In this document: in pieces, positions 1 through 62,819 of the stretch
Layout: every line of letters starts with the position of its first letter
How positions within the stretch are numbered: the first letter of the stretch is position 1
Source of the DNA: Candidatus Rifleibacteriota bacterium
Lineage (GTDB): Bacteria > Muiribacteriota > Ozemobacteria > Ozemobacterales > Ozemobacteraceae
Direction: 5' to 3'
DNA length: 62,819 nucleotides
Assembly (NCBI GenBank): GCA_012517355.1
Contig: JAAYVD010000083.1
Coordinates: 1-62,819, forward strand
The notes under the pieces: model-generated
What the model saw: the letters and a program-made list of their open reading frames with translations, nothing else
What the model was told of the DNA's origin: nothing
Databases searched by the model: none
Position numbers and translations under genes: made by a program

Positions 1-15
1 CGGGGCGCCGGGGGG

Positions 16-981
16 TCAGCCCTGCGGGTTGCCGGCGGTGAAGACGAGCGGCACGACCGAGAAGGAACCCTGCGGAGCCGCGTCGAAGTCGGCCTGACCG
101 AGCCACAGGCTGCCGTCACCGGCCAGGTCGAGGAACCGGTTCATGCCGTCGGGCACCGGGATCTCCTGCGCCGCCACGACCTCTCCGGTCAACTTGAAGC
201 GCGCCAGCTGGCGGGTGCCGGGGGGCAGGCCCTCCTTGGCGAAGGTCACCACCACCTCGCCGGCGGGGGTGACGGCCCACACCTGGGGCTGGCCGGGGAG
301 GGCCATCTGCAACGGCTTCTCCCCGAGAGGCTTCCCGGCGGGGTCGAAGCTGGCCAGGCTTCCCTTCCCGGCCGACTGGTCCCAGGTCAGCAGGTGCAAC
401 CGCTCGGCGGCGTCGAGGCAGAACCCGCCGCCCGTCCAGGGCAGGTCGCGCACCGGCTTGCCGTCGGGACCGAAGACGAACACCTTCCCGTGGCCCTGGT
501 CGCCGACGTAGAGGTTCCCCGACGGGCCGGCCTCCAGCCGCAGCACGTCAAGGAAGCCCGGGGTGTGGGTGACCGTGCGCACCACTTTGCCCTCGGGGGA
601 GATCAGGGTCACCTCCTGGGTGTGGCGGTTGACCGTCCAGAGGCCGGTGGTGTTCCCCTTGCCGTCGCGGACCACGGCCAGGTCACCGAGCATGGCGGGA
701 GTTCCCTTCGGCACGACCTGGAGGGTGGCGGTCACCTTCCCCGTCGCGTCGACCCGGAGAATGCGGCCCTGGAGGCTGTCGGCAATCCAGGTGTCGGCGC
801 CGGCGACCCGGAAGGCCTGGGGCCCGAGCGGCAGCGGGGTGCCGACGTATCCTTCGGCGGTGGCCGCGTTGAGGAAGGCGACCTGCCCCGGTTCGCGACC
901 GTAGGGCAGGCTGGTGGCGGCGGGAAGGGCGGAACTGGTGGCGAGGGCGGCGACCGCCGCCCACAACAGGATGCGATTCAT
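16..981 (-). CDS. Secreted NHL-like beta-propeller protein
   Basis: The 321-residue product begins with a cleavable-looking signal peptide (about residues 1-21, hydrophobic core then an Ala-Leu-Pro-Ala-Ala region). Repeated blade-like segments follow in which a Gly/Asp-rich turn precedes short beta strands, such as WIADSLQGRILRVDATGK, NLYVGDQGHGKVFVFGPDGK and SLWLGQ. This is typical of NHL/SMP-30-like propellers that scaffold binding or sugar chemistry in the envelope. The ATG at 981 is preceded by AAGGAG with a 6-nt gap, so the start is well supported. It is the last gene of a minus-strand operon, 44 bp after the SH3/cysteine-hydrolase gene. No catalytic motif can be assigned. Confidence 0.85.
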   Translation of the reverse strand: MNRILLWAAVAALATSSALPAATSLPYGREPGQVAFLNAATAEGYVGTPLPLGPQAFRVAGADTWIADSLQGRILRVDATGKVTATLQVVPKGTPAMLGDLAVVRDGKGNTTGLWTVNRHTQEVTLISPEGKVVRTVTHTPGFLDVLRLEAGPSGNLYVGDQGHGKVFVFGPDGKPVRDLPWTGGGFCLDAAERLHLLTWDQSAGKGSLASFDPAGKPLGEKPLQMALPGQPQVWAVTPAGEVVVTFAKEGLPPGTRQLARFKLTGEVVAAQEIPVPDGMNRFLDLAGDGSLWLGQADFDAAPQGSFSVVPLVFTAGNPQG

Positions 982-1025
982 GGCTGTCTCCTTCATGGTC
1001 TCGTGTGACCGGCGGGCGGGTCGCC

Positions 1026-2051
1026 TCAGGGCACCCGCGCCCAGCCGAGGTACTTGCCCCGGTATTTGGCTTCCATCTGACTGAGCGTGATCTCGTGGAT
1101 GCCGTCGTACCCGGGCCAACCGGTGGTCAGGATGATGGGGTCGCCGCTGTCGGTCTTGCGGCCAGTGGCAATGAAGATATGGCCCCATTCGTTCGAGCTG
1201 GTGGTGTCCTGGAACAGCGGGGCGCCGGCCGGCGGATCGCGGTCGTTGACGATCTTGCCGGCCGCCTTGCAGTTCCGATAGGCCAGGATGGCGCTGTAGG
1301 CCTGCAGTTCGGGCACCTTGCGGCCCCAGGCGGTGGCCACGAAGGCCAGGCACCAGTTGTTCCAGGTCGCGGCGGAATCCGCCGTGGTTTTGCCCACGTT
1401 GTGGTTGTATCCCTTCTGCTTGCCACCCGGAAGCTGGTCGAGAGCCCAGTTCACCGCCCCGGCGGCCGTCCCGTCGCCCTTCGCCGCGCCGACCGTGTCG
1501 CCGGTCGGTTTCGGGCCCTGGGGAACCGGTTCGTTCGAGGTGGGGGGCTTGGTGGAGGGGGGTTCCTGACCGGCGGGAGGCCGGGTGACCGTCGATCCCG
1601 GCGGCGGCGGGGCGACCGGCTCCTGGGTGGCCTTCCGGCCCGGGACCGACACGTAGTTCTGATGGACATAGGCGGTGCCGCCCTCCCAGGAGATCTTGTA
1701 GAACTCGCCCTCCTGGCCGATGACGGTGATCTTCGCCCCGTCGCGCAGGCCGCCGATCACCTTCCCCCAGACCCCCGCCCGCACCCGCAGCGAGGGATCG
1801 ACCTCGACCGTTCCCTCGACGGGCTGGGCGAAATCCCCGTCGCCCCCTTCGCCCGCGGTGACCGCGGGGGGGGCGGCCGGCGTCTCGGTGGGCGGTTCCC
1901 CGGTCGGGGTCACCGCCCCGATCGCCGCGTCGGGGTCGGGAACGTCGGTGATCTCCTTCGCCCCGGCCGTCCAGGCCGCCACCAACAGCAGGGCGGCCAG
2001 TCCCACCCACATCCAGGACCATCTGCGTCTGTCCACTCCGAACCTCCTCAT
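1026..2051 (-). CDS. Secreted SH3-domain protein with NlpC/P60- or CHAP-like cysteine hydrolase domain
   Basis: The 341-residue protein has an N-terminal hydrophobic export signal (about residues 10-32), a Pro/Thr-rich stretch, a bacterial SH3 domain (about 75-140), a second Pro-rich linker and a C-terminal domain of about 130 residues. The C-terminal domain carries WCLAFVATAWG and EWGHIFIATG, which place a candidate catalytic Cys at about 234 and His at about 291. This is the Cys/His layout of NlpC/P60 or CHAP cell-wall hydrolases, so a peptidoglycan role in the periplasm is inferred. The start ATG at 2051 overlaps the stop of the upstream prepilin gene (TGATG), implying translational coupling; a GTG one codon earlier is possible. 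No strong ribosome site is visible. Confidence 0.82.
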   Translation of the reverse strand: MRRFGVDRRRWSWMWVGLAALLLVAAWTAGAKEITDVPDPDAAIGAVTPTGEPPTETPAAPPAVTAGEGGDGDFAQPVEGTVEVDPSLRVRAGVWGKVIGGLRDGAKITVIGQEGEFYKISWEGGTAYVHQNYVSVPGRKATQEPVAPPPPGSTVTRPPAGQEPPSTKPPTSNEPVPQGPKPTGDTVGAAKGDGTAAGAVNWALDQLPGGKQKGYNHNVGKTTADSAATWNNWCLAFVATAWGRKVPELQAYSAILAYRNCKAAGKIVNDRDPPAGAPLFQDTTSSNEWGHIFIATGRKTDSGDPIILTTGWPGYDGIHEITLSQMEAKYRGKYLGWARVP

Positions 2052-2584
2052 CACCGATGGAAACCCGTAGCCACCGCGTTGACGGGGTGGGCTTCCGCGA
2101 AATAGAACCGCTTGCAGCGGATGGACTCCTTGTACAGCGGGGGAACGCTGACTTCAACCTCCACCAGGATACCGCGTTCCCCGAGCGGACGCGAGAAAGA
2201 CAGGTTCGTGATCCGGAGCCCGCGGCAGAACGGGTGTGCCTCGCCCCCGGCGACCGACCGGTCGACCCCCTGGCCGTTGGCCGACACCGCGTACTCGACC
2301 CGCTGGTCGACCACGCGGCTGCCGTCCCAGCCGGTCGTGTCGAGCCGCAACCGGCCCTGGTCGGCTTCGAACCCGCGACTGCGGCGGATGTCGGCCGCCA
2401 GGTTCTCCAGCAGGATGCCGACGGCCTGGGTCAGGGAGAGGGTCGAGGTCGACTTCCGGAACGATTGCAGGCCGCTCGTCAAGAGCTTCGAGCCGGCGAA
2501 CACCACCGTCGCCCCGACCAGCACCGCGATCATCAGCTCGACCATGGTCAGGCCCCTTATGGCTGCAGGGTTACGGGCGTTCAT
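2051..2584 (-). CDS. Type IV prepilin-like minor pilin (PilW/GspJ-like)
   Basis: The 177-residue protein starts with a short basic leader ending in Gly, then LTMVELMIAVLVG. That is the class III prepilin peptidase site with the conserved Glu at mature position 5 and a hydrophobic N-terminal helix. The rest is a small globular domain with no enzyme motif. It is inferred to be processed by PilD-type peptidase and built into a type IV pilus or pseudopilus tip. The ATG at 2584 has GAGG 7 nt upstream, whereas the ATG at 2590 is too close to it. The gene overlaps the preceding prepilin gene (stop at 2571) and is coupled to the next. PilW or GspJ similarity is by layout only. Confidence 0.83.
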   Translation of the reverse strand: MNARNPAAIRGLTMVELMIAVLVGATVVFAGSKLLTSGLQSFRKSTSTLSLTQAVGILLENLAADIRRSRGFEADQGRLRLDTTGWDGSRVVDQRVEYAVSANGQGVDRSVAGGEAHPFCRGLRITNLSFSRPLGERGILVEVEVSVPPLYKESIRCKRFYFAEAHPVNAVATGFHR

Positions 2585-3023
2585 GGCCATACCTCAAAGC
2601 GGTCAGGCGCAGGTCGCGCGCGAGGCCGCCGGCCGTCCAACGGACCTGGACGGTCAGCAGTTTGTAGCGGAAGGGCCACCCGGCGGTCGGCGGGAATTCG
2701 CGGACCGTCAGGAAGCGCTGGAACTTCGGCTCGAGCGGCCCGGCCAGTTCCGGCGGGGGGTTCAACGGGACGGGAGCGGTGGTCGCGGCCAGCGAGGGGT
2801 GGTCGAGCGGCAGGGTCTGCAGCCAGGCCAGCAGCTCGTCGGCATAGCCGGTGGCGAGCATCTCGGCCCGGGTCTGCACGGTCCCGCTGGAGCTGCGCTC
2901 GAAGACCGAGAAGACGGGCACCAGGATGACCCCCAGCACCAGCACGGCGATCGCCACTTCGACCAGGCTCAGGCCGCTGGAACGGGCCGCGTCGGGCCGG
3001 ACGGGGGCTCGCCGGTTCGTCAT
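2571..3023 (-). CDS. Type IV prepilin-like minor pilin (PilV/GspI-like)
   Basis: This 150-residue protein has a basic leader, then SSGLSLVEVAIAVLVLGV. The prepilin peptidase site (Gly before Leu) and Glu at mature position 5 are both visible, followed by a long hydrophobic helix. The remaining 110 residues are a short globular domain of the size seen in PilV and GspI. It sits 4 bp after the PilX-like gene and overlaps the next prepilin, forming a PilX-PilV-PilW style minor-pilin cassette. Function is inferred: priming or capping a type IV pilus-like filament at the inner membrane. Confidence 0.83.
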   Translation of the reverse strand: MTNRRAPVRPDAARSSGLSLVEVAIAVLVLGVILVPVFSVFERSSSGTVQTRAEMLATGYADELLAWLQTLPLDHPSLAATTAPVPLNPPPELAGPLEPKFQRFLTVREFPPTAGWPFRYKLLTVQVRWTAGGLARDLRLTALRYGHERP

Positions 3024-3027
3024 GGCG

Positions 3028-5337
3028 TCAGTTCCCCACCAGGACAGGCGTCGGGTCGAGGCTGACGCAGACGCGCTCCTCGCCGGCCCCCGGATAGGCG
3101 GACAACTCGGGCAGGTAGGAGATCCCCGCGCCCTTGAAGGCCGGGTCGAGCGGCAGGCGGCCGGCGGCCACCGAGCCGACGACGGTCAGCACCCGGTCGC
3201 CCCATTCCCGCTGGTGGCCGTGGTTGTTCAGGGTCACGGTGCCGCGGGCGGCCAGGGAAACCTGGGTGGGACCGTTCCCGGCGACCTCGATGTCCCCCTT
3301 ACGGGCCACCAGGTAGAGGATCGTGCCGGAGGTGGGCTGCACCGGCCGCGAGATGGCGATGTCGCCCTCGTCGAGGACGATGCCGCCGTCGCTGAGCAGC
3401 CGCAGGGAGTCCTTCACGACGAGGCGGTCGAGCTTGCGGAACAGCACCCAGCCGTTGAGGTTGAGATCGAGCCCGTTCGCGGTGCGGGTGAGCAGGCCGC
3501 GGCGTTCCAGCTCGCGCTCCCAGTCCGACCCTTCGGGGATCCCGTCGATGACCCAGGCGTAGCGGTCCTCGCGGGCGCAGGCGAGGTCGAGGAGGGCGCC
3601 CAAATCGGTGAGGTCCTTGCCGGGTGCCAGTTCCGCGTATCTGCCGGGAATCTGGTGGAACGGCGCGGACGGCCGCCGGTCGGGCCGCACCAATTCGTCG
3701 AGCGGGTCGCCGTTGACGATGGTGGTGACGGGGTTGGGGGCCTTGGGATCGCGCGGCGCCCAGGACCCGTACTGCGAGGCGAAGAACGCCAGCGAATGGT
3801 TGTAGGGCTCGGTCTCGACCAGGGTCGAGGCGAACTCGTCGCGGTATTCCTCGTAGGAGGTCGAGACGGGGGGCGGGGCCAGCATGTTGAGCATGGCCTG
3901 CAGCACCTGCGGGCACCGGTCGTAGTAGAGGGTACGGGTGGTGAATTCCTGGCTGGTCAGCCAGGGGTTGAACCCGAAGGGGTCGCCGACGCTCCCCGCC
4001 ACGACCTTGAAGCACTTGCCCCGCTGGAACCCGCGGGAGACCTCGCCCAACACCAGGGTCGGGGAGAACCGGGTGTAGGAATCGGGGCCCAGCAGCCGGA
4101 ACAAGGAGTTGAAGCCGAGCCACGACGCGTGCGGGTGCTGGGCGAAGTTGGCCAGCCATTTCCGGGTGCCGGGGTCGGTGTAGGCCTCCGAGGCGCAGTG
4201 GCCGCGATCCCAGGCCAGGTGGTAGACCGACCCGACCGCCCCTTCGGCCGAGAAGGGCTGGGCCGGCCGGTACTGGTAGAACGGCCATTGCCGCGGCGCC
4301 GACTCGCGGGCGCGCTGGAAGAAGTGCATCGACTCGCCGAAATTGCAGGGGTCGTTCATCGTGCCGCAGTCGCCATACGCCAGGAACAGCGTCAGCGGGC
4401 CGCCGCCGAGATACACGAGACCGACCGGTTTTTTGACCAGGTCCTCGAGGGAGGTCAGGCGGGCACAGGCGGCCAGGTTGTCCTTGCCGTTGAAGAGGAC
4501 GAGCGGGGTGGGGCTGTCGGGGGCGACGCGGCCGCCCTCGTCGCTCTTCACGCGGTTCCAGGCGAAGGGCTGGCCGGGCTGGGCCGCCTTCTCGACGTAC
4601 AGGGTGAACTTGGACAGGACCGGCAGCAGGGCGGGCGTCACCTTGCACGGCACCACGAAATGGAAGGTCTCGGTGGTATCGGCTTGGGTTCCCCGACGGT
4701 ACCAGAGATCGACGTGGAGATGCAGGTGGCCGGTCTTGCCGGCAGGGTAGAGGCGGTCGAGGGGCGTGGCGTCGGGGGGAGCGCCGAAGTCACGGGCCAG
4801 GACCTGCCAGGTGCAGGTGGCGGCCAGGGCGGAGAATTCCCCCTGCGGCGCGAGCAGGGCGTCGACCAGCGGGCGGAACTTCAGCTTCCCGCTTTCGTCG
4901 CGCAGGTCGATGGGGGAGCGGGGGGAATCGGCCAGCCGGCCGGGTGGCGCGGCCAGGGCAGTGCGCAGGGATCCGGTTCCCTCCTGCGCCAGTTTCTGCA
5001 GAGCCAGCACGGCCAGGGCCTGGGCCAGGCACTCGGTGGAGCGGAGCTGCTCGAGGCGGTGCGTCTGCGCCCGCTGCGACAGCATGTGTCGCACCACCCC
5101 CGCCCCGAAGGCGACCAGGATGAACACGAACACCGCCACCATCAGCAGCACCGAGCCGGCGGCGGGGCGGCGGGGACCGGCGGCCGGACGCGGGAACCCC
5201 GTGAAAGGTTGTGGCCGCCGGGATGAAGGGAAAGGGCGTGTCCCCGACCACGGACCAGGCCTGGAGACAGATCCGGAAGGCGCGGCGGGACGCAGGGACC
5301 CGGTGGCCGGGCGTAGCCTGCGTGGCGTGGACGTCAT
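3028..5337 (-). CDS. Large PilX-like pilus-associated membrane protein
   Basis: The 769-residue product has a long Arg/Pro-rich leader of about 65 residues, then AGSVLLMVAVFVFILVAFG, a hydrophobic segment like the N-terminus of PilX or GspK proteins. A large extracytoplasmic region of about 680 residues follows, with no recognisable enzyme motif. Its placement directly upstream of PilV- and PilW-like genes supports a PilX/GspK-like role in a minor-pilin complex. The start at 5337 overlaps the preceding stop (ATGA). The size is unusual: PilX is normally about 200 residues and GspK about 330, so the big ectodomain may be a filament-tip adhesin (inference). Confidence 0.78.
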   Translation of the reverse strand: MTSTPRRLRPATGSLRPAAPSGSVSRPGPWSGTRPFPSSRRPQPFTGFPRPAAGPRRPAAGSVLLMVAVFVFILVAFGAGVVRHMLSQRAQTHRLEQLRSTECLAQALAVLALQKLAQEGTGSLRTALAAPPGRLADSPRSPIDLRDESGKLKFRPLVDALLAPQGEFSALAATCTWQVLARDFGAPPDATPLDRLYPAGKTGHLHLHVDLWYRRGTQADTTETFHFVVPCKVTPALLPVLSKFTLYVEKAAQPGQPFAWNRVKSDEGGRVAPDSPTPLVLFNGKDNLAACARLTSLEDLVKKPVGLVYLGGGPLTLFLAYGDCGTMNDPCNFGESMHFFQRARESAPRQWPFYQYRPAQPFSAEGAVGSVYHLAWDRGHCASEAYTDPGTRKWLANFAQHPHASWLGFNSLFRLLGPDSYTRFSPTLVLGEVSRGFQRGKCFKVVAGSVGDPFGFNPWLTSQEFTTRTLYYDRCPQVLQAMLNMLAPPPVSTSYEEYRDEFASTLVETEPYNHSLAFFASQYGSWAPRDPKAPNPVTTIVNGDPLDELVRPDRRPSAPFHQIPGRYAELAPGKDLTDLGALLDLACAREDRYAWVIDGIPEGSDWERELERRGLLTRTANGLDLNLNGWVLFRKLDRLVVKDSLRLLSDGGIVLDEGDIAISRPVQPTSGTILYLVARKGDIEVAGNGPTQVSLAARGTVTLNNHGHQREWGDRVLTVVGSVAAGRLPLDPAFKGAGISYLPELSAYPGAGEERVCVSLDPTPVLVGN

Positions 5338-6041
5338 TCCCGGGCACCGCTCCGCCGGACCGGGTTGGAGTTCTTGTATTTCCAGGGGGGTTGGGGGTAC
5401 ATCTGGCGCATCAGCGTCCAGTCGTTGAAATGCGAATACCAGGTGCAGGTGCGCGGCCGGCCGGTGTCGTCTTCGAGGAAGTGCCATTCCCAGGCGACGA
5501 TGGGGTCGCCCGGGCCGGTTCCCGGATAGTCGGCGGGCGGCGTGGTGAGGTCGGCCAGGGTCGGGGTGCCCGCCGGCGGCGTGACCGGGGGCGTGGTCGG
5601 CGGCGGCACGGCGGCCGGCGTGCCGGCAGAGGTGTTCTCGACCAGGGCCTTTTCGGGATCGGCCACGGCGAAGACCAGGCGCGGCGCCCCCGGCATGGCG
5701 GGGGCCGGCGGGGACGGCGGCAGCGGGGTGGCGACGGGCCGGGTGCCCTGGACGGTCACGTAGTCCGCATGCACCCAGCCGGTGGTCGGGGATCCGTCCA
5801 GGTCGCAGGCGACCTTGTACCAGATCGCGGTGTGCAGCTCGGCGGGATGTTGCGCCCATTTCGCCTCGGTGATGTCGAGGGCATCGCCACGGGACAGGAT
5901 GCCGAGAATCGACCCCCACGGGGAGGCCCGCAGGTTCAGGCTCTCCACCCGCACCGAGGCGGTGACCCCGGCCAACACCGGGCCGGTCGGCCAGAAAACA
6001 CAGAGTACCAGGAGAACAACCAGGCCGATTTTGCGGTCCAT
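5334..6041 (-). CDS. Secreted bacterial SH3-domain protein
   Basis: First gene of the minus-strand operon. The 235-residue product has a signal peptide (about 1-24), a bacterial SH3 domain (about 25-105, with the typical SLNLRASPWGSILGILSRGD opening), a Pro/Thr/Ala-rich linker and a short C-terminal domain rich in Trp and Tyr. Bacterial SH3 domains usually bind peptidoglycan or peptides outside the cytoplasm. The ATG at 6041 has GGGGAGG 6 nt upstream, preferred over an upstream in-frame ATG at 6086 that gives a non-signal N-terminus. It overlaps the next gene by ATGA. The catalytic domain of the sister SH3 protein at 1026-2051 is absent. Confidence 0.82.
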   Translation of the reverse strand: MDRKIGLVVLLVLCVFWPTGPVLAGVTASVRVESLNLRASPWGSILGILSRGDALDITEAKWAQHPAELHTAIWYKVACDLDGSPTTGWVHADYVTVQGTRPVATPLPPSPPAPAMPGAPRLVFAVADPEKALVENTSAGTPAAVPPPTTPPVTPPAGTPTLADLTTPPADYPGTGPGDPIVAWEWHFLEDDTGRPRTCTWYSHFNDWTLMRQMYPQPPWKYKNSNPVRRSGARE

Positions 6042-6090
6042 GCGAACCTCCCCGGGGGAGGAGCCCCCGCAGCAACGATCCTTCACTCTG

Positions 6091-6099
6091 AGTATACCA
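6091..6099 (-). promoter_or_regulatory. Candidate extended -10 promoter for the pilin/SH3 operon
   Basis: On the minus strand this reads TGG followed by TATACT, an extended -10 element (5 of 6 matches) about 50 nt upstream of the start at 6041. No good -35 box is visible at the usual distance. It lies in the 124-bp divergent gap between the SH3 operon and the cyclase pair. The cyclase side has only a weak TGC-TACATT element at 6139-6147. Confidence 0.35.
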
Positions 6100-6165
6100 T
6101 ACCCGACCCCCTGAGGGGCAGCATCCCGGTCCGCATTCTGCTACATTGCAGGGACGGTGGTCCAC

Positions 6166-9096
6166 ATGAGAGCGATTGTGCGTTCGGCATTCCCGTTGGT
6201 GCTTCCCTGCCTGCTGTCGTTCTTCCCCGTGTTCATGGTCTTCCAGTATGAGGCCCTGCAAGAACGGTTTGCCAGGGAAGGAGGGACCGAACGGTGGGAA
6301 GAGAAGGTCGAGAGCCGGGTCGAGGAATTCCGCGCCGGCCACACCTTCCAGAGCCAGATCGCGCAGCTCGCCGAGGCCATGAAGGAGCGGATCGCCCGGA
6401 CCATGCGCTGGAACCGGCAGCCGCGCCTGACCGGGGAGGTTTTCGCCACGGCGGTGGGGCGGACCTTCCGGGGCCTGCACCGTCCGGCCGGCACGATGGT
6501 GTTCGGCTTCGCGACGGGGCCCGACGGGGCGGCGGAACTGCTGAAGGGGAAGGGGCTCGAGCAGGAGGGAGGGCGTTTCCTCGTCCGTTCCTTCGCGCAG
6601 ATGGTCGAGGACCGCCCCCCTCCTCTGGCGGTGAAGAAGGAGGTGTCCCAGCGGCTCTCCCAGGTCTTCGGCGACCTCATCTCCTGCGAACTGCTGTTCT
6701 TGAACCGGGGCCGGATGCTGATCCAGGCCGCCTGGCGCGGCCGCCTCGTCCACCTCTACTGGGACCGCATCATCGCCAACGGCCGGGTCGTGGGCGGCTT
6801 CGTCCTGATCCTGCCCGGGGACCTGCCGCACCAGGCCGCCCTCCTCCACTCGCTCCGGCACCATGTCTGGAAGAGGGATCCCGACTGCCGGCCCCTGCTG
6901 GTACCCATCGAGGTGGCCAGCGGCACCCTCCGCCCGCTCTTCCTTCCCACCCGTCCCCGTTCCTGGGGGATCGCCCGTGTCCTCCGCCTCCTGCACGGCG
7001 TGGGGAGCCGGGACGAAGTCGCCCGCTACGGCCAGGTGTCCGACCCGGCGCCCGGGGTACGGGTGCTCCGGACCGCGGTGACCATGGAACTCCCCTACGA
7101 GCTGTGGATCGTCAAGGAAGAGGGCGGCCCGGGCGGCGCCGCGGGAGCGGGGGGAGCCGGCGCGGGGGCGGAGGCGGGAGCGGCCGGCGAGGGGGGGCTC
7201 CTTTCCCGGCTTTTGCTGGCCGGCTGGGGATGTCTCTGGCTCGGCACCTTCGGATTCGTCTGGTGGTCGGGCCGTCCCCTGCGCCTGTCGATGAAGACCT
7301 GGTTCGTGGCCTACGTCTTCCTGGTCGGCGGCATTCCGCTGACCGCCCTGGCGGTCATGGGGGCGGCCCTGATCCAGCACACCGCCGACCGCCAGGCCCG
7401 CGAGAGCATCAGCCAGGCACGGTCCTTCCTGGAGAGGATCGACCTGAACAGCATGAGTGCCCTGACCACCTTCACCGAACAGTGCAAGGCGGCCCTGGCC
7501 GATCCCGCCATGAAGGACCTCCTGTGCTCGGACCGGGTCCTGGCCGGGCATCCCCTCATCCAGCGGTGTTTCGCCCGGTTCGCGCAGGCGGGGGTCCCCC
7601 TGGATTCCATCTTCCTGGCCCGGTTCGGCCAGGCCACCCTCCTGCTGACCCGGGACGAGGCATCGGCGCACGAGTTCCGCGAACTGGAAGAGCTGTTCCT
7701 GCCCCTGTTGTACAACTCCTTCCGCGGCCTCGAACCCGGCCGCATCGAAGCGGCCATCGTCAACCTGACGGATGTCCAGAAGTGGAACGTCGAGTTCGGT
7801 TCCTTCCTGGTCCACCCCAAGCTCTTGAACAGCGTCATCGCCACGCGGCGGCAGGGCAATTTCATGGAGATCGGGGACGGCCAGGTGTTCCACCTCTACG
7901 ACTTCATCGCCCGCCACGGCGTCATCCAGGCCGCCCTGGTCTTCCGGGCCAAGGCTTCCGAGGTCTTCTGGCTCCTGGTGAAGGACTGGATGCGGCCGCT
8001 GGCGCGCGAGTATCCCGGCCAACGGTTCGTGGGGGTCTGGAACTCGCCGCGCGGCCGCCAGTGGTTCTCCCCGACCCCCGCCGATCCCGGGCCGGAGACC
8101 CGCCGGCTGGTGCGGGTCATGACCGACGTCTCCCGCATGCGGGCCGGGATGGTGCAGCGGCATGGGGACCGGGCCTACGTCGGGTGCGCCGGCAAGCGGA
8201 TGAAGAACCTCTTCCTGGGCACGATCGTGGACCTCGGCCCCCTGCGGTCGATGGCTGGCCGGCGGTTGCGGGGCCTCGTCCTCACCGTCCTCGTCATCGC
8301 CGGCCTGATGGTCTTCGTCGCCTCGGCCATGGCGCGGTATTTCCTCGAACCGCTCCAGACCATGGAGAAAGGGTTCCGGGGCATCCTGTCGAAGGACTTC
8401 GGCACCCGACTGGGCTTCGCGCGGGACGACGAGCTGGGCGACGTGGCCGCCGCCTTCGACACCATGGTCGGCGGACTGAAGGAACGTGAGGAACTGGGCC
8501 GGTTCGTCTCGGGCACCCTCGACGTGTCGGTGGCCGCTGCCGAGCACCTCCCTGCCGAGCCGGAACGCAAGCCCGGCGCCGTCCTGGCCTCCGACATCCG
8601 CAATTTCACCACCCTGTCCGAACAGAATCCTCCCGAGGTGGTGGTCGAGATGCTGAACCTGCACCTGGAGGTCATGAGCGCGGAGATCAAGCGACAGGGC
8701 GGGTTCATCGACAAGTTCATCGGCGACGCCATCGTCGCGGTCTTCCTGGAGCCTGATCCGGCGGCCGCCACCGGCCAGGCCCTCGCCGCCGCACAGAACA
8801 TGATGGCCCGCCACCGCGAGCTCAACGCGACCCGCCGCCGCGACGGCAAGCTCTGTTACAGCATGGGGGTCGGCATCGCCGCCGGGGAGGTTCTGGTCGG
8901 CACCTTCGGGTCGGCCGACCGGCTCGAGTTCACCGTGCTCGGTGCCCCGCGCCAGGAGGCCGAGAACCTGGAGGCGCGCTCCAAGCAGGGCCGGTTCACC
9001 CGCATCGTGGTCGCGCCCGAGGTGGCCGCCCTCCATCCCGGCATCGCCTTCGCCCCTCTGCCCGGCACTCCCAGCCTGGAGATGGTCGAACGGTGA
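6166..9096 (+). CDS. Membrane class III cyclase, metal-site half (C1-like)
   Basis: The protein is about 976 residues; a GTG at 6157 would add three, and the numbering here uses that GTG. It has an N-terminal membrane anchor (about 8-27), a first periplasmic domain, two central membrane segments (about 350-410), a second periplasmic domain, a further membrane segment (about 705-727), a HAMP linker and a C-terminal adenylate/guanylate cyclase domain (about 800-970). The metal-binding Asp residues are present in SDIRNFT (D813) and FIGDAIVAVF (D857), and Lys853 is kept. The conserved Asn and Arg of the GDTVNLAAR region are replaced (FTVLGAPRQEAEN, giving Q933 and N937). Alone it should lack the transition-state pair. 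The next gene has the reverse pattern and overlaps by GTGA, so a heterodimer is inferred. Confidence 0.88.
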   Translation: MRAIVRSAFPLVLPCLLSFFPVFMVFQYEALQERFAREGGTERWEEKVESRVEEFRAGHTFQSQIAQLAEAMKERIARTMRWNRQPRLTGEVFATAVGRTFRGLHRPAGTMVFGFATGPDGAAELLKGKGLEQEGGRFLVRSFAQMVEDRPPPLAVKKEVSQRLSQVFGDLISCELLFLNRGRMLIQAAWRGRLVHLYWDRIIANGRVVGGFVLILPGDLPHQAALLHSLRHHVWKRDPDCRPLLVPIEVASGTLRPLFLPTRPRSWGIARVLRLLHGVGSRDEVARYGQVSDPAPGVRVLRTAVTMELPYELWIVKEEGGPGGAAGAGGAGAGAEAGAAGEGGLLSRLLLAGWGCLWLGTFGFVWWSGRPLRLSMKTWFVAYVFLVGGIPLTALAVMGAALIQHTADRQARESISQARSFLERIDLNSMSALTTFTEQCKAALADPAMKDLLCSDRVLAGHPLIQRCFARFAQAGVPLDSIFLARFGQATLLLTRDEASAHEFRELEELFLPLLYNSFRGLEPGRIEAAIVNLTDVQKWNVEFGSFLVHPKLLNSVIATRRQGNFMEIGDGQVFHLYDFIARHGVIQAALVFRAKASEVFWLLVKDWMRPLAREYPGQRFVGVWNSPRGRQWFSPTPADPGPETRRLVRVMTDVSRMRAGMVQRHGDRAYVGCAGKRMKNLFLGTIVDLGPLRSMAGRRLRGLVLTVLVIAGLMVFVASAMARYFLEPLQTMEKGFRGILSKDFGTRLGFARDDELGDVAAAFDTMVGGLKEREELGRFVSGTLDVSVAAAEHLPAEPERKPGAVLASDIRNFTTLSEQNPPEVVVEMLNLHLEVMSAEIKRQGGFIDKFIGDAIVAVFLEPDPAAATGQALAAAQNMMARHRELNATRRRDGKLCYSMGVGIAAGEVLVGTFGSADRLEFTVLGAPRQEAENLEARSKQGRFTRIVVAPEVAALHPGIAFAPLPGTPSLEMVER

Positions 9097-12092
9097 TCCG
9101 GGGCATGCGGGTCTGGGCGCTGCTGGGGGTGGCGTTCTTCTTCTCCCTGCCCTTCGCCATGCTGGCTTTCTACCGCTTGGAGGACCGGCACCTGAGCCGG
9201 GAACGGGAGATCGCGGTCCGGTGCGAGGAGGCGCGGAACCTGCTGGGCGAGATGGTCTTCAGCTGTTCGCGGGACTTCCAGGTGAAGCGGATGTTCCTCG
9301 ACTTCCACCGCCAGGTCGGGGAGCTGGTCCTGAACGCCACCTTCACCCCCGAACTGGCCGGGCGGATCCGGGACCTCCACCGGCAGGAGATCCTGCCGTC
9401 CTTCCCCCGTCACCATCTCTGGTTGCAGAAGGGCCACCAGAACGCCAGCGGCACCTGGGATCCGGAGACGCTGTTCGTGCATTCCGACCGGCCGGACTTT
9501 GCCGGGCAGGTGGCGATGCGGTTCTGGCGGCTCGTGCAGGACGAGAACGAGCCCCCCCCCGACTGGAGGGCCGCCACCCGGGAGATCCTGACCGGTTTGC
9601 TCCGGTTCCCCTTCCAATCCGACCTGGTACAACACACCCAGTTTCTGATCGCTCCCCGCGACGAAGGCTGCCTGCAGGTTTCCTCGGCCGTCGACGCCCA
9701 GACCGGCCTGTTCTGGTATTTTCCGAAAGGCGGCCAGACCCGCCTGCTGGTCGGGGTTGTCTACGATGACGAGACGATCCCGTCCCGGTTCGAGATCCGG
9801 CAGATGTTCCGGATGTACGCGGACCGGCCGGTCGGGATGGGCTTCTGCCCGCATGATGCCACGGCCCGGATCCAGTTCTCCGACCTGCTGGCCACCGCCA
9901 CCGATCTCCTCGGGTTCGTCACCGCGGAGATCCGCGGGAAGCGGATCGTGCAGTTCGAGGCGACCCGGGGCGACCGCTTCATCTGCGCCGCCCCCAACCT
10001 GGTGGGGCAGCCGGGCAACCTGTTCGTCGTGCAGTCCCTGGCCTGGAAGGGGGAGGCGGCGCGCCACGACCTGGCTTTCTTCGCGGTTCTTCTGCTGGCC
10101 TGGGGCTCCGGCAGCGCCCTGCTGTTGCGAAAGCTGCTGCGGGGCAGGGGACCCCGGCTGAAGGTCGATTACGCCATGCTGTTCGCCTTCTTCTCGGTCA
10201 CCTTCCTGCCCTTCTTCATCGCCCGGGGCCTGGTGGCCGACTGGTTCGCCGAAGAGCGGACGCGGGGGCGGGGGCAGGCCGTCCGTGACCTGCACGACAC
10301 CCTGCGGAAGATGGACGACGGCTTCCTGGCGGTCGGGGCGGAGCAATGGTACCGGTTCAAGGAAGTGGGCCGCCGGCCGGAGGTCGTCGCGGCGTTCGCC
10401 CGCGATCTGGCCCCGCAGCCCGCCCGCGATCTGCTGGAGCACCTCTACCGGATCACGCGGGTCTGCTACCCCATGGGGGCCAACCACGCCTGCCACGTCC
10501 AGGGGCTCGTGGCGTCGGGCCCCTTCCAGGTGGGAATGCTGCGCACGGGAACGAAGGGCGAGGCCCGGCAGAAGGGGGAGGCCATGATCGGCGACCTGTT
10601 CGGACCGCTGCTGCGGAAGATCATGGCGCGGGCCAACGGTCGCCGGCCGGGGGCCGATCCCCCCGGGGAAGGCGCTTCCCCGAAACCCACCCTGGACGGC
10701 CTCACCAGGGAGATGACCGACGACGTCACCACCGACCTCCTGCGGGCCATGCTGGGCGGCCTGGCCTTCTACACCTTTCTGGCCGACCCCGCGGCCCGCC
10801 TGTGCGGCCAGACCTTTTCGGTGCAATTGAACCTGGGGCTCTCCCCGGTGGTCAGGGCGGGCGGTATCCAGGCCATGTTCATCTGGTTCTGGTCCTGGTA
10901 CAACCTCGAGGAGGAGTATCTGAACATGTTGATGGGCAGAAAACCCTTCGTCTCCCACCCTGACCTCGACCTGATGACCGTCCGCAAGAATGAGTTCCTG
11001 GGCTGGGCCAAGATGCCCCGGCGCGGTGCGGTGCCGGCGGCGATGTGGCATCTCATCGACCGGGCGCGGCGGGTCGAGACCCCGCAGGTGTCGTTCGACC
11101 TGGAGGACAGCGGGCAGACGGTCATGGAGGTCTTCCCGGGGCGGAACCTGATGATGGTCCTGCTCGGGGGGTTCTATTCGCTGGAGCGGATGCTCGGGGA
11201 ACAACGGTTCCGGGAGCGGCTCAGCGGGGTGGCGGGGCTGCTGTTCGTCGTGGTCGCGATCCTCGTCGTCTTCCTGGTCAAGGCGCATTTCATGCGGCCC
11301 CTCGCGGAACTGGGCGCGGGGATCCGGGAGGTGGACGCCCAGCGCTACGACCGGCGGCTCGACGAAACGCGGGGGGACGAGTTCGGTTCCCTGGCCGCGG
11401 TGTTCAACGTGATGGTCAAGGGATTGCGCGAGGGAAGCATCCTGGGAAGGTACGTGTCCTCGGCGGTGCAGGCGGTGGTCAAGGACCAGGCGGCTTTCCG
11501 GCGCGCCCAGCGCGGCGAGAACCGCGAGATGACCGTGTTGTTCTCGGCCCTGCACGGGTTCGGGGAGATCACCGCGGGCGGCACCCCGCGCGCGGTCTTC
11601 GACCTGCTGGGCCGGCACCTGCAGGCCTGCAGCGACGCCGTCAAACGGCACGGCGGGGTCATCGACAAGGTCATCGGCGAGAAGGTGATGATCTTCTTCG
11701 ACCACGCCACCCTCGGAGGCGGCCCCGCCACCCTCGCCCGGGCCCTTGCCGTCGTCGCCGACATCCGGCGCGGCTGCGCCGGCCTGCCCACCCGGCCGGT
11801 GATCGGCCTCGCCTCGGGGGTGGTGATGGCCGGCATCCTGGGCGCCCGGGAGGTGCACCTCGATTACACCGTCATCGGCGACACCGTGAACCTCGCCGCC
11901 CGCCTGACCGCGATGGCCCACGAGGTTGGCGGCACCGGCGTGGTCCTCGGCGGGGCCACCCGCCGGTTCGCCGACCCGGCCGTCCCCATGCGGCTTCTCG
12001 GGCAGACCCGCGTCAAGGGCAAGACCGAGGAGATCGAAGCCTGGCTGCTGCTCGACGGCCCCGCCGCCGCCGAAGCCGGCAAACCCGCATGA
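9093..12092 (+). CDS. Membrane class III cyclase, Asn/Arg half (C2-like)
   Basis: The 999-residue paralogue of the preceding cyclase has the same layout: N-terminal anchor (about 5-25), sensor domain, two central membrane segments (about 327-385), second sensor domain, membrane segment (about 709-735), HAMP and cyclase domain (about 810-985). Here the first metal Asp is replaced by Ala (FSALHGF, A819) and the second by Glu (VIGEKVMIFF, E863). In contrast K859, T926, N933 and R937 of YTVIGDTVNLAAR are intact. It therefore looks like the C2 half of a mammalian-type adenylyl cyclase, able to work only with a partner that supplies metal ligands. The GTG start lies within the previous stop (GTGA), implying coupled synthesis. 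Confidence 0.88.
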   Translation: MIRGMRVWALLGVAFFFSLPFAMLAFYRLEDRHLSREREIAVRCEEARNLLGEMVFSCSRDFQVKRMFLDFHRQVGELVLNATFTPELAGRIRDLHRQEILPSFPRHHLWLQKGHQNASGTWDPETLFVHSDRPDFAGQVAMRFWRLVQDENEPPPDWRAATREILTGLLRFPFQSDLVQHTQFLIAPRDEGCLQVSSAVDAQTGLFWYFPKGGQTRLLVGVVYDDETIPSRFEIRQMFRMYADRPVGMGFCPHDATARIQFSDLLATATDLLGFVTAEIRGKRIVQFEATRGDRFICAAPNLVGQPGNLFVVQSLAWKGEAARHDLAFFAVLLLAWGSGSALLLRKLLRGRGPRLKVDYAMLFAFFSVTFLPFFIARGLVADWFAEERTRGRGQAVRDLHDTLRKMDDGFLAVGAEQWYRFKEVGRRPEVVAAFARDLAPQPARDLLEHLYRITRVCYPMGANHACHVQGLVASGPFQVGMLRTGTKGEARQKGEAMIGDLFGPLLRKIMARANGRRPGADPPGEGASPKPTLDGLTREMTDDVTTDLLRAMLGGLAFYTFLADPAARLCGQTFSVQLNLGLSPVVRAGGIQAMFIWFWSWYNLEEEYLNMLMGRKPFVSHPDLDLMTVRKNEFLGWAKMPRRGAVPAAMWHLIDRARRVETPQVSFDLEDSGQTVMEVFPGRNLMMVLLGGFYSLERMLGEQRFRERLSGVAGLLFVVVAILVVFLVKAHFMRPLAELGAGIREVDAQRYDRRLDETRGDEFGSLAAVFNVMVKGLREGSILGRYVSSAVQAVVKDQAAFRRAQRGENREMTVLFSALHGFGEITAGGTPRAVFDLLGRHLQACSDAVKRHGGVIDKVIGEKVMIFFDHATLGGGPATLARALAVVADIRRGCAGLPTRPVIGLASGVVMAGILGAREVHLDYTVIGDTVNLAARLTAMAHEVGGTGVVLGGATRRFADPAVPMRLLGQTRVKGKTEEIEAWLLLDGPAAAEAGKPA

Positions 12093-12372
12093 CCGACCAA
12101 CCCGCGTGACCGCCGGTCCGGGGACCGGCGAACCCGCCGGCCTCCCAGGCCGCCTTCCGGAGCGGAATCCCGTGGGTGCCAGGACGGACGCACCCCGGAA
12201 TTCTGCATGGGCTGAAGAGACGCACGGCCTTGACGGCCCGCGCAGCAGGAGTTCGGCAGGCCGACAACCGGGGTCCAGGGGCCGGTGGCCCCTGGCGAGG
12301 TGGTCGGGAGGAGCGGAACTCCTCCCGCTCTGACAGCGCTCCCAAGGTTGGCGCCTGCCCTCTCCGCATCTG
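12093..12372. other. Non-coding gap with GC-rich hairpins
   Basis: No gene is visible. The stretch holds several short self-complementary GC segments, including one near 12270-12300 built around GGGGCCGGTGGCCCC and one near 12304-12332 (GGGAGGAGC...CTCCTCCC). They may act as transcription stops for the cyclase pair, but none has a following T-run. Confidence 0.4.
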
Positions 12373-12381
12373 TGCGATAAT
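12373..12381 (+). promoter_or_regulatory. Candidate extended -10 promoter for the M20 peptidase
   Basis: TGC followed by GATAAT (5 of 6 matches to the -10 consensus) forms an extended -10. The best upstream -35-like hexamer (TTGGCG) is 22 nt away, too far to count. Initiation would fall near 12388, exactly at the first in-frame ATG. That argues either for leaderless translation or for the downstream ATG at 12439. Confidence 0.4.
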
Positions 12382-12438
12382 GGATCCATGGGCAACGTGC
12401 GGGCCGGGTCGCCGGCGACCGGGTGCGGCGGCTTTTCC

Positions 12439-13740
12439 ATGGACGCCGTGGAGCTGCTGCAGCGGCTGATCCGGTTCGACACCACCAACCCCCCGGGGAA
12501 CGAGCTGGGCTGCCAGCAGTTCATCCGCGGCCTGCTCGAGGGGGCCGGCCTGACCGTCGGCTTCCACGCCGCCACCCCCGACCGGCCCAACCTGCTGGCC
12601 CGGCTGCCGGGGCGCGGAGAGGCTCCGCCGGTACTGTGGTACGGCCACGTCGACGTGGTGACGACCGCGCAACAGACCTGGACGGTCCCGCCGTTCGAAG
12701 GCCGGCTGCAGGACGGCATGGTCTGGGGGCGCGGCGCGCTCGACATGAAGGGCGGGGTGGCGATGATGCTGACCGCGATCCTGCGCGCGGCGGCGGCGGG
12801 CTTCCGGCCCCCGGGGGACCTGGTGCTGGCCCTCGTCTGCGACGAGGAGACGGGGGGGGAGAAGGGGGCGCAGTTTCTGGCCGACACGCACCCCGGGCTG
12901 TTCGCCGGCATCCGCTACGCCGTCGGCGAGTTCGGCGGCTGCACGACGATGGTGGGCGGGCAGCGCTTCTACCCGATCCAGGTGGCCGAGAAGCAGATGT
13001 GCGGCCTGCGGGCGACGGTGCGGGGGCCGGCCGGCCATGCCTCGATCCCCGCCCCCGGCGGCACCATGGCCCGGCTCGGCCGGTTCCTGCAGCGAATCGA
13101 TGCCCGCGCGCTGCCCGTGCACGTGACCCCGGTGGCCCGCCGCATGCTCGGCACGATGGCCGCCACCATCGGCGGCCTGCCCGGGCTGCTGTTGCGGCAG
13201 GTGCTGCGGCCGGCCACGACCGACCTCGTGCTCCGCCTGCTCGGCGCGCGCGGTCGGGACCTGTTCCCGCTGCTGCGCCACACCGCGGTTCCGACCCTGC
13301 TGCAGGGCGGGCTCAAGTACAACGTCATCCCCAGCGAGGCCACCGTCGTGCTCGACGGCCGCATCCTGCCCGGGTTCGCGCCAGCCGACCTGTTGGCCGA
13401 GGTGCGGGCGGTCACCGGCGACCTCGCCGACCTCGAGGTCATCCGCTTCCAGCCGGGACCGCCGGCCACCGACCTGGCGTGGTTCCCCACCCTGGCCGGC
13501 ATCCTCCGCGAACTCGACCCCACCGGCACGCCCGTTCCCCTCATGCTCAGCGGCGCCACCGATGCGCGGTTCCTCGCGCGGCTCGGCATCCAGACCTACG
13601 GCTTCCTGCCGATGCGCCTGCCCCCCGATTTCGCCTTCGCCCGGGTCATCCACGCGGCCGACGAGCGCATCCCTGTCGAGGCCCTGGCGTTCGGCGTCGA
13701 AGCCCTTTCCCGTCTCCTCCGCCACGGCCCGCCGCGCTGA
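12439..13740 (+). CDS. M20-family zinc metallopeptidase (ArgE/DapE/CPG2-like)
   Basis: The 433-residue protein has the M20 hallmarks: GHVDVV (metal His and Asp), RGALDMKGG (bridging Asp) and CDEETGG (catalytic Glu followed by a metal Glu). The dimerisation domain sits between about residues 170 and 300. The N-terminus ELLQRLIRFDTTNPPGNE is typical of the deacylase/carboxypeptidase group, so it probably hydrolyses an N-acyl or peptide amide bond in the cytoplasm. The substrate cannot be told from sequence. An ATG at 12388 would add 17 residues unlike the family, and neither start has a ribosome site. It is monocistronic and convergent with the DppA-like gene. Confidence 0.88.
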   Translation: MDAVELLQRLIRFDTTNPPGNELGCQQFIRGLLEGAGLTVGFHAATPDRPNLLARLPGRGEAPPVLWYGHVDVVTTAQQTWTVPPFEGRLQDGMVWGRGALDMKGGVAMMLTAILRAAAAGFRPPGDLVLALVCDEETGGEKGAQFLADTHPGLFAGIRYAVGEFGGCTTMVGGQRFYPIQVAEKQMCGLRATVRGPAGHASIPAPGGTMARLGRFLQRIDARALPVHVTPVARRMLGTMAATIGGLPGLLLRQVLRPATTDLVLRLLGARGRDLFPLLRHTAVPTLLQGGLKYNVIPSEATVVLDGRILPGFAPADLLAEVRAVTGDLADLEVIRFQPGPPATDLAWFPTLAGILRELDPTGTPVPLMLSGATDARFLARLGIQTYGFLPMRLPPDFAFARVIHAADERIPVEALAFGVEALSRLLRHGPPR

Positions 13741-13853
13741 ACGGGGTGGCCGGGCAGCGGTTCCCGGCCGTCGCGCAGGCTCCTGCCGGTTTTCTTCCGG
13801 CGGTCGCCTGACCGCTCTGGTGTTCCGGGGGCCACACCAGGAAAACGGATGGA

Positions 13854-14582
13854 TCAGGCCGCCGAGGGATCGAAGGGGGGCCGGGGCGGCGCCGGGATCT
13901 CGCCAAGCCGCTGCAGGGCCCGGGTGGCGCCGGCCCGGATCAGCTCGCGGGAACGGGCGGGAGCCAGCGAGAGCACCGGAACGACCTCGGTGACCGAAGC
14001 CACGTGGGTGAACAAGGGCTCCTTGGTGACGACGGTCTCGATCTGGGGCACGAACGCCTGCGCCTCGCGGACGGCCGCCCGATCACCGCTGATGAACGTC
14101 ACCCGGACCCCATGGACCGCGGCCGTGGCGATGGTCATGCCGATCTCCCCGACGTCCTCTCCGTTCCAGGTCTTGCCGGGAAAGATCCCGTGGGCCTGGG
14201 GCGCGGCGGGCGTCCCCTGCTTGGCGTGCAGCCCGAGCAGGAAGAGGGCCGCACAGGATCCGTCCAGGCCGACCGGACCACCATCCCCGGCATTCATCAC
14301 CAGCCGGCAGGCGGGGTGGAGCAGCTCCACATCGAGGCCGGCCGGAAACCGGCAATGCCCGTCCCAGGCCCAGATCTCGGTCGCCCCGCCCGCGAGGGCC
14401 CCTTCCACCAGGGCGTTCAACTCCAGGGTGGCCAGGCGCCGGGCCTGCAGGTAGAAGGGCCCGAACTCCCCCGGCCGGTGCCGGTCGTCGTAGGATTCGT
14501 GTTCGAAACTGCACTGATGGATCTGGTCCGCCACGCCGGCGGTCCCTTCCAGGTCACACACCACGTAGATCTTCACGTTCAT
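13854..14582 (-). CDS. D-aminopeptidase DppA-like (M55 family)
   Basis: The product is about 240 residues and starts KIYVVCDLEGTAGV, the family N-terminal metal site (Asp and Glu). Later come WAWDGHC, the LGLHAKQG segment and AHGIFPGKTWNG, matching the other His/Glu positions of M55 zinc aminopeptidases, which release N-terminal D-amino acids from peptides. The ATG at 14582 abuts its GGAGG, whereas a GTG two codons in (14576) has GGAGG at 7 nt and matches the usual MKIY start, so the GTG may be the true start. It is a single gene, convergent with the M20 peptidase; both could serve peptide scavenging (inference). Confidence 0.87.
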   Translation of the reverse strand: MNVKIYVVCDLEGTAGVADQIHQCSFEHESYDDRHRPGEFGPFYLQARRLATLELNALVEGALAGGATEIWAWDGHCRFPAGLDVELLHPACRLVMNAGDGGPVGLDGSCAALFLLGLHAKQGTPAAPQAHGIFPGKTWNGEDVGEIGMTIATAAVHGVRVTFISGDRAAVREAQAFVPQIETVVTKEPLFTHVASVTEVVPVLSLAPARSRELIRAGATRALQRLGEIPAPPRPPFDPSAA

Positions 14583-14863
14583 TCCTCCGGAAACCGCCAG
14601 GACGGGAACCAACCCGGAAGGGTCGACCCCGCTCTCCTCCATGCGCCAGCCTGAACCCAATTCCCAACGGCCCTGGTCACTCCTTCCTCATCCCCACTCC
14701 CCTCTCCGTTGCCAGCCTGTCGCGGATCGCTCTCGCCGCACCGTTCGCCTCTTCCCCCGCTTCGCCCATTTCCCTGCCATCCTGAGGTTCCGGCAGCCCA
14801 TGCCAGGCAGCAGGGACACCTTGCCTCCTGAGAACCGTCTCCAGAAGCGGCTTTCAAAACAAT
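14583..14863. other. Non-coding gap without recognised gene
   Basis: Between the DppA-like gene and the dispersed repeat I see no coding frame with family resemblance. Base composition drops slightly near 14680-14780, but no clear promoter pair was found. Confidence 0.4.
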
Positions 14864-14990
14864 GATCCGCATTAAGGCTTGCCGAAGGGGCTTTGCCCCT
14901 TCACCCCACCAGGGCCGATGGCCCTGGACCCTTTCTGCTGGCGAGGGAAACGCTGACGCGTTCACCTCGCGGAAGCTCCGCTTCGCGGTT
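14864..14990 (-). repeat. Dispersed multi-hairpin repeat, copy 1
   Basis: A roughly 125-bp element that recurs in opposite orientation at 22361-22483. Shared blocks include GGCTTGCCGAAGGGGCTTTG, CCAGGGCC...GGCCCTGGACCC and AACGCTGACGCGTTCACC. Each copy folds into at least three GC stems (GAAGGGGC/GCCCCTTC, CCAGGGC/GCCCTGG, and the GACGCGTTCAC region). It lies about 45 bp downstream of the giant vWA gene and could stop its transcription. It resembles REP/BIME-type intergenic repeats. Confidence 0.7.
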
Positions 14991-15033
14991 CGTTAGCCCT
15001 GGACCGGACGGTAGTTTCAAAAACAGGATGGTG

Positions 15034-18000
15034 TCACTCCTTTCCGACCTCGACGTGTTTCTTGCTGCCGCCGAAGGCGTGGAAGTAGACGTCAACCGCG
15101 GTCTGGTAGCCGTTCGAGAAGCCGCGGAAGCCTTCCTTCAGCTTGGCGTTGACGTCGACGCCGAAGATCTTCACGCGCGGCAGCTGGTCGAAGACCTTGG
15201 TCAGGTTCTCCTTGATCTTCCCGCCATAGTCGGTGTCGTCACCGTCGTCGCCACCCGCGTCGCCTCCTCCCCCGCCGCCGCCACTGTCGATCTGCTCCAT
15301 CGCATCGGCGGCCTGCTCCTTCAGTTCCTCGATCTTGTCGTAGTATTCCTTGGCCTTGCCGAGGTTGTCCTGGAACTCGGCCAGGATGGCGCCGATCTTC
15401 AGGGCGAGCGCTTTGGCCTCGGTGAGGATCTGCCCCTTGTCCTGGGTCTTGAGGGCGATGCTGCCGACCGACCAGACCGCCATGTTGATGCCGATCCAGG
15501 TGCCCTTCACGAACTCCCGCGTGTCCTCGCCGAGCGAGGTGGTCAGCATCGAGAACTCGGCCGACCCACCGTGGCAGCCGTTGTCGAGCACCGACAGGAC
15601 CTCGCCGGTCGCCGGGTCCATCTCGAGCCAGGCGAACCGCTCGCGGCCCGCCATCACCGTCGGCTTCGACGGGAAGAACAACACCTTCCGGTTTTCCTTC
15701 ACGGCTTTCACCAACCGCGGCGGGAAGGTGCCGGCCTTGGCCAGCTCCTTCGCCCAGGCGTCGCGGCCGCGGTCCACCGGCATGGCCAGGATCTCGGCGC
15801 CCTTCGGCGCGTTCCGCCACAGGTCGAGGTAGCCCATCCGCGCCCCGGCGGGGAAAACCTGCGCCTCGAGGCTCGACTGGAAGAACCCGTTGAGCAGGAA
15901 ATACGCTTTCCGCAGCGCCTCGTCGCCGGCATGGATCTCGTTGAACGGCTGCAACAGGTCGATCCGCGTGGTCAACCGCCCCTCGTCCCCCCGCTCCGAG
16001 ACCACGACCAGGCACCGTGGCTTCCGCAGCCGGCCCAGCACCAGGCCGCCGGCCGGCACCATCTCGCGGTCGAAGGCGGTCTGCCCGGCGATCACCTTGT
16101 ACAAAAGCTGCCGGTGATGCCACCGGACCGCGGTGAAGGGCTCCGGCTTCCTCACCGCCGCAAACGCGTCACGGAACGCCTTCTCCAGGGCGGTGGCCGC
16201 CGGCCCCGGCAGGTCGGGAAGGTTGATTCCCAGGGTGATCAGGAGCCGGTCGGGCGTCTGCCCCTCCGCCAGGTCGACCGTGTGCGTGTAGGGCCGGTCG
16301 AGGCCGCCGATCTCCACCCGGATGGCCGTGACCCGTCGCGGGTTCTCCAGCGCCTTCTCCCCGACCACCACCTCGCCGGGGGTGGTCAGGACCACGCCGT
16401 AGGAGGTCCGGCCCCGCGCGGAAACGGGCGCGAAGGCGAGGTCGATGGGCTCGTGGCCGAGTTCGTCGAACCGCAGGGTTTTCTGCAGCATCCGCACCTC
16501 GGCGCTCCGCGCACCGCCACCGCCCCCCAGCGCGGCGCCGGCGTCGGCGGCCCCGGCCCCCGGCGTGCCGTCGGAACCGGGTTCGAAGACCCCAAACACC
16601 GACACCACCGCCGTGCGGCTGTCGGGCGGCTGGGCGAGGCCGCCCCCGTCCCGCGGCCGGTAGACCAGGCCGGTCAGCTCACCGATGTCCTTCAGGAAGG
16701 GAACGACGAAGGTCTTTCTCCGCCCCCCGTCGCCGTCGTAGGAAACCCCGACCGGCACGGATTTCTCGCGCTTCACGTCGATCCCGTGGTAGTCGGACAG
16801 CAGCCGCGCCCCCGCCTCGGTGAAGGCCAGCGGCTCGAGCCGGGGCGCCCGGCCGAGCCGCGACAGCACCGTCACGGCCAGGTTGGCCGTGGCGCCGATG
16901 TCGCCGAACCCCTGCGTGACCACCCCGGCCGGGCTGCAGTCGGCATTCTGCACCCGCCCGTCGTGCGCGTTCTTCGGCAGGCAGGTGATCGAGGCCATCA
17001 GGCCGAGGAACTGCCGCTCGCTGGTGACCCCAGCCAGGACCGCCTCTCCGAACGTGTCGATGGGGGGAAGGACGGGGTCGTCGAAGCCGTCGTCCCGCTC
17101 CAGGCCGAGGACGGGGTCGGACGGCCGGCCCGCGTCGAGGGCCCGGTAGCGCTGCACGGCGGCGGCGACCGCCCCGTCAAGGAGCGAGGTGAACGCCGGT
17201 TCCCGTTCCGGCACCCGGGCCCGCCAGGCGATCAGTTCCGGCGTGGCGAACTCCCCCTTCCCGACCGGCACCTGGATCTGCTCGTCGTACGGCGACTGCA
17301 GCGTCCAGTTCTTCAGATCGGAACCGGGGTCGTCGAAGATCACGACCGCCCGCCGCGCCTGCCCCTCGAACACGCCGAAGCGGTCGTCGAGACCGAAGAT
17401 CAGCCCGCGGTTCGCCGTCGCCGGGCGCCCCAGGCCCTTGCCGGCCCCCGCCCCGCCGCCGCCCAGGCCGATCCGCCCGGCGACGGCCTTGGGACCGGGT
17501 TTGTAGCCCTTGTCGACCAGAACGAAGAAGTCGGGGGGGATCAGGGTCCCCTCCTTCCCGGGCCGGTCGACGAAGGTCACGTCGAGCAGCACGCTTCCCC
17601 GCAGCAGGGTCTTCGTCCCGCTGGTCACCTCGTCGGCGAGCGAAACCCCGCCTGGCACCTGCGTGAGCTGGTTGACCCGGACCTTCACCAGTTCGCCGTC
17701 GATCTCGGCCACCGGCGCCGGCGCCGCCACCCCCTTCCCCTCGGTCACCGGGATGACCGCCGACCCGGTGGCCAGGTCGAAGAACAGCTCCGATCCGCAG
17801 CCCTCCAGGGCGGCCGGCAGGTCGTAGACCAGCCGGACGACGTTCGTCGAGCCGGGCGCCAGCTGCACCGGGTCGCGGAACCCGAGCGGGGTGAAGGCGG
17901 TCACGTCGCCGAGCCGCACCATCAGGTCGCCCGACGCCGACGGGAACCGCAGCCAGATCCGGCGCGCCGGATCGATGTTCAGCAGGGCCTGCACCTTCGA

Positions 18001-21000
18001 CCGGAACTCCCCTTCGATGACCCGGAACCGCGCGAAATCGCCCGCGGGGTAGCGGTCGATCCGGTCCTCGAGAGCGGTCGCGGTCACGGCGAGCGCGAAG
18101 CCGTCCGCCACATCGGCGGGCTTCGTCACCGGCAGTTTCTCGAGGTCGCGCCAGGCGTCGGGCAGCGCGCCGGCGATCGGCATCTGGATGTGCCCATACG
18201 CGGTGTCGAAGAAATGGAGCGACTGCCGGGCGAACCCTTCCCTTCCGGCCGGCACCAGGAACACCATGGTGCCCGCCACCGCGCCGCCCGCGGGAATGGC
18301 GATCGACGGGTCGCCATGCCGCGTGACCGGCCGTTCCACGAGCCAGGTGGCCTTGGAGGCGGGGAACAAACCCTTCCCGTCGAGGCCCAGGTAGAAATGC
18401 TGGAAGATGCTCGGAATCACGTAGGGGATGTTCTTCTCCGTGCAGTTCTTCAACTCCATCCCGACCGCGACGAACTGGAACCCGTAGCGGCGCGCCTCGA
18501 CGCCCAGGAGGCGGTCGAGGAAGTCGGCCCGCCGGAGCGTCAGTTCCATGGCCCGGTTCGTCATCGCCCGGCCGATCTCGGTGCTGGCGGCGACGACGGT
18601 GTCGGCATCCTCCACCACGGCGCCGCCGGCCGCCGCGGCCGGGGCTGGGACCGCGGCCACCGCCGCGACGACGCGCTCCCCGCCCGTCTCCACGGTCATT
18701 ACGTCGGGTTCCCGCGGCGTGCCCGCCTGCTGCGGCGGGCTGAACTCCGCCTGCTCCTGCACCCGGTAGCGGAGCGTCTCGCCCTGCGCGGTCCGGTAGG
18801 CGATCCCCACGGTGAGCGGGACGGTCTTCGCCGCGACGGGCTGCTGGAGCCGCTGAAGCAGCGCCTCGAGCTTCTTCGCGATCTCGTCCACCGATTCGCT
18901 GACGACGTATTCCCCGCCGGTCGCCTTCGCCGCCTCGGCGAACACCTTCTCCTTGTCCGGGGTCGAGATGCCCATGCCGATCCACAGCACGAAGATGCCC
19001 TGCTCCCGGATCCGGGCCAGGATCTTCTGGTAGTCGGCCATCTGCCCGGGGGCCACCTCGAGGCCGCTGTCGGTATGGAAGACGATCACCTTCCGCCGGC
19101 TCGACACCGGCACCAGGTTCTCGAACGCGGCGGTCAGGGCCTTCACGATCGGCGTGCCGTCATCGGCGATCATCTCCCCGAGCGCCTTGAGCAGCCGCAC
19201 CCGGTCGGTGGTCGCCACCTGCCGCCGGTTCACCTCGATGCGCTTGGCGCCGCCGCCCTGGAAGGTGGTGAACTGCATCACCGCCCCCGCCGGCAGCCGG
19301 TCGACGAACTCGCGCACCATCCGCTTCGTCTTCTCCATGCGGAAATCGCCGTCCTTCGCGTTCGGCTTCTTCGGGTCGCTGTTCATCGAGCCGGAGTTGT
19401 CGATCACCAGCGACACGACCGGCGTGTCGCCGGCCCGGTTCTCGACCGGCCGCCGGTAGGTGATGACGAAATGGTTGCCGAGCCGCGACCCGATCGCCGC
19501 GAAGACCGACCGCAGCGCCTCCGGATCACGGGCCGGGTAGTACTGCCCGTCCGAGATCGCCGCGAATTCGGTCAGGCAGCCGATGTCCGGCGCCCCGTCG
19601 ACGGCGGCGAGGGTCTCGTCGGCGTTGAGCCGCTTGCCGAACCCGATCGTGAAGACCGGCACCTTCCCCTCGGCCACCTTCTTCGCCGCCTGCGCCCGGG
19701 TGAGGGAACTGCCGGTGCCGCGCTGGTCCTCGCGCGAGTCGACCCCGTCGGTGAAGACCACCACGGCGGGGCGGCTCTTCCCCTGCACCAGCCCGACCGC
19801 CTTGGCGGTGGCGTCGTAGAGCCGGGTCGACCCCTCCGCCTTCAGCGACGACAGGTTCTTCACCGCCTCCGACGCCGTGGTCCCCTTCAGCTCGCGCACC
19901 GTCCCATCGAAATCGATGAGTTGTACAAAGCTGCCGGCGGGCAGCCCCTGCAGGAAGGCCTTCACCGCAGCGACCGTCGCCTTCATGTCCTTCTTCATCG
20001 AGCCCGACGAGTCGACGGCCAGGGCGATGCTGCACGGGGCGACCTCCCGCCGGATGTCGACGATCTCGGTGTCGACGCCGCTCTCCGTGATGACGGTATT
20101 CTCCTTGGTGGGGAACACGTCGCGCTCGCGCGGGTCGCTCACCGACAGGGCGAGCTCGGCCGTCGCGCCGAGATCCTTCTTCCCGTCGATCGTGATCTCG
20201 CCCGTCAACTCGCGATCGTCGTCCCCGGCGGCGAGGGCCCGGTTGGCGGCCGTCAACCCCTCGGGAAGGCGCACGACCGTCGTCTCCCCCGCCGACACCG
20301 GGATCAGCTGGGCCTTGGCCTCGCGGAACTCCGGGGTCAGCTCGTTGACGACCGTGTAGTAGCCGGCCGGCAGCCGGAACGTGACGTCGGTCCCGCAGGC
20401 CGCCCCGCCGTCGCGGGTCACCCCGCCGGCCAGCGACCGGCCGTGCTGCCGGATGTCCACGAAGGCCTGCGGGGTGGCGAACACCTTCCCCGCCGGGGCG
20501 TTCTTCACGACCAGGGTGCCCAGCCCGTCGCCCCCCCGGAAACCCGGCAGGTCGCTGGCCGTCTCGACCAACCGCAGCGTGACCTCGTCGGGCAGGGTCT
20601 GCCCGTATCTGGCCAGGGTGAACTCGAACAGGCCGGGACCCTGCGGGAAATCGTACAGCGTGTATTCGGGATACTCGGCGGCCGTCAGATACTTCTGGTA
20701 GCGGACGAGCGTGGTTCCGTCGCGCGTGGTGGTGTCGTTGTCGGCCCGCACCACGAGCGCCCCGTTGGCGAGCCGGACCTGCAGCACCAGGAATTTCCGG
20801 CCCGTTACCTCGGCCAGGAACCGGAAGGCCCCATCGCGGCCGAACCGGTCCTTCGTGACCTTCAGCTCCTCGCCGACGGCCAGCACCCGTTGCCGCAGCA
20901 CGCGCAGATCGACCCGGTCGGCGGCATGGGCGTCGACGTCCGCCCACCAGACCGCGCCGGGCCGGGCCACGCGGAACACGAACCCGTCGTCGCCACCCGC

Positions 21001-21570
21001 CGGGAAGACCTCGCCCCCGATCCGGCCGGCATACTCCTTCAGGAACGGCAGCACGTCTCCCCTGGCGGTCTTGAACGACAGGGCCCAGGATTCCCCGTTC
21101 AGCACCCGCTGCACCTCGGTGCCGCTGTCGAGGAAGGTCAGCTTCAGGTTGCCCGCCTCGCGGTAGCCGGCGCCGAGCGTGTAGAGGGTCTGCGCGCCCA
21201 GCGGGTTGATCTCGGGAACCGGGATCTTCCAAGCCCCGACCTCGCCGGTGACCGGCGTCTCGGGGGGAAGGCCGCGCGCTGTGAGGTTGGCGGTCGCGGG
21301 CTTCTGCAGGCGCGCCGCCAACCAGTCGGCAAAAGGCGGCTTGAGCGCAGGAATCGGAGAGGAGGCCGCGACCGGCATGGCGGTTCCCACCGCCGCCGAC
21401 GACGCGGCCGGCGACAACGCCACGACCGGCGGTGACGCCACATCCGACGACGACCCGCCGGGTGAGAACGCCCGGTCGGGTGACGACGCCACGACGGGCG
21501 CTCCCGCCTCGACCGCGACGGCACCCACTGCCACCAGGACCGCCAGCATCACCCCGAGCCATGTTTTCAT
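15034..21570 (-). CDS. Giant secreted double-vWA protein A
   Basis: The 2178-residue protein has a signal peptide (about 1-23) and an Ala/Ser/Pro-rich segment to about 75. A beta-rich N-terminal region is followed by two vWA domains in series. The first has the MIDAS motif DSSGSM at about 520 and the second DNSGSM at about 724; both motifs can bind a divalent metal and ligands. About 1400 residues follow, with a GGGGGGGDAGGDDGDD stretch near 2095 and no membrane anchor seen. The same architecture and C-terminal motifs recur in the paralogue at 33888-39632. It probably acts outside the cytoplasm in adhesion or assembly (inference). The ATG at 21570 has GGAG at 8 nt and is monocistronic. Confidence 0.85.
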   Translation of the reverse strand: MKTWLGVMLAVLVAVGAVAVEAGAPVVASSPDRAFSPGGSSSDVASPPVVALSPAASSAAVGTAMPVAASSPIPALKPPFADWLAARLQKPATANLTARGLPPETPVTGEVGAWKIPVPEINPLGAQTLYTLGAGYREAGNLKLTFLDSGTEVQRVLNGESWALSFKTARGDVLPFLKEYAGRIGGEVFPAGGDDGFVFRVARPGAVWWADVDAHAADRVDLRVLRQRVLAVGEELKVTKDRFGRDGAFRFLAEVTGRKFLVLQVRLANGALVVRADNDTTTRDGTTLVRYQKYLTAAEYPEYTLYDFPQGPGLFEFTLARYGQTLPDEVTLRLVETASDLPGFRGGDGLGTLVVKNAPAGKVFATPQAFVDIRQHGRSLAGGVTRDGGAACGTDVTFRLPAGYYTVVNELTPEFREAKAQLIPVSAGETTVVRLPEGLTAANRALAAGDDDRELTGEITIDGKKDLGATAELALSVSDPRERDVFPTKENTVITESGVDTEIVDIRREVAPCSIALAVDSSGSMKKDMKATVAAVKAFLQGLPAGSFVQLIDFDGTVRELKGTTASEAVKNLSSLKAEGSTRLYDATAKAVGLVQGKSRPAVVVFTDGVDSREDQRGTGSSLTRAQAAKKVAEGKVPVFTIGFGKRLNADETLAAVDGAPDIGCLTEFAAISDGQYYPARDPEALRSVFAAIGSRLGNHFVITYRRPVENRAGDTPVVSLVIDNSGSMNSDPKKPNAKDGDFRMEKTKRMVREFVDRLPAGAVMQFTTFQGGGAKRIEVNRRQVATTDRVRLLKALGEMIADDGTPIVKALTAAFENLVPVSSRRKVIVFHTDSGLEVAPGQMADYQKILARIREQGIFVLWIGMGISTPDKEKVFAEAAKATGGEYVVSESVDEIAKKLEALLQRLQQPVAAKTVPLTVGIAYRTAQGETLRYRVQEQAEFSPPQQAGTPREPDVMTVETGGERVVAAVAAVPAPAAAAGGAVVEDADTVVAASTEIGRAMTNRAMELTLRRADFLDRLLGVEARRYGFQFVAVGMELKNCTEKNIPYVIPSIFQHFYLGLDGKGLFPASKATWLVERPVTRHGDPSIAIPAGGAVAGTMVFLVPAGREGFARQSLHFFDTAYGHIQMPIAGALPDAWRDLEKLPVTKPADVADGFALAVTATALEDRIDRYPAGDFARFRVIEGEFRSKVQALLNIDPARRIWLRFPSASGDLMVRLGDVTAFTPLGFRDPVQLAPGSTNVVRLVYDLPAALEGCGSELFFDLATGSAVIPVTEGKGVAAPAPVAEIDGELVKVRVNQLTQVPGGVSLADEVTSGTKTLLRGSVLLDVTFVDRPGKEGTLIPPDFFVLVDKGYKPGPKAVAGRIGLGGGGAGAGKGLGRPATANRGLIFGLDDRFGVFEGQARRAVVIFDDPGSDLKNWTLQSPYDEQIQVPVGKGEFATPELIAWRARVPEREPAFTSLLDGAVAAAVQRYRALDAGRPSDPVLGLERDDGFDDPVLPPIDTFGEAVLAGVTSERQFLGLMASITCLPKNAHDGRVQNADCSPAGVVTQGFGDIGATANLAVTVLSRLGRAPRLEPLAFTEAGARLLSDYHGIDVKREKSVPVGVSYDGDGGRRKTFVVPFLKDIGELTGLVYRPRDGGGLAQPPDSRTAVVSVFGVFEPGSDGTPGAGAADAGAALGGGGGARSAEVRMLQKTLRFDELGHEPIDLAFAPVSARGRTSYGVVLTTPGEVVVGEKALENPRRVTAIRVEIGGLDRPYTHTVDLAEGQTPDRLLITLGINLPDLPGPAATALEKAFRDAFAAVRKPEPFTAVRWHHRQLLYKVIAGQTAFDREMVPAGGLVLGRLRKPRCLVVVSERGDEGRLTTRIDLLQPFNEIHAGDEALRKAYFLLNGFFQSSLEAQVFPAGARMGYLDLWRNAPKGAEILAMPVDRGRDAWAKELAKAGTFPPRLVKAVKENRKVLFFPSKPTVMAGRERFAWLEMDPATGEVLSVLDNGCHGGSAEFSMLTTSLGEDTREFVKGTWIGINMAVWSVGSIALKTQDKGQILTEAKALALKIGAILAEFQDNLGKAKEYYDKIEELKEQAADAMEQIDSGGGGGGGDAGGDDGDDTDYGGKIKENLTKVFDQLPRVKIFGVDVNAKLKEGFRGFSNGYQTAVDVYFHAFGGSKKHVEVGKE

Positions 21571-21712
21571 CCCATCCGCTCCTCGTCCGTCATGACATCG
21601 CCGACAGGATCCCGCATCGGCCGTCCCGGAGAGGGTTATACCATCGGGGTCCGGTGGACACAACCGGGGGGAGGGGAGGAATTTCGGGATCCGGAAGGAG
21701 AACGGAGGAAAT

Positions 21713-21789
21713 GGGAGAAGGGGAGAACGGGACGGTTCGACGGAGGGGTAGGACGTCAATTCGGGAACCGGAAGGGATGGGTCGGACGC
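21713..21789 (+). repeat. 77-bp direct repeat, copy 1
   Basis: Identical to 21918-21994 over 77 bp, at an offset of 205 bp. The unit begins GGGAGAAGGGGAGAACGGGA and ends GGGATGGGTCGGACGC. It contains CGGTTC and GAACCG about 30 nt apart, an inverted pair. Flanking sequence is also partly similar, suggesting duplication of a unit of about 205 bp. Confidence 0.85.
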
Positions 21790-21917
21790 GGCACATCCTC
21801 GCGTGGACCGCATGCCGGGACTCAGGCGTCGCGCCAGCCCCCCCCCGAAATCGCCGGGGAAGCGGGGAAGGGGGGGGAAGCAGGCATTTCAGGAACCAGC
21901 AGGAGAATGGGGGAAAA

Positions 21918-21994
21918 GGGAGAAGGGGAGAACGGGACGGTTCGACGGAGGGGTAGGACGTCAATTCGGGAACCGGAAGGGATGGGTCGGACGC
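21918..21994 (+). repeat. 77-bp direct repeat, copy 2
   Basis: Second perfect copy of the block at 21713-21789. The similarity fades into mismatched but related sequence on both sides (ACATCC and CGTGGA recur downstream), consistent with an older tandem duplication whose core was kept or homogenised. Confidence 0.85.
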
Positions 21995-22360
21995 AGAACA
22001 TCCGCTCGTGGAAACGATGCTCGAAGGAAGAATGGGGGCGAAAATCCACCAAACGCGCGTCTGGTTGTGGGCCGGGCAGGGAAAGGGCCATTGAGGTCCC
22101 GGCCTGCGATGTCATGGCAGGGGCCGCCAGGAGGCGGGAGCACCGGCAGGCCGTCTGTCTGGAACAGCCACGGCAGACGGGGTTGCCCGCCCCTTCCGGG
22201 CGATGGTATCCTGAAGCCGGTGAACTTCGTTTTCTGAGGATCGTCGTCCCAAGGGTCCGGAAGGGTGCCTTCCGGAGGGAACCGGATGGTCGGGCCGCCA
22301 TCTGACGTGTTTCCATCGGATGGCATCTGTATCGCAAGGACCCGTTCCAAGGTTGACCAC

Positions 22361-22483
22361 CCGCGGAGCGGACCTCCGCGTGGTGAACGCGTCAGCGTTC
22401 ACCACGCCGGTCGAAAGGGTCCAGGGCGATGGCCCTGGTGGGGGGAAGGGGCAAAGCCCCTTCGGCAAGCCTTTTTGCGGATC
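22361..22483 (+). repeat. Dispersed multi-hairpin repeat, copy 2
   Basis: Inverted-orientation copy of the element at 14864-14990, lying 62 bp upstream of the trehalose operon. The stems are conserved, and in places both arms change together (for example the AACGCTGACGCGTTCACC stem is extended by GGTG/CACC here). This suggests selection for structure. Confidence 0.7.
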
Positions 22484-22544
22484 GTCGTTTTTCGTGCAGG
22501 GCACGGCCCGCCGTTCCCCTGCCAGAGACACCAAGGAGTGAAGC

Positions 22545-24786
22545 ATGCCTGAACCCCGGATCCTTCTCGTGTCGAACCGTCTGCCAGTCACGGTCAAGAC
22601 CGAACACGGCAAGACGAAGGCAGTCCCCTCGCCGGGAGGACTGGCCACCGCCCTGCGCGGGCCCCACGAACAGGCCGATTCCCTCTGGATCGGGTGGCCG
22701 GGCGACACCTCCCGGGTCGAACCGGCCGACCGGCCGGGCCTGGAGCGCCAACTGGCCTCGCTGCGCTGCCATCCCGTACCCCTGTCGCCCACCGAGGTAG
22801 CGCATTTCTACGACGGGTTCTCCAACGGCGTGCTGTGGCCCCTCTACCATTACCTCACCGACAAGGTGGAGCGCGAGGCCTGGAGCAACTGGAGGGCCTA
22901 CGTCGAGGTCAACCAGAAGTTCGCCGAGGCCATCCAGAGCCGGTACCGGCCCGGCGACATGATCTGGATCCACGACTACCAGCTGTCCCTGGTGCCCGCG
23001 ATCCTGCGCAACCGGCTGCCCGAGGCCACCATCGGCTTCTTCCTGCACATCCCCTTTCCCTCCTCCGAGGTCTTCCGCATCCTTCCCTGGCGGACGGAGA
23101 TCCTCCAGGGCATGCTGGGGGCCGATCTGATCGGCTTCCACACCTACTCCTACCTGCACCATTTCAGCCGCGCCCTGCTCCATGTCCTCGATCTGCCCGT
23201 GGCCGACGGCATGGTCCGGCTCGGCCACCGGCAGGCCCTGCTCGGGGTCTTCCCGATCGGCATCGACGCCCCCGAGTTCGAGGCCCTGGCCGCCGAACCG
23301 GCCGTCCAGGAGGATGCCCGGCAGATCAGGGCCGGCAACGGGCCGCGGCAGATGATCCTGGGGGTCGACCGCCTCGACTACACCAAGGGCCTGACCCGCC
23401 GCCTGATGTCCATCGAACGGCTGCTGGAGAGGGAACCGGCCTGGCGCGACCGGTTCCGGTATGTCCAGCTGATCGTCCCGTCCCGCGAAAAGGTGGACGC
23501 CTACGCCGCCCTCCGCCGGGAGCTGGACGAACTGGCCGGCCGCATCAACGCCACCTGGGGAACCATCTCCTCGCTGCCCGTCCATTCCCTCTACCGCGGC
23601 GTCTCCCGCGAACGGCTGGTGGCCCTCTACCAGGCCGCCGACGTCATGCTGGTCACCCCCCTGCGCGACGGCATGAACCTGGTGGCGAAGGAGTTCGCCG
23701 CCTGCCGGCACGACGAGGGCGGAGTGCTCGTCCTGAGCGAGTTCGCCGGGGCCGCCGCCGAGCTGGTGGAAGCCCTCACCGTCAACCCCTACGATCTCGA
23801 CCGCATGGCCCTCCAGATCAAGCGCGCGCTGCAGATGCCCGACGCCGAGCGCCAGTCCCGCATGCGCAGCCTGCGGGCCCGGGTGCGGGGGTTCGACGCC
23901 CACCTGTGGGCGGCCACCTTCCTCGAGGCCCTGCGGGCTGCGGGGGGCCAGCGGCTGGTGCCCGGCGCCGCCCCGCAGGTGTCCGACGAGGCCGAGCTGG
24001 AGAAGATCCTGGAGCGGATCCTCGGCTTCGCCCACCTGCACGTCGTCCTCGACTACGACGGCACCCTCGTTCCCTTCGCCGACACCCCCGACCTGGCCAT
24101 TCCCGACCCCGACCTCTTCTCGCTGTTGCAGGAACTGGCCGCCCGTCCGCAGACCCAGATCCACCTGTTGAGCGGCCGCACCCGGGCGGGGCTGGAGCGC
24201 TGGTTCGGCCACCTGCCCATCTTCCTCCACGCCGAGCATGGATTCTGGTCGCGCGCGGCGGGAAGCCGGGACTGGCGCCCGCTGATGGCCGGCCCGCCCG
24301 CCTGGCTGCCCCGGATCCGCTCCCTGCTGGAGAAGGTGACCCGCGAAACCCCGGGCTCGATGATCGAGGAGAAGAGCAACGGGGTGGTCTGGCACTACCG
24401 CCTGGTGGAGCCCGATTTCGGCCACCTGCGCGCCGCCGCGCTGCTCCAGACGCTCCGAAAGGAGACCGCCCAGCCCGACCTCGAGGTCCTCGAGGGGGAG
24501 AAAGCGATCGAGATCCGCCGGAAGGGCGCCCACAAGGGGATGGTCATCCAGCGGCTGTTCGAGGAGTCGGCGGGGGCGGCCCAGTTCCTCGCCCTGGGCG
24601 ACGACCGCACCGACGAGGACATGTTCCAGGCCATCGGGGCCCACGGCGTGGCGTTGCACGTCGGGCCGGGGCCGTCCATGACCCCCTACCGGCTCGAGAA
24701 CCCGCCGGCGGCCCGCGCCTTTTTGCGGCGGCTGCTGGCTGGGGGGCCGCGGAACGTCCATCCGAAACAGGAGGTGTCTCCCACCC

Positions 24787-24797
<11 letters not shown>
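22545..24797 (+). CDS. otsA-otsB: Bifunctional trehalose-6-phosphate synthase/phosphatase (OtsA-OtsB fusion)
   Basis: The 750-residue protein joins a GT20 synthase domain (about 1-465) to an HAD-type phosphatase (about 485-740). Synthase signatures include VSNRLPV, the N-terminal glucose-6-phosphate region, WIHDYQL and [11 protein letters not shown] (the Arg and Lys that bind the UDP-glucose phosphates). The phosphatase has [10 protein letters not shown] with the nucleophile Asp at about 503 and [12 protein letters not shown] as the metal-binding motif. It would make trehalose-6-phosphate from UDP-glucose and glucose-6-phosphate and then dephosphorylate it, in the cytoplasm. AAGGAG lies 6-7 nt before the ATG. 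It overlaps the downstream trehalose synthase gene by 11 nt, so two routes to trehalose are co-expressed. Confidence 0.95.
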
Positions 24798-26418
<1,621 letters not shown>

Positions 26419-26450
26419 TCCCCGGAAACTCCCTTCGTTGGAGGCAGACC

Positions 26451-27125
26451 ATGGCTTTCCCCCATGCCCGCCCGGCGTTCCCCGGGGCTTTTCGATGGGC
26501 CGTCCCGGCCCTGCTCATGGTCGTCGCCCTCGCAGCGGCCGGTTCCACGCCCGCCCGGGCGGGGGAGACCGAGGAGCGCGTCCGGAAGCTGATCCGCCAG
26601 GTGCGCGGCGAGGCCTTCTATTGGGACCGCTTCGGCCAGGAGTATGGCTGGTTCGCCTCCTGGACCACCCGGAACTTCGAAACGAACGGCCGCCTCGCCG
26701 CCGCCCACCTGCTCGGGCAGATGGGCTCCGTCGCCTCGGCCGCTGTTCCGGCGCTGATCGACGTCCTGCTCACCGGGCCGAACGACGTCAACACCGGTGA
26801 CGGCATCCTGCCTCTCCGGTCGATGGTCGCCAAGGCCCTCGGGGAGATCGGCGACCCGGCCGCCATCGGCCCGCTGATCGACAAGCTGAAGGTCCGGGAA
26901 CCCTGCTCGCTCGGCCCGGGAGCCTCCCTCGGTTCCCCGCTCACGACCCCTCCGGTCGGCGTCGGCCACCCCGCCATCGTCGAGGCCCTCGCCAGCTTCG
27001 GCCCCCTGGCCCGCCCGGCCATCCCTGTCCTGGAAGACCTGGCCAGCACCACGACCGACGCCGGCTTCCGCACCCTGGTCGGGCAGGCCCTGCAGCAGAT
27101 CCGGCCCGCTCCCGCCGCCCCCTGA
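26451..27125 (+). CDS. Secreted HEAT-repeat-like protein
   Basis: The 224-residue product has a signal peptide (about 1-38, ending ARAGE) and helical repeats of HEAT or PBS-lyase style: AAAHLLGQMGSVASAAVPAL, MVAKALGEIGDPAAIGPLID and IVEALASFGPLARPAIPVLE. Such repeats mediate protein-protein contact, and no enzymatic motif is visible. GGAGG lies 6 nt before the ATG. It follows the trehalose synthase gene by 32 bp and ends at a strong terminator, so it is likely the third gene of that operon. Its export to the envelope makes a direct role in trehalose synthesis unlikely. Confidence 0.82.
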   Translation: MAFPHARPAFPGAFRWAVPALLMVVALAAAGSTPARAGETEERVRKLIRQVRGEAFYWDRFGQEYGWFASWTTRNFETNGRLAAAHLLGQMGSVASAAVPALIDVLLTGPNDVNTGDGILPLRSMVAKALGEIGDPAAIGPLIDKLKVREPCSLGPGASLGSPLTTPPVGVGHPAIVEALASFGPLARPAIPVLEDLASTTTDAGFRTLVGQALQQIRPAPAAP

Positions 27126-27137
27126 ACGAAGCGCCGG

Positions 27138-27170
27138 CCCCCTCCATGGCCGCGGCCAGGAGGGGGTTTT
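27138..27170 (+). terminator. Rho-independent terminator of the trehalose operon
   Basis: CCCCCTCC (27138-27145) pairs with GGAGGGGG (27159-27166), and the stem extends into a self-complementary TGGCC-GCG-GCCA core. Four T residues follow. It lies 13 bp after the HEAT-repeat gene. Confidence 0.75.
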
Positions 27171-27465
27171 CAAGGAACCGGACACCCCCGCCACCGCGCG
27201 GGTTCCGGCAATCCGGCGATCCGGGCGGATCCCCCGGGACCGGCCTGGATGCCTTCTCGCGGCGGGGCGGCAACCATGGCAACGGCGTCCTCCCCCTTCT
27301 CCCGGTCTTCGCCACCCTAGCAGCCAAGGGATTGGGTGGCAACGCCGGGACCGCTCCACCCGGCATCGGCATTCCCCTCTGGATTCCGGTTCCGGCACGC
27401 CCCCATTTGCGCCCGGGGAACTGGCGTGGGAGAATGGGGCGTGAGGGAGGATCCGTTCATCCGCC
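27171..27465. other. Non-coding gap
   Basis: GC-rich sequence between the terminator and the next gene, without a recognisable gene or a convincing promoter. A GGGAGG motif lies 15 nt before the ATG at 27466, too far to be a standard ribosome site. Confidence 0.35.
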
Positions 27466-28347
27466 ATGGTTGACCCCGACCTGTTCGACCTGCTCGCCAG
27501 CGACGACCCCGCCGTCCTCGACCGGGGCATCGACGCCCTCGCCGGCTACACCCCCGAAAGCCAGGAGGAGGCCCAGCTCCTGGTGAACCTCCTGGTGCCG
27601 GCCTTCAAGTCGGCCGACCCCGTCCGCCTGACCAGGGCCAACGAGGTCTTCGCCCGCTTCAAGAAACTCTTTTCGGGGGTCGAGTATCCGCGGGAACTGA
27701 TGGACTCCTCGGCGGCCATCCGGCGCCTGAAGGGAATGGCCGCCCGGTCCCCGGCTGGTCTGCCGGTGACCGCGGGTTCTCCTGCCGCGGCCAGTCCCCT
27801 TTCGGCGACAGGCTCCCCTTCCCCCACCGGCCCAATGACCACCGTCTCTGCCCCTCCCACGGCCGATCGCCCGGCCACCGCCTCTGCCCCGGGAAACCAC
27901 GCGGCCCAGGCGACGGCCCTTCCCCAGGCGCCCCCCACGTTCTCCACAGGCCCCGACCCCAGGGTGGCGGTCCAGTCCCGTCCCTCGTCCATCCGGCTGG
28001 CCATCCGCGTGCCCCGGCTCGGCCCCCTGGCCTGGCTGGTCGTCCTCGGCCTGCTGGCAGCGGGGGCCTGGTGGTGGGCTCGCCACGCCGGGCCCGCCCT
28101 GGAGGACCTCGCCCGGGAGGAGATCCTCAAGGAACTGGACGCCCCGGCCACCGCCCAGTTCCGGCGATCAGAGCGGATCCCCCGGGACAACGGCCAGGTC
28201 GAGATCCAGTGGGAGTTCGATTTCCAGAACCCCTTCGGCGTGATGGTCCGCGACCGCTTCCGCGTCCTCTTCTCGCCGGAAGGCCAGCCTCTCGTGTGCG
28301 AGCGCCTCAAAGCCGTTCACCACGCCGGCCCGCGCCCGGCGCCCTGA
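27466..28347 (+). CDS. Unrecognised single-pass membrane protein with Pro/Ala/Thr-rich linker
   Basis: I do not recognise a family. The 293-residue protein has a helical, acidic N-terminal cytoplasmic-looking domain (about 1-100), a low-complexity Ala/Pro/Ser/Thr linker (about 100-180), one membrane segment (about 187-207, LAWLVVLGLLAAGAWWWA) and a C-terminal domain of about 85 residues. That domain has alternating charged and beta-prone segments, such as NGQVEIQWEFDFQNPFGVMV. The topology suggests a cytoplasmic sensor or anchor tethered by a flexible linker to an outside domain. It stands alone between a terminator and a lower-GC gene. Confidence 0.7.
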   Translation: MVDPDLFDLLASDDPAVLDRGIDALAGYTPESQEEAQLLVNLLVPAFKSADPVRLTRANEVFARFKKLFSGVEYPRELMDSSAAIRRLKGMAARSPAGLPVTAGSPAAASPLSATGSPSPTGPMTTVSAPPTADRPATASAPGNHAAQATALPQAPPTFSTGPDPRVAVQSRPSSIRLAIRVPRLGPLAWLVVLGLLAAGAWWWARHAGPALEDLAREEILKELDAPATAQFRRSERIPRDNGQVEIQWEFDFQNPFGVMVRDRFRVLFSPEGQPLVCERLKAVHHAGPRPAP

Positions 28348-28565
28348 GCCCTGAGCCCACCCCTGCGCGACCCGAAGGGAAAGAGGACGACGACGGCGAT
28401 GGAGCCCCTGTGGCGGAACCTGTTCCTCGCCTGGCTCGCCCTGACTGCCATCCCGCGGCGGGATGAGGCCCGCCCCCTCTCCCGGCGGCCGGGTGGAGGA
28501 TCGCCCCCACCGCGGAGAGACCGCTTGTCCGTAGTCGAGAAGTTAGGCAAGTCACACGAGAAAGG

Positions 28566-29318
28566 ATGGCAGAGCAAAGCAGCATGAACTCGGAACATCG
28601 AAACACCACGAGAACGGCCACGCAACCCGGCACGTTCGGCATCAAAGAAGAGGTTCAGATTCCTGTATTGGCCCTCGGATTCATGACCATTCTGTATAAC
28701 GCATACGCCATTTCCAACAACATCTTTTTCGCAATGGACGATTCAGAGGTGTGGGTGCACATGGGTTTCAGCGCATTCATCATTCTCGCCATGGTTGTTC
28801 TTTGTCAGGACATCATCAAGAGCAGGTGGCCCGGCACGAGCGACATGCTGATCATTGGCGGAATTGGCATGGCATGCATCGCCACCTGTATCATCTGTTA
28901 TTTTACTGGAAATCACACGGGAAAAGAGATCCGTCAGTATTACAATTCATATTTTGTGAAGACCTACAACGAGCGCTCCAAGCTGTATTACGGCCTTCTT
29001 GCCGAGATCAAGGGGGGAAATCTGGATCGTCTTGAACAGTATCTCAAAACCGAGGTCAAGCCCCGTCTGCAAGGCCTTGTCACAGAGTCCGGCACCGTCA
29101 AAGTCCCCGGCGTGCTGAAAGCCACCCATGAAGCGTATATGCGGCATTTCAATACATTCGTGTCGATATCGGATACATTTCTCAAAAGCATCGAAGCACG
29201 CGATGTGTCGATACTGGTCCCGATCATGGACAGCCTTTCCAAGAATCACCAGGACTTTGAAAGCATCACGGATCAGGTCCGGGAGATTGGGAAAAACCAT
29301 GATCTGACGTTCGAGTAA
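28566..29318 (+). CDS. Unrecognised three-pass membrane protein with helical C-terminal domain
   Basis: No family recognised. The 250-residue product has three hydrophobic segments (about 32-52, 64-84 and 95-115) and a C-terminal soluble region of about 130 residues. That region is predicted to be mostly helical and rich in Lys, Glu and Leu, resembling the membrane-proximal helical bundle of signalling proteins without an output domain. G+C content is clearly lower than in its neighbours, and A/T-ending codons are frequent, a sign of transfer or recent arrival. The ATG at 28566 directly follows a GAAAGG; an ATG at 28584 is possible. Confidence 0.68.
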   Translation: MAEQSSMNSEHRNTTRTATQPGTFGIKEEVQIPVLALGFMTILYNAYAISNNIFFAMDDSEVWVHMGFSAFIILAMVVLCQDIIKSRWPGTSDMLIIGGIGMACIATCIICYFTGNHTGKEIRQYYNSYFVKTYNERSKLYYGLLAEIKGGNLDRLEQYLKTEVKPRLQGLVTESGTVKVPGVLKATHEAYMRHFNTFVSISDTFLKSIEARDVSILVPIMDSLSKNHQDFESITDQVREIGKNHDLTFE

Positions 29319-29715
29319 CGCGCACGTCTTCGAGAAACATCCAAGCTCCCAGGAGTCCGCGGGATGGTTTGCCGGCTCTGCCCCACATGCAGGCCGAATA
29401 TCCGGGAGATCACGCAGCCCCAGGACAAGGCCGCCGTGTCATACCGGTCGAAATGGAATTCTTTCCCGCGGGCACCCTCGTGTTGTATACTATGAGAGAG
29501 ATCGAAACGCTCCCCCGTGACACGAGGTCCAGGAAGGCGGTCTGATCGCCGGAGAATCGCAGCATTTCTGATACCGGGCCAGAGGGAGTTGCCGGCAAGC
29601 GATCAGGTGCGCGTAAGGGGACGAGAGGCCGGAGGGCCACCGCGGCTTCCGTTCCATAGGGGCTCCGTTCGGGCGGACGCCGGTGTCGGGAAGAAGGGGA
29701 AATCGGAGGAGAGAG
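29319..29715. other. Intergenic region upstream of the FecR/pilin operon
   Basis: No gene is visible. A TATACT hexamer at 29488-29493 is the best -10 candidate, with only a poor -35 (TTCCCG at 29465). Transcription from it would leave a leader of about 215 nt before the start at 29716, long enough for regulation, but I see no known riboswitch motif. Confidence 0.4.
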
Positions 29716-30390
29716 ATGAAAGACAAAAACAGTTTACTTTATATCCTACAACCAATACTTCGGAGTTTCCCTCTCGTCGACGGGACGCTCCTGATGGTAT
29801 GCCTTATCGGAATGATCATGATTGTCGCGGGATGTGGCGGAGGTGGCGGGACTTCCCCCGTTGCATCGCTGAAAGCGGTTCAGGGCAAGGTCGAAATCCG
29901 CCCTGTCGGCGCATCGACGTTCGCCGCCGCGGCTGCCGCTCAGCCGCTTGTCGCCGGCAGTGCCGTCCGGACGGGCGAGGACGGACAGGCCCAGATCCAG
30001 TATGCCGATGGAACCGACGTGGCCATCCAACCCGAAACCTTTTATGAGATCAAGTCTCAGAACTCGCTCGGCCGCCAGGAGTCGGGCTCGGCGCGGTATC
30101 GCGTCTCCCCCCAGCAGAACGCCGTCAGCGTCGAGACACCGCACGGCGTCACCGCCGTCCTGGGTACCGTGTTCCGTCTCGACGTCACGGCCCAGCAGAC
30201 CGTGGTGACCCTGCAGGAAGGCAAGGTGCGGTTCACCGCCGCCGCCGGCGGCTCGGTCGAGCTGACGCCGGGCCAGCAGGTTACGGCTCCCGCGGGAGCC
30301 GCTCCGGGCAAGCCCGCCGAACTCGATCCGTTCACGCTGGAATCCCTGTTCAACCCTGGAAGCAAAGCACCCGCTATCAATCAACGCTGA
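29716..30390 (+). CDS. FecR-domain lipoprotein
   Basis: The 224-residue protein has a hydrophobic signal ending in IMIVAGC, a lipobox with the lipidated Cys at about 40, followed by Gly-rich linker residues. Next comes a FecR-type domain (about 50-190) with the features SAVRTGEDGQAQIQYADGTD, TPHGVTAVLGTVFRLDV and VTLQEGKVRF. FecR domains outside siderophore systems often occur in envelope proteins. GGAGGAG lies 4 nt before the ATG at 29716; an in-frame start at 29683 is less likely. It is the first gene of the five-gene prepilin/vWA operon, 21 bp before the PilX-like gene. Confidence 0.85.
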   Translation: MKDKNSLLYILQPILRSFPLVDGTLLMVCLIGMIMIVAGCGGGGGTSPVASLKAVQGKVEIRPVGASTFAAAAAAQPLVAGSAVRTGEDGQAQIQYADGTDVAIQPETFYEIKSQNSLGRQESGSARYRVSPQQNAVSVETPHGVTAVLGTVFRLDVTAQQTVVTLQEGKVRFTAAAGGSVELTPGQQVTAPAGAAPGKPAELDPFTLESLFNPGSKAPAINQR

Positions 30391-30411
30391 TATCCATCCG
30401 GGAGGACACGC

Positions 30412-31881
30412 ATGATCACCTGCGCCACGAACTGCCGCCGACGCGGGGTGGCTCTTCCCATAGCATTTCTGGCCCTCATCCTGGTCATCGGCATGGTCAC
30501 CTCGATCTCGACGATGAATCAGGGACTCAAGAGCCAGGTGTTCCATTCCAGCAACAACCAATGGTCGTTCCTGCTGGCGTATTCGGCGATGTCCCGGCTC
30601 CTGGCAAAGATTCATGCCGGCGCCTGGGCCCAGCGTCCCTTCGCCTCCGCTCCTTACCGGGAAACCGGGGTTCCGCTGCAGGGTGGCACATACGATCTGT
30701 TCGTCGAGAACACTCCGGGCCACCCGTTCCAGGCCGATATCTACGTCAAAACCTCGCTTGCCGGCACATCGCGGCTGTATTTCTGGCGGATCACCTTCAA
30801 CGACGATCTGCTCGACGTCTCGAACCGGATCATCGTCGAGTTTTTCAAGGCGGGTGAACCGGGCGATTTCCCTGCGACCGCAGGCCCCTCACGCTTCTCG
30901 AAGCTGGTTGATGATCTGCTGACCGAGCGGGCGGCGAACCAGAAAAAATCCGACGAGATGGCCGTGACCCTCGGTCCGGTGACGACGGCGAAGCAGGCGC
31001 TGGAACAACTCGGAGGCCGGCAGCCACCTCCCTTCACGAAGACGTATCCCTCGATCCCCGGCGACCCTCTTATCCCCGACAAGCCGGCGCCCACGTTCCC
31101 CGTCGTGCCTCCGCCCACCAACGGTGAGGTGCCCACCAGTCCCGGTCCCGGCCCCTCGACTCCCCTTCCGGGAGACCCGACGTTCCCGACGATGCCCACA
31201 GCCCCCATTCCCACGGACGCACCGATGTTCGATCTGAACGAGCAGGTCAAGAAGATCAAGGATACGGCGAAGCTGGCGAACGACAAATACATCAATGGGA
31301 AGGATGTTGCCGACCAGGGCATGGGAGGCAACTGGGCAGAAGCCAATCCGATCCTGAATGAAGCCGAGGAAGCTCGCTACAAGGCCATGGCCGGCATGAA
31401 CGAGCTGGTGTCGCTGGCCACCGCCAACCTTCTGAACGCTCCCAGCGCGGAGGCGGCACGCGCGACCGAGGAGATGGTCTCCTCCACGATGGTTACGGCA
31501 TATCAGGACATCGTCGCCGGTGTTTCCCGGGCTTTCGAGGATTTCGGCAAGAGCAAGGAGATCACGGCAGGACTGACGACGTCGGCCGCCGCCCAGGAGC
31601 TCCTCGACGGCTGGGTCGGGACGCTGGATGGATTCACCAAGAACCAGCAGGCCACGAACGAGCTGATGGACAAGATCGACACGTTTTCCAAGACCCCCGA
31701 GGTCGCCAAGGCTCAGGCAGATGCGGAAAAGGCTCTCCAGGACGTGGTGGATTCGATAAAACAGGCCATCGAGGACGCCAAGGCGAAGCTCGCAGAGCTG
31801 AAAGCCAAGGAAGAAGCGGAAAAAAAAGCCAAGGAAGAAGCGGAAGCTGCCGCAAACGGCGGCACCCAAGGGGGAAGCTGA
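30412..31881 (+). CDS. PilX-like membrane protein with Pro-rich and coiled-coil regions
   Basis: The 489-residue product begins with a basic leader and GVALPIAFLALILVIGMVTS, the PilX-type N-terminal helix. An ectodomain follows to about 150. A Pro-rich stretch (about 205-265) and a long helical region (about 270-480) come next, ending in Lys/Glu/Ala heptads typical of a coiled coil. GGAGG lies 6 nt upstream of the ATG. It matches the position of the 769-residue PilX-like protein in the other prepilin operon, but the ectodomains look unrelated, suggesting a common base with exchangeable outer parts. Confidence 0.8.
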   Translation: MITCATNCRRRGVALPIAFLALILVIGMVTSISTMNQGLKSQVFHSSNNQWSFLLAYSAMSRLLAKIHAGAWAQRPFASAPYRETGVPLQGGTYDLFVENTPGHPFQADIYVKTSLAGTSRLYFWRITFNDDLLDVSNRIIVEFFKAGEPGDFPATAGPSRFSKLVDDLLTERAANQKKSDEMAVTLGPVTTAKQALEQLGGRQPPPFTKTYPSIPGDPLIPDKPAPTFPVVPPPTNGEVPTSPGPGPSTPLPGDPTFPTMPTAPIPTDAPMFDLNEQVKKIKDTAKLANDKYINGKDVADQGMGGNWAEANPILNEAEEARYKAMAGMNELVSLATANLLNAPSAEAARATEEMVSSTMVTAYQDIVAGVSRAFEDFGKSKEITAGLTTSAAAQELLDGWVGTLDGFTKNQQATNELMDKIDTFSKTPEVAKAQADAEKALQDVVDSIKQAIEDAKAKLAELKAKEEAEKKAKEEAEAAANGGTQGGS

Positions 31882-31885
31882 CGTG

Positions 31886-32446
31886 ATGAACGACATTTCT
31901 TCGGCTCACCCTCGTCGCGGTTCGCGGAACGGTGCCGGCGTGACGATGGTCGAACTGCTGGTCACGATCGGCATCGTCGTGTCGGTCTCGACGATCGGTA
32001 TGCGGTTCATGCAGTCGGTCGGCAAGTCACAGAAAGCGATGTCGGCCCAGACCAACCTGCAGATGGAGGCCCGGCGCGCCTTCGACAAGGCCGTCGAGCA
32101 GATCCGGGAAGGAACGGAACTGGTCCGGCCGTATACCGGCGAGACGCTTCCCTACCTGATTTTCAAGGATATCGTGAACTGCACCACCATCCTGTATCTC
32201 GAGCCGAACAATCCGGTTTCGGAGAAGCTGAACCGGCGCGTTTTCAAGTTGCTTTCGTACCGCACGAACTATACGGGATCATATGATTCGAGGAACGAAA
32301 AGGTGCTTCTCGACTCGGTTCGCGGCATGACGTTCACGAGCCTCTCGCCAAACAGTGTCCAGGTCAACGTGACCGTCCTCCACGAGCAGGACGAGTTCCA
32401 GTTTCTGGCTCACATCGGCCTGATGAACCTGGGAGGGCTCGAATGA
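31886..32446 (+). CDS. Type IV prepilin-like protein
   Basis: The 186-residue protein has a basic leader ending in Gly, then VTMVELLVTIGIVVSVSTIG, a prepilin site with Glu at mature position 5. The ectodomain of about 140 residues has GspJ/PilW proportions. A GTG one codon earlier is also possible, and a GGGGGAAG motif lies upstream. The gene begins 4 bp after the PilX-like gene and overlaps the next by ATGA. It is inferred to be a minor pilin of the filament in this operon. Confidence 0.82.
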   Translation: MNDISSAHPRRGSRNGAGVTMVELLVTIGIVVSVSTIGMRFMQSVGKSQKAMSAQTNLQMEARRAFDKAVEQIREGTELVRPYTGETLPYLIFKDIVNCTTILYLEPNNPVSEKLNRRVFKLLSYRTNYTGSYDSRNEKVLLDSVRGMTFTSLSPNSVQVNVTVLHEQDEFQFLAHIGLMNLGGLE

Positions 32447-33849
32447 ACCGTCTGCCCCGCCGCGCCGTAACCCTCGTCGAGATCCTGGTCGGTCTCGGGA
32501 TTCTGGCCGTGATCGGAACCATGCTGGTTTCCACCCTGCGCTCCGGCCGGAAGGAGATCCAGTTTTCCTCGGATCACCTGAACGCGATCATCCTTTCGCA
32601 GAAAGTGCTCGAGGATCTGATCGAGGAGATGGCGATGAATCCCTACGGCCTCGAAACGCTCGGCGTGGAGGGCGCATCGCCCGCTCCCCAGGAGATCACG
32701 GACGGGCGCTCGGTGTTCTTCTCCTATCTCGAGGATCGCAAGGAGCCCTGGGGCTTCATCGACCCGATCGCCGACGGTTCTATAGGACCGCAGATGAAAC
32801 CTCTCTACGACGACATCAAAAAGTTCAAGTTCGGCCTGTCGGGAACCCGGATCGCCCCGCCGGGAAACGGCGAAGACAGCAACCTCGTCACGTGCAGGCT
32901 TGACTTCTCCTGGCAGACCCAGACGGGAAAGGGGGAGTTCGGATCGACCTGCCAGCTGTTCTCGCCGGCCGAGGAGAAGAAAGCAGATCTGGCCGCCGCC
33001 GTCGATGAACCGGCGCTCGACGCCCGCATTCCCGCCGAGGTGTATGGCCGGCCGGGCAAGACGATTCCGGAACTGGCGACGGAGATCGGGGAAAACGTCG
33101 AGACGATCCGGGCGCTCGGCCGAATCGCTCTCCTGACGCAGGATTTCGTCGATTCCGAGGGGTTCCGGCGTCAGAAAGAGAAGATCGCCGAAGCGAAGCA
33201 GCGGCTGAGCCTGACGCCCGCCACGAACCTGGACGTCCAGTATGAATACCGGCTCTCCCTCGCGCGCCTCTGGTATGATCTCGCCAAGCGGTGTTTCCAG
33301 GTCGTCGCGTATCTGGTCCCCTCCTTCACCGAGCTGAAGCAGCAGGGCCGTTTCACGGCCGGGACGGGAAGCGGCTTCGATCCAATGGCGCTTCAGGGGC
33401 AGCTACAGTCCTTCCGGATCATCTACGAGCATTTCGCGGGCAGCCTGATCCAGTCGCGGTACTATTATTACAGCCTTCTCGAGAGCGATCTGAGCCGGTA
33501 CAAAGGCGGCAAGCGCCAACTCCAGACGCTGCAGAAACTTATGGACATCTACCGGGTCGCCGCCGTCCTGCCCACGCGGCCGCAAGGCGCCCAGGAATAC
33601 CGGAGTTTCCTGGAGCGGATGAAAACGCTTGGCCGGGGCCGCAACCCATTTCTCGTGCGGCTGGTGGATCAGGAGCTGGTGTTCGTGCAGTCGCCCTCGG
33701 AATGGTATGACCGGCTCCCCAACCTGAAGCGGATCGCCGCCATCCTCCAGGACCAGATCCCCGACATTCTCGGATTCATCCGCGAAAAGAGCAACGACGC
33801 CGTCACCGGCAATTCCCCGGCCAGCTCGACCGCAGCCGCCGGGAGCTGA
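32443..33849 (+). CDS. Prepilin with unusually long C-terminal domain
   Basis: The 468-residue protein starts with a short leader and VTLVEILVGLGILAVIGTML, again with Glu at mature position 5. The first 180 residues resemble a minor pilin, while the following roughly 280 residues are helical, rich in Arg, Leu and Tyr, and unlike known pilins. The length is two to three times that of PilV or PilW. Its ATGA overlap with the previous prepilin and its place just before the giant vWA gene suggest the extra domain may contact that protein (inference). Confidence 0.8.
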   Translation: MNRLPRRAVTLVEILVGLGILAVIGTMLVSTLRSGRKEIQFSSDHLNAIILSQKVLEDLIEEMAMNPYGLETLGVEGASPAPQEITDGRSVFFSYLEDRKEPWGFIDPIADGSIGPQMKPLYDDIKKFKFGLSGTRIAPPGNGEDSNLVTCRLDFSWQTQTGKGEFGSTCQLFSPAEEKKADLAAAVDEPALDARIPAEVYGRPGKTIPELATEIGENVETIRALGRIALLTQDFVDSEGFRRQKEKIAEAKQRLSLTPATNLDVQYEYRLSLARLWYDLAKRCFQVVAYLVPSFTELKQQGRFTAGTGSGFDPMALQGQLQSFRIIYEHFAGSLIQSRYYYYSLLESDLSRYKGGKRQLQTLQKLMDIYRVAAVLPTRPQGAQEYRSFLERMKTLGRGRNPFLVRLVDQELVFVQSPSEWYDRLPNLKRIAAILQDQIPDILGFIREKSNDAVTGNSPASSTAAAGS

Positions 33850-33887
33850 CCGGCTTCCCCCCACGATCACATCCCTCGGAGGCACCC

Positions 33888-36800
33888 ATGATCCCGTCAC
33901 AGCAACGTCCCTACACCCGTTCTTTATTCTATAGCATAAGATATTATAATCAATGGGTTTTTCAACGATATCTCGCGGCCCTGTTGTCCCTGGCCCTGCT
34001 CATCGCGGTGGGAAACCGGACTGCGTGCGCGGAGGACGAGGAGGGCCCATCGTCAGCCCCCCTCAAGCGGCTTTCGACGGGTGAGGCCCAGCCGTTCACG
34101 GTGGGCGCCTCCGGCAGACTCGCCCTCGAGTTCATCCATGACGGGAACCGGTATCTCGGACTGCGGTTCTCGGTGCCGGCCTCGGCGGTTCTCGAGCTGG
34201 AGGCGGCGGCAACGAAAGAGGGCAACGGGAGCAGTGTCTCGATCCGGCAGAACGGCACGCTCGAAGGGACGGCCGGCCCCTCGACGTTGTTCGACGCGCT
34301 CCCCCAGATCGCCGGGCCGCAGCGGGTCGTGCTGACCAACAACGCCACGGAAACGGTCGGCGGAACCGTCGGGATCGTCGATCTGGGGCCGCTTCCGAAC
34401 GCGGATTTCACGGGCCGGAGCGGCACGCTGATCGTGCGAAAAGCGGCTCGCACCGGCCTTCTTCCCGAAATCGACCACGCCCCGGACGGCCTCGTCGAGC
34501 TCGAACACCCCGAGTTCCGCAGCGACGCGCCGCGGTATGACGTGACGCCCGAAGGTGATCTCGTGTTCACGCTTCCCGCGGGCCTCTGGAAGCTCCGGGC
34601 CGATGCCTCGGAGGCGGGCGTCAACATGGCGACGCGGTTCGTCCCGGTGACGGAGGGAAAGACCACCGTCGTCGAGAACTGGCCGATCCTCGAAAACGTC
34701 GAAGCCACGGGCACGGCAGGCGTTTCGGGGCTGAAGATCCGCTCGGTCGCGACGGCGGGGGCGGATGTGGCGGTGCGGTTCTCGACGCCCGGCTGGAACG
34801 GGACGATCGCACCCGCCGACCTGAGCGTGACGGAGGGCGGCTCGCCGGGGACGGTGACGGATGTGCGGTCCGTCGCCACGCCGCTGCGGCTCGTCCTGCT
34901 GCTCGACTCGTCGGGTTCGATGAAGGGCGATATGAAACAGGTGCTCGCGGCCGCAGCAGCCTTTCTCGGGAAGCTTCCCGAATCCAGTCGTATCGAGCTG
35001 ATCGATTTCGACACAAAGCCGAAACCTGTGACGGCAAAGGGGCGGACAGCCCTGCTCGAAGCGCTCAGGAAGATCAAGGCGGACGGCGCGACGGCGCTGA
35101 ACGACACGGTACTGCTGGGCCTCGAACGTGCGGCCGGCCATGACCGGCGGGCCATCGTGCTGCTGACCGACGGGTTCGATGCGAATCACAACGACACCGG
35201 CCCCGGCAGCAAGGCCACGCCGGCCGAGATGTTCGATGCCGTCCGGGCGGCCGGGGTGCCGGTCTTCACGATCGGATACGGCAAAAAGCCGGACGTGGCA
35301 ACGCTGCGGCGGCTCGCCGAACTGTCGGGAGGCTCGTTCCACCGGGCCCAGGCCGACACCGTCGGGAGCGTGTTCGGCCAGCTCGAGGCGATCCTCGGCC
35401 GCGATTTCGAGATGACCTACCGGCGGCCGGCCGTCACGGCGCCCAGCGACGTGCCCGTCGTCTGCATCGTGCAGGATGTGAGCGGCTCGATGAACATGCC
35501 CCCCAGCCCCGAAGGCGACACGGGCTACCGCATGGAGGAAGCGAAAGAGATCCTGCGCGGCTTCGTGCGCAGTCTGCCGGCCGGCGCGGTCGCGCAGGTG
35601 ATGTCATATAGTATGTACACGGATATAAATCAACTCTGGACCGACAACCGCGAAGCGCTGCTGCGCGGCATCAGCGACATGAAGGCCTACGGCGGCACCG
35701 ATACGCTCGGCGCGCTGGATGCGGCGTTCCGGAGTCTGAAGGCCGTTCCCTCCAGCCGGCGGTATCTGCTGCTTGTGACGGATGCCGACCTGCCGTCGGT
35801 CACGGCGGACGAGGATGCCCAGGCCATTCTCGGCAAGTTCCGGGATGCGAGCATCGACTGCACGTTCGTGGGCATGGTCCGGAACGACCAGCGCGGCTGC
35901 TTCGACGAGGCGGCCAGCTTCACGCGCGGATTCGCTGCCGTGTCGGAAGACCCGACCGCCATGCGGGACGCCGCTGAACGTCTCGGAAAGCGGATCGCAA
36001 CAGCCGCGGGCGGGGATGCGCGGCTCGAGGTGCGACTGGTGATGACGAAGAAGGGGCCGGACGGCGCAATGACGCAGATGGGCGATGCCGACCTGTTCCG
36101 GCTGCCGCCGTCGCCGCAGACGGCCTCGGCAAGCGTCAGCGGCGTGAGATACCGGATCGAAGGTGGCTCCGCCCTTCCGGCGGCGGTCAGAGCAGGCGCG
36201 AGTGCTGCGTCTGCAGCGGCTTCCGGCTCGGGCACCGTCTCATCGACACCTTCGGACGGCTGGCAGGTGGAGCGGCGGATCGGCCTCGACGTGACGGCCT
36301 CGAACGCGGCGATGAAGCTCACCGCCACGGAGCTGCTGTTTCTGCGCTCGATCCAGGGCATCCCCTGCCCCGATCAGGAACGACTCGTCGCGGTCGGGCT
36401 GAAGCTCGAAAACATCCTTCCCGAGCAGGACGTGATCGTCCCCGAAGGCTCGGATGCCCACCCGGCCGGTATCGTGGGCGGTCCGAAGGCGGCCAGAACG
36501 ACGCGCGGAACCCCGACCTTCGTGATCGACAACCTGCGGCAGCATCTCTTCCTCTCGTGGAACGGCGGCACCGACGCGCAGATCACGGACTTCTCCTGGC
36601 TCGCAGCCGAGCCGCTGCTCACGCCGGATCGCGAGGAGATCGCCCTGCGGCCCGGCGAGCCTGTCCAGGGATATATCGTGTTCCGCGTGCCGGCCGAAAG
36701 CATGGACGCGGCGGTGCTGCGGTTCTTCGATGACAGCAACGGCAACCTCACCCTGCCGCTGGCGGGGGAAATCCAGCCCCCGATGAACGTCGCGACGGCC

Positions 36801-39632
36801 ACCCCGGTTTCCGGCAGCGGATCTGGCCGGCTGTATGACGGGGTCGAGATGCGCGTGGTCGCGATCGAGGACCGGACCGAGCCGCAGCTCGAGACGGCCG
36901 AACCGCCGCAGATCCTGCGGGTGCTGACCGTCGAGCTCACTTCGCAGGTCGCGGCCCTGTTCCGGCTCGACCCGTATTCTACGTTCACCTGGCTCGGCCA
37001 CACCCCGGCCGGCCCGGTCGCCATCCCCGTCTCGCCCCTCACGCCGCGGATTCCGGGCGGTTGGCACGCGTCGCTGTTCCTGACCCCCGGCGGAACGAGC
37101 CGGGTCCGGCTCGCCTTCGCCATTCCCCGGCCTCTGGCAGCCGCCACGCACGGAACGCTCGCGGCCCGGGCCGGGGAGGCCGCCTTCGACCTCCCGCTCG
37201 GCGACACGGTCACGTCGGCCGCGCAGAAGCCACTCGGCGCCGGAACCGGCGACGGGGTGGCGATCCGCGTCAACGGCTTCTGGAAAACCGATGACGGCGC
37301 TTATGCAGACGTGACGTTCTCGGATGTGAAGGACGGCGCCGGCACCTCGTTCGAGCACGGGCTGGCCATCCGCACCGGCAACGCGTCCGTTCCGGCCGCG
37401 GAGGATCTGTCCGAGACGCACCTGTTCGGCTTCGGCCCCACCGTGGTCGTCCCCGACGGCCAGGAACGGCGGGGGCTGATCGCGCTGGCCACGCCGCCGG
37501 AGAGTGCCCGACTGATTTCCGCGCCATTCGGGCTCGATCTCCCGATCACCCCCGCGCCGCTTCCGAAGGATCTTTCCTGGCTGTCAGCAGCCCGGCAGGC
37601 CGGCGGCAACGAGGACGCGACACCGGAACTCGATGAACGCATCCGGCACAAAGCGCTCGCACTCCAGGAGACGCGAGCAAAAAGCGGCTGGACCAAGCCC
37701 GGCCTGGGAAAAGGGGCCATCGTTGGCCTGAAACCGTCTTCCGGCGCCGCCCCGGCTCCCACGAGCGCATCCGATGGGGATCGTTCGGCACTGCCGGCTG
37801 CCGGCGCCTTCCACACGCCGCTGACGCATGCCGGCGCGGAACGCTGGAAAGCCCTTCTCGGGCTCGACGAGGAGAAGTTTCTCGGGGAGCTCGGCCGGCT
37901 CGTCTGCGTGCCGTCCGCCGACCCGGCTGCCGGGGCGCTGTTCGGCCCCGAGGCCGTGCTGACGCAGGGATGGGGCACCCCGGCGGATCTGTGCGCGATG
38001 ACGTGCGACTGGGCCAAGGCCCGCGGCCTCACCGCCGTCGCAGGTTCGGTCCCGCTCACGGACGCAGGCAGGGCCGGGCTCGCCTCGGCGACCGGCTTCG
38101 GCGGGCGGCTCGAGCGGCTGCCCGTCGTGCGGCTCGGCAAACGGCTGGTCGCCTTCCCCTTCGGCGGGGGCGATCCGCAGCTTCTCGACCCGGTCGGCTT
38201 CGAGCCTTCCGGCAGCTTCACTGACACCCTGGTCAAGCTGACGGTGCGCGCGTTCACGCAGCCGGGCGGCGCCAACCAGGCCGCGCAGATGGGCGGCCTC
38301 ACGGACGCGCTCGGCGGCGGGAGCGGCGATGACCGGCAGGAAGTGACGCTGCTCGATCTCGAGATCCCGGCCCGCAAGCTGTCCGCCGACATCGCCGAGC
38401 TGGCCTTCCCCAGGCGCGGTGACGGCAGCCTGAAGGCCGCGCTCTGGCTTCCCGACGGCACCATGCTCTCGGGCACCGACGACCAGGCGGTCGACACCCG
38501 GGAAACCCGCATCACGGGCTTCGAGATCACGATCCAACAGGGCGACGACACGACGCTGCCACCCCTCGGAATCACGTTCGAAAACGGCCGGGAAGCGGCG
38601 AACACCGTTCTCGCCCTGGGCGTGATGACCCCTGACCTGCCCGCTCCCGCCGCCTCGTCCCTCGAAACCGCCTGGAAAGCCGCTTCCGCCCTTGCCTCCT
38701 CCACGGCCTGGAGCCGGACACGCGAGCTGCTGCACGGCCGCCTGGCGAAGCTGATCGCGCTCCAGACGCAGCACGAGCGGGAGCTTGCAGCAAAGGCGGG
38801 CGTGCGCATCGCCCGGCCCGACACCCCGCGTATCGTGATCCTGTCCGCGTTCTCCACCCCCCGCGGGATCGAGACGGCCGTCGACCTGCGTCAGGCGCGT
38901 GCCCAGGCAGCGGGGGAGCCGAAAGCCGTAGCCGCCTTCCAGTTCGGCACCGGCGTCTTCGATGCGGCGCTCGAGGAGCGGATCTGCGGCGGTGAAGGCC
39001 TCGTCTCCCGTTGGGGAACGCAGCAGAGCGTGAATCTCATTCCGCCCGGCAAGGCCGAGGCCCTGGCCGAGCTGCTGGAGGCGAACGGGACTCCCGAGCG
39101 CGTGGTGCAGCTGGTGCGGGCCTCGCGCGGCGTGCTGCTGTTCCCAAAAACCCCGAAGATGGAGGGTTCGACCCCGCGGTGGAGCTGGTTCGAGATCGAT
39201 CCCGAGACGTTCGCGATGACCTCGGTGCTCGACGACGGCTCGCACGGGGCGGCCGAGGATGCGATCCTGGAGCATGCCCAGAACGCCAACTCCTGGACCG
39301 TCGGGTTCCTGATCGGCGTCGACGTGGCGCTCGGCTCGACCGCCGCCTTCTCGCTGACGGGCGAGGAGTATGCCACCGTCATGAAGATGGCCGCCGCCTT
39401 CGCGGCGAGCCTCGCGGATCAGCTCGCGCAGATCGGCCCCAACCCCGGCTTCTCTTACGGCGGGGTGACCGTGAGCCTCGAAGGCCTTTCGTTCGACCCG
39501 ACGGATCCCAACGGCACCCATGGGGCTTTCGGGAACTTCACCGACGGGTATGAGAAGGGCGTCGCCTTCTACTTCCTTCTCGCGAAGCCCCCAACCCCTC
39601 CGAACAACGGGAAACCGGCAGCGCAGAGATAA
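33888..39632 (+). CDS. Giant secreted double-vWA protein B
   Basis: The 1914-residue paralogue of protein A (15034-21570) has an N-terminal hydrophobic export segment (about 27-46) after an unusual AT-rich basic/Tyr-rich leader. A beta-rich domain is followed by two vWA domains with MIDAS motifs DSSGSM at about 340 and DVSGSM at about 530. The remainder shares landmarks with protein A, including LLFPKTPKMEG...WSWFEIDPETF, SVLDDGSHG and an FTDGYEKGVAFYF-type ending. GGAGG lies 6 nt upstream of the ATG. In this operon it follows the prepilins directly, which suggests a vWA tip adhesin displayed on or by the pilus-like structure, as PilY1-type proteins are (inference). Confidence 0.85.
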   Translation: MIPSQQRPYTRSLFYSIRYYNQWVFQRYLAALLSLALLIAVGNRTACAEDEEGPSSAPLKRLSTGEAQPFTVGASGRLALEFIHDGNRYLGLRFSVPASAVLELEAAATKEGNGSSVSIRQNGTLEGTAGPSTLFDALPQIAGPQRVVLTNNATETVGGTVGIVDLGPLPNADFTGRSGTLIVRKAARTGLLPEIDHAPDGLVELEHPEFRSDAPRYDVTPEGDLVFTLPAGLWKLRADASEAGVNMATRFVPVTEGKTTVVENWPILENVEATGTAGVSGLKIRSVATAGADVAVRFSTPGWNGTIAPADLSVTEGGSPGTVTDVRSVATPLRLVLLLDSSGSMKGDMKQVLAAAAAFLGKLPESSRIELIDFDTKPKPVTAKGRTALLEALRKIKADGATALNDTVLLGLERAAGHDRRAIVLLTDGFDANHNDTGPGSKATPAEMFDAVRAAGVPVFTIGYGKKPDVATLRRLAELSGGSFHRAQADTVGSVFGQLEAILGRDFEMTYRRPAVTAPSDVPVVCIVQDVSGSMNMPPSPEGDTGYRMEEAKEILRGFVRSLPAGAVAQVMSYSMYTDINQLWTDNREALLRGISDMKAYGGTDTLGALDAAFRSLKAVPSSRRYLLLVTDADLPSVTADEDAQAILGKFRDASIDCTFVGMVRNDQRGCFDEAASFTRGFAAVSEDPTAMRDAAERLGKRIATAAGGDARLEVRLVMTKKGPDGAMTQMGDADLFRLPPSPQTASASVSGVRYRIEGGSALPAAVRAGASAASAAASGSGTVSSTPSDGWQVERRIGLDVTASNAAMKLTATELLFLRSIQGIPCPDQERLVAVGLKLENILPEQDVIVPEGSDAHPAGIVGGPKAARTTRGTPTFVIDNLRQHLFLSWNGGTDAQITDFSWLAAEPLLTPDREEIALRPGEPVQGYIVFRVPAESMDAAVLRFFDDSNGNLTLPLAGEIQPPMNVATATPVSGSGSGRLYDGVEMRVVAIEDRTEPQLETAEPPQILRVLTVELTSQVAALFRLDPYSTFTWLGHTPAGPVAIPVSPLTPRIPGGWHASLFLTPGGTSRVRLAFAIPRPLAAATHGTLAARAGEAAFDLPLGDTVTSAAQKPLGAGTGDGVAIRVNGFWKTDDGAYADVTFSDVKDGAGTSFEHGLAIRTGNASVPAAEDLSETHLFGFGPTVVVPDGQERRGLIALATPPESARLISAPFGLDLPITPAPLPKDLSWLSAARQAGGNEDATPELDERIRHKALALQETRAKSGWTKPGLGKGAIVGLKPSSGAAPAPTSASDGDRSALPAAGAFHTPLTHAGAERWKALLGLDEEKFLGELGRLVCVPSADPAAGALFGPEAVLTQGWGTPADLCAMTCDWAKARGLTAVAGSVPLTDAGRAGLASATGFGGRLERLPVVRLGKRLVAFPFGGGDPQLLDPVGFEPSGSFTDTLVKLTVRAFTQPGGANQAAQMGGLTDALGGGSGDDRQEVTLLDLEIPARKLSADIAELAFPRRGDGSLKAALWLPDGTMLSGTDDQAVDTRETRITGFEITIQQGDDTTLPPLGITFENGREAANTVLALGVMTPDLPAPAASSLETAWKAASALASSTAWSRTRELLHGRLAKLIALQTQHERELAAKAGVRIARPDTPRIVILSAFSTPRGIETAVDLRQARAQAAGEPKAVAAFQFGTGVFDAALEERICGGEGLVSRWGTQQSVNLIPPGKAEALAELLEANGTPERVVQLVRASRGVLLFPKTPKMEGSTPRWSWFEIDPETFAMTSVLDDGSHGAAEDAILEHAQNANSWTVGFLIGVDVALGSTAAFSLTGEEYATVMKMAAAFAASLADQLAQIGPNPGFSYGGVTVSLEGLSFDPTDPNGTHGAFGNFTDGYEKGVAFYFLLAKPPTPPNNGKPAAQR

Positions 39633-39653
39633 TATATTCTGCATAATAACAAA

Positions 39654-39689
39654 GGCGCGAAGGGCAACTTCCCTTCGCGCCTCGTTTTT
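39654..39689 (+). terminator. Bidirectional rho-independent terminator
   Basis: GGCGCGAAGGG (39654-39664) and CCCTTCGCGCC (39671-39681) form a perfect 11-bp stem with a 6-nt loop, followed by TCGTTTTT. On the minus strand the same stem is followed by TTTGTTATT. It separates the vWA operon from the convergent transporter fragment. Confidence 0.9.
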
Positions 39690-39701
39690 CCAGACGTCGG
39701 A

Positions 39702-40055
39702 TCAGGCGGCTTCGGCCTTCTTGCCTCCGTGGCGGGCGCCGGCTTCGATCCAGCGCTGCGAGAGGATCAGGCCGATCGGCGAGATGCAGGCGATGAAGCC
39801 GTAGATCAGCCACAGCGTGCTCGAGTCATGATGCACGAGCATCTTCATCCACTCGTTCAGCGGCGTCTCGGCCCAGCCAAGGAAGAAGCTGCCGAGCGTC
39901 TGAGGTATGCCGAAGAAGGCGTAGATGCCGTTCATGTCGGGCGGCGCGGGCACGAACCGGCTCAGCATGAAGCCGGAATACAGACCGGTGGTGAACTTTG
40001 CCATGAACCAGGGGATGCCGGCCAGGCCCATGTAGGCGCCGACCTTCCCTTCCGG
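39702..40055 (-). pseudogene. C-terminal fragment of an MFS-type transporter
   Basis: About 115 codons remain. They read EGKVGAYMGLAGIPWFMAKF and continue through a membrane segment to LWLIYGFIACISPIGLILSQ and a charged tail GGKKAEAA. This looks like the last two or three helices of a major facilitator protein. The reading frame is open to about 40055, where the sequence switches to an IS110 transposase fragment on the same strand. The first three quarters of the gene are missing, so it cannot make a working transporter. Confidence 0.7.
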
Positions 40056-40197
40056 GCTCCGGCCGGATGACCTCCGCGAAGTGCGCGATGACCCCGGCGT
40101 CGATCTTGTCCGTTTTGGCCAGGCGACCGGTTGCCCGGGCGAAGGACCGGATGAGGCGGGGGTTCGAGACCACCACCGGGATTCCTACCCGATACAG
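40054..40197 (-). pseudogene. IS110-family transposase remnant
   Basis: About 48 codons encode GIPVVVSNPRLIRSFARATG and then RLAKTDKIDAGVIAHFAEVI. The RLAKTDxIDA block with its catalytic Asp is diagnostic of the DEDD (RuvC-like) domain of IS110 transposases. Both the true N-terminus and the rest of the protein are absent. The right-hand edge dissolves into unrelated sequence near 40200, and the left edge abuts the transporter fragment. Confidence 0.82.
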
Positions 40198-40326
40198 TGC
40201 CACGGGTTCCGGGGACATGATACCGAACCCGGAAAACCTTCTTGGCGCCAGCTTTTCAAGAGATCCGTATCCTGTCCCCGGAACTGCGTTTTCGCGATTC
40301 CATGGGGGGGCGGGGGAGGAAAACCG

Positions 40327-42174
40327 TCAGGGTGCTTTGACCTGGCGATCCTGGTGGGACAGGGTGCGCAGGATCGTATCGAGGACATCATCCAGGCGCT
40401 TGGCGACATCCTCGCCCAGGAACCTCAAAACGAAGCAGCCGTTTTCCTGAAGCAGGGCATCTTTGCGGCGGTCCCGCCGAAAGGCTTCAGAATCGGCCAG
40501 ATGTTGGGGCCCGTCGATCTCGATGACCAAACGGGCTTCTGGGCAGAGGAGATCTACTTCCATCGTACCAGGGGCGGCAAAGGGGATCGGCAGGTCCCGG
40601 TTCAAAACGAATCGGCCGCGGGTCTGGGGAAGGGTTTCCAGCCGGCGAAAGAGGAATGCCTCCGTTGGGCTGCGGGCCCGATCTTCCTCGCGTTGATGCG
40701 AGGGCTTGAGCGAAACGGGCAGTTCAGGAGGATGTTCGACCTCACGAGATCGGGCCGCATGAACGAACAGGTTGGCCAAGGGCGAATCGACTCCGTCTTG
40801 AACCAATCGCCGGCCGCTGGCCGCGTATTCCTTCTTCCATTCGGGGTCTACGGGCAATGGGCCATCGGTCGGCCATCCCGCGATTGCGCTGGCCGGAAGG
40901 AAGATGTCGTAGCCGAGGGCCTTGTATCCCACACAGCGGCGGTTGAACATCCTGGACAACATCGGGACCTCGAGGTCGGCGTAGTCATACACCTGGACCT
41001 CCCGTTTCTGGTGGCAGAGGCGATGAAGCCGGCCCACATACTGGGAAAGAGTCCCCCGCCAGGAAACCGGTAAGGTCAGAAAGAGAGTGTCCAGTCGGGC
41101 ATCGTCGAACCCCTCCCCGATGAAGCGGCCGGTGGCCAGGAGGACCCGGGCCTCCCTCTCCGGAATCTCTGCCAGACGGGATGTGACCTCTTTCATTTCC
41201 TTCTTTCGCATGCCGCCTCGGAGGACGATCAGGTGGGAAACCTCCGGCGTCAGGCGCTTGGCCAACTCTTCGAGGTGCTCCTGTCTTTCGGTCAGGACCA
41301 AAGGCGATCGGCCTTCCCGGACCGCCTGAAGGATGTCATCGACGATGAGACGGTTGCGGGATCCATCGACGATCAGCTCGCCATACAGCTCCTGGAACTG
41401 GATCCGGACATCCTGGTCGGGAGGGCGAAGGGGCCGGAAGCCGGTGGGTCGGACGAACACCGAGTGCGTGAAGGGGTGCTCCCGCGCCTGTGTCTTGGCA
41501 TCGACCCGGTAGCGGACCGGGCCGCATTGCATGAAGATGATCGGTTGATGGCCGTCTTTCCGGGAGATGGTCGCGGACAGGCCGGTGATGAACTTCCCCT
41601 TGGCTCGACGGGCCACCTTTTCGAACTGCTCCGCGGCGAGGTGATGGCACTCGTCGAAGATGAGGTGACCATACCCGCCCACCAGATCATCGACTTCGTC
41701 CTGGCGGACCAGACTGTTGATGACGGCGACATCCACCTGGCCGGTCGGCTTCCTCCGACCACCTCCGATTCGGCCAATGCCTTTCCGGGGAAGGTCGAGG
41801 AAGGTTGCCAGCCGTTCCACCCATTGGTCCATCAGGAGCCGGCGGTGGACGAGAACCAAGGTGTTCACTCCGCGTTGGGCGATGAGCCAGGCCCCGATCA
41901 CCGTTTTCCCGAAAGCGGTGGTAGCGGCAAGAATACCGGTGTCATGAGCCAGCATGGCCTGGGCAGCAGCCTTCTGGTCGGGACGGAGTTCCCCTTGAAA
42001 GGAAACGGACAACGACTTGCCGGAGAATCGCTCGTCGCGGAGGTTCGGGTGGATTTTCAGACCCGAAAGAAGGGCGCACACCTCTCCCAGGCACCCACGG
42101 GGAAGCCCGATATGATGAGGATGATCTTCGGCGCAACAGAGGATGCGACGGGTTCCGAACGTGGGCAGCCGCAT
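40327..42174 (-). CDS. TOTE-type conflict protein, 3' part: SF2 helicase plus DUF559-like nuclease (frameshifted)
   Basis: This is the downstream part of a protein split by a single-base shift near 42250-42253. It carries an SF2 helicase with ATTAFGKTVIGAWL (Walker A), FDECHH (DEAD-like box), SATISRKDG and the late motif QYVGRLHR. A C-terminal nuclease of the Vsr/DUF559 type (about 510-600) has MEVDLLCPEARLVIEIDG, QH and RDRRKDALLQENG. In-frame coding actually extends upstream to the shift point (LSPSLRNRL...AFQNPEFYKNQAMRL), joining the primase part. Intact homologues act as mobile or defensive conflict effectors. As it stands, the full product would need frameshifting. Confidence 0.85.
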   Translation of the reverse strand: MRLPTFGTRRILCCAEDHPHHIGLPRGCLGEVCALLSGLKIHPNLRDERFSGKSLSVSFQGELRPDQKAAAQAMLAHDTGILAATTAFGKTVIGAWLIAQRGVNTLVLVHRRLLMDQWVERLATFLDLPRKGIGRIGGGRRKPTGQVDVAVINSLVRQDEVDDLVGGYGHLIFDECHHLAAEQFEKVARRAKGKFITGLSATISRKDGHQPIIFMQCGPVRYRVDAKTQAREHPFTHSVFVRPTGFRPLRPPDQDVRIQFQELYGELIVDGSRNRLIVDDILQAVREGRSPLVLTERQEHLEELAKRLTPEVSHLIVLRGGMRKKEMKEVTSRLAEIPEREARVLLATGRFIGEGFDDARLDTLFLTLPVSWRGTLSQYVGRLHRLCHQKREVQVYDYADLEVPMLSRMFNRRCVGYKALGYDIFLPASAIAGWPTDGPLPVDPEWKKEYAASGRRLVQDGVDSPLANLFVHAARSREVEHPPELPVSLKPSHQREEDRARSPTEAFLFRRLETLPQTRGRFVLNRDLPIPFAAPGTMEVDLLCPEARLVIEIDGPQHLADSEAFRRDRRKDALLQENGCFVLRFLGEDVAKRLDDVLDTILRTLSHQDRQVKAP

Positions 42175-42249
42175 CGCTTGATTCTTGTAGAACTCCGGAT
42201 TCTGAAAGGCGGCCAGCCGGACGAGGCGGTTTCGCAGGCTTGGTGACAG

Positions 42250-43222
42250 CCCCTCCTTGGGGGATGTAGATCATGTTCCCCAGAACCAGGTCCAGGTGGT
42301 CCGGAAGTGGACCCTGAACGGGAGGGTCCCGCCGTCGGCCGGAGGGTGGAGTTGTCCAAGGCTGTTCATCCTCGTCCTCGACCTGGGCGACCCGAACGCC
42401 GACGATACGTCCTTTCCCCTCGGCCTCCCGAACGATTCCCTCGACCTCAACCGACCGGATCTTTCCCACCCCGGACAGAAATGCCCATTGATCGGGGAGG
42501 GGGATGAAGTTCTCATCGAGGAATACACTGTTGCCGCGCTCCCGAGCCTGCTTCTGGAGGGGCAGGGCGATCAGGTTCCCGAAGCCGCCCTGCGGCAACG
42601 TGTCCTGGTTGGGGAACAGCCGGTCATACGAGTCGAGGCCGATATCCGGGCGGGTTTCCATGGTTTCGGTCAAGAGAAAGGAACCGAGCTTCCGGGCCAG
42701 AGCCGCGGGGATGGCTTCATCGAAGAAGAGCCAGACATGGCCGCCTCCGCCGGAACGGGACCGCTCGAGCACGGCTGGAAGAGAATGGCTCCGGCAGGTT
42801 GCGAGGAAGGCCTCGGCATCCGTTTCCCAGTCTTTCTTGTCGAAGTCTGCGGCAAGGAGGAAACACCTTTCATCGAGAAGCATCGGGTAGAGTCCCATGA
42901 CGAACGGCCGCCCGGTATCGTCTTGGCCGGACAGATGCCACCGGATGACTTCGTCCGTCAGGGGACGAAAGCGCCGGTTCGGGCACTTGGCACACTTGAC
43001 CGTTTTCTTGTTGCAGAGGTCTACGACCCACTCGTTGGCGCAGGCGGGGGCATACCCGGAGTTCCCGGTCTTGCTGCTGACGAACCGCCGGGCATAGACA
43101 TCGTCCCGGCCACGGAAGAGGGACCGGAAAAGGGCCACCTTCGCCTCGGGCGTCGAATGCTGGGAGACCGGGCGAGAGAGCAGCAAGGTGGGGCTGGTGG
43201 TGGATCCGGGACTTCCGATCAC
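42250..43222 (-). CDS. TOTE-type conflict protein, 5' part: AEP primase-polymerase domain (frameshifted)
   Basis: The upstream part of the split gene (the frame runs on without homology to 41942) encodes the TOTE archaeo-eukaryotic primase domain. It contains a Cys-rich zinc-like motif (YAPACANEW...CNKKTVKCAKCPNR), FLLAADFDK (the hhhDhD metal site), RSGGGGHVWLFF (the sxH motif) and DIGLDSYDRLFPNQDTLPQG. The start is a GTG at 43222, only 9 bp after the HEPN gene, with no ribosome site, so translation is probably coupled. Near 42250 a run reading GGAGGGG has one G too many compared with the expected frame. Confidence 0.83.
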
Positions 43223-43231
43223 GGGATGGCG

Positions 43232-43696
43232 TCAGCCGAGCCGGGTCCTGGGAGAGGGTGCCAACCCAGGATGCTGCCCAAGCAACCATCCAAGAACAGC
43301 CTCTCGCAAGCCCTGAACGAACTGCACGAGCTCATTGGCATCGGCTTCGGTGGCGCAACCCGCACAATCATACTCCAGGGTGTTCCTTTTCAGGCGGCAG
43401 GCATCCAGGTATGAGGCGTCAGCGCGGCGTCCCTCACCCAAGATCAATGGCAGGGATTGGATGGTCCGGAAATGGGCGAGACCCTGAGTGGGCCGGTAGC
43501 CCTCGGCAGGCAGCAAGATCGTGCACAACTTCAGGGCGGCATTGTAGGCAATGCCGAATCGCCAGTCAGGTGAAAGGTTGGATACGGAGGCATCCTGGAG
43601 ATCGCGTTCAACGATGGCCAGCAGATTCCCGATTTCCTGGGCGCTGGTCTTGTGGGCTTTGAGCCACCCGTGTTCAGCCCAGGTTGGCAAGGTCAT
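43232..43696 (-). CDS. HEPN-domain protein, putative toxin of an MNT-HEPN pair
   Basis: The protein is 154 residues from the ATG at 43696; an ATG at 43708 adds four. It is all-helical in appearance, with WLKAHKTSAQEIGNLLAIVE near the N-terminus, and carries RLKRNTLEYDCAG, a variant of the HEPN RN-x(4-6)-H motif in which Tyr takes the His position. HEPN partners of MNT enzymes are RNases or regulatory toxins that MNT adenylylates (type VII systems). It overlaps the MNT gene and is followed after 9 bp by the TOTE gene. Confidence 0.78.
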   Translation of the reverse strand: MTLPTWAEHGWLKAHKTSAQEIGNLLAIVERDLQDASVSNLSPDWRFGIAYNAALKLCTILLPAEGYRPTQGLAHFRTIQSLPLILGEGRRADASYLDACRLKRNTLEYDCAGCATEADANELVQFVQGLREAVLGWLLGQHPGLAPSPRTRLG

Positions 43697-44258
43697 TTTC
43701 CGTTCCAATCAAGAAGATCTTCCTGGCTTGGAGCACGGATGAAACGAAATGCTCCTTCGCCCGGAGACGTTTGTGAAACTCGGCGGGTGACAGGACATGC
43801 GGGTTGACCTCGCGCCCCAGGAGGGAGGTCTGAGACGACAGGAGTTCCGCCACTTTTCTCAGACTGAGATCGCCGACCACCATCAGATCGATATCGCTGT
43901 CGGGCCTCAGCGTGCCTTCGGCAGCGGATCCGAAGACGAAGGCCAGTCGGATGGCCTGGTTCTGCAGGGCGCCCGCCAGAGAGTCCGACAAGCCGATCGT
44001 TTTCAGGACCAACTGGCAGATGTCGGGGTGGAGTGGGTGCTTTCGATTGGCGGAGAAATACACCCGGTTCCCGTCTTTTCGTCGGTCGAGAAGGCCAAGA
44101 TGAACCAGCTTTTCCACATCCTGTCGGACTGTCCCCAAGGCGAAGCCCGTCTGTCGGTGAATCTCCCGTAGATGGAGCTCGCCGGACCGCAGGCCAAAAA
44201 ACACCCGGAAAATCTCGGCCCTGACCCTTGAGCAGAGAATGTGCGCCAGAGTATTCAT
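43674..44258 (-). CDS. MNT-type nucleotidyltransferase with N-terminal winged helix, putative antitoxin
   Basis: The 194-residue protein has an N-terminal winged helix-turn-helix (about 1-75: LRSGELHLREIHRQTGFALG, then LVHLGLLDRRKDGNRVYFSA) and a minimal nucleotidyltransferase domain (about 95-190). The latter has the motif GSAAEGTLRPDSDIDLMVVG, matching GS-x(10)-DxD. In MNT-HEPN pairs this enzyme neutralises the HEPN toxin by adenylylation. The winged helix suggests it also represses its own operon through the direct repeats just upstream. The ATG at 44258 lies close to the presumed transcription start, with no ribosome site. Confidence 0.82.
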   Translation of the reverse strand: MNTLAHILCSRVRAEIFRVFFGLRSGELHLREIHRQTGFALGTVRQDVEKLVHLGLLDRRKDGNRVYFSANRKHPLHPDICQLVLKTIGLSDSLAGALQNQAIRLAFVFGSAAEGTLRPDSDIDLMVVGDLSLRKVAELLSSQTSLLGREVNPHVLSPAEFHKRLRAKEHFVSSVLQARKIFLIGTENDLANLG

Positions 44259-44264
44259 GTATTC

Positions 44265-44298
44265 GGTTATACCATACAATCGTGCGGTAACACCATAC
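44265..44298 (-). promoter_or_regulatory. Promoter/operator of the MNT-HEPN-TOTE operon
   Basis: Two direct repeats, GGTTATACCATAC (44265-44277) and GGTAACACCATAC (44286-44298), match at 11 of 13 positions and start 21 bp apart, two helical turns. On the minus strand the first includes TATAAC, a good -10 box 8-10 nt before the MNT start codon. An adjacent-dimer binding site for the MNT winged-helix domain is the likely reading; translation would then be leaderless or nearly so. Confidence 0.5.
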
Positions 44299-44330
44299 CA
44301 TTTTCTGGATGAGACCTGGCCAGAAATGAC

Positions 44331-44355
44331 GAAACCCGCTCTGGGAGATGGTTTC
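44331..44355 (-). terminator. Hairpin beside repeat R1, possible minus-strand terminator
   Basis: GAAACC and GGTTTC form an outer stem around a CTC-CCA-GAG core. On the minus strand GTCATTTCTGG follows, only weakly T-rich. It occupies the same place relative to repeat R1 as the hairpin beside R2. Confidence 0.4.
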
Positions 44356-44359
44356 AGCG

Positions 44360-44457
44360 GTGCCCGGAGCCCGACATGTCTACCGTTAGGAACATTCGAG
44401 ATACCGATTCCCAGGGACCCAGCCAGGGAAGGGAAGTTCGGACTCCTGCCGGCCTGA
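44360..44457 (+). repeat. 98-bp direct repeat R1
   Basis: It matches 55343-55440 with 8 mismatches in 98 bp and no gaps. It begins GTGCCCGGAGCCCG and ends CTCCTGCCGGCCTGA. Several frames stay open through both copies, but substitutions fall at all codon positions, so I do not call a gene. With R2 it brackets the 11-kb block that holds the toxin-antitoxin, ArdC, AddAB-like and DUF4143 genes. Confidence 0.85.
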
Positions 44458-44716
44458 TGAGCCAGAGTGCAACCCGCTCCCGGGGTCGAAAGACCGCCAG
44501 ATGGCGGATTCCGCCATCCAGGGAAGTGGTCGGTGGACCTCGCCAGCGTGGTTTTGTCCTGTGCCGGACAGTGTCCGTGCCGATGAGCCATGTGGGAAAC
44601 ATGTCGTGTTCGATACCCGGTGGCCCACCACCGGATGCGCTATACTACCCGCCAGCGAAAACGAGGGCCAGGTGGCCGAACCCCAGGAGTATCGGGCACA
44701 GCGGGGAGATAAAAGA
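44458..44716. other. Non-coding gap
   Basis: Between repeat R1 and the HigB operator I see no gene. A TATACT at 44641 lacks a matching -35. Short palindromes occur near 44500-44515. Confidence 0.35.
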
Positions 44717-44735
44717 AATAACATATCATGTTATT
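44717..44735 (+). promoter_or_regulatory. Palindromic operator upstream of the HigBA-like pair
   Basis: AATAACAT and ATGTTATT form a perfect 8-bp inverted repeat with a 3-nt centre, 20 bp before the toxin start. The stretch is AT-rich in a GC-rich region. This is the layout of an autorepressor site for an XRE-type antitoxin dimer. Confidence 0.65.
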
Positions 44736-44755
44736 ATTTCTTGACTTTCGGTGCC

Positions 44756-45091
44756 ATGAAGATTACCTTTAAAACAAGGAAACTCCAGAAACTCGCCAAC
44801 TCGCAAGCGGAGGCGCAGAAAGCCCTTGGCCCCCGGATGGCCCTCCTGTTCCTGCAGCGGCTGATGGAACTCCAAGCGGCCGTAGCCCTGTCCGATATCT
44901 CCCGGCTGAAACCCGCCCGCTGCCACGAACTGACTGGCGATCTGGCCGGGCATCTCTCGGTCGATCTGAAACACCCGTTCCGGTTGATCTTTGTCCCGGC
45001 CAACGATCCCGTCCCGCGCAAGCGCGACGGGGGCCTGGATTGGTCGAAGGTAACCGAGATCGAGATCGTGGACATCCTGGACACCCACTGA
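44756..45091 (+). CDS. HigB/RelE-superfamily toxin
   Basis: The 111-residue basic protein opens with KITFKTRKLQKLANSQAEAQ and contains SDISRLKPARCHELTGDLAG and HPFRLIFVP, then ends with EIEIVDILDTH. This is the pattern of HigB-type (killer protein) members of the RelE/ParE fold, which cleave mRNA at the ribosome. It precedes the XRE-domain gene by a few base pairs, in the toxin-first order typical of higBA. An upstream in-frame extension exists but would cross the operator; the ATG at 44756 fits the family. Confidence 0.83.
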   Translation: MKITFKTRKLQKLANSQAEAQKALGPRMALLFLQRLMELQAAVALSDISRLKPARCHELTGDLAGHLSVDLKHPFRLIFVPANDPVPRKRDGGLDWSKVTEIEIVDILDTH

Positions 45092-45095
45092 CCTG

Positions 45096-46208
45096 GTGAA
45101 AGAGCAGATGAAAAAGAAGACGAAAGAACCCAGGAGCAAAGCCGGCCTCGAGTTCCGGCCGGATGTGGCCATCCCGCCCGGGGCGACCCTCCAGGAAACC
45201 ATGGAATCCCTGGGCTGGAGCCAGAAAGAGCTGGCAGAGCGGACCGAGCTGACCGTCATGTCGTTGAACCGCATCTTCAAAGGGGAGCAACCCATCTCCT
45301 ACGAGACCGCCGGCCGGCTCGAGCTGGTGACCGGGGTCCCCGCCCGGTTCTGGAACAATCTCGAGGCCAACTATCGGGAACAGCTGGCTCGCCTCGCCGA
45401 ACGCTCTCGCCTCGAGGAGGACCTCGACTGGCTCGAGACCATGCCCACCGCCGAACTGATCCGGCGCGGAGCCATAGAGGCGGCTGACGATGCCGTCGAT
45501 CTGCTGCGTCAGGTGTTGTCGTTCTTCGGGGTCAGCAGCGTCGCCGCCTGGAAAGCCCTCTGGGCCAACCCCGCCGTCGCCGCCCGCCGGTCCACCTGCT
45601 TCGAGACCCGCCTGGCGGCCGCCGCCACCTGGATCCGCCTGGGCGAGCGGGAAGCCGCCGACATCGAGTGCCGGCCCTTCCGCAAGCAAGCCTTCCACGA
45701 CACGCTCGACGAGGTGCGGGGCCTGACCCGGGAAGACCCCGACCAGGCCTTCCCCCGCCTGCAGGAGATGTGCGCCGCCTGCGGCGTGGCGGTGGCGTTC
45801 GTGCCCGAGTTCCCCAAGGTGCCCTGGAACGGGGCGACGAAATGGCTGACCCCCGACAAGGCGATGATCCTGCTGAACCTGCGCGGCAAGGCAGAGGACC
45901 GGCTGTGGTTTTCGTTCTGCCATGAAGCAGGCCACGTCCTGCACGACGGCAAGAAGGAGCTGTTCATCAATGCCGGCCCTTCGGACGACGAGCGGGAGAA
46001 GGCGGCCGACCAGTTCGCTTCCAACCTGCTGATTCCGCATCGCTACCATGACCGCATCCGCGAAGCGCACACGCCCGCCGACATCCGCGACCTCGCCGAC
46101 GAGATCGGCGTCGGCCCCGGCATCGTCGCCGGTCGCTACCAGTTCCTGACCAGCCGCTGGGCCGCCTTCAAGGACCTCATCCGGCCCCTCGCCTGGCACC
46201 CCGCCTGA
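45096..46208 (+). CDS. XRE-family antitoxin with C-terminal ImmA/IrrE-type metallopeptidase
   Basis: The 370-residue protein has an HTH domain (about 25-90, with GWSQKELAERTELTVMSLNR, HigA-like) and a long helical middle. A C-terminal peptidase region (about 230-340) carries the zinc motif FCHEAGHVLH and a downstream DEREKAADQFASNLLIP segment. Such fusions repress their operon, and the peptidase part may cut the antitoxin or another regulator after a signal, as ImmA does. The start may be this GTG or the ATG at 45108, neither with a strong ribosome site. It is paired with the HigB-like gene 4 bp upstream. Confidence 0.85.
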   Translation: MKEQMKKKTKEPRSKAGLEFRPDVAIPPGATLQETMESLGWSQKELAERTELTVMSLNRIFKGEQPISYETAGRLELVTGVPARFWNNLEANYREQLARLAERSRLEEDLDWLETMPTAELIRRGAIEAADDAVDLLRQVLSFFGVSSVAAWKALWANPAVAARRSTCFETRLAAAATWIRLGEREAADIECRPFRKQAFHDTLDEVRGLTREDPDQAFPRLQEMCAACGVAVAFVPEFPKVPWNGATKWLTPDKAMILLNLRGKAEDRLWFSFCHEAGHVLHDGKKELFINAGPSDDEREKAADQFASNLLIPHRYHDRIREAHTPADIRDLADEIGVGPGIVAGRYQFLTSRWAAFKDLIRPLAWHPA

Positions 46209-46401
46209 AAATGTGAACGGGCGAGTTCGCCGCGCCTTTCTGATAGGGAAGCACTGATCGTCGGATCGAGCCAGCCTCGAACCGTGTGATTTTCCGATAG
46301 ATCCAGGTCCATTTTCCTCTCCCGGCCCGTTCCGGTCGCTGAGCAGGGCTCCTATTGTCCAAGACTAGCCGCCACCACGCGTCACGACAGGAGGAAACGC
46401 C

Positions 46402-47334
46402 ATGGCCAGAACGCTGCGTGAGCCCTTCCAGAAGATCCTGGACACGATCCTTGATCTTCTGGAGAAGGGGACGATTCCTTGGCGGAAGCCCTGGGGCGCA
46501 GTCAGTCCCGCCAATTTCGTCACGAAACGGCCCTATTCGGGGATCAACGAGATCGTGCTCTGGTCCGCGGGCTTTTCCTCGCCCTGGTGGATGACCGGTC
46601 GCCAGTTGGAGAAGCTTGGCGGGCGGTTGAAGCCCGACGCCTTTCCCCATCTCATCGTGGGAGCCTTCCTGGGAACTCCCCGTCACAGCCCCGGTCCAAT
46701 TGCGCCCGAGCCCCGTCTGTACCTGCGCCCCTACCTCGTTTTCAATCTCGACCAGGTGGAAGGGGTGAAGGCACCCCCCGTCGAGGAAAAAGCTCCCTTG
46801 CCGGGAGCCGCCGCCATCCTTCGCGCCTATCGGCACCATCCACGCTATGCGGTTGCCTCCGGGGCCCATTACCAGCCCTCCACCGATACCATCGGCATGC
46901 CCCCCATGCGGTGCTTCGACTCATCCGCCGAGTATTACGTGACCCTGTTCCACGAACTGGGCCACTCGACCGCGCATCCTTCCCGCCTCGATCGGGAGTG
47001 GAAGAACCGCACCCATGCCTACGCCCGCGAGGAGCTGACGGCGGAGCTCTGCGCGGCCTTCCTGATGGCCGCCGCCGGGCTTGAGTTCCCCGAGGCGACC
47101 ACCAACCAGGCTGCCTACCTCCAACACTGGCGGCGGAACCTGCTCGATGATCCCATGGCCCTCTTCGAAGCCGCCCGGGCGGCCCAGAAGGCCTCCAACT
47201 TCATCCTGATGCGATCCGGGAAGCAGGCTCGAAAACCATCCTCCCGGATGAAGGCCATCTCAACCAAGAATGGCCGGTCGGCCTTGGATCATGCCGCAAT
47301 GCCATCGGCCGAGCCTGAAAAGCGGAGCGCCTGA
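46402..47334 (+). CDS. ardC: ArdC-family antirestriction protein
   Basis: The 310-residue protein has an N-terminal single-strand DNA-binding domain (about 5-125: FQKILDTILDLLEKGTIPWR, KPWGA, RPYSGINEIVLW) and a C-terminal metallopeptidase-like domain with FHELGHSTAHP and REELTAELCAAFL. ArdC proteins are carried by plasmids and integrative elements and protect incoming DNA from restriction. AGGAGG lies 7 nt before the ATG. It precedes the AddB/AddA-like pair by about 120 bp on the same strand, so a shared transfer or defence role is plausible. The 190 bp upstream hold no gene. Confidence 0.9.
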   Translation: MARTLREPFQKILDTILDLLEKGTIPWRKPWGAVSPANFVTKRPYSGINEIVLWSAGFSSPWWMTGRQLEKLGGRLKPDAFPHLIVGAFLGTPRHSPGPIAPEPRLYLRPYLVFNLDQVEGVKAPPVEEKAPLPGAAAILRAYRHHPRYAVASGAHYQPSTDTIGMPPMRCFDSSAEYYVTLFHELGHSTAHPSRLDREWKNRTHAYAREELTAELCAAFLMAAAGLEFPEATTNQAAYLQHWRRNLLDDPMALFEAARAAQKASNFILMRSGKQARKPSSRMKAISTKNGRSALDHAAMPSAEPEKRSA

Positions 47335-47457
47335 ACCTATGGACGGAGGGTGGGGCGGGAAAGAGCATTGGGGTATCATTCGATTTTGGATGGATCGAGG
47401 TCGGTCTAAGGTCTCAACATCGAGAGAATGGGTGACCCCAGAAGAATGGAGGCTTCC

Positions 47458-50064
47458 ATGAAAATCCTGTTCAGCAGGTTCTTTGAGGGAGGGGCTTATC
47501 CCAGCGTCACCGAGGACCGCCCCTGCCTGCTCGGCGAGGCGCGGGTCGATGGCGGCGGGTTCCTCCGGATCCTGGAGACGCACCTCGGCCTGACCGGGCG
47601 ATACCCGCCACCAGCGGTGCGGGCGGCCGCCCTGGTCCCGCTGCTGGAGAAGCAAAAGGGGTTCTGGTCGGCGTCGGTCCGGGAAGCCCCGCTCCAGGTC
47701 GCCGCCCGCCTGCTGGCCTGGCGGGAGGAACTGGCGATGCAAGGCTGGACCGGCCAGGGGGCTTCTCCCCGTCTGAAGGAACTGGCCGCCGTCACCGCGG
47801 ACTTCCCCCAGGCGTTCCCCGGTCCCTCCGATCGCCTGCGGGCCGTTCTGGAAGCCCTTCCCGACCATGCTGTCCCCTTTACGGAAGTCGAACTCTTTGG
47901 TCGACGGGAGTCCCTGCCCCTGCTCTGGCGTTGTCTGCTCGACACCCTTCGGGCCAAGGGCGTTACCATCACGGCGGGCACCTACCCGAAGGTCGCCGGC
48001 CGGGGCGACCTGAAGGCCTGCCTGGATCGGCCCTTCGCCCCCAAGGGGGATGGCACCCTGCAGCTGCTCCGGTCCCCGGGGCCGATGGATGCCGCCGAAC
48101 AGGTCGCGGCTTGGCTGGCCGCCCTGGGCGACGACCTCGAGGGAACGGTCATCATCGGGGCCGACGCCATCCTCGACGAAGCCCTGCACCGGTTCCACCT
48201 TCCCACTCTCGGCGCGGCGGGGGAACCCTCCGACAACTCCCTCCTGCAGATCCTGCCGCTGCTGGTCGAGTGCGCCTGGCAGCCACCCGATCCCGGCAAG
48301 GTCCTCGAGCTGCTGTCCCTGCCGGTCACGCCCGTTCCTCCCTTCCTGGCGGCCTCTCTCGCCGACTGCCTGTCCACCTGGCCCGCGGTGGGCAGCGACC
48401 TCTGGAACTCGACCCTCGCCGATCGGCTCGCCACCCTGTCCGAAAAGGACGACCGGGAGCGCCTGAAAGAACGCCTGGAGGCCATCTTCGCCAGCCCGGT
48501 GAAGCGGGGCTCAGCCTATCCTGCCGCTGAACTGCAGAACCGCCTCCTGCTCCTCGAATCCTGGGCCCATGGGCGGTCTCGGAATGTGGAAGACCCAACC
48601 GACTGGCATGTCCTCTTCCAGCAATGTGAGAACTTCCGGCGGCTGATCGAGGTTTCGGGGAAGAGAGGCTTCCCGGAGCAGCTCCTGCGCCGTCTCCTGG
48701 AACAGGCCGCGGAGGATCTTCCGGTGGCCTCCCGGCGCCCGTCCTGCGCCGGCCTGACCTACATCGGGCACCCCGGGGCCCTGCTCGGACCAGCCCGGAG
48801 AACCGTCTGGTGGAACTTCACCACCGCTGCGGTGGCCATCCCCAGGGTCTTTCCCGTTTCGCCGGGGGAACGGAGATTCCTCCGGAACGTCGGCGTCGAG
48901 CTGCCCGAAGCCGGCGCTCTCCTGGAGGCGGAAGCAGTCGCGTGGCGGCTTCCCTTCACCCAGACGACGGAAACACTGATCCTGGTTTCCCCCCAGACCG
49001 GGCCTGCAGGCGGGGAATCCTTTCCCCACCCGTTCTGGGATGAGATCCTGGCGAGTGTTCCCAGGAAGCCGGCCCTGGCCTGCCTGACCGTGCCGGGCAT
49101 TCTGTCAAAGCAGGCGCTGAAGACGGTCAGGAAGAAGGTGGAAGCGCTCCCGGCCAAACGCCTCGATTGGTCCCTTCCCCGTCAGGCCACCTTGCCGGAG
49201 CGGACGGAATCGCCGACGAGCATCGACACCTTGATCCGGTGTCCGTTCCGCTATGTGGTGCAGTATGCCGGCCGCACCTGGCCGGGTCGCACCGCAGCCC
49301 TGCCGGCGGAGGAGACTCTCCTTGGCGACCTGGTCCATTTCCTGGTGGCCGAATTCCTCAAGAGTGGGAAGCGGACCCGCAAGAAGGAGGACTGGGAAGC
49401 GCTCGCCAGGCAGCTGTTCGACGAACAGGCTCCCCGGCTGGCCGCGCCGTTCTTTCTGCCCGGCGGGGAGATCTGGCGCACGAAGGCCCAGCAGGCGCTG
49501 GCGGTCGCCCTGAAGGCGATCGGTTCCCTCCGGCAGGAACTCGAGGGGTTCGAGACGGTGCATCTGGAGGAGGAGATCGCCGGGAAGGCCTTCGGGGGGG
49601 CGTTCGCCGGGACACCCGACGTGGCCCTCGACCAGCCGCCCGCCATCATCGACCTGAAATGGGGCGGCCAGTCCTCGCGTTCCCAGAGCCTCCGGCGGGG
49701 AACGGCCACCCAGCTGGCCTCCTATGCGTTCCTGCTCAAGCAGGCCAGGCGCTTGGAAGAGCTTCCCCCGGCCGCCTACCTGATCCTCCAGACGGGACGG
49801 GTGCTGACCAATGTTCCTGAGGCCTTTCCCGGCGCCATCTGCCTGGAAGGTCCGTCTCTCGAGGCCACCTGGAAAGGTCTGGAGAAGGCCGTGGGTGAAC
49901 GGCGCGGGAAAATCGGGAACCGCCTGGTCCAGGCGCTGGGAACCCCGGAAGAGCCGCCTCCGCCCACGGAGGACCAGCTCGATGAAGCGGGGATGCTGCA
50001 TCTGCACCCGCGGTGCGAGTGGTGCGCATTCGGCCGGCTGTGCGGCCTGGCCTACGGAGGATGA
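47458..50064 (+). CDS. AddB-like PD-(D/E)XK nuclease subunit
   Basis: The 868-residue protein has a degenerate helicase-like body and a C-terminal RecB-family nuclease domain (about 600-860). Visible motifs are SIDTLIRCPFRYVVQYAG (first Cys of an iron-sulfur site and the QxxxY-type region), GDLVHFLVAEF, FAGTPDVALD (motif Asp), IIDLKWGG (D-x-K) and HPRCEWCAFGRLC (three more Cys). Four Cys around the nuclease are typical of AddB. The ATG at 47458 has GGAGG 5 nt upstream. It overlaps the helicase gene by ATGA or nearly so. Processing of DNA ends together with the AddA-like partner is the expected role; the divergent body suggests an element-borne version. Confidence 0.85.
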   Translation: MKILFSRFFEGGAYPSVTEDRPCLLGEARVDGGGFLRILETHLGLTGRYPPPAVRAAALVPLLEKQKGFWSASVREAPLQVAARLLAWREELAMQGWTGQGASPRLKELAAVTADFPQAFPGPSDRLRAVLEALPDHAVPFTEVELFGRRESLPLLWRCLLDTLRAKGVTITAGTYPKVAGRGDLKACLDRPFAPKGDGTLQLLRSPGPMDAAEQVAAWLAALGDDLEGTVIIGADAILDEALHRFHLPTLGAAGEPSDNSLLQILPLLVECAWQPPDPGKVLELLSLPVTPVPPFLAASLADCLSTWPAVGSDLWNSTLADRLATLSEKDDRERLKERLEAIFASPVKRGSAYPAAELQNRLLLLESWAHGRSRNVEDPTDWHVLFQQCENFRRLIEVSGKRGFPEQLLRRLLEQAAEDLPVASRRPSCAGLTYIGHPGALLGPARRTVWWNFTTAAVAIPRVFPVSPGERRFLRNVGVELPEAGALLEAEAVAWRLPFTQTTETLILVSPQTGPAGGESFPHPFWDEILASVPRKPALACLTVPGILSKQALKTVRKKVEALPAKRLDWSLPRQATLPERTESPTSIDTLIRCPFRYVVQYAGRTWPGRTAALPAEETLLGDLVHFLVAEFLKSGKRTRKKEDWEALARQLFDEQAPRLAAPFFLPGGEIWRTKAQQALAVALKAIGSLRQELEGFETVHLEEEIAGKAFGGAFAGTPDVALDQPPAIIDLKWGGQSSRSQSLRRGTATQLASYAFLLKQARRLEELPPAAYLILQTGRVLTNVPEAFPGAICLEGPSLEATWKGLEKAVGERRGKIGNRLVQALGTPEEPPPPTEDQLDEAGMLHLHPRCEWCAFGRLCGLAYGG

Positions 50065-50066
50065 CC

Positions 50067-53000
50067 ATGAGCAAAGAACGGAAGTCCCTTCCCATCGAGA
50101 TCGTGTCGGCCAGCGCCGGTAGCGGGAAGACCACCCACCTGTCGGAAATCCTCAAGGATGCCGTGGGATCGGGCCGCGTGCGGCCGGATGCCGTCATGGC
50201 GATGACCTTCACGAACAAGGCCGCCGCCGAGCTGCGGGAGCGGGTGCGCGGGACCCTCCTGGCTGCCGGGAAGGCAACCGAGGCCCAGCATCTGCTCGGG
50301 GCGCGCATGGGAACGGTCAATGCGGTCTGCGGGGAACTGGTGTCCGAGTTCGCCTTCGAGTTGGGGCTTTCCCCCGATCTGCAGGTCATCGACCAGGTCG
50401 TGGCCGACGACCTCCTTCGTGACTCCCAGGCGGCCGCCCTTTCCGAAGACCTGCTGCAGGAGATGGCCAGGGTGGAGGAACGGTTCTCCGGGCACGGACC
50501 GAAGTGGTCGGGGGAGGGAGAGGAGACCACCTGGCAGAGAGCCGTCCGCGAGGTCATTGCCCTGGCCCGGGTCAACGGCATTCCGCCGAGGAGCCTCACC
50601 AAACACCTGGAACGGAGCAAGAAGGAGTTCTTCTCCCATTTCCTTCCCCGCGAAGAAAAGGATGGCGACAAGCTGGACCGGCGGCTGCGCGAGGCCATGG
50701 ACGCCTGCCTGCGGGAGACCTCGGAACAACCCCTCCTGAAAGGCGACCTCGGAGCCCGTGAAGTGGTCGAAGGGCTGGCGGCCGATTTCCGCCGGCATGG
50801 ATTCCTGCCGTGGTCCTCGTGGGCGAAGCTCGCCAAGGTGGCGGGAACCAAGAAGTTCGATGCCCTCTTCGAGCCGGTGCGCGAGGCGGCGGCGTGCCAC
50901 GACGTTCATCCCCGGCTGCATCGGGACGTGGAAACCCTAATCAATGCGGCATACAACATCGGGTGCCTGACCATGGAGGAGTTCGGGCGCCGGAAGAAGG
51001 AAGCCGGGGTCATCGACTTCACGGACCAGAAGATCCTGGCCCTGCACCTGCTGGAGATGCCGGTGGTCCGGGAACGCCTGGCCGCCGAGCTCGATCTGGT
51101 GCTGGTCGACGAGTTCCAGGACACCGACCCGCTCGAACTGGCCATTTTCCTCAAGCTGGCCGAACTGGCCCCGCGCAGCGTCTGGGTGGGCGACCCCAAG
51201 CAGAGCATCTATTCGTTCAAGGGAGCCGACCCGGACCTGATGGGGAACGTGCTGGACCACCTCGGCGCCATTCCCGAGGTTCTTTCCTCGTCCTATCGGA
51301 GCCGGCCCCCGCTGGTCGAGCTGGTGTCAAGCGTCTTCGCGCCGGCCCTGAAGGAGTTCGGCTATCCTCCCAAGCAGGTCACGCTGCAGGCGAAACGCGC
51401 GGACGAAGCCAAAGCGCTCGGGCCCGCCGTGGAGTTCTGGGAATGGGACTCGCGCAACCAGGAGATCGACGCGGCCTGCCTGGCGGCCGGTATCAGGGAT
51501 CTGATCCAGGATGGGAAAGCCCGGGTCATGGGCACCGACGACCGCCCTCGCCCCGCGACCTGGAAGGACGTGGCCGTGCTCTGTCGCAAGAACGCGGGCT
51601 GCGATCGCCTGGCCGAGGCGCTGGGAAGTCTCGGCATTCCGTCCCGGTTGGCGCGGGCAGGCCTGTTGGCCACCGCGGAGGCTGGCCTCGTGGCGAATGG
51701 CCTTCGCCTGTGGGTCGATCCGGGCGATGCCCTGGCCGGGGCCACCCTGGCCCGGACGCTGGAATTCCCCCCCGACGGCCAGAACTGGTTCGAAGCGATG
51801 CTGAAGCACCCGGGCATGGAGGCCTGGCGGGAACTGCCCTCGGTCAAGAAGATCCTGGCCGCCCGTGAGGCCGCTCTGCTTGCCGGGCCCGCTTTGGCGT
51901 TCGACCAGGTTTGCGCGGCGCTCGACGTGCGTGAGGTCTGCCGGGCGTGGGGCGATGCCGAGGGGCGGCTGGCCAACCTGGATGCGTTGCGTGCCACCAT
52001 CCTGGCGTTCATCGGGGAGTGCGGCATGGCGGGGCAGGCGGTGACGGTGACCGGCCTTCTCCAATATTGGGACGGCCTGGCCGCCGCGGAAGGCGACGGG
52101 CTGGCCGAAGGAGCCGGCCGGGATGCGGTGACCCTGGTCACCTGGCATTCGGCCAAGGGCCTGGAGTGGCCGATCGTGGTGTTGACCGACCTGAAGGAAC
52201 CGAGGGAGGAAAGTCTCTTCGGCGCGAGAGTCGTGTCCGACCATGGCCGGCTCGACCTGTCCGACCCGCTGGCCTCGCGGTGGGTGCGGTTCTTCCCCTG
52301 GCCGTACGGGCGGCAGAGGAAGGAGATCCCGATGGGGGAGCGCGAGGCGGCTCATCCCGATGCCGCCGACCTGGCGCGGCGACGTGACTTCGAAGCGCTG
52401 CGTCTGTTCTACGTCGGCTGGACCCGGGCCCGCGACCGGCTGGTCTTCGCGGGGCGGAACGGATGTTTCCAGGGGAAGGGGTTCGACCTCCTGGGGCCCG
52501 CCAACGACCTGGAGTTCATCGGGGAGACCAAGGCCCGGTGGGCAGGATACGAATTCTCCTGCTACCATCGGTCTCCGGCGCCCGCCCAACCGGTGAAGCA
52601 GAAGGTCGAGCCGGGGGTGTCGTTCGTCCTGCCCAAGCCCCGGGAGCTCCACCCCGCCTGGATCCGCCCGTCAGAAGCGGCCGAGCCCACCGGCAGGGTG
52701 GTCGAGGTGCACGACCTCGGCCCGGCCTTCCCTGTCAACGGCAAGCCCGATCCCATCAACCTCGGCAACGCGGTCCACGCCTTCTTCGCCTGGGATGCGG
52801 TTGATATTCCGGCGAAGCAGCGCCAAGCCGTCGCCGAGCAGATCCTGAACCGGTGGGCCGTTGCCGGCGCGCTGTCTCCGAAGCACCTGGTCGAAGCCGC
52901 CGACCGTCTGTGGTCCTGGCTGGCCCGGACCTGGCCCGACGCCACCTGGCACCGCGAGTGGCCCATCCTCCACCGCCTGCCCACCGGCTCCGTCGTCGCC

Positions 53001-53231
53001 GGCCAGATCGACCTCTTTGGGCACCCCGCCCAGAGGGGCCCGGCCATCATCATCGACCACAAGTCCCAATCATCGTTGTCGCGCGCTGAATTTGCTCGGG
53101 TGGCCCTGGGATATGGCAGGCAATTGCGCCAGTATTCGGATGCCCTCGGTATGGCGGGGGTGGCGGAGGGGTGCATCTCTCTGTTGCATTTCCCGGTTGG
53201 AGGATATGTGATGCAGGTTTCCCCAGTCTGA
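50067..53231 (+). CDS. AddA-like UvrD/REP helicase-nuclease
   Basis: The 1054-residue SF1A helicase shows ASAGSGKT (Walker A), MTFTNKAAAELRERV (motif Ia), LVDEFQDTDP (motif II), GDPKQSIYSFKGADP (motif III), TWHSAKGLEWPIVVL (motif V) and LFYVGWTRARDRL (motif VI). A C-terminal PD-(D/E)XK domain has LGNAVHAFFAW, GQIDLFG and IIIDHKSQSSL followed by QLRQYSDAL. With the upstream AddB-like protein it would form a two-nuclease helicase complex. An ATG at 50061 overlaps the previous stop, but the ATG at 50067 has GGAGG at 6 nt. Confidence 0.9.
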   Translation: MSKERKSLPIEIVSASAGSGKTTHLSEILKDAVGSGRVRPDAVMAMTFTNKAAAELRERVRGTLLAAGKATEAQHLLGARMGTVNAVCGELVSEFAFELGLSPDLQVIDQVVADDLLRDSQAAALSEDLLQEMARVEERFSGHGPKWSGEGEETTWQRAVREVIALARVNGIPPRSLTKHLERSKKEFFSHFLPREEKDGDKLDRRLREAMDACLRETSEQPLLKGDLGAREVVEGLAADFRRHGFLPWSSWAKLAKVAGTKKFDALFEPVREAAACHDVHPRLHRDVETLINAAYNIGCLTMEEFGRRKKEAGVIDFTDQKILALHLLEMPVVRERLAAELDLVLVDEFQDTDPLELAIFLKLAELAPRSVWVGDPKQSIYSFKGADPDLMGNVLDHLGAIPEVLSSSYRSRPPLVELVSSVFAPALKEFGYPPKQVTLQAKRADEAKALGPAVEFWEWDSRNQEIDAACLAAGIRDLIQDGKARVMGTDDRPRPATWKDVAVLCRKNAGCDRLAEALGSLGIPSRLARAGLLATAEAGLVANGLRLWVDPGDALAGATLARTLEFPPDGQNWFEAMLKHPGMEAWRELPSVKKILAAREAALLAGPALAFDQVCAALDVREVCRAWGDAEGRLANLDALRATILAFIGECGMAGQAVTVTGLLQYWDGLAAAEGDGLAEGAGRDAVTLVTWHSAKGLEWPIVVLTDLKEPREESLFGARVVSDHGRLDLSDPLASRWVRFFPWPYGRQRKEIPMGEREAAHPDAADLARRRDFEALRLFYVGWTRARDRLVFAGRNGCFQGKGFDLLGPANDLEFIGETKARWAGYEFSCYHRSPAPAQPVKQKVEPGVSFVLPKPRELHPAWIRPSEAAEPTGRVVEVHDLGPAFPVNGKPDPINLGNAVHAFFAWDAVDIPAKQRQAVAEQILNRWAVAGALSPKHLVEAADRLWSWLARTWPDATWHREWPILHRLPTGSVVAGQIDLFGHPAQRGPAIIIDHKSQSSLSRAEFARVALGYGRQLRQYSDALGMAGVAEGCISLLHFPVGGYVMQVSPV

Positions 53232-53734
53232 CGGAGACCGAAGGGAATCCTCGCCATGGCGATGGGCCTGGGGGCCCAGACAAGCTTCAGCGGGAGAAAA
53301 GGATCTTGCCGGAAAAGCCCACCCAAAGGCTGGCCACGGGCTGCCAGGTTTTCGTTTCAGGGGACCAGACCGGTGATCACGAAATGGGACCACCGGCGGT
53401 GAAGGAACCCATGCAGCGACCGGTCACCCCAACGCACCCAGGGAATAGGCCGGCGGCCGGGATCATGACCAGCCGCCTCCTTGCGCTGGGACCTCCACCA
53501 GAAACAGGGTCGTTCCCTCAAGACCAGACCTCTCAGTCTCGGGGAAATGGCGCATCCAAAACCGAACCCGCTCCAGGCCCTATCGCGGGAGAAGCAGTCT
53601 GAGGTCTTCCCTGTTGGCCCTGGTCTGATCCCACCGTCAAACCAGAAATCTCCCCACGGAACCGCCGGCAACTTCTTCCTTGCATATTCACCACCATGCG
53701 GTTATTTTGCTATGTAAGGATAGGGAGGCCCACG
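53232..53734. other. Non-coding gap with candidate promoter for the DUF4143 gene
   Basis: No gene is supported across about 500 bp. Near the right end TTGCAT (about 53679) and TATTTT, 17 nt apart, form a plausible promoter in a locally AT-rich patch about 30 nt before the next ATG. Confidence 0.4.
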
Positions 53735-54916
53735 ATGATTCCACGTCACCTCGAACAGGAGATCCACCAGGCGCTGGCGCGGTTCCCCGCCGTCACCATG
53801 GTTGGGGCCAGGCAGACCGGCAAAACCACCCTCGCCCGGAAGATCGCCAGCCAGCTGGGGGGCGTCGTGTTCGACCTGGAAAACCCCCGCCACCGCCTGG
53901 CCCTGGAAGACCCCATGGCAACGTTGGGGGGCCAGGCGGACCGGCTGGTGGTCATCGACGAAGCCCAGCGTCTGGAAGATCTCTTCCCCGCTCTCCGGGT
54001 GCTCATCGACGAGGACCGTCGCCCAGGCCGGCTGCTCCTCCTTGGTTCCGCCTCCCCGGATCTCCGCCGGCAGGCCGCCGAAAGCTTGGCCGGCCGCAAC
54101 CAGACGGTCATCCTCCACCCGCTTTCCCTGCAGGAAACCGGCCCCGAACCTCAGGACCGGCTGTGGCTCCGCGGCGGTTTCCCTCCATCCTTCGGGGCCA
54201 TCGACGACGCCACGAGCCTGGCATGGCGGACCGCCTACCTGGCCGACCTCGTCGAGCGCGACCTGCGCCTTTTGGGCTTCGATCTGCCTCCCGAGCGGAT
54301 GCGCCGCTTCCTTTTGATGCTCGCCCATCTCCACGGCCAGGTGTGGAATGGCTCCCAACTCGCCCGCAGCCTTGGCATCGGGGCCACGACCGCCGGGCGG
54401 TATCTGGATGCCATGTTGCAGACCTTGTTGGTTCGGCGGGTGATGCCATTCTTCACCAATCTCGGCAAGCGCCTGGTCAAATCGCCCAAGGTGTTCCTGG
54501 CCGACTCCGGCCTTCTGCATGCCCTGCTGAACCTGGAGTCCCGCCTCGACCTCCAGACCCACCCGGTCATTGGCGCCTCCTGGGAAGGCTTCGTCCTGCA
54601 ACAGGTGGAGGCCATCCTCCCCCGGGGCTGGGAAACGAGCTTCTGGCGGACTGCCGCCGGGGCGGAGATCGATCTGCTCCTCCTGCGGCAGGGTCAGCCC
54701 TTCGTGGCCATCGAGTGCAAGGCGAATGTCTCCCACCCCAAGCCCGCCAAAGGGTTTTTCCTGGCCTGCGACGACCTGTCCATCAAGCATCGCTGGATCG
54801 TCTATCCGGGCGAAGAAACCATCGCTCTCGGACAAGGGAACGAAGCCCTCCCCCTCGCGGAAGCCCTCAGCCGAATCCCTCTCCTGGCGAGTCGACGCCC
54901 CTCCGCCAAGGCCTGA
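53735..54916 (+). CDS. AAA ATPase with C-terminal DUF4143 domain
   Basis: The 393-residue protein has MVGARQTGKTTLARKIAS (Walker A), RLVVIDEAQR (Walker B) and LLLLGSASPDL (sensor region). A winged-helix segment (SQLARSLGIGATTAGRYLDAM) and the DUF4143 nuclease-fold domain follow, with SWEGFVLQQVE, GAEIDLLLLRQG and VAIECKAN (D...ExK). The family is common in accessory regions; its molecular role is poorly defined. GGGAGG lies 7 nt before the ATG at 53735, chosen over one at 53696. It appears to be monocistronic. Confidence 0.88.
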   Translation: MIPRHLEQEIHQALARFPAVTMVGARQTGKTTLARKIASQLGGVVFDLENPRHRLALEDPMATLGGQADRLVVIDEAQRLEDLFPALRVLIDEDRRPGRLLLLGSASPDLRRQAAESLAGRNQTVILHPLSLQETGPEPQDRLWLRGGFPPSFGAIDDATSLAWRTAYLADLVERDLRLLGFDLPPERMRRFLLMLAHLHGQVWNGSQLARSLGIGATTAGRYLDAMLQTLLVRRVMPFFTNLGKRLVKSPKVFLADSGLLHALLNLESRLDLQTHPVIGASWEGFVLQQVEAILPRGWETSFWRTAAGAEIDLLLLRQGQPFVAIECKANVSHPKPAKGFFLACDDLSIKHRWIVYPGEETIALGQGNEALPLAEALSRIPLLASRRPSAKA

Positions 54917-55093
54917 GGCGACCGCTCCGGCATTTCGGCCTCTGCCAGACCAGAAGCAGGGTTGGCCCTTGAGAATGGCCCGATCTGCCTCGAAGGATAT
55001 GGTCAGCCGGCACCGCCGCCGCTCCATTCCCAACCGAGTCGGCCCATGGTTCTCAGCCGTGCATTTCCTCTCCAAATGCCGGTAATTGCATAG

Positions 55094-55305
55094 GATGAGG
55101 ATCGCCCCGAGTTCCAGCGGATGATCTCCGATGCCAAAGGGAAGCCAAGGCCCTTCGATCTGGTCGTGGTGCGGAAGTTCGACCGGTTCTCCCGGACTTG
55201 TTGTCCCAGCGTCTGACCAATGCGGAGGGGCGAGAACTCAGGGACCTGTTGGAGACCCTTCACCTCCGGGTCGAGGTCTTCAACAACCACCTAAAAGGGG
55301 AAACT
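55094..55305 (+). pseudogene. Serine recombinase remnant
   Basis: One frame reads EDRPEFQRMISDAKGKPRPF and then DLVVVRKFDRFSR, the middle of a serine-recombinase catalytic domain. The frame then breaks. A second frame from 55198 reads LLSQRLTNAEGRELRDLLET and LHLRVEVFNNHL, resembling the C-terminal end of large serine recombinases. The catalytic-Ser N-terminus and most of the DNA-binding part are missing, so this is a deletion derivative. The remnant ends just before hairpin and repeat R2. Confidence 0.75.
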
Positions 55306-55329
55306 GCCTCCGAGATCGGGGGAGGCAGT
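55303..55329 (-). terminator. Minus-strand terminator beside repeat R2
   Basis: ACTGCCTCC (55303-55311) and GGAGGCAGT (55321-55329) make a perfect 9-bp stem. On the minus strand it is followed by TTCCCCTTTT. It could end transcription of the AbiE pair, 158 bp past its stop. Confidence 0.6.
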
Positions 55330-55342
55330 CCTAACGGTGTCA

Positions 55343-55440
55343 GTGCCCGGAGCCCGCCATGTCTACCATTAGGAACCTTCGAGATGTCGATCCCCAGGAA
55401 CCCAGCCAGGGAAGGGAAGTTCGGATTCCTGCCGGCCTGA
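55343..55440 (+). repeat. 98-bp direct repeat R2
   Basis: Second copy of R1 (44360-44457), same orientation, about 92 percent identical, with a hairpin on its left side as at R1. The distance between copies is 10,983 bp. The recombinase remnant adjoins it. Confidence 0.85.
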
Positions 55441-55486
55441 CCGGCCGGACCAAGAACACCTCCCGGGGGCCATCCTCGTCACCCTT

Positions 55487-56398
55487 TCATTGCCAAGGTC
55501 CCCCTGGGGGCCACGTTCCGGTGGGGCCTTTCCCGGTGCGGATGTCGTCCAGGATCGGACCCAGGAATGCGTGCAGGATGGGGGTGAACTCCAGGCCGGG
55601 GTCCTGCGGGACAACCAGTCCGGCCCGGCGGGAAAACGCGCGCACCTGGGCTGGTCGGGAGGGGTTGGCCCAGTAGTCCGCGGTGAGGCCGACGGGGTCG
55701 GTCGGTGGAACGGGGGTCCGGCGGCGCCGAAATGTGCGGCGCACCGCCTCGGCCAGGGTGGGCCGGTCGAACTCGAATCGGGTGGCCAGATGGTGCAGGT
55801 CGAAGAAGTCCTTGATCCGGCTGTTGCGCTCTCCGAGCACGACCATGGCTTCGAACTTCTCGGCGACGACAGCCTCCAGTGGGTAGACGAGCACCTCCGG
55901 GGAGGGCAGGTCGAGAAGGCCAGGATACGTGCGGAGGACGGGGGCCGGCCAGACGGCATCACCAACCCCCATGTCGATTTGCAGAGATATCTTCGCCGTC
56001 CCGCATTGAGCCGACAGGGTGGCTCGAGCACCGGCGTATTCGTCCTCCGCTCGGATGGCCTCGATGGCCATTCCGGTTCCATCGAACGAAACCCCATCCG
56101 GAGAAACCTGGGCGGTGAGGATGGAGTTGAGATCCTGTCGGATGCTCTCGAAAGAACCATCTCCGAATCGCAGCAGGTCCAGGTCCCGGGTCGCGCGGAA
56201 TGGATGGTCCGTCCAGAGTTGCAAGAGCATCGCCCCTTTCAGGACGAACCGGTCACGGAGCCCGGCGGCCCCCAGGCGGAACAGGAACCGTTCGAAACAG
56301 TAGGCCGTGAGGAGGATCTGGAAATCGATCCCCTGGTCTTTGGCGCGGTTGAGCAGGCGGGCGGTCACCGAGGCCGCCAGGTTGGATCGGCCCTTCAT
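55487..56398 (-). CDS. abiEii: AbiEii-type nucleotidyltransferase toxin
   Basis: The 303-residue protein has the AbiEii/AbiGii (DUF1814) motifs FVLKGAMLLQLW, FRATRDLDLLRFG (DxD metal site), LEAVVAEKFEAMVVLGERNSR and IKDFFDLHHLA. Toxins of this group are nucleotidyltransferases that act on tRNA or GTP-linked targets and give abortive infection. The start overlaps the upstream AbiEi gene by ATGA. C-terminal residues beyond about 265 are Gly/Pro-rich and run toward repeat R2. Confidence 0.92.
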   Translation of the reverse strand: MKGRSNLAASVTARLLNRAKDQGIDFQILLTAYCFERFLFRLGAAGLRDRFVLKGAMLLQLWTDHPFRATRDLDLLRFGDGSFESIRQDLNSILTAQVSPDGVSFDGTGMAIEAIRAEDEYAGARATLSAQCGTAKISLQIDMGVGDAVWPAPVLRTYPGLLDLPSPEVLVYPLEAVVAEKFEAMVVLGERNSRIKDFFDLHHLATRFEFDRPTLAEAVRRTFRRRRTPVPPTDPVGLTADYWANPSRPAQVRAFSRRAGLVVPQDPGLEFTPILHAFLGPILDDIRTGKGPTGTWPPGGPWQ

Positions 56399-56997
56399 GC
56401 CATGGCGTCCAGGTAGGGCTGCATGATGCGGGACACCCGGCAGATGCGGGCGAAACGTGCCAGCTCGTCGGCCCCGCCGCGATGCTTCCGGGTGAAATCC
56501 CGCAGGGCTTCGATCGCGACATCGATGCCGATCTTGTTCCGGAACTTGAAGCAGTCGGCGACGGTCTTGGCGGGAGAGGAAACCCGGAGCTCGACCCCTT
56601 CCACCCGATGTCTCTCGACCCCTTCGGTCAGGGCCTTCCCGGAAAACCGGGCGATGCGCAGCCGGAGACGGTCGAGACGTGGCCGCCGGGCCTTTTCGGG
56701 AAGAGCGATCCAGACCTCCGCGGGGGACTGGGTCGTCAGATCGTGGAAGCGGAGGGCGGAGAGCAGGCAGATCACTCCGGCGGGCACCCGCCGGGCGACT
56801 TCCGCCAGCGTATGGGCGGCCGTCAGCCGGTGGGTGGCGGCGATGTAGATGCCACGGCCCTGGCGGCGGACCCGACCTTGTTTGACCAGGCGATACAGCA
56901 TGGTGCGGGAAACCCCCCGGGCTTCGAGGTCCCGTGGGCGGGCGATGCCGAACTGGCGGATCACCTGGAGCGCCTTTTTCTGTCCTGCTGTTCCCAT
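56395..56997 (-). CDS. abiEi: AbiEi-type antitoxin and transcription repressor
   Basis: The 200-residue protein has an N-terminal winged helix (QVIRQFGIARPRDLEARGVS, RTMLYRLVKQGRVRRQGRGI) and the AbiEi C-terminal region with GVICLLSALRFHDLTTQ, PAEVWIALP and VSSPAKTVADCFKFRNKIG. It would block the toxin and repress the operon. An in-frame ATG at 57033 is also possible: CATAAT, a -10-like box at 57042-57047 on the minus strand, would start transcription there. Toxin and antitoxin overlap, and the order antitoxin then toxin is standard for AbiE. Confidence 0.9.
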   Translation of the reverse strand: MGTAGQKKALQVIRQFGIARPRDLEARGVSRTMLYRLVKQGRVRRQGRGIYIAATHRLTAAHTLAEVARRVPAGVICLLSALRFHDLTTQSPAEVWIALPEKARRPRLDRLRLRIARFSGKALTEGVERHRVEGVELRVSSPAKTVADCFKFRNKIGIDVAIEALRDFTRKHRGGADELARFARICRVSRIMQPYLDAMA

Positions 56998-57227
56998 CCG
57001 CCTATGATGCAATACGTCGGGGAATGATGTCAAACCCCTTCATTATGGAACATTCCCGCTGTTTCACCAGGCGTCCGATTGCCTCGCCGCCGTGTCCCGA
57101 GGCGACCGGCAAGCCGGTCCAGGGGAAGCCGGCCAGGAGTCCCATCGGCACGCCAAGGACCTTCGACGGGCCAACGGGCCGCCTCCGCGACAGACTCCGC
57201 CCTTGGGATGCCTTCCCGGGTGAGGGT

Positions 57228-60200
57228 TCAGTTGGCCATGGGAACGGCAACGACCTCGGGAAGAAGCCCCGGGGGAATCCTCTCCTCGAGGCGCCAGATG
57301 AAACTGACCGGCCGACTGCCCGAGTGACTGACGTAATGGGCTTTCCCGAGAAACAGGTAGGGCTGGGTTTCTCCGCGGATCTTTTTCTGGAGCCGCACGA
57401 ACAGGAGGATCTGGTGTCCGGTCCGGTCGTGCTCGATGTACCGCCTGGCGGTCGGGGAATCGATCGCGGTGGTGCTCTGGGATTGCCAGTGGAACAGCGT
57501 TTCGTTGATGGCGTAATCCTGGTACATGGTGGACGGCGAAAACTGACCTTCGCTCTTCTCCAGCGTGATCAGGAACAGGTCGAGCCGCCTGTCGGGAACG
57601 TGTTTGACGCCCTCGCGGCCGTAGGGATGCCGGGACATCGTGTTCACTCCCAGCGCGGCGAAGATGTCCCGTTGGAAGTAGGAACAATGGACTTCGAGCG
57701 GGCAGGGGAAGTCCAGGCCGTTTGGCTTGCTTGGGGCGGCGAGGGTCTCTCTCAGGAATCTCAGCAGTTGTACAAACTCCCGCGTCATGACGGGGTTGGT
57801 CTTCAGAAACCTGCGGAGGGTCTCCGCATCGTGGATTCCCAGGGCCGCGGGCTCCCCGTGGCACAGGGTCGAGGCGAACATGACCAGCACGAGCTGCTCC
57901 GCCTCCGTCAGGGGGGCTTGGCCAGCGGTTTCCAGCCCTTCAAGGAAATGGAGGAGGGTTTCGAAGTAGAAGAGGGAATCCTTGCGGCAAAGATCCTTCA
58001 TCCCCTTGATGATCGCCTCTTCCCCTTCTTCGTGAAACGGTTGGTGCAATCCGGCGGCGGCCAGGAGACGGAACCAGGACCAGCCTCGGTCATAGAGGTC
58101 GACCGGCTGGAGAAACCGATGGGCCAGGAAAGCCTCGAAGGTGAGAGGTTGGCCGGCGGTCGCGGTGAAGGTCTGTATCTCCCGGATCAGGGCTTGCCGC
58201 CGCACCCGGACCGCCGCCCGGATGTTCTCCAGGATGCTTTCCTGGGCGCCCCGTTCAAGATGAATGGAACAACCGGGCAACATGTGCGGGAATCCGCCCT
58301 CGATTTCCCGGTCCAGGGGTTGGTGCTCGCGGCCGAGAAGGGCCCGGAAGCGCGGAGCAAACTGGAATTCGCGATGCGCGTTTCCGACGAAATCGAGGAC
58401 GGTCAGGCACTCTTTCCGCTCTGCCAGCCGCAGACCGCGGCCCAACTGCTGCAGGAAGACGGTCAGGCTTTCGGTCGGCCGCAGGAAGAGGACGGTATCG
58501 ACGGCTGGCAGATCGACCCCCTCGTTGAACACATCGACCGAACAGAGGAAGCGGAGCCGGCGGTGACGCAGGTCGTCTACCGCCCTCGCCCGCTCGTCTT
58601 CAGGGGTCCTGGCGGTGATGGCCAGGCTTGGCAGGCCTGCCTCCGTCAAGGCCCGGGCTACCCCCTGGGCGTGGGCGACCGAAACGCAGAACGCCAGACC
58701 GGTGACCGCTTCGGGCTCGGCCAGATACCGCTGGATCGCCTCGATCATGAGCCGGAGGCGTGGGGCGTTGGCGAGGACGGCCTGCTCGAGGGCGGCAGGT
58801 TCATACCGCCCGCGAACCCAGGGAACGGTCCGCAGGTCCACCGAATCGGTCACCCCGAAGTAGTGGAACGGGCACAGGATCCGTTGCTCGATGGCCTCGG
58901 GCAACCGCAATTCCTGTGTGATCCGCCCTTCGAAGAACTCCGTGATGTCCAGGCCATCATGACGTTCCGGCGTGGCGGTGAGGCCCAGGAGGATCCGGGG
59001 CCGGAAGTGCTCCAGCAGGGCCCGGTAGGACGGGGCCACCCCGTGGTGGAACTCGTCGACGATCACCATGTCGTAGAAATCGCTCGGGATGCGGTCCCAC
59101 AAGGCCCGGGCGTTGAATTTCTGAATGGAGACGAAGAGGTGATCGACGGATGCCGCCTCCGAACTGCCGACCAGGAGTTGGCCGAAATCCGCATCGCGCA
59201 GGACCCCCCGGAAACAAGCCAGGCTCTGGGCCAGGATCTCCTGCCGATGAGCCACGAAGAGCAGCCGATGGGACCGGTCGGGATGCAATTTCCTCTGCCG
59301 GGCGTAATCGAACGCTGCCATGATGGTCTTCCCGGTCCCCGTGGCAGCGACCAGGAGGTTTCGAAACCGGCCGTGCAGGTCCCGGGCCGCTTGCAGCCTG
59401 TCGAGGATTTCCTGCTGGTAGGGATAGGGACGGATGTCGAAGGAGAAGGAACCCTCCCCCGGTCGGCCGGAAGCCGTGCGGGAAAGAAGGAGGGCGGTCC
59501 GGAGTGTTTCCTCATCGAGACCCGGCCGGAATCGGGCAAATCGCGGGCTGTTCAGGTAGGATTCGAACATCGCCGCAACCTTGCCGAAGAGGTCCGGGGA
59601 TTCCCTGGCCGACAACCGGACATTCCATTCCAGGCCGCTGGTGATGGCTGGTCGGGAAAGGTTGGCCGAGCCGATGATGGCGGTATGACATCCCGAGTTC
59701 CGGTGGAACAGGTAGGCCTTGGCATGCAACCGGGTCCGCTCGCCGTCGTAGGACACCAGGATTTCCGCCCCCGGCAACCCCGCCAACGTCGTGACCGCCC
59801 TCAGATCCGTGGCTCCCAGGTAGGCGGTGGTCATGACCCGGAGGGGCCGGCCCGACGCGCAGAATGCCTGCAGGGCCTCCAGAATGAGTCGAAGGCCGCT
59901 CCATTTGATGAAGGAGACGAGGAAATCGATGCGATCGGCACTGGCGATTTCCTTGCGCAGTTCCGATTCCAGGGAAGGTTCCTGATGGGCCCCGGTGAAC
60001 AGGGCGTGCTCGTTCAGGGGAGTCGATGGGCGAATGGTTCCCAGGGATGGGGCCGATGGCCAACTCCCGGTCCTGGCGACGATGGCGGTCAGCACCTCCC
60101 CGGGGGGGATGATCCGGCGGTCCCGGAGCCAGGAAAGTTTGGGATGCCGCGCCAGTGAGGCCAGGATCTCGTTGATGACAGCGACCTGTGCGGCGGTCTT

Positions 60201-60401
60201 GTTCTCCTCGCCCTCTCCCACCGCCCGAAGGACGGTAGGCAGGAGTTGTCCCAGGAACCTTGTCAGGGAGATCGGAGCTTCCGTCTTTTCCAGGGATTGC
60301 CGGGAGCTTTCGAAGGCATCCTTGGAAAGATCCCCCAACTGCTGTTCGAGGAGGGAATCGATGAGGTGCTCATAGATTCCCTCTGGCAGACGACCAGGCA
60401 T
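57228..60401 (-). CDS. PLD-nuclease, SF2 helicase and DUF3427 fusion protein
   Basis: The 1057-residue protein has an N-terminal helical part, a phospholipase D-like nuclease (about 130-290; RLHAKAYLFHRNSG with the HxK pair and IIGSANLSRPA) and an SF2 helicase (about 320-690). The helicase has AATGTGKTIMAAFDY, VIVDEFHHG, LLGLTATPERHDG and LQQLGRGLRLAE. A C-terminal DUF3427 region (about 760-1040) follows. Such fusions are found in defence islands and are thought to cut and translocate on foreign DNA. The ATG at 60401 has AGGAGG about 10 nt upstream; a longer start at 60440 is less likely. Confidence 0.9.
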   Translation of the reverse strand: MPGRLPEGIYEHLIDSLLEQQLGDLSKDAFESSRQSLEKTEAPISLTRFLGQLLPTVLRAVGEGEENKTAAQVAVINEILASLARHPKLSWLRDRRIIPPGEVLTAIVARTGSWPSAPSLGTIRPSTPLNEHALFTGAHQEPSLESELRKEIASADRIDFLVSFIKWSGLRLILEALQAFCASGRPLRVMTTAYLGATDLRAVTTLAGLPGAEILVSYDGERTRLHAKAYLFHRNSGCHTAIIGSANLSRPAITSGLEWNVRLSARESPDLFGKVAAMFESYLNSPRFARFRPGLDEETLRTALLLSRTASGRPGEGSFSFDIRPYPYQQEILDRLQAARDLHGRFRNLLVAATGTGKTIMAAFDYARQRKLHPDRSHRLLFVAHRQEILAQSLACFRGVLRDADFGQLLVGSSEAASVDHLFVSIQKFNARALWDRIPSDFYDMVIVDEFHHGVAPSYRALLEHFRPRILLGLTATPERHDGLDITEFFEGRITQELRLPEAIEQRILCPFHYFGVTDSVDLRTVPWVRGRYEPAALEQAVLANAPRLRLMIEAIQRYLAEPEAVTGLAFCVSVAHAQGVARALTEAGLPSLAITARTPEDERARAVDDLRHRRLRFLCSVDVFNEGVDLPAVDTVLFLRPTESLTVFLQQLGRGLRLAERKECLTVLDFVGNAHREFQFAPRFRALLGREHQPLDREIEGGFPHMLPGCSIHLERGAQESILENIRAAVRVRRQALIREIQTFTATAGQPLTFEAFLAHRFLQPVDLYDRGWSWFRLLAAAGLHQPFHEEGEEAIIKGMKDLCRKDSLFYFETLLHFLEGLETAGQAPLTEAEQLVLVMFASTLCHGEPAALGIHDAETLRRFLKTNPVMTREFVQLLRFLRETLAAPSKPNGLDFPCPLEVHCSYFQRDIFAALGVNTMSRHPYGREGVKHVPDRRLDLFLITLEKSEGQFSPSTMYQDYAINETLFHWQSQSTTAIDSPTARRYIEHDRTGHQILLFVRLQKKIRGETQPYLFLGKAHYVSHSGSRPVSFIWRLEERIPPGLLPEVVAVPMAN

Positions 60402-60703
60402 CTGAAGCTGTCCTCCTGCCTGTCGGGACTGCCATGCCAAGGCGAACGGGCCGAGGCGATCCGGACGGCACGGCCCTTATCATACCAGGTTCCCCGGGCC
60501 TGGGGTGAAAGATACAGGGCATTCGGGCCCGAGGAACCCGTCCAGGAAAGAACCCCAGGGGCCTTTTGGTACCTATCCCACCTGCCCAGGAGTTGCACCA
60601 ACGGCGTTCCGTTTGGCATGGCCCGGCTTCCGAACGGGAAAGCCATACCCTCCGGGGGCAGGCCAAAAGCAGCGAAACCCGCTCTGGGAGCGGGCTTCGG
60701 CCA
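60402..60703. other. Non-coding gap with terminator-like hairpin
   Basis: There is no gene between the helicase and Fic genes. A perfect 7-bp stem CCCGCTC/GAGCGGG lies at 60678-60694; on the minus strand it is followed by TTTCGCTGCTTTT. The gap also includes the tRNA-like piece annotated next and AT-rich sequence near 60770-60830. Confidence 0.45.
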
Positions 60704-60726
60704 GTGCCCGGAGGGGGACTTGAATC
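60704..60726 (-). other. tRNA 3'-end-like fragment, possible attachment-site relic
   Basis: The minus strand reads ATTCAAGTCCCCCTCCGGGC, like the T-loop, 3' T-stem and acceptor strand of a tRNA, immediately followed by a terminator-type hairpin. The 5' T-stem arm does not pair, so no tRNA is encoded. A similar piece lies at 62371-62383, and GTGCCCGGAG is also the start of repeats R1 and R2. Confidence 0.4.
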
Positions 60727-60955
60727 GGCCGCCAAAACCGGCGTCAGAACAGAGTTCCAATAGATGGCATGGTCGTGGCTATACCACTCGATATACCCAA
60801 GGAAAAAATCAGTCGAGCCTGATGGGGAGGTGGCCTGTCAGGTACCGGCGATCCTCGATGACGATCAAGACCCCGCGACGGAGTGCTCCTGCGGCCCGGC
60901 GGCAAGAGCCAGCCTGCGACAGTCCCTTCGAACGCTCGCTCGCTGCCTTTCACCG

Positions 60956-62116
60956 TCAGGGGGCTTCCGTTCCTTCGTTCAGGATGGCCAGATACCGATC
61001 GTAGACGAAGAGCCGGTTCCGTCGCTTTCCCGTCAGTTCCCGGGCGATTCCGAGGTCCCCCAGCAACGCCATGGCCGACGCGGCGGTGGAAAACGACAGG
61101 CCCGCCCGGCGGCCGACCTCCTGCAAGGTGCTGACCGGCCGTGCTTTCAGGGAATCGTGGACCCGCAGGGCCGAGGACGCCCGGCGGCCCCCGGCCAGGA
61201 TCTTCTCCCGATCCGACTGGAACAAGGCAACCAGCCGTCGGGCGGTATCGACCGCACCATCAGCGGTCTGGCGGACGCCCTCCAGGAAGAAATCGACCCA
61301 GGCTTCCCAATCCCCGTCGTGCCGAACCTGGCCGAGCAGGTCGTAGTAGATCGTCCGATGGCGTTTGAAATACAAACTCAGGTAGAGAAGGGGCTCACGG
61401 AGCATCCCGGCGTGGCACAGCAGAAGGGTGATCAACAGACGACCAACCCGACCGTTCCCATCGAGAAAGGGATGGATGGTCTCGAACTGGACATGGGCGA
61501 GCCCCGCTCGGAGGAGGGCGGGAAAAGGAACCGGATCGTCATGCAGGAACCGCTCCAGGTTCCCCATGCACTCTTGAACCGCATGGGGCGGTGGGGGGAC
61601 AAAGAGGGCGTTGCCAGGCCGGGAACCTCCGATCCAGTTCTGGGAGCGGCGAAACTCGCCTGGCTCCTTTTCGCTTCCTCGACCCCGGGCAAGAAGGACG
61701 CCGTGGATTTCGCGGATGAGCCGGTTGGACAGGGGGAAACCCTCTTGCAGGCGCTTCAGGCCATGCTCCAGGGCGGCGACATAGTTGGCGACCTCGACCA
61801 CGTCGTTGAGGGGAACTCCAGGGGCCTCATCGATCTCGAAGAGAAGGAGGTCGGACAGGGACGATTGGGTGCCTTCGATCTGGGAGGACAGGACGGCTTC
61901 CTTCCGGATGTAGGTGTAGAGGAACAGAGTGGTATCTGGAAGGAGCGCGGCGAGGCTGTCCAGTCGTCCGAGGGCCAGAACCGCCGATTCAAGCAGTGGG
62001 AGGCGGGGAACGATGTCGAGCGGCGGGTCGGGGGGGAGGGGGTCGGGGAGGAAGGCCTTGACGGGTTCCTCCTGGAAGGTCGTCACTTCGTATCGTCCGG
62101 TGGAACCTCGCTTCAC
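60956..62116 (-). CDS. Fic-family protein AMPylase with N-terminal inhibitory helix
   Basis: The 386-residue protein has SSQIEGTQSS (the S-x3-EG inhibitory helix, about 75-85), an N-terminal Fic_N segment and the Fic core HPFLDGNGRVGRLL (about 205-220). A C-terminal winged helix ends it (STLQEVGRRAGLSFSTAASA). Fic domains transfer AMP to Ser, Thr or Tyr of target proteins; the internal Glu restrains ATP binding. The family start (MKRGxTGRY) matches the GTG at 62116, which has GGGGGAG 8 nt upstream; a TTG at 62155 is less likely. It is monocistronic within the island. Confidence 0.9.
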   Translation of the reverse strand: MKRGSTGRYEVTTFQEEPVKAFLPDPLPPDPPLDIVPRLPLLESAVLALGRLDSLAALLPDTTLFLYTYIRKEAVLSSQIEGTQSSLSDLLLFEIDEAPGVPLNDVVEVANYVAALEHGLKRLQEGFPLSNRLIREIHGVLLARGRGSEKEPGEFRRSQNWIGGSRPGNALFVPPPPHAVQECMGNLERFLHDDPVPFPALLRAGLAHVQFETIHPFLDGNGRVGRLLITLLLCHAGMLREPLLYLSLYFKRHRTIYYDLLGQVRHDGDWEAWVDFFLEGVRQTADGAVDTARRLVALFQSDREKILAGGRRASSALRVHDSLKARPVSTLQEVGRRAGLSFSTAASAMALLGDLGIARELTGKRRNRLFVYDRYLAILNEGTEAP

Positions 62117-62485
62117 GACCGGCTCTCCCCCGCCATGTTCAAGATCTCGAAACAACGGATATGGCTATTTCGAATTCGGCGCAAAATCAAAATAACATTC
62201 CGCGCGGCCAAGCGCAACCCTGGGAGGGTGCCTTCTACTGCTCTCTGGGAGATGGGATCGGATCTGCGAGCCATTCTCGGCCATCGGACTCCGGTCCACC
62301 GTCCCTCGGGACAGGGTGGAAAAAGAAAGGGCCCCGATCTCGTCGGAGACCGTGGGCCTTTGAACATCGGCGGGGGACTTGAACAGTAGACGAATATCAG
62401 CTCTGAATGGCGCTTTGACGGGAAGTTGTCCGCGAAATTATACCCATGTTTGGGCTGGGCGACCTTCTATTTTTCCGAACAGATG
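62117..62485. other. Non-coding gap with hairpin and second tRNA-like piece
   Basis: No gene is visible. At 62318-62361 a minus-strand terminator-like hairpin occurs (AAAGGCCC pairing with GGGCCCTTT, then CTTTTT). Just right of it, 62371-62383 reads TTCAAGTCCCCCG on the minus strand, again like a tRNA T-loop and 3' stem. The order tRNA-like piece then hairpin is the same as at 60.7 kb. Confidence 0.45.
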
Positions 62486-62515
62486 AGCCTGTTGCATAAC
62501 TTTTCCAATCACACC

Positions 62516-62544
62516 TTGTACAACAACAGAATATATGTTATTAT
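62516..62544 (+). promoter_or_regulatory. Transposase promoter
   Basis: TTGTAC (62516-62521) and TATTAT (62539-62544, 5 of 6 consensus) are 17 nt apart in an AT-rich patch. Initiation near 62551 leaves a leader of about 20 nt carrying GAGG at 62560-62563. Confidence 0.55.
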
Positions 62545-62570
62545 TGGGCACCCCAAAATGAGGTTGTAAC

Positions 62571-62819
62571 ATTGCTCCTCACTACGTTTCGCCCAATCGC
62601 CAGCAAGGCCTGCTTCTTCCCCCTTCCCTTCGGGATTGGCTTCCTGAGAAGGATTATGTGTGGTTTGTCATCGAAACCGTTGAGCGCATGGACCTTTCTG
62701 CCTTTCATGCCCATGCCCGCCTTGATGGCGTTGGGGCAGCCTTCTACGACCCCGGCATGATGGCCACCCTCCTGGTGTATGCCTACTCCATGGGGGTTCG
62801 ATCCAGTCGCCGGATTGAA
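62571..62819 (+). CDS. IS1182-family transposase, N-terminal part (runs off edge)
   Basis: Eighty-three codons are in the window: APHYVSPNRQQGLLLPPSLR, DWLPEKDYVWFVIETVERMD, FYDPGMMATLLVYAYSMGVR and SSRRIE. These are the hallmark N-terminal DUF772 motifs of IS1182/IS5-like transposases. In this frame the preceding stop is at about 62559, and no ATG, GTG or TTG precedes the conserved sequence. The best start is the ATT at 62571, with GAGG 7 nt upstream. The catalytic DDE region lies beyond the window, so integrity is unknown. Confidence 0.85.
   Translation, partial: MAPHYVSPNRQQGLLLPPSLRDWLPEKDYVWFVIETVERMDLSAFHAHARLDGVGAAFYDPGMMATLLVYAYSMGVRSSRRIE

Follow-up and report, generated by a model that had tools for sequence, protein, structure and literature searches.

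Two overlapping genes in the window, by which we mean the whole 62,819-nucleotide stretch of DNA analysed here, very probably specify a class III adenylyl cyclase of the C1/C2 type, an obligate heterodimer of two unlike subunits that has one live catalytic site and one dead one. The window derives from a 7.1 Mb Riflebacteria MAG (G000) of the family of Ozemobacter. An initial annotation had read this gene pair as a C1/C2-type heterodimer, and that reading is supported by the sequence comparisons and structure models described below.

Both predicted proteins begin with a membrane and sensor part and end with a class III cyclase domain, with a HAMP domain between the two (Table 1), and both exceed the curated cut-off of PF00211 (Guanylate_cyc). 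Translation of the upstream gene could alternatively begin at an ATG at 6166. Hydropathy indicates three to four membrane helices plus HAMP for each half; the two six-helix membrane domains of C1/C2-type cyclases are absent. In the upstream protein, the hydrophobic helices lie near 6175-6231, 7303-7359 and 8275-8331, and two mixed helix/strand regions occur between them in the AF2 model. No Pfam family apart from HAMP was identified in the sensor region of 18 members, and an NCBIfam search of this region returned only HAMP-region matches. In the whole-model fold search, the top-listed matches were all cyclases. The gene that follows the pair in the window encodes an M20-family peptidase (12388-13740; PF01546, E 2.8e-30). 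Farther along, two open frames longer than 2100 aa overlap on opposite strands (14893-21435 on the forward strand, 15034-21813 on the reverse strand); the forward frame had no match in the Pfam search.

Table 1. Features of the cyclase gene pair, in window coordinates.
Feature	Position	Strand	Basis
Upstream gene, "metal half" cyclase, 979 aa from GTG 6157	6157..9096	+	ORF; HAMP and cyclase domain; family-wide alignments A1, A7
Upstream protein, membrane and sensor part	6175..8331	+	Hydropathy; AF2 model
HAMP domain, upstream protein	8329..8481	+	PF00672, E 2.5e-6
Class III cyclase domain, upstream: D813 (ASDIRN) and D857 (IGDAIV) kept; Q933 and N937 at Asn/Arg positions; also K853, T926, A930	8578..9024	+	PF00211, E 1.6e-8; residue positions; fold
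GTGA overlap, downstream GTG start inside upstream TGA stop	9093..9096	+	Sequence
Downstream gene, "N/R half" cyclase, 999 aa	9093..12092	+	ORF; family-wide alignment A2
HAMP domain, downstream protein	11289..11432	+	PF00672, E 1.4e-9
Class III cyclase domain, downstream: A819 (FSALHG) and E863 (IGEKVM) at metal positions; K859, T926, D930, N933, R937, K977 kept	11520..12047	+	PF00211, E 1.3e-8; 3r5g match; residue positions

The catalytic residues of both cyclases are at the positions first quoted for them, and the GTGA overlap of the two genes was likewise borne out. Taken singly, each window protein lacks the full catalytic set, unlike the usual bacterial homodimer form. The downstream domain aligns with the solved Pseudomonas aeruginosa CyaB (3r5g) at E 5e-17 with no gaps in the motif regions, so that the substitutions are correctly placed and alignment error can be ruled out as their source. 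The upstream cyclase domain keeps the class III fold, with a TM-score of 0.76-0.78 to CyaC and CyaB (AF2 model of the upstream protein, pLDDT 79).

A class III cyclase site is built from two monomers, one supplying both metal-binding Asp residues and the other supplying Asn, Arg and the triphosphate Lys (PMC2576301). Given this two-monomer site, the division of residues implies that homodimers of either window protein would have no complete site, and would be inactive, and that a heterodimer would have exactly one, together with one dead pseudo-site. In such a heterodimer, binding of the catalytic metals would fall to the two Asp of the upstream metal half. The downstream N/R half would contribute Lys and Thr for base recognition, Asn for orienting the ribose, the transition-state Arg and the triphosphate Lys. 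A Lys/Thr pair at the base-recognition positions fits K/T-type adenylyl cyclases and points to ATP as the likely substrate, and the product would be a second messenger, probably cAMP. Because sensor regions and a HAMP domain are present separately in both halves, we infer that two inputs may be combined at one active site.

The window's genome encodes many such proteins. A profile search found 87 PF00211 matches, and 88 class III domains were aligned on one model and sorted according to whether the first metal Asp and the Asn/Arg pair are present. Complete domains number 28, nearly all of them singletons; 31 have the metal Asp with a broken Asn/Arg pair, and 29 have the Asn/Arg pair without the first metal Asp. 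Fifty-six of the incomplete domains fall into 28 adjacent pairs, every one composed of one metal half and one N/R half. The metal half comes first in 25 of these 28, and both halves lie in a single open frame in 12. Neighbouring genes were compared and none recurs, so each pair seems self-contained. Proteins with cNMP-binding domains (24 matches in this genome) are possible receptors for the product.

The few incomplete domains outside pairs lie on C50 (a small cyclase-like domain), C112 (an orphan gene of N/R type), C166 (a small degenerate domain next to a complete cyclase) and C20 (the second metal half of a trio). In the trio (L031:2647-12526), one shared N/R half comes after two metal halves, either of which could be its partner. 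The arrangement of a complete cyclase followed by a small degenerate cyclase-like gene (196-245 aa frame) is present in two genomes of the genus (L061:4594-10665 in G000, C166; L213:1009-4874 in G001, C23). Both genomes also encode an unpaired cyclase of about 790-810 aa in which the first metal position is Gly (L062:3830-6256 in G000, C112; L216:2024-4381 in G001, C29); the G001 copy lacks the Asn/Arg pair as well.

We compared 80 adjacent pairs: the 28 of the window's genome, 17 from G001, 18 from G017 and 17 from named loci, all of which share ancestry and are thus not independent events. The initial annotation had proposed that reciprocal residue loss leaves the heterodimer with one complete site, and the same division was found in 80/80 pairs; a search of these related genomes for pairs with a full-set member found none (0/80). 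Both metal Asp are present in 80/80 metal halves, and Lys, Thr, Asn and Arg are each present in 80/80 N/R halves. The N/R halves also keep the Asp930 equivalent (78/80) and the triphosphate Lys or Arg (79/80), and have lost the first metal Asp in 79/80; the exception (L230) has this Asp, with Glu at the second metal position. Among metal halves, the Lys is kept in 35/80 and the Asp930 equivalent in 6/80, and the C-terminal part with the triphosphate Lys is absent in 71/80. Arg is kept in 15 of the 80, and in those 15 the Asn is lost. An Arg of the R484 type separates the halves weakly. Since the first metal Asp and the Asn/Arg pair served in part to set the classes, the counts for those residues arise partly by construction. 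Lys, Thr, the Asp930 equivalent and the second metal Asp played no part in defining the N/R class and thus provide an independent check. Full-length alignments give the same invariant residues. Chance neighbourhood was rejected as an explanation for the pairing because all 80 pairs divide the residues alike.

The claim that the downstream partner has lost both metal Asp holds for the window pair and fails for the family, in which the second Asp is kept in 45/80 N/R halves. E863 is thus a peculiarity of the window pair rather than a family rule.

Both halves are encoded in one open frame in 31/80 pairs. The C1/C2 arrangement first proposed for two separate proteins is supported, and the separateness applies to the window pair, which as two genes does not unite C1 and C2 in a single polypeptide, but not as a general rule. 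The fused frames contain two cyclase and two HAMP domains by Pfam, and were found in several separate MAGs, for which reason we rejected assembly accidents as their origin. In the tree, fused pairs occur in two subgroups, each of which also includes split pairs.

For structure modelling we took a naturally fused chain of a Riflebacteria MAG from the rumen, trimmed to the 1191 aa that span its two cyclase domains. Alignment A6 was used for this model; A3-A5 were discarded because MAFFT had placed split N/R sensor regions on the first cyclase domain. The catalytic blocks have pLDDT values mostly of 81-97 and 74-94; overall pLDDT is 67 and pTM 0.50, and the sensor part is poor. The best PDB match over the whole chain is human AC5. 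Query TM-scores are 0.28-0.30 for AC5, AC8 and AC9 versus 0.13-0.17 for targets with one cyclase domain, a doubling that would require simultaneous superposition of the two catalytic domains. Thus, the catalytic domains of this one relative appear to be packed like C1 and C2, which form a wreath-shaped, head-to-tail dimer, in a model from a program (AF2) that was trained on adenylyl cyclases.

The catalytic domains were placed in a maximum-likelihood tree, where 28 of 29 metal halves group together (support 99/95) and 23 N/R halves make up a second group (100/99). Distances among metal halves correlate with those among their partners (Mantel r 0.66, with 0/20,000 permutations as high), and the sensor parts are homologous within each kind of half. 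Together these features indicate that the pairs were duplicated as units and that the two halves diversified together. The metal-half sensor part, searched without the cyclase domain, was found in 22/24 genomes of Ozemobacteraceae and in 0/16 of other families of the phylum; metal-type cyclase halves are present in the other two family genomes (L088, L091). Named records are from Candidatus Riflebacteria and Ozemobacteraceae. One locus labelled Methylomirabilis (L099) was taken to be a binning or naming error, and its contig was assigned to Ozemobacteraceae. In the best reading, the cyclase pairs constitute a family-wide sensor array in Ozemobacteraceae.

Outside of the Riflebacteria, an adjacent reciprocal pair was identified in the MAG of Spirochaetes bacterium GWE1_32_154 (L134:4011-7441). 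One member has Gly in place of Asn and Glu in place of Arg, and the other has His in place of the first metal Asp. The pair has a different tree position from the Riflebacteria pairs and N-termini that look unrelated by eye, which suggests an independent case. The same spirochaete encodes a one-sided pair (L150:4347-6983), an Asn/Arg-broken, metal-type cyclase adjoining a complete one, possibly an intermediate state.

Three other explanations were considered. Both proteins could be dead pseudocyclases that serve only as nucleotide-binding or scaffold sensors, as might be thought from the absence of a full residue set from each and from the missing triphosphate-Lys segment of most metal halves. 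Decay, however, would not leave all residues of one site invariant, and every catalytic residue is kept somewhere in 80/80 pairs, divided as one site needs; we therefore regard this explanation as very unlikely. It is also conceivable that neither half partners the other, and that each instead joins and modulates a complete homodimeric cyclase. The 28 complete domains of the window's genome could supply such partners, and the one-sided spirochaete pair places a metal-type half beside a complete cyclase, but strict adjacency, the many fusions and the co-diversification of the halves make this very improbable.

The remaining alternative accepts the arrangement and questions the product, which could be cGMP or another cyclic nucleotide rather than cAMP. 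A few residues can shift class III specificity, yet the base-recognition Lys and Thr, of the K/T adenylyl cyclase type, occur in all N/R halves, so another product seems unlikely. By comparison, a solved guanylyl cyclase has Glu and Cys (PMC2576301). An obligate heterodimeric adenylyl cyclase therefore remains the preferred reading of the window pair.

According to a 2022 review, bacterial class III cyclases are homodimerising monomers, and no fused dimer of this class is known in bacteria (PMC9552081). Set against this, the Ozemobacteraceae have dozens of pairs, with split and fused ones occurring together in this single family. One and the same genome encodes enzymes of predicted homodimeric, split heterodimeric and fused form, so that what is gained from unlike or fused halves is directly testable. 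Half-broken cyclases of this type, if read singly, would be wrongly written off as degenerate. Our literature search, which most subscription journals lay outside of, found no paper on Riflebacteria cyclases. A broader reading, which we offer tentatively as somewhat more doubtful than probable, is that a large bacterial counterpart of the animal membrane adenylyl cyclases, single-chain C1-C2 forms included, arose independently in the Ozemobacteraceae. It would serve as an array of about 17-28 two-input sensors (three genomes counted), and the dead pseudo-site would have been retained as an allosteric pocket comparable to the forskolin site.

The closest parallel is with mammalian AC1-AC9, in which two unlike domains likewise carry the metal Asp on one and the Lys, Asn, Arg and triphosphate Lys on the other, with one live and one degenerate site. 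Fused bacterial relatives share the membrane-C1-membrane-C2 order, and the fused model has AC5 as its top PDB match. Mammalian C2 has Asp where the bacterial N/R halves have Thr. The bacterial proteins also differ in having HAMP domains and extracytoplasmic sensor regions where AC1-AC9 have two six-helix bundles, and the window pair is two genes rather than one chain. The heterodimer principle is known from mammalian membrane cyclases, and also from soluble guanylyl cyclase alpha/beta (PMC2576301) and the chytrid rhodopsin cyclases NeoR/RGC (PMC8815786). The latter two resemble the predicted heterodimer in having unlike subunits from separate genes; however, they are eukaryotic, have guanylyl specificity and other sensor domains, and are not encoded by adjacent, overlapping genes. 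The bacterial homodimers CyaB, CyaC and Rv1625c have the same catalytic fold, but they carry the full residue set on one chain and form two equal sites, whereas here the set is split between two proteins or two halves of one.
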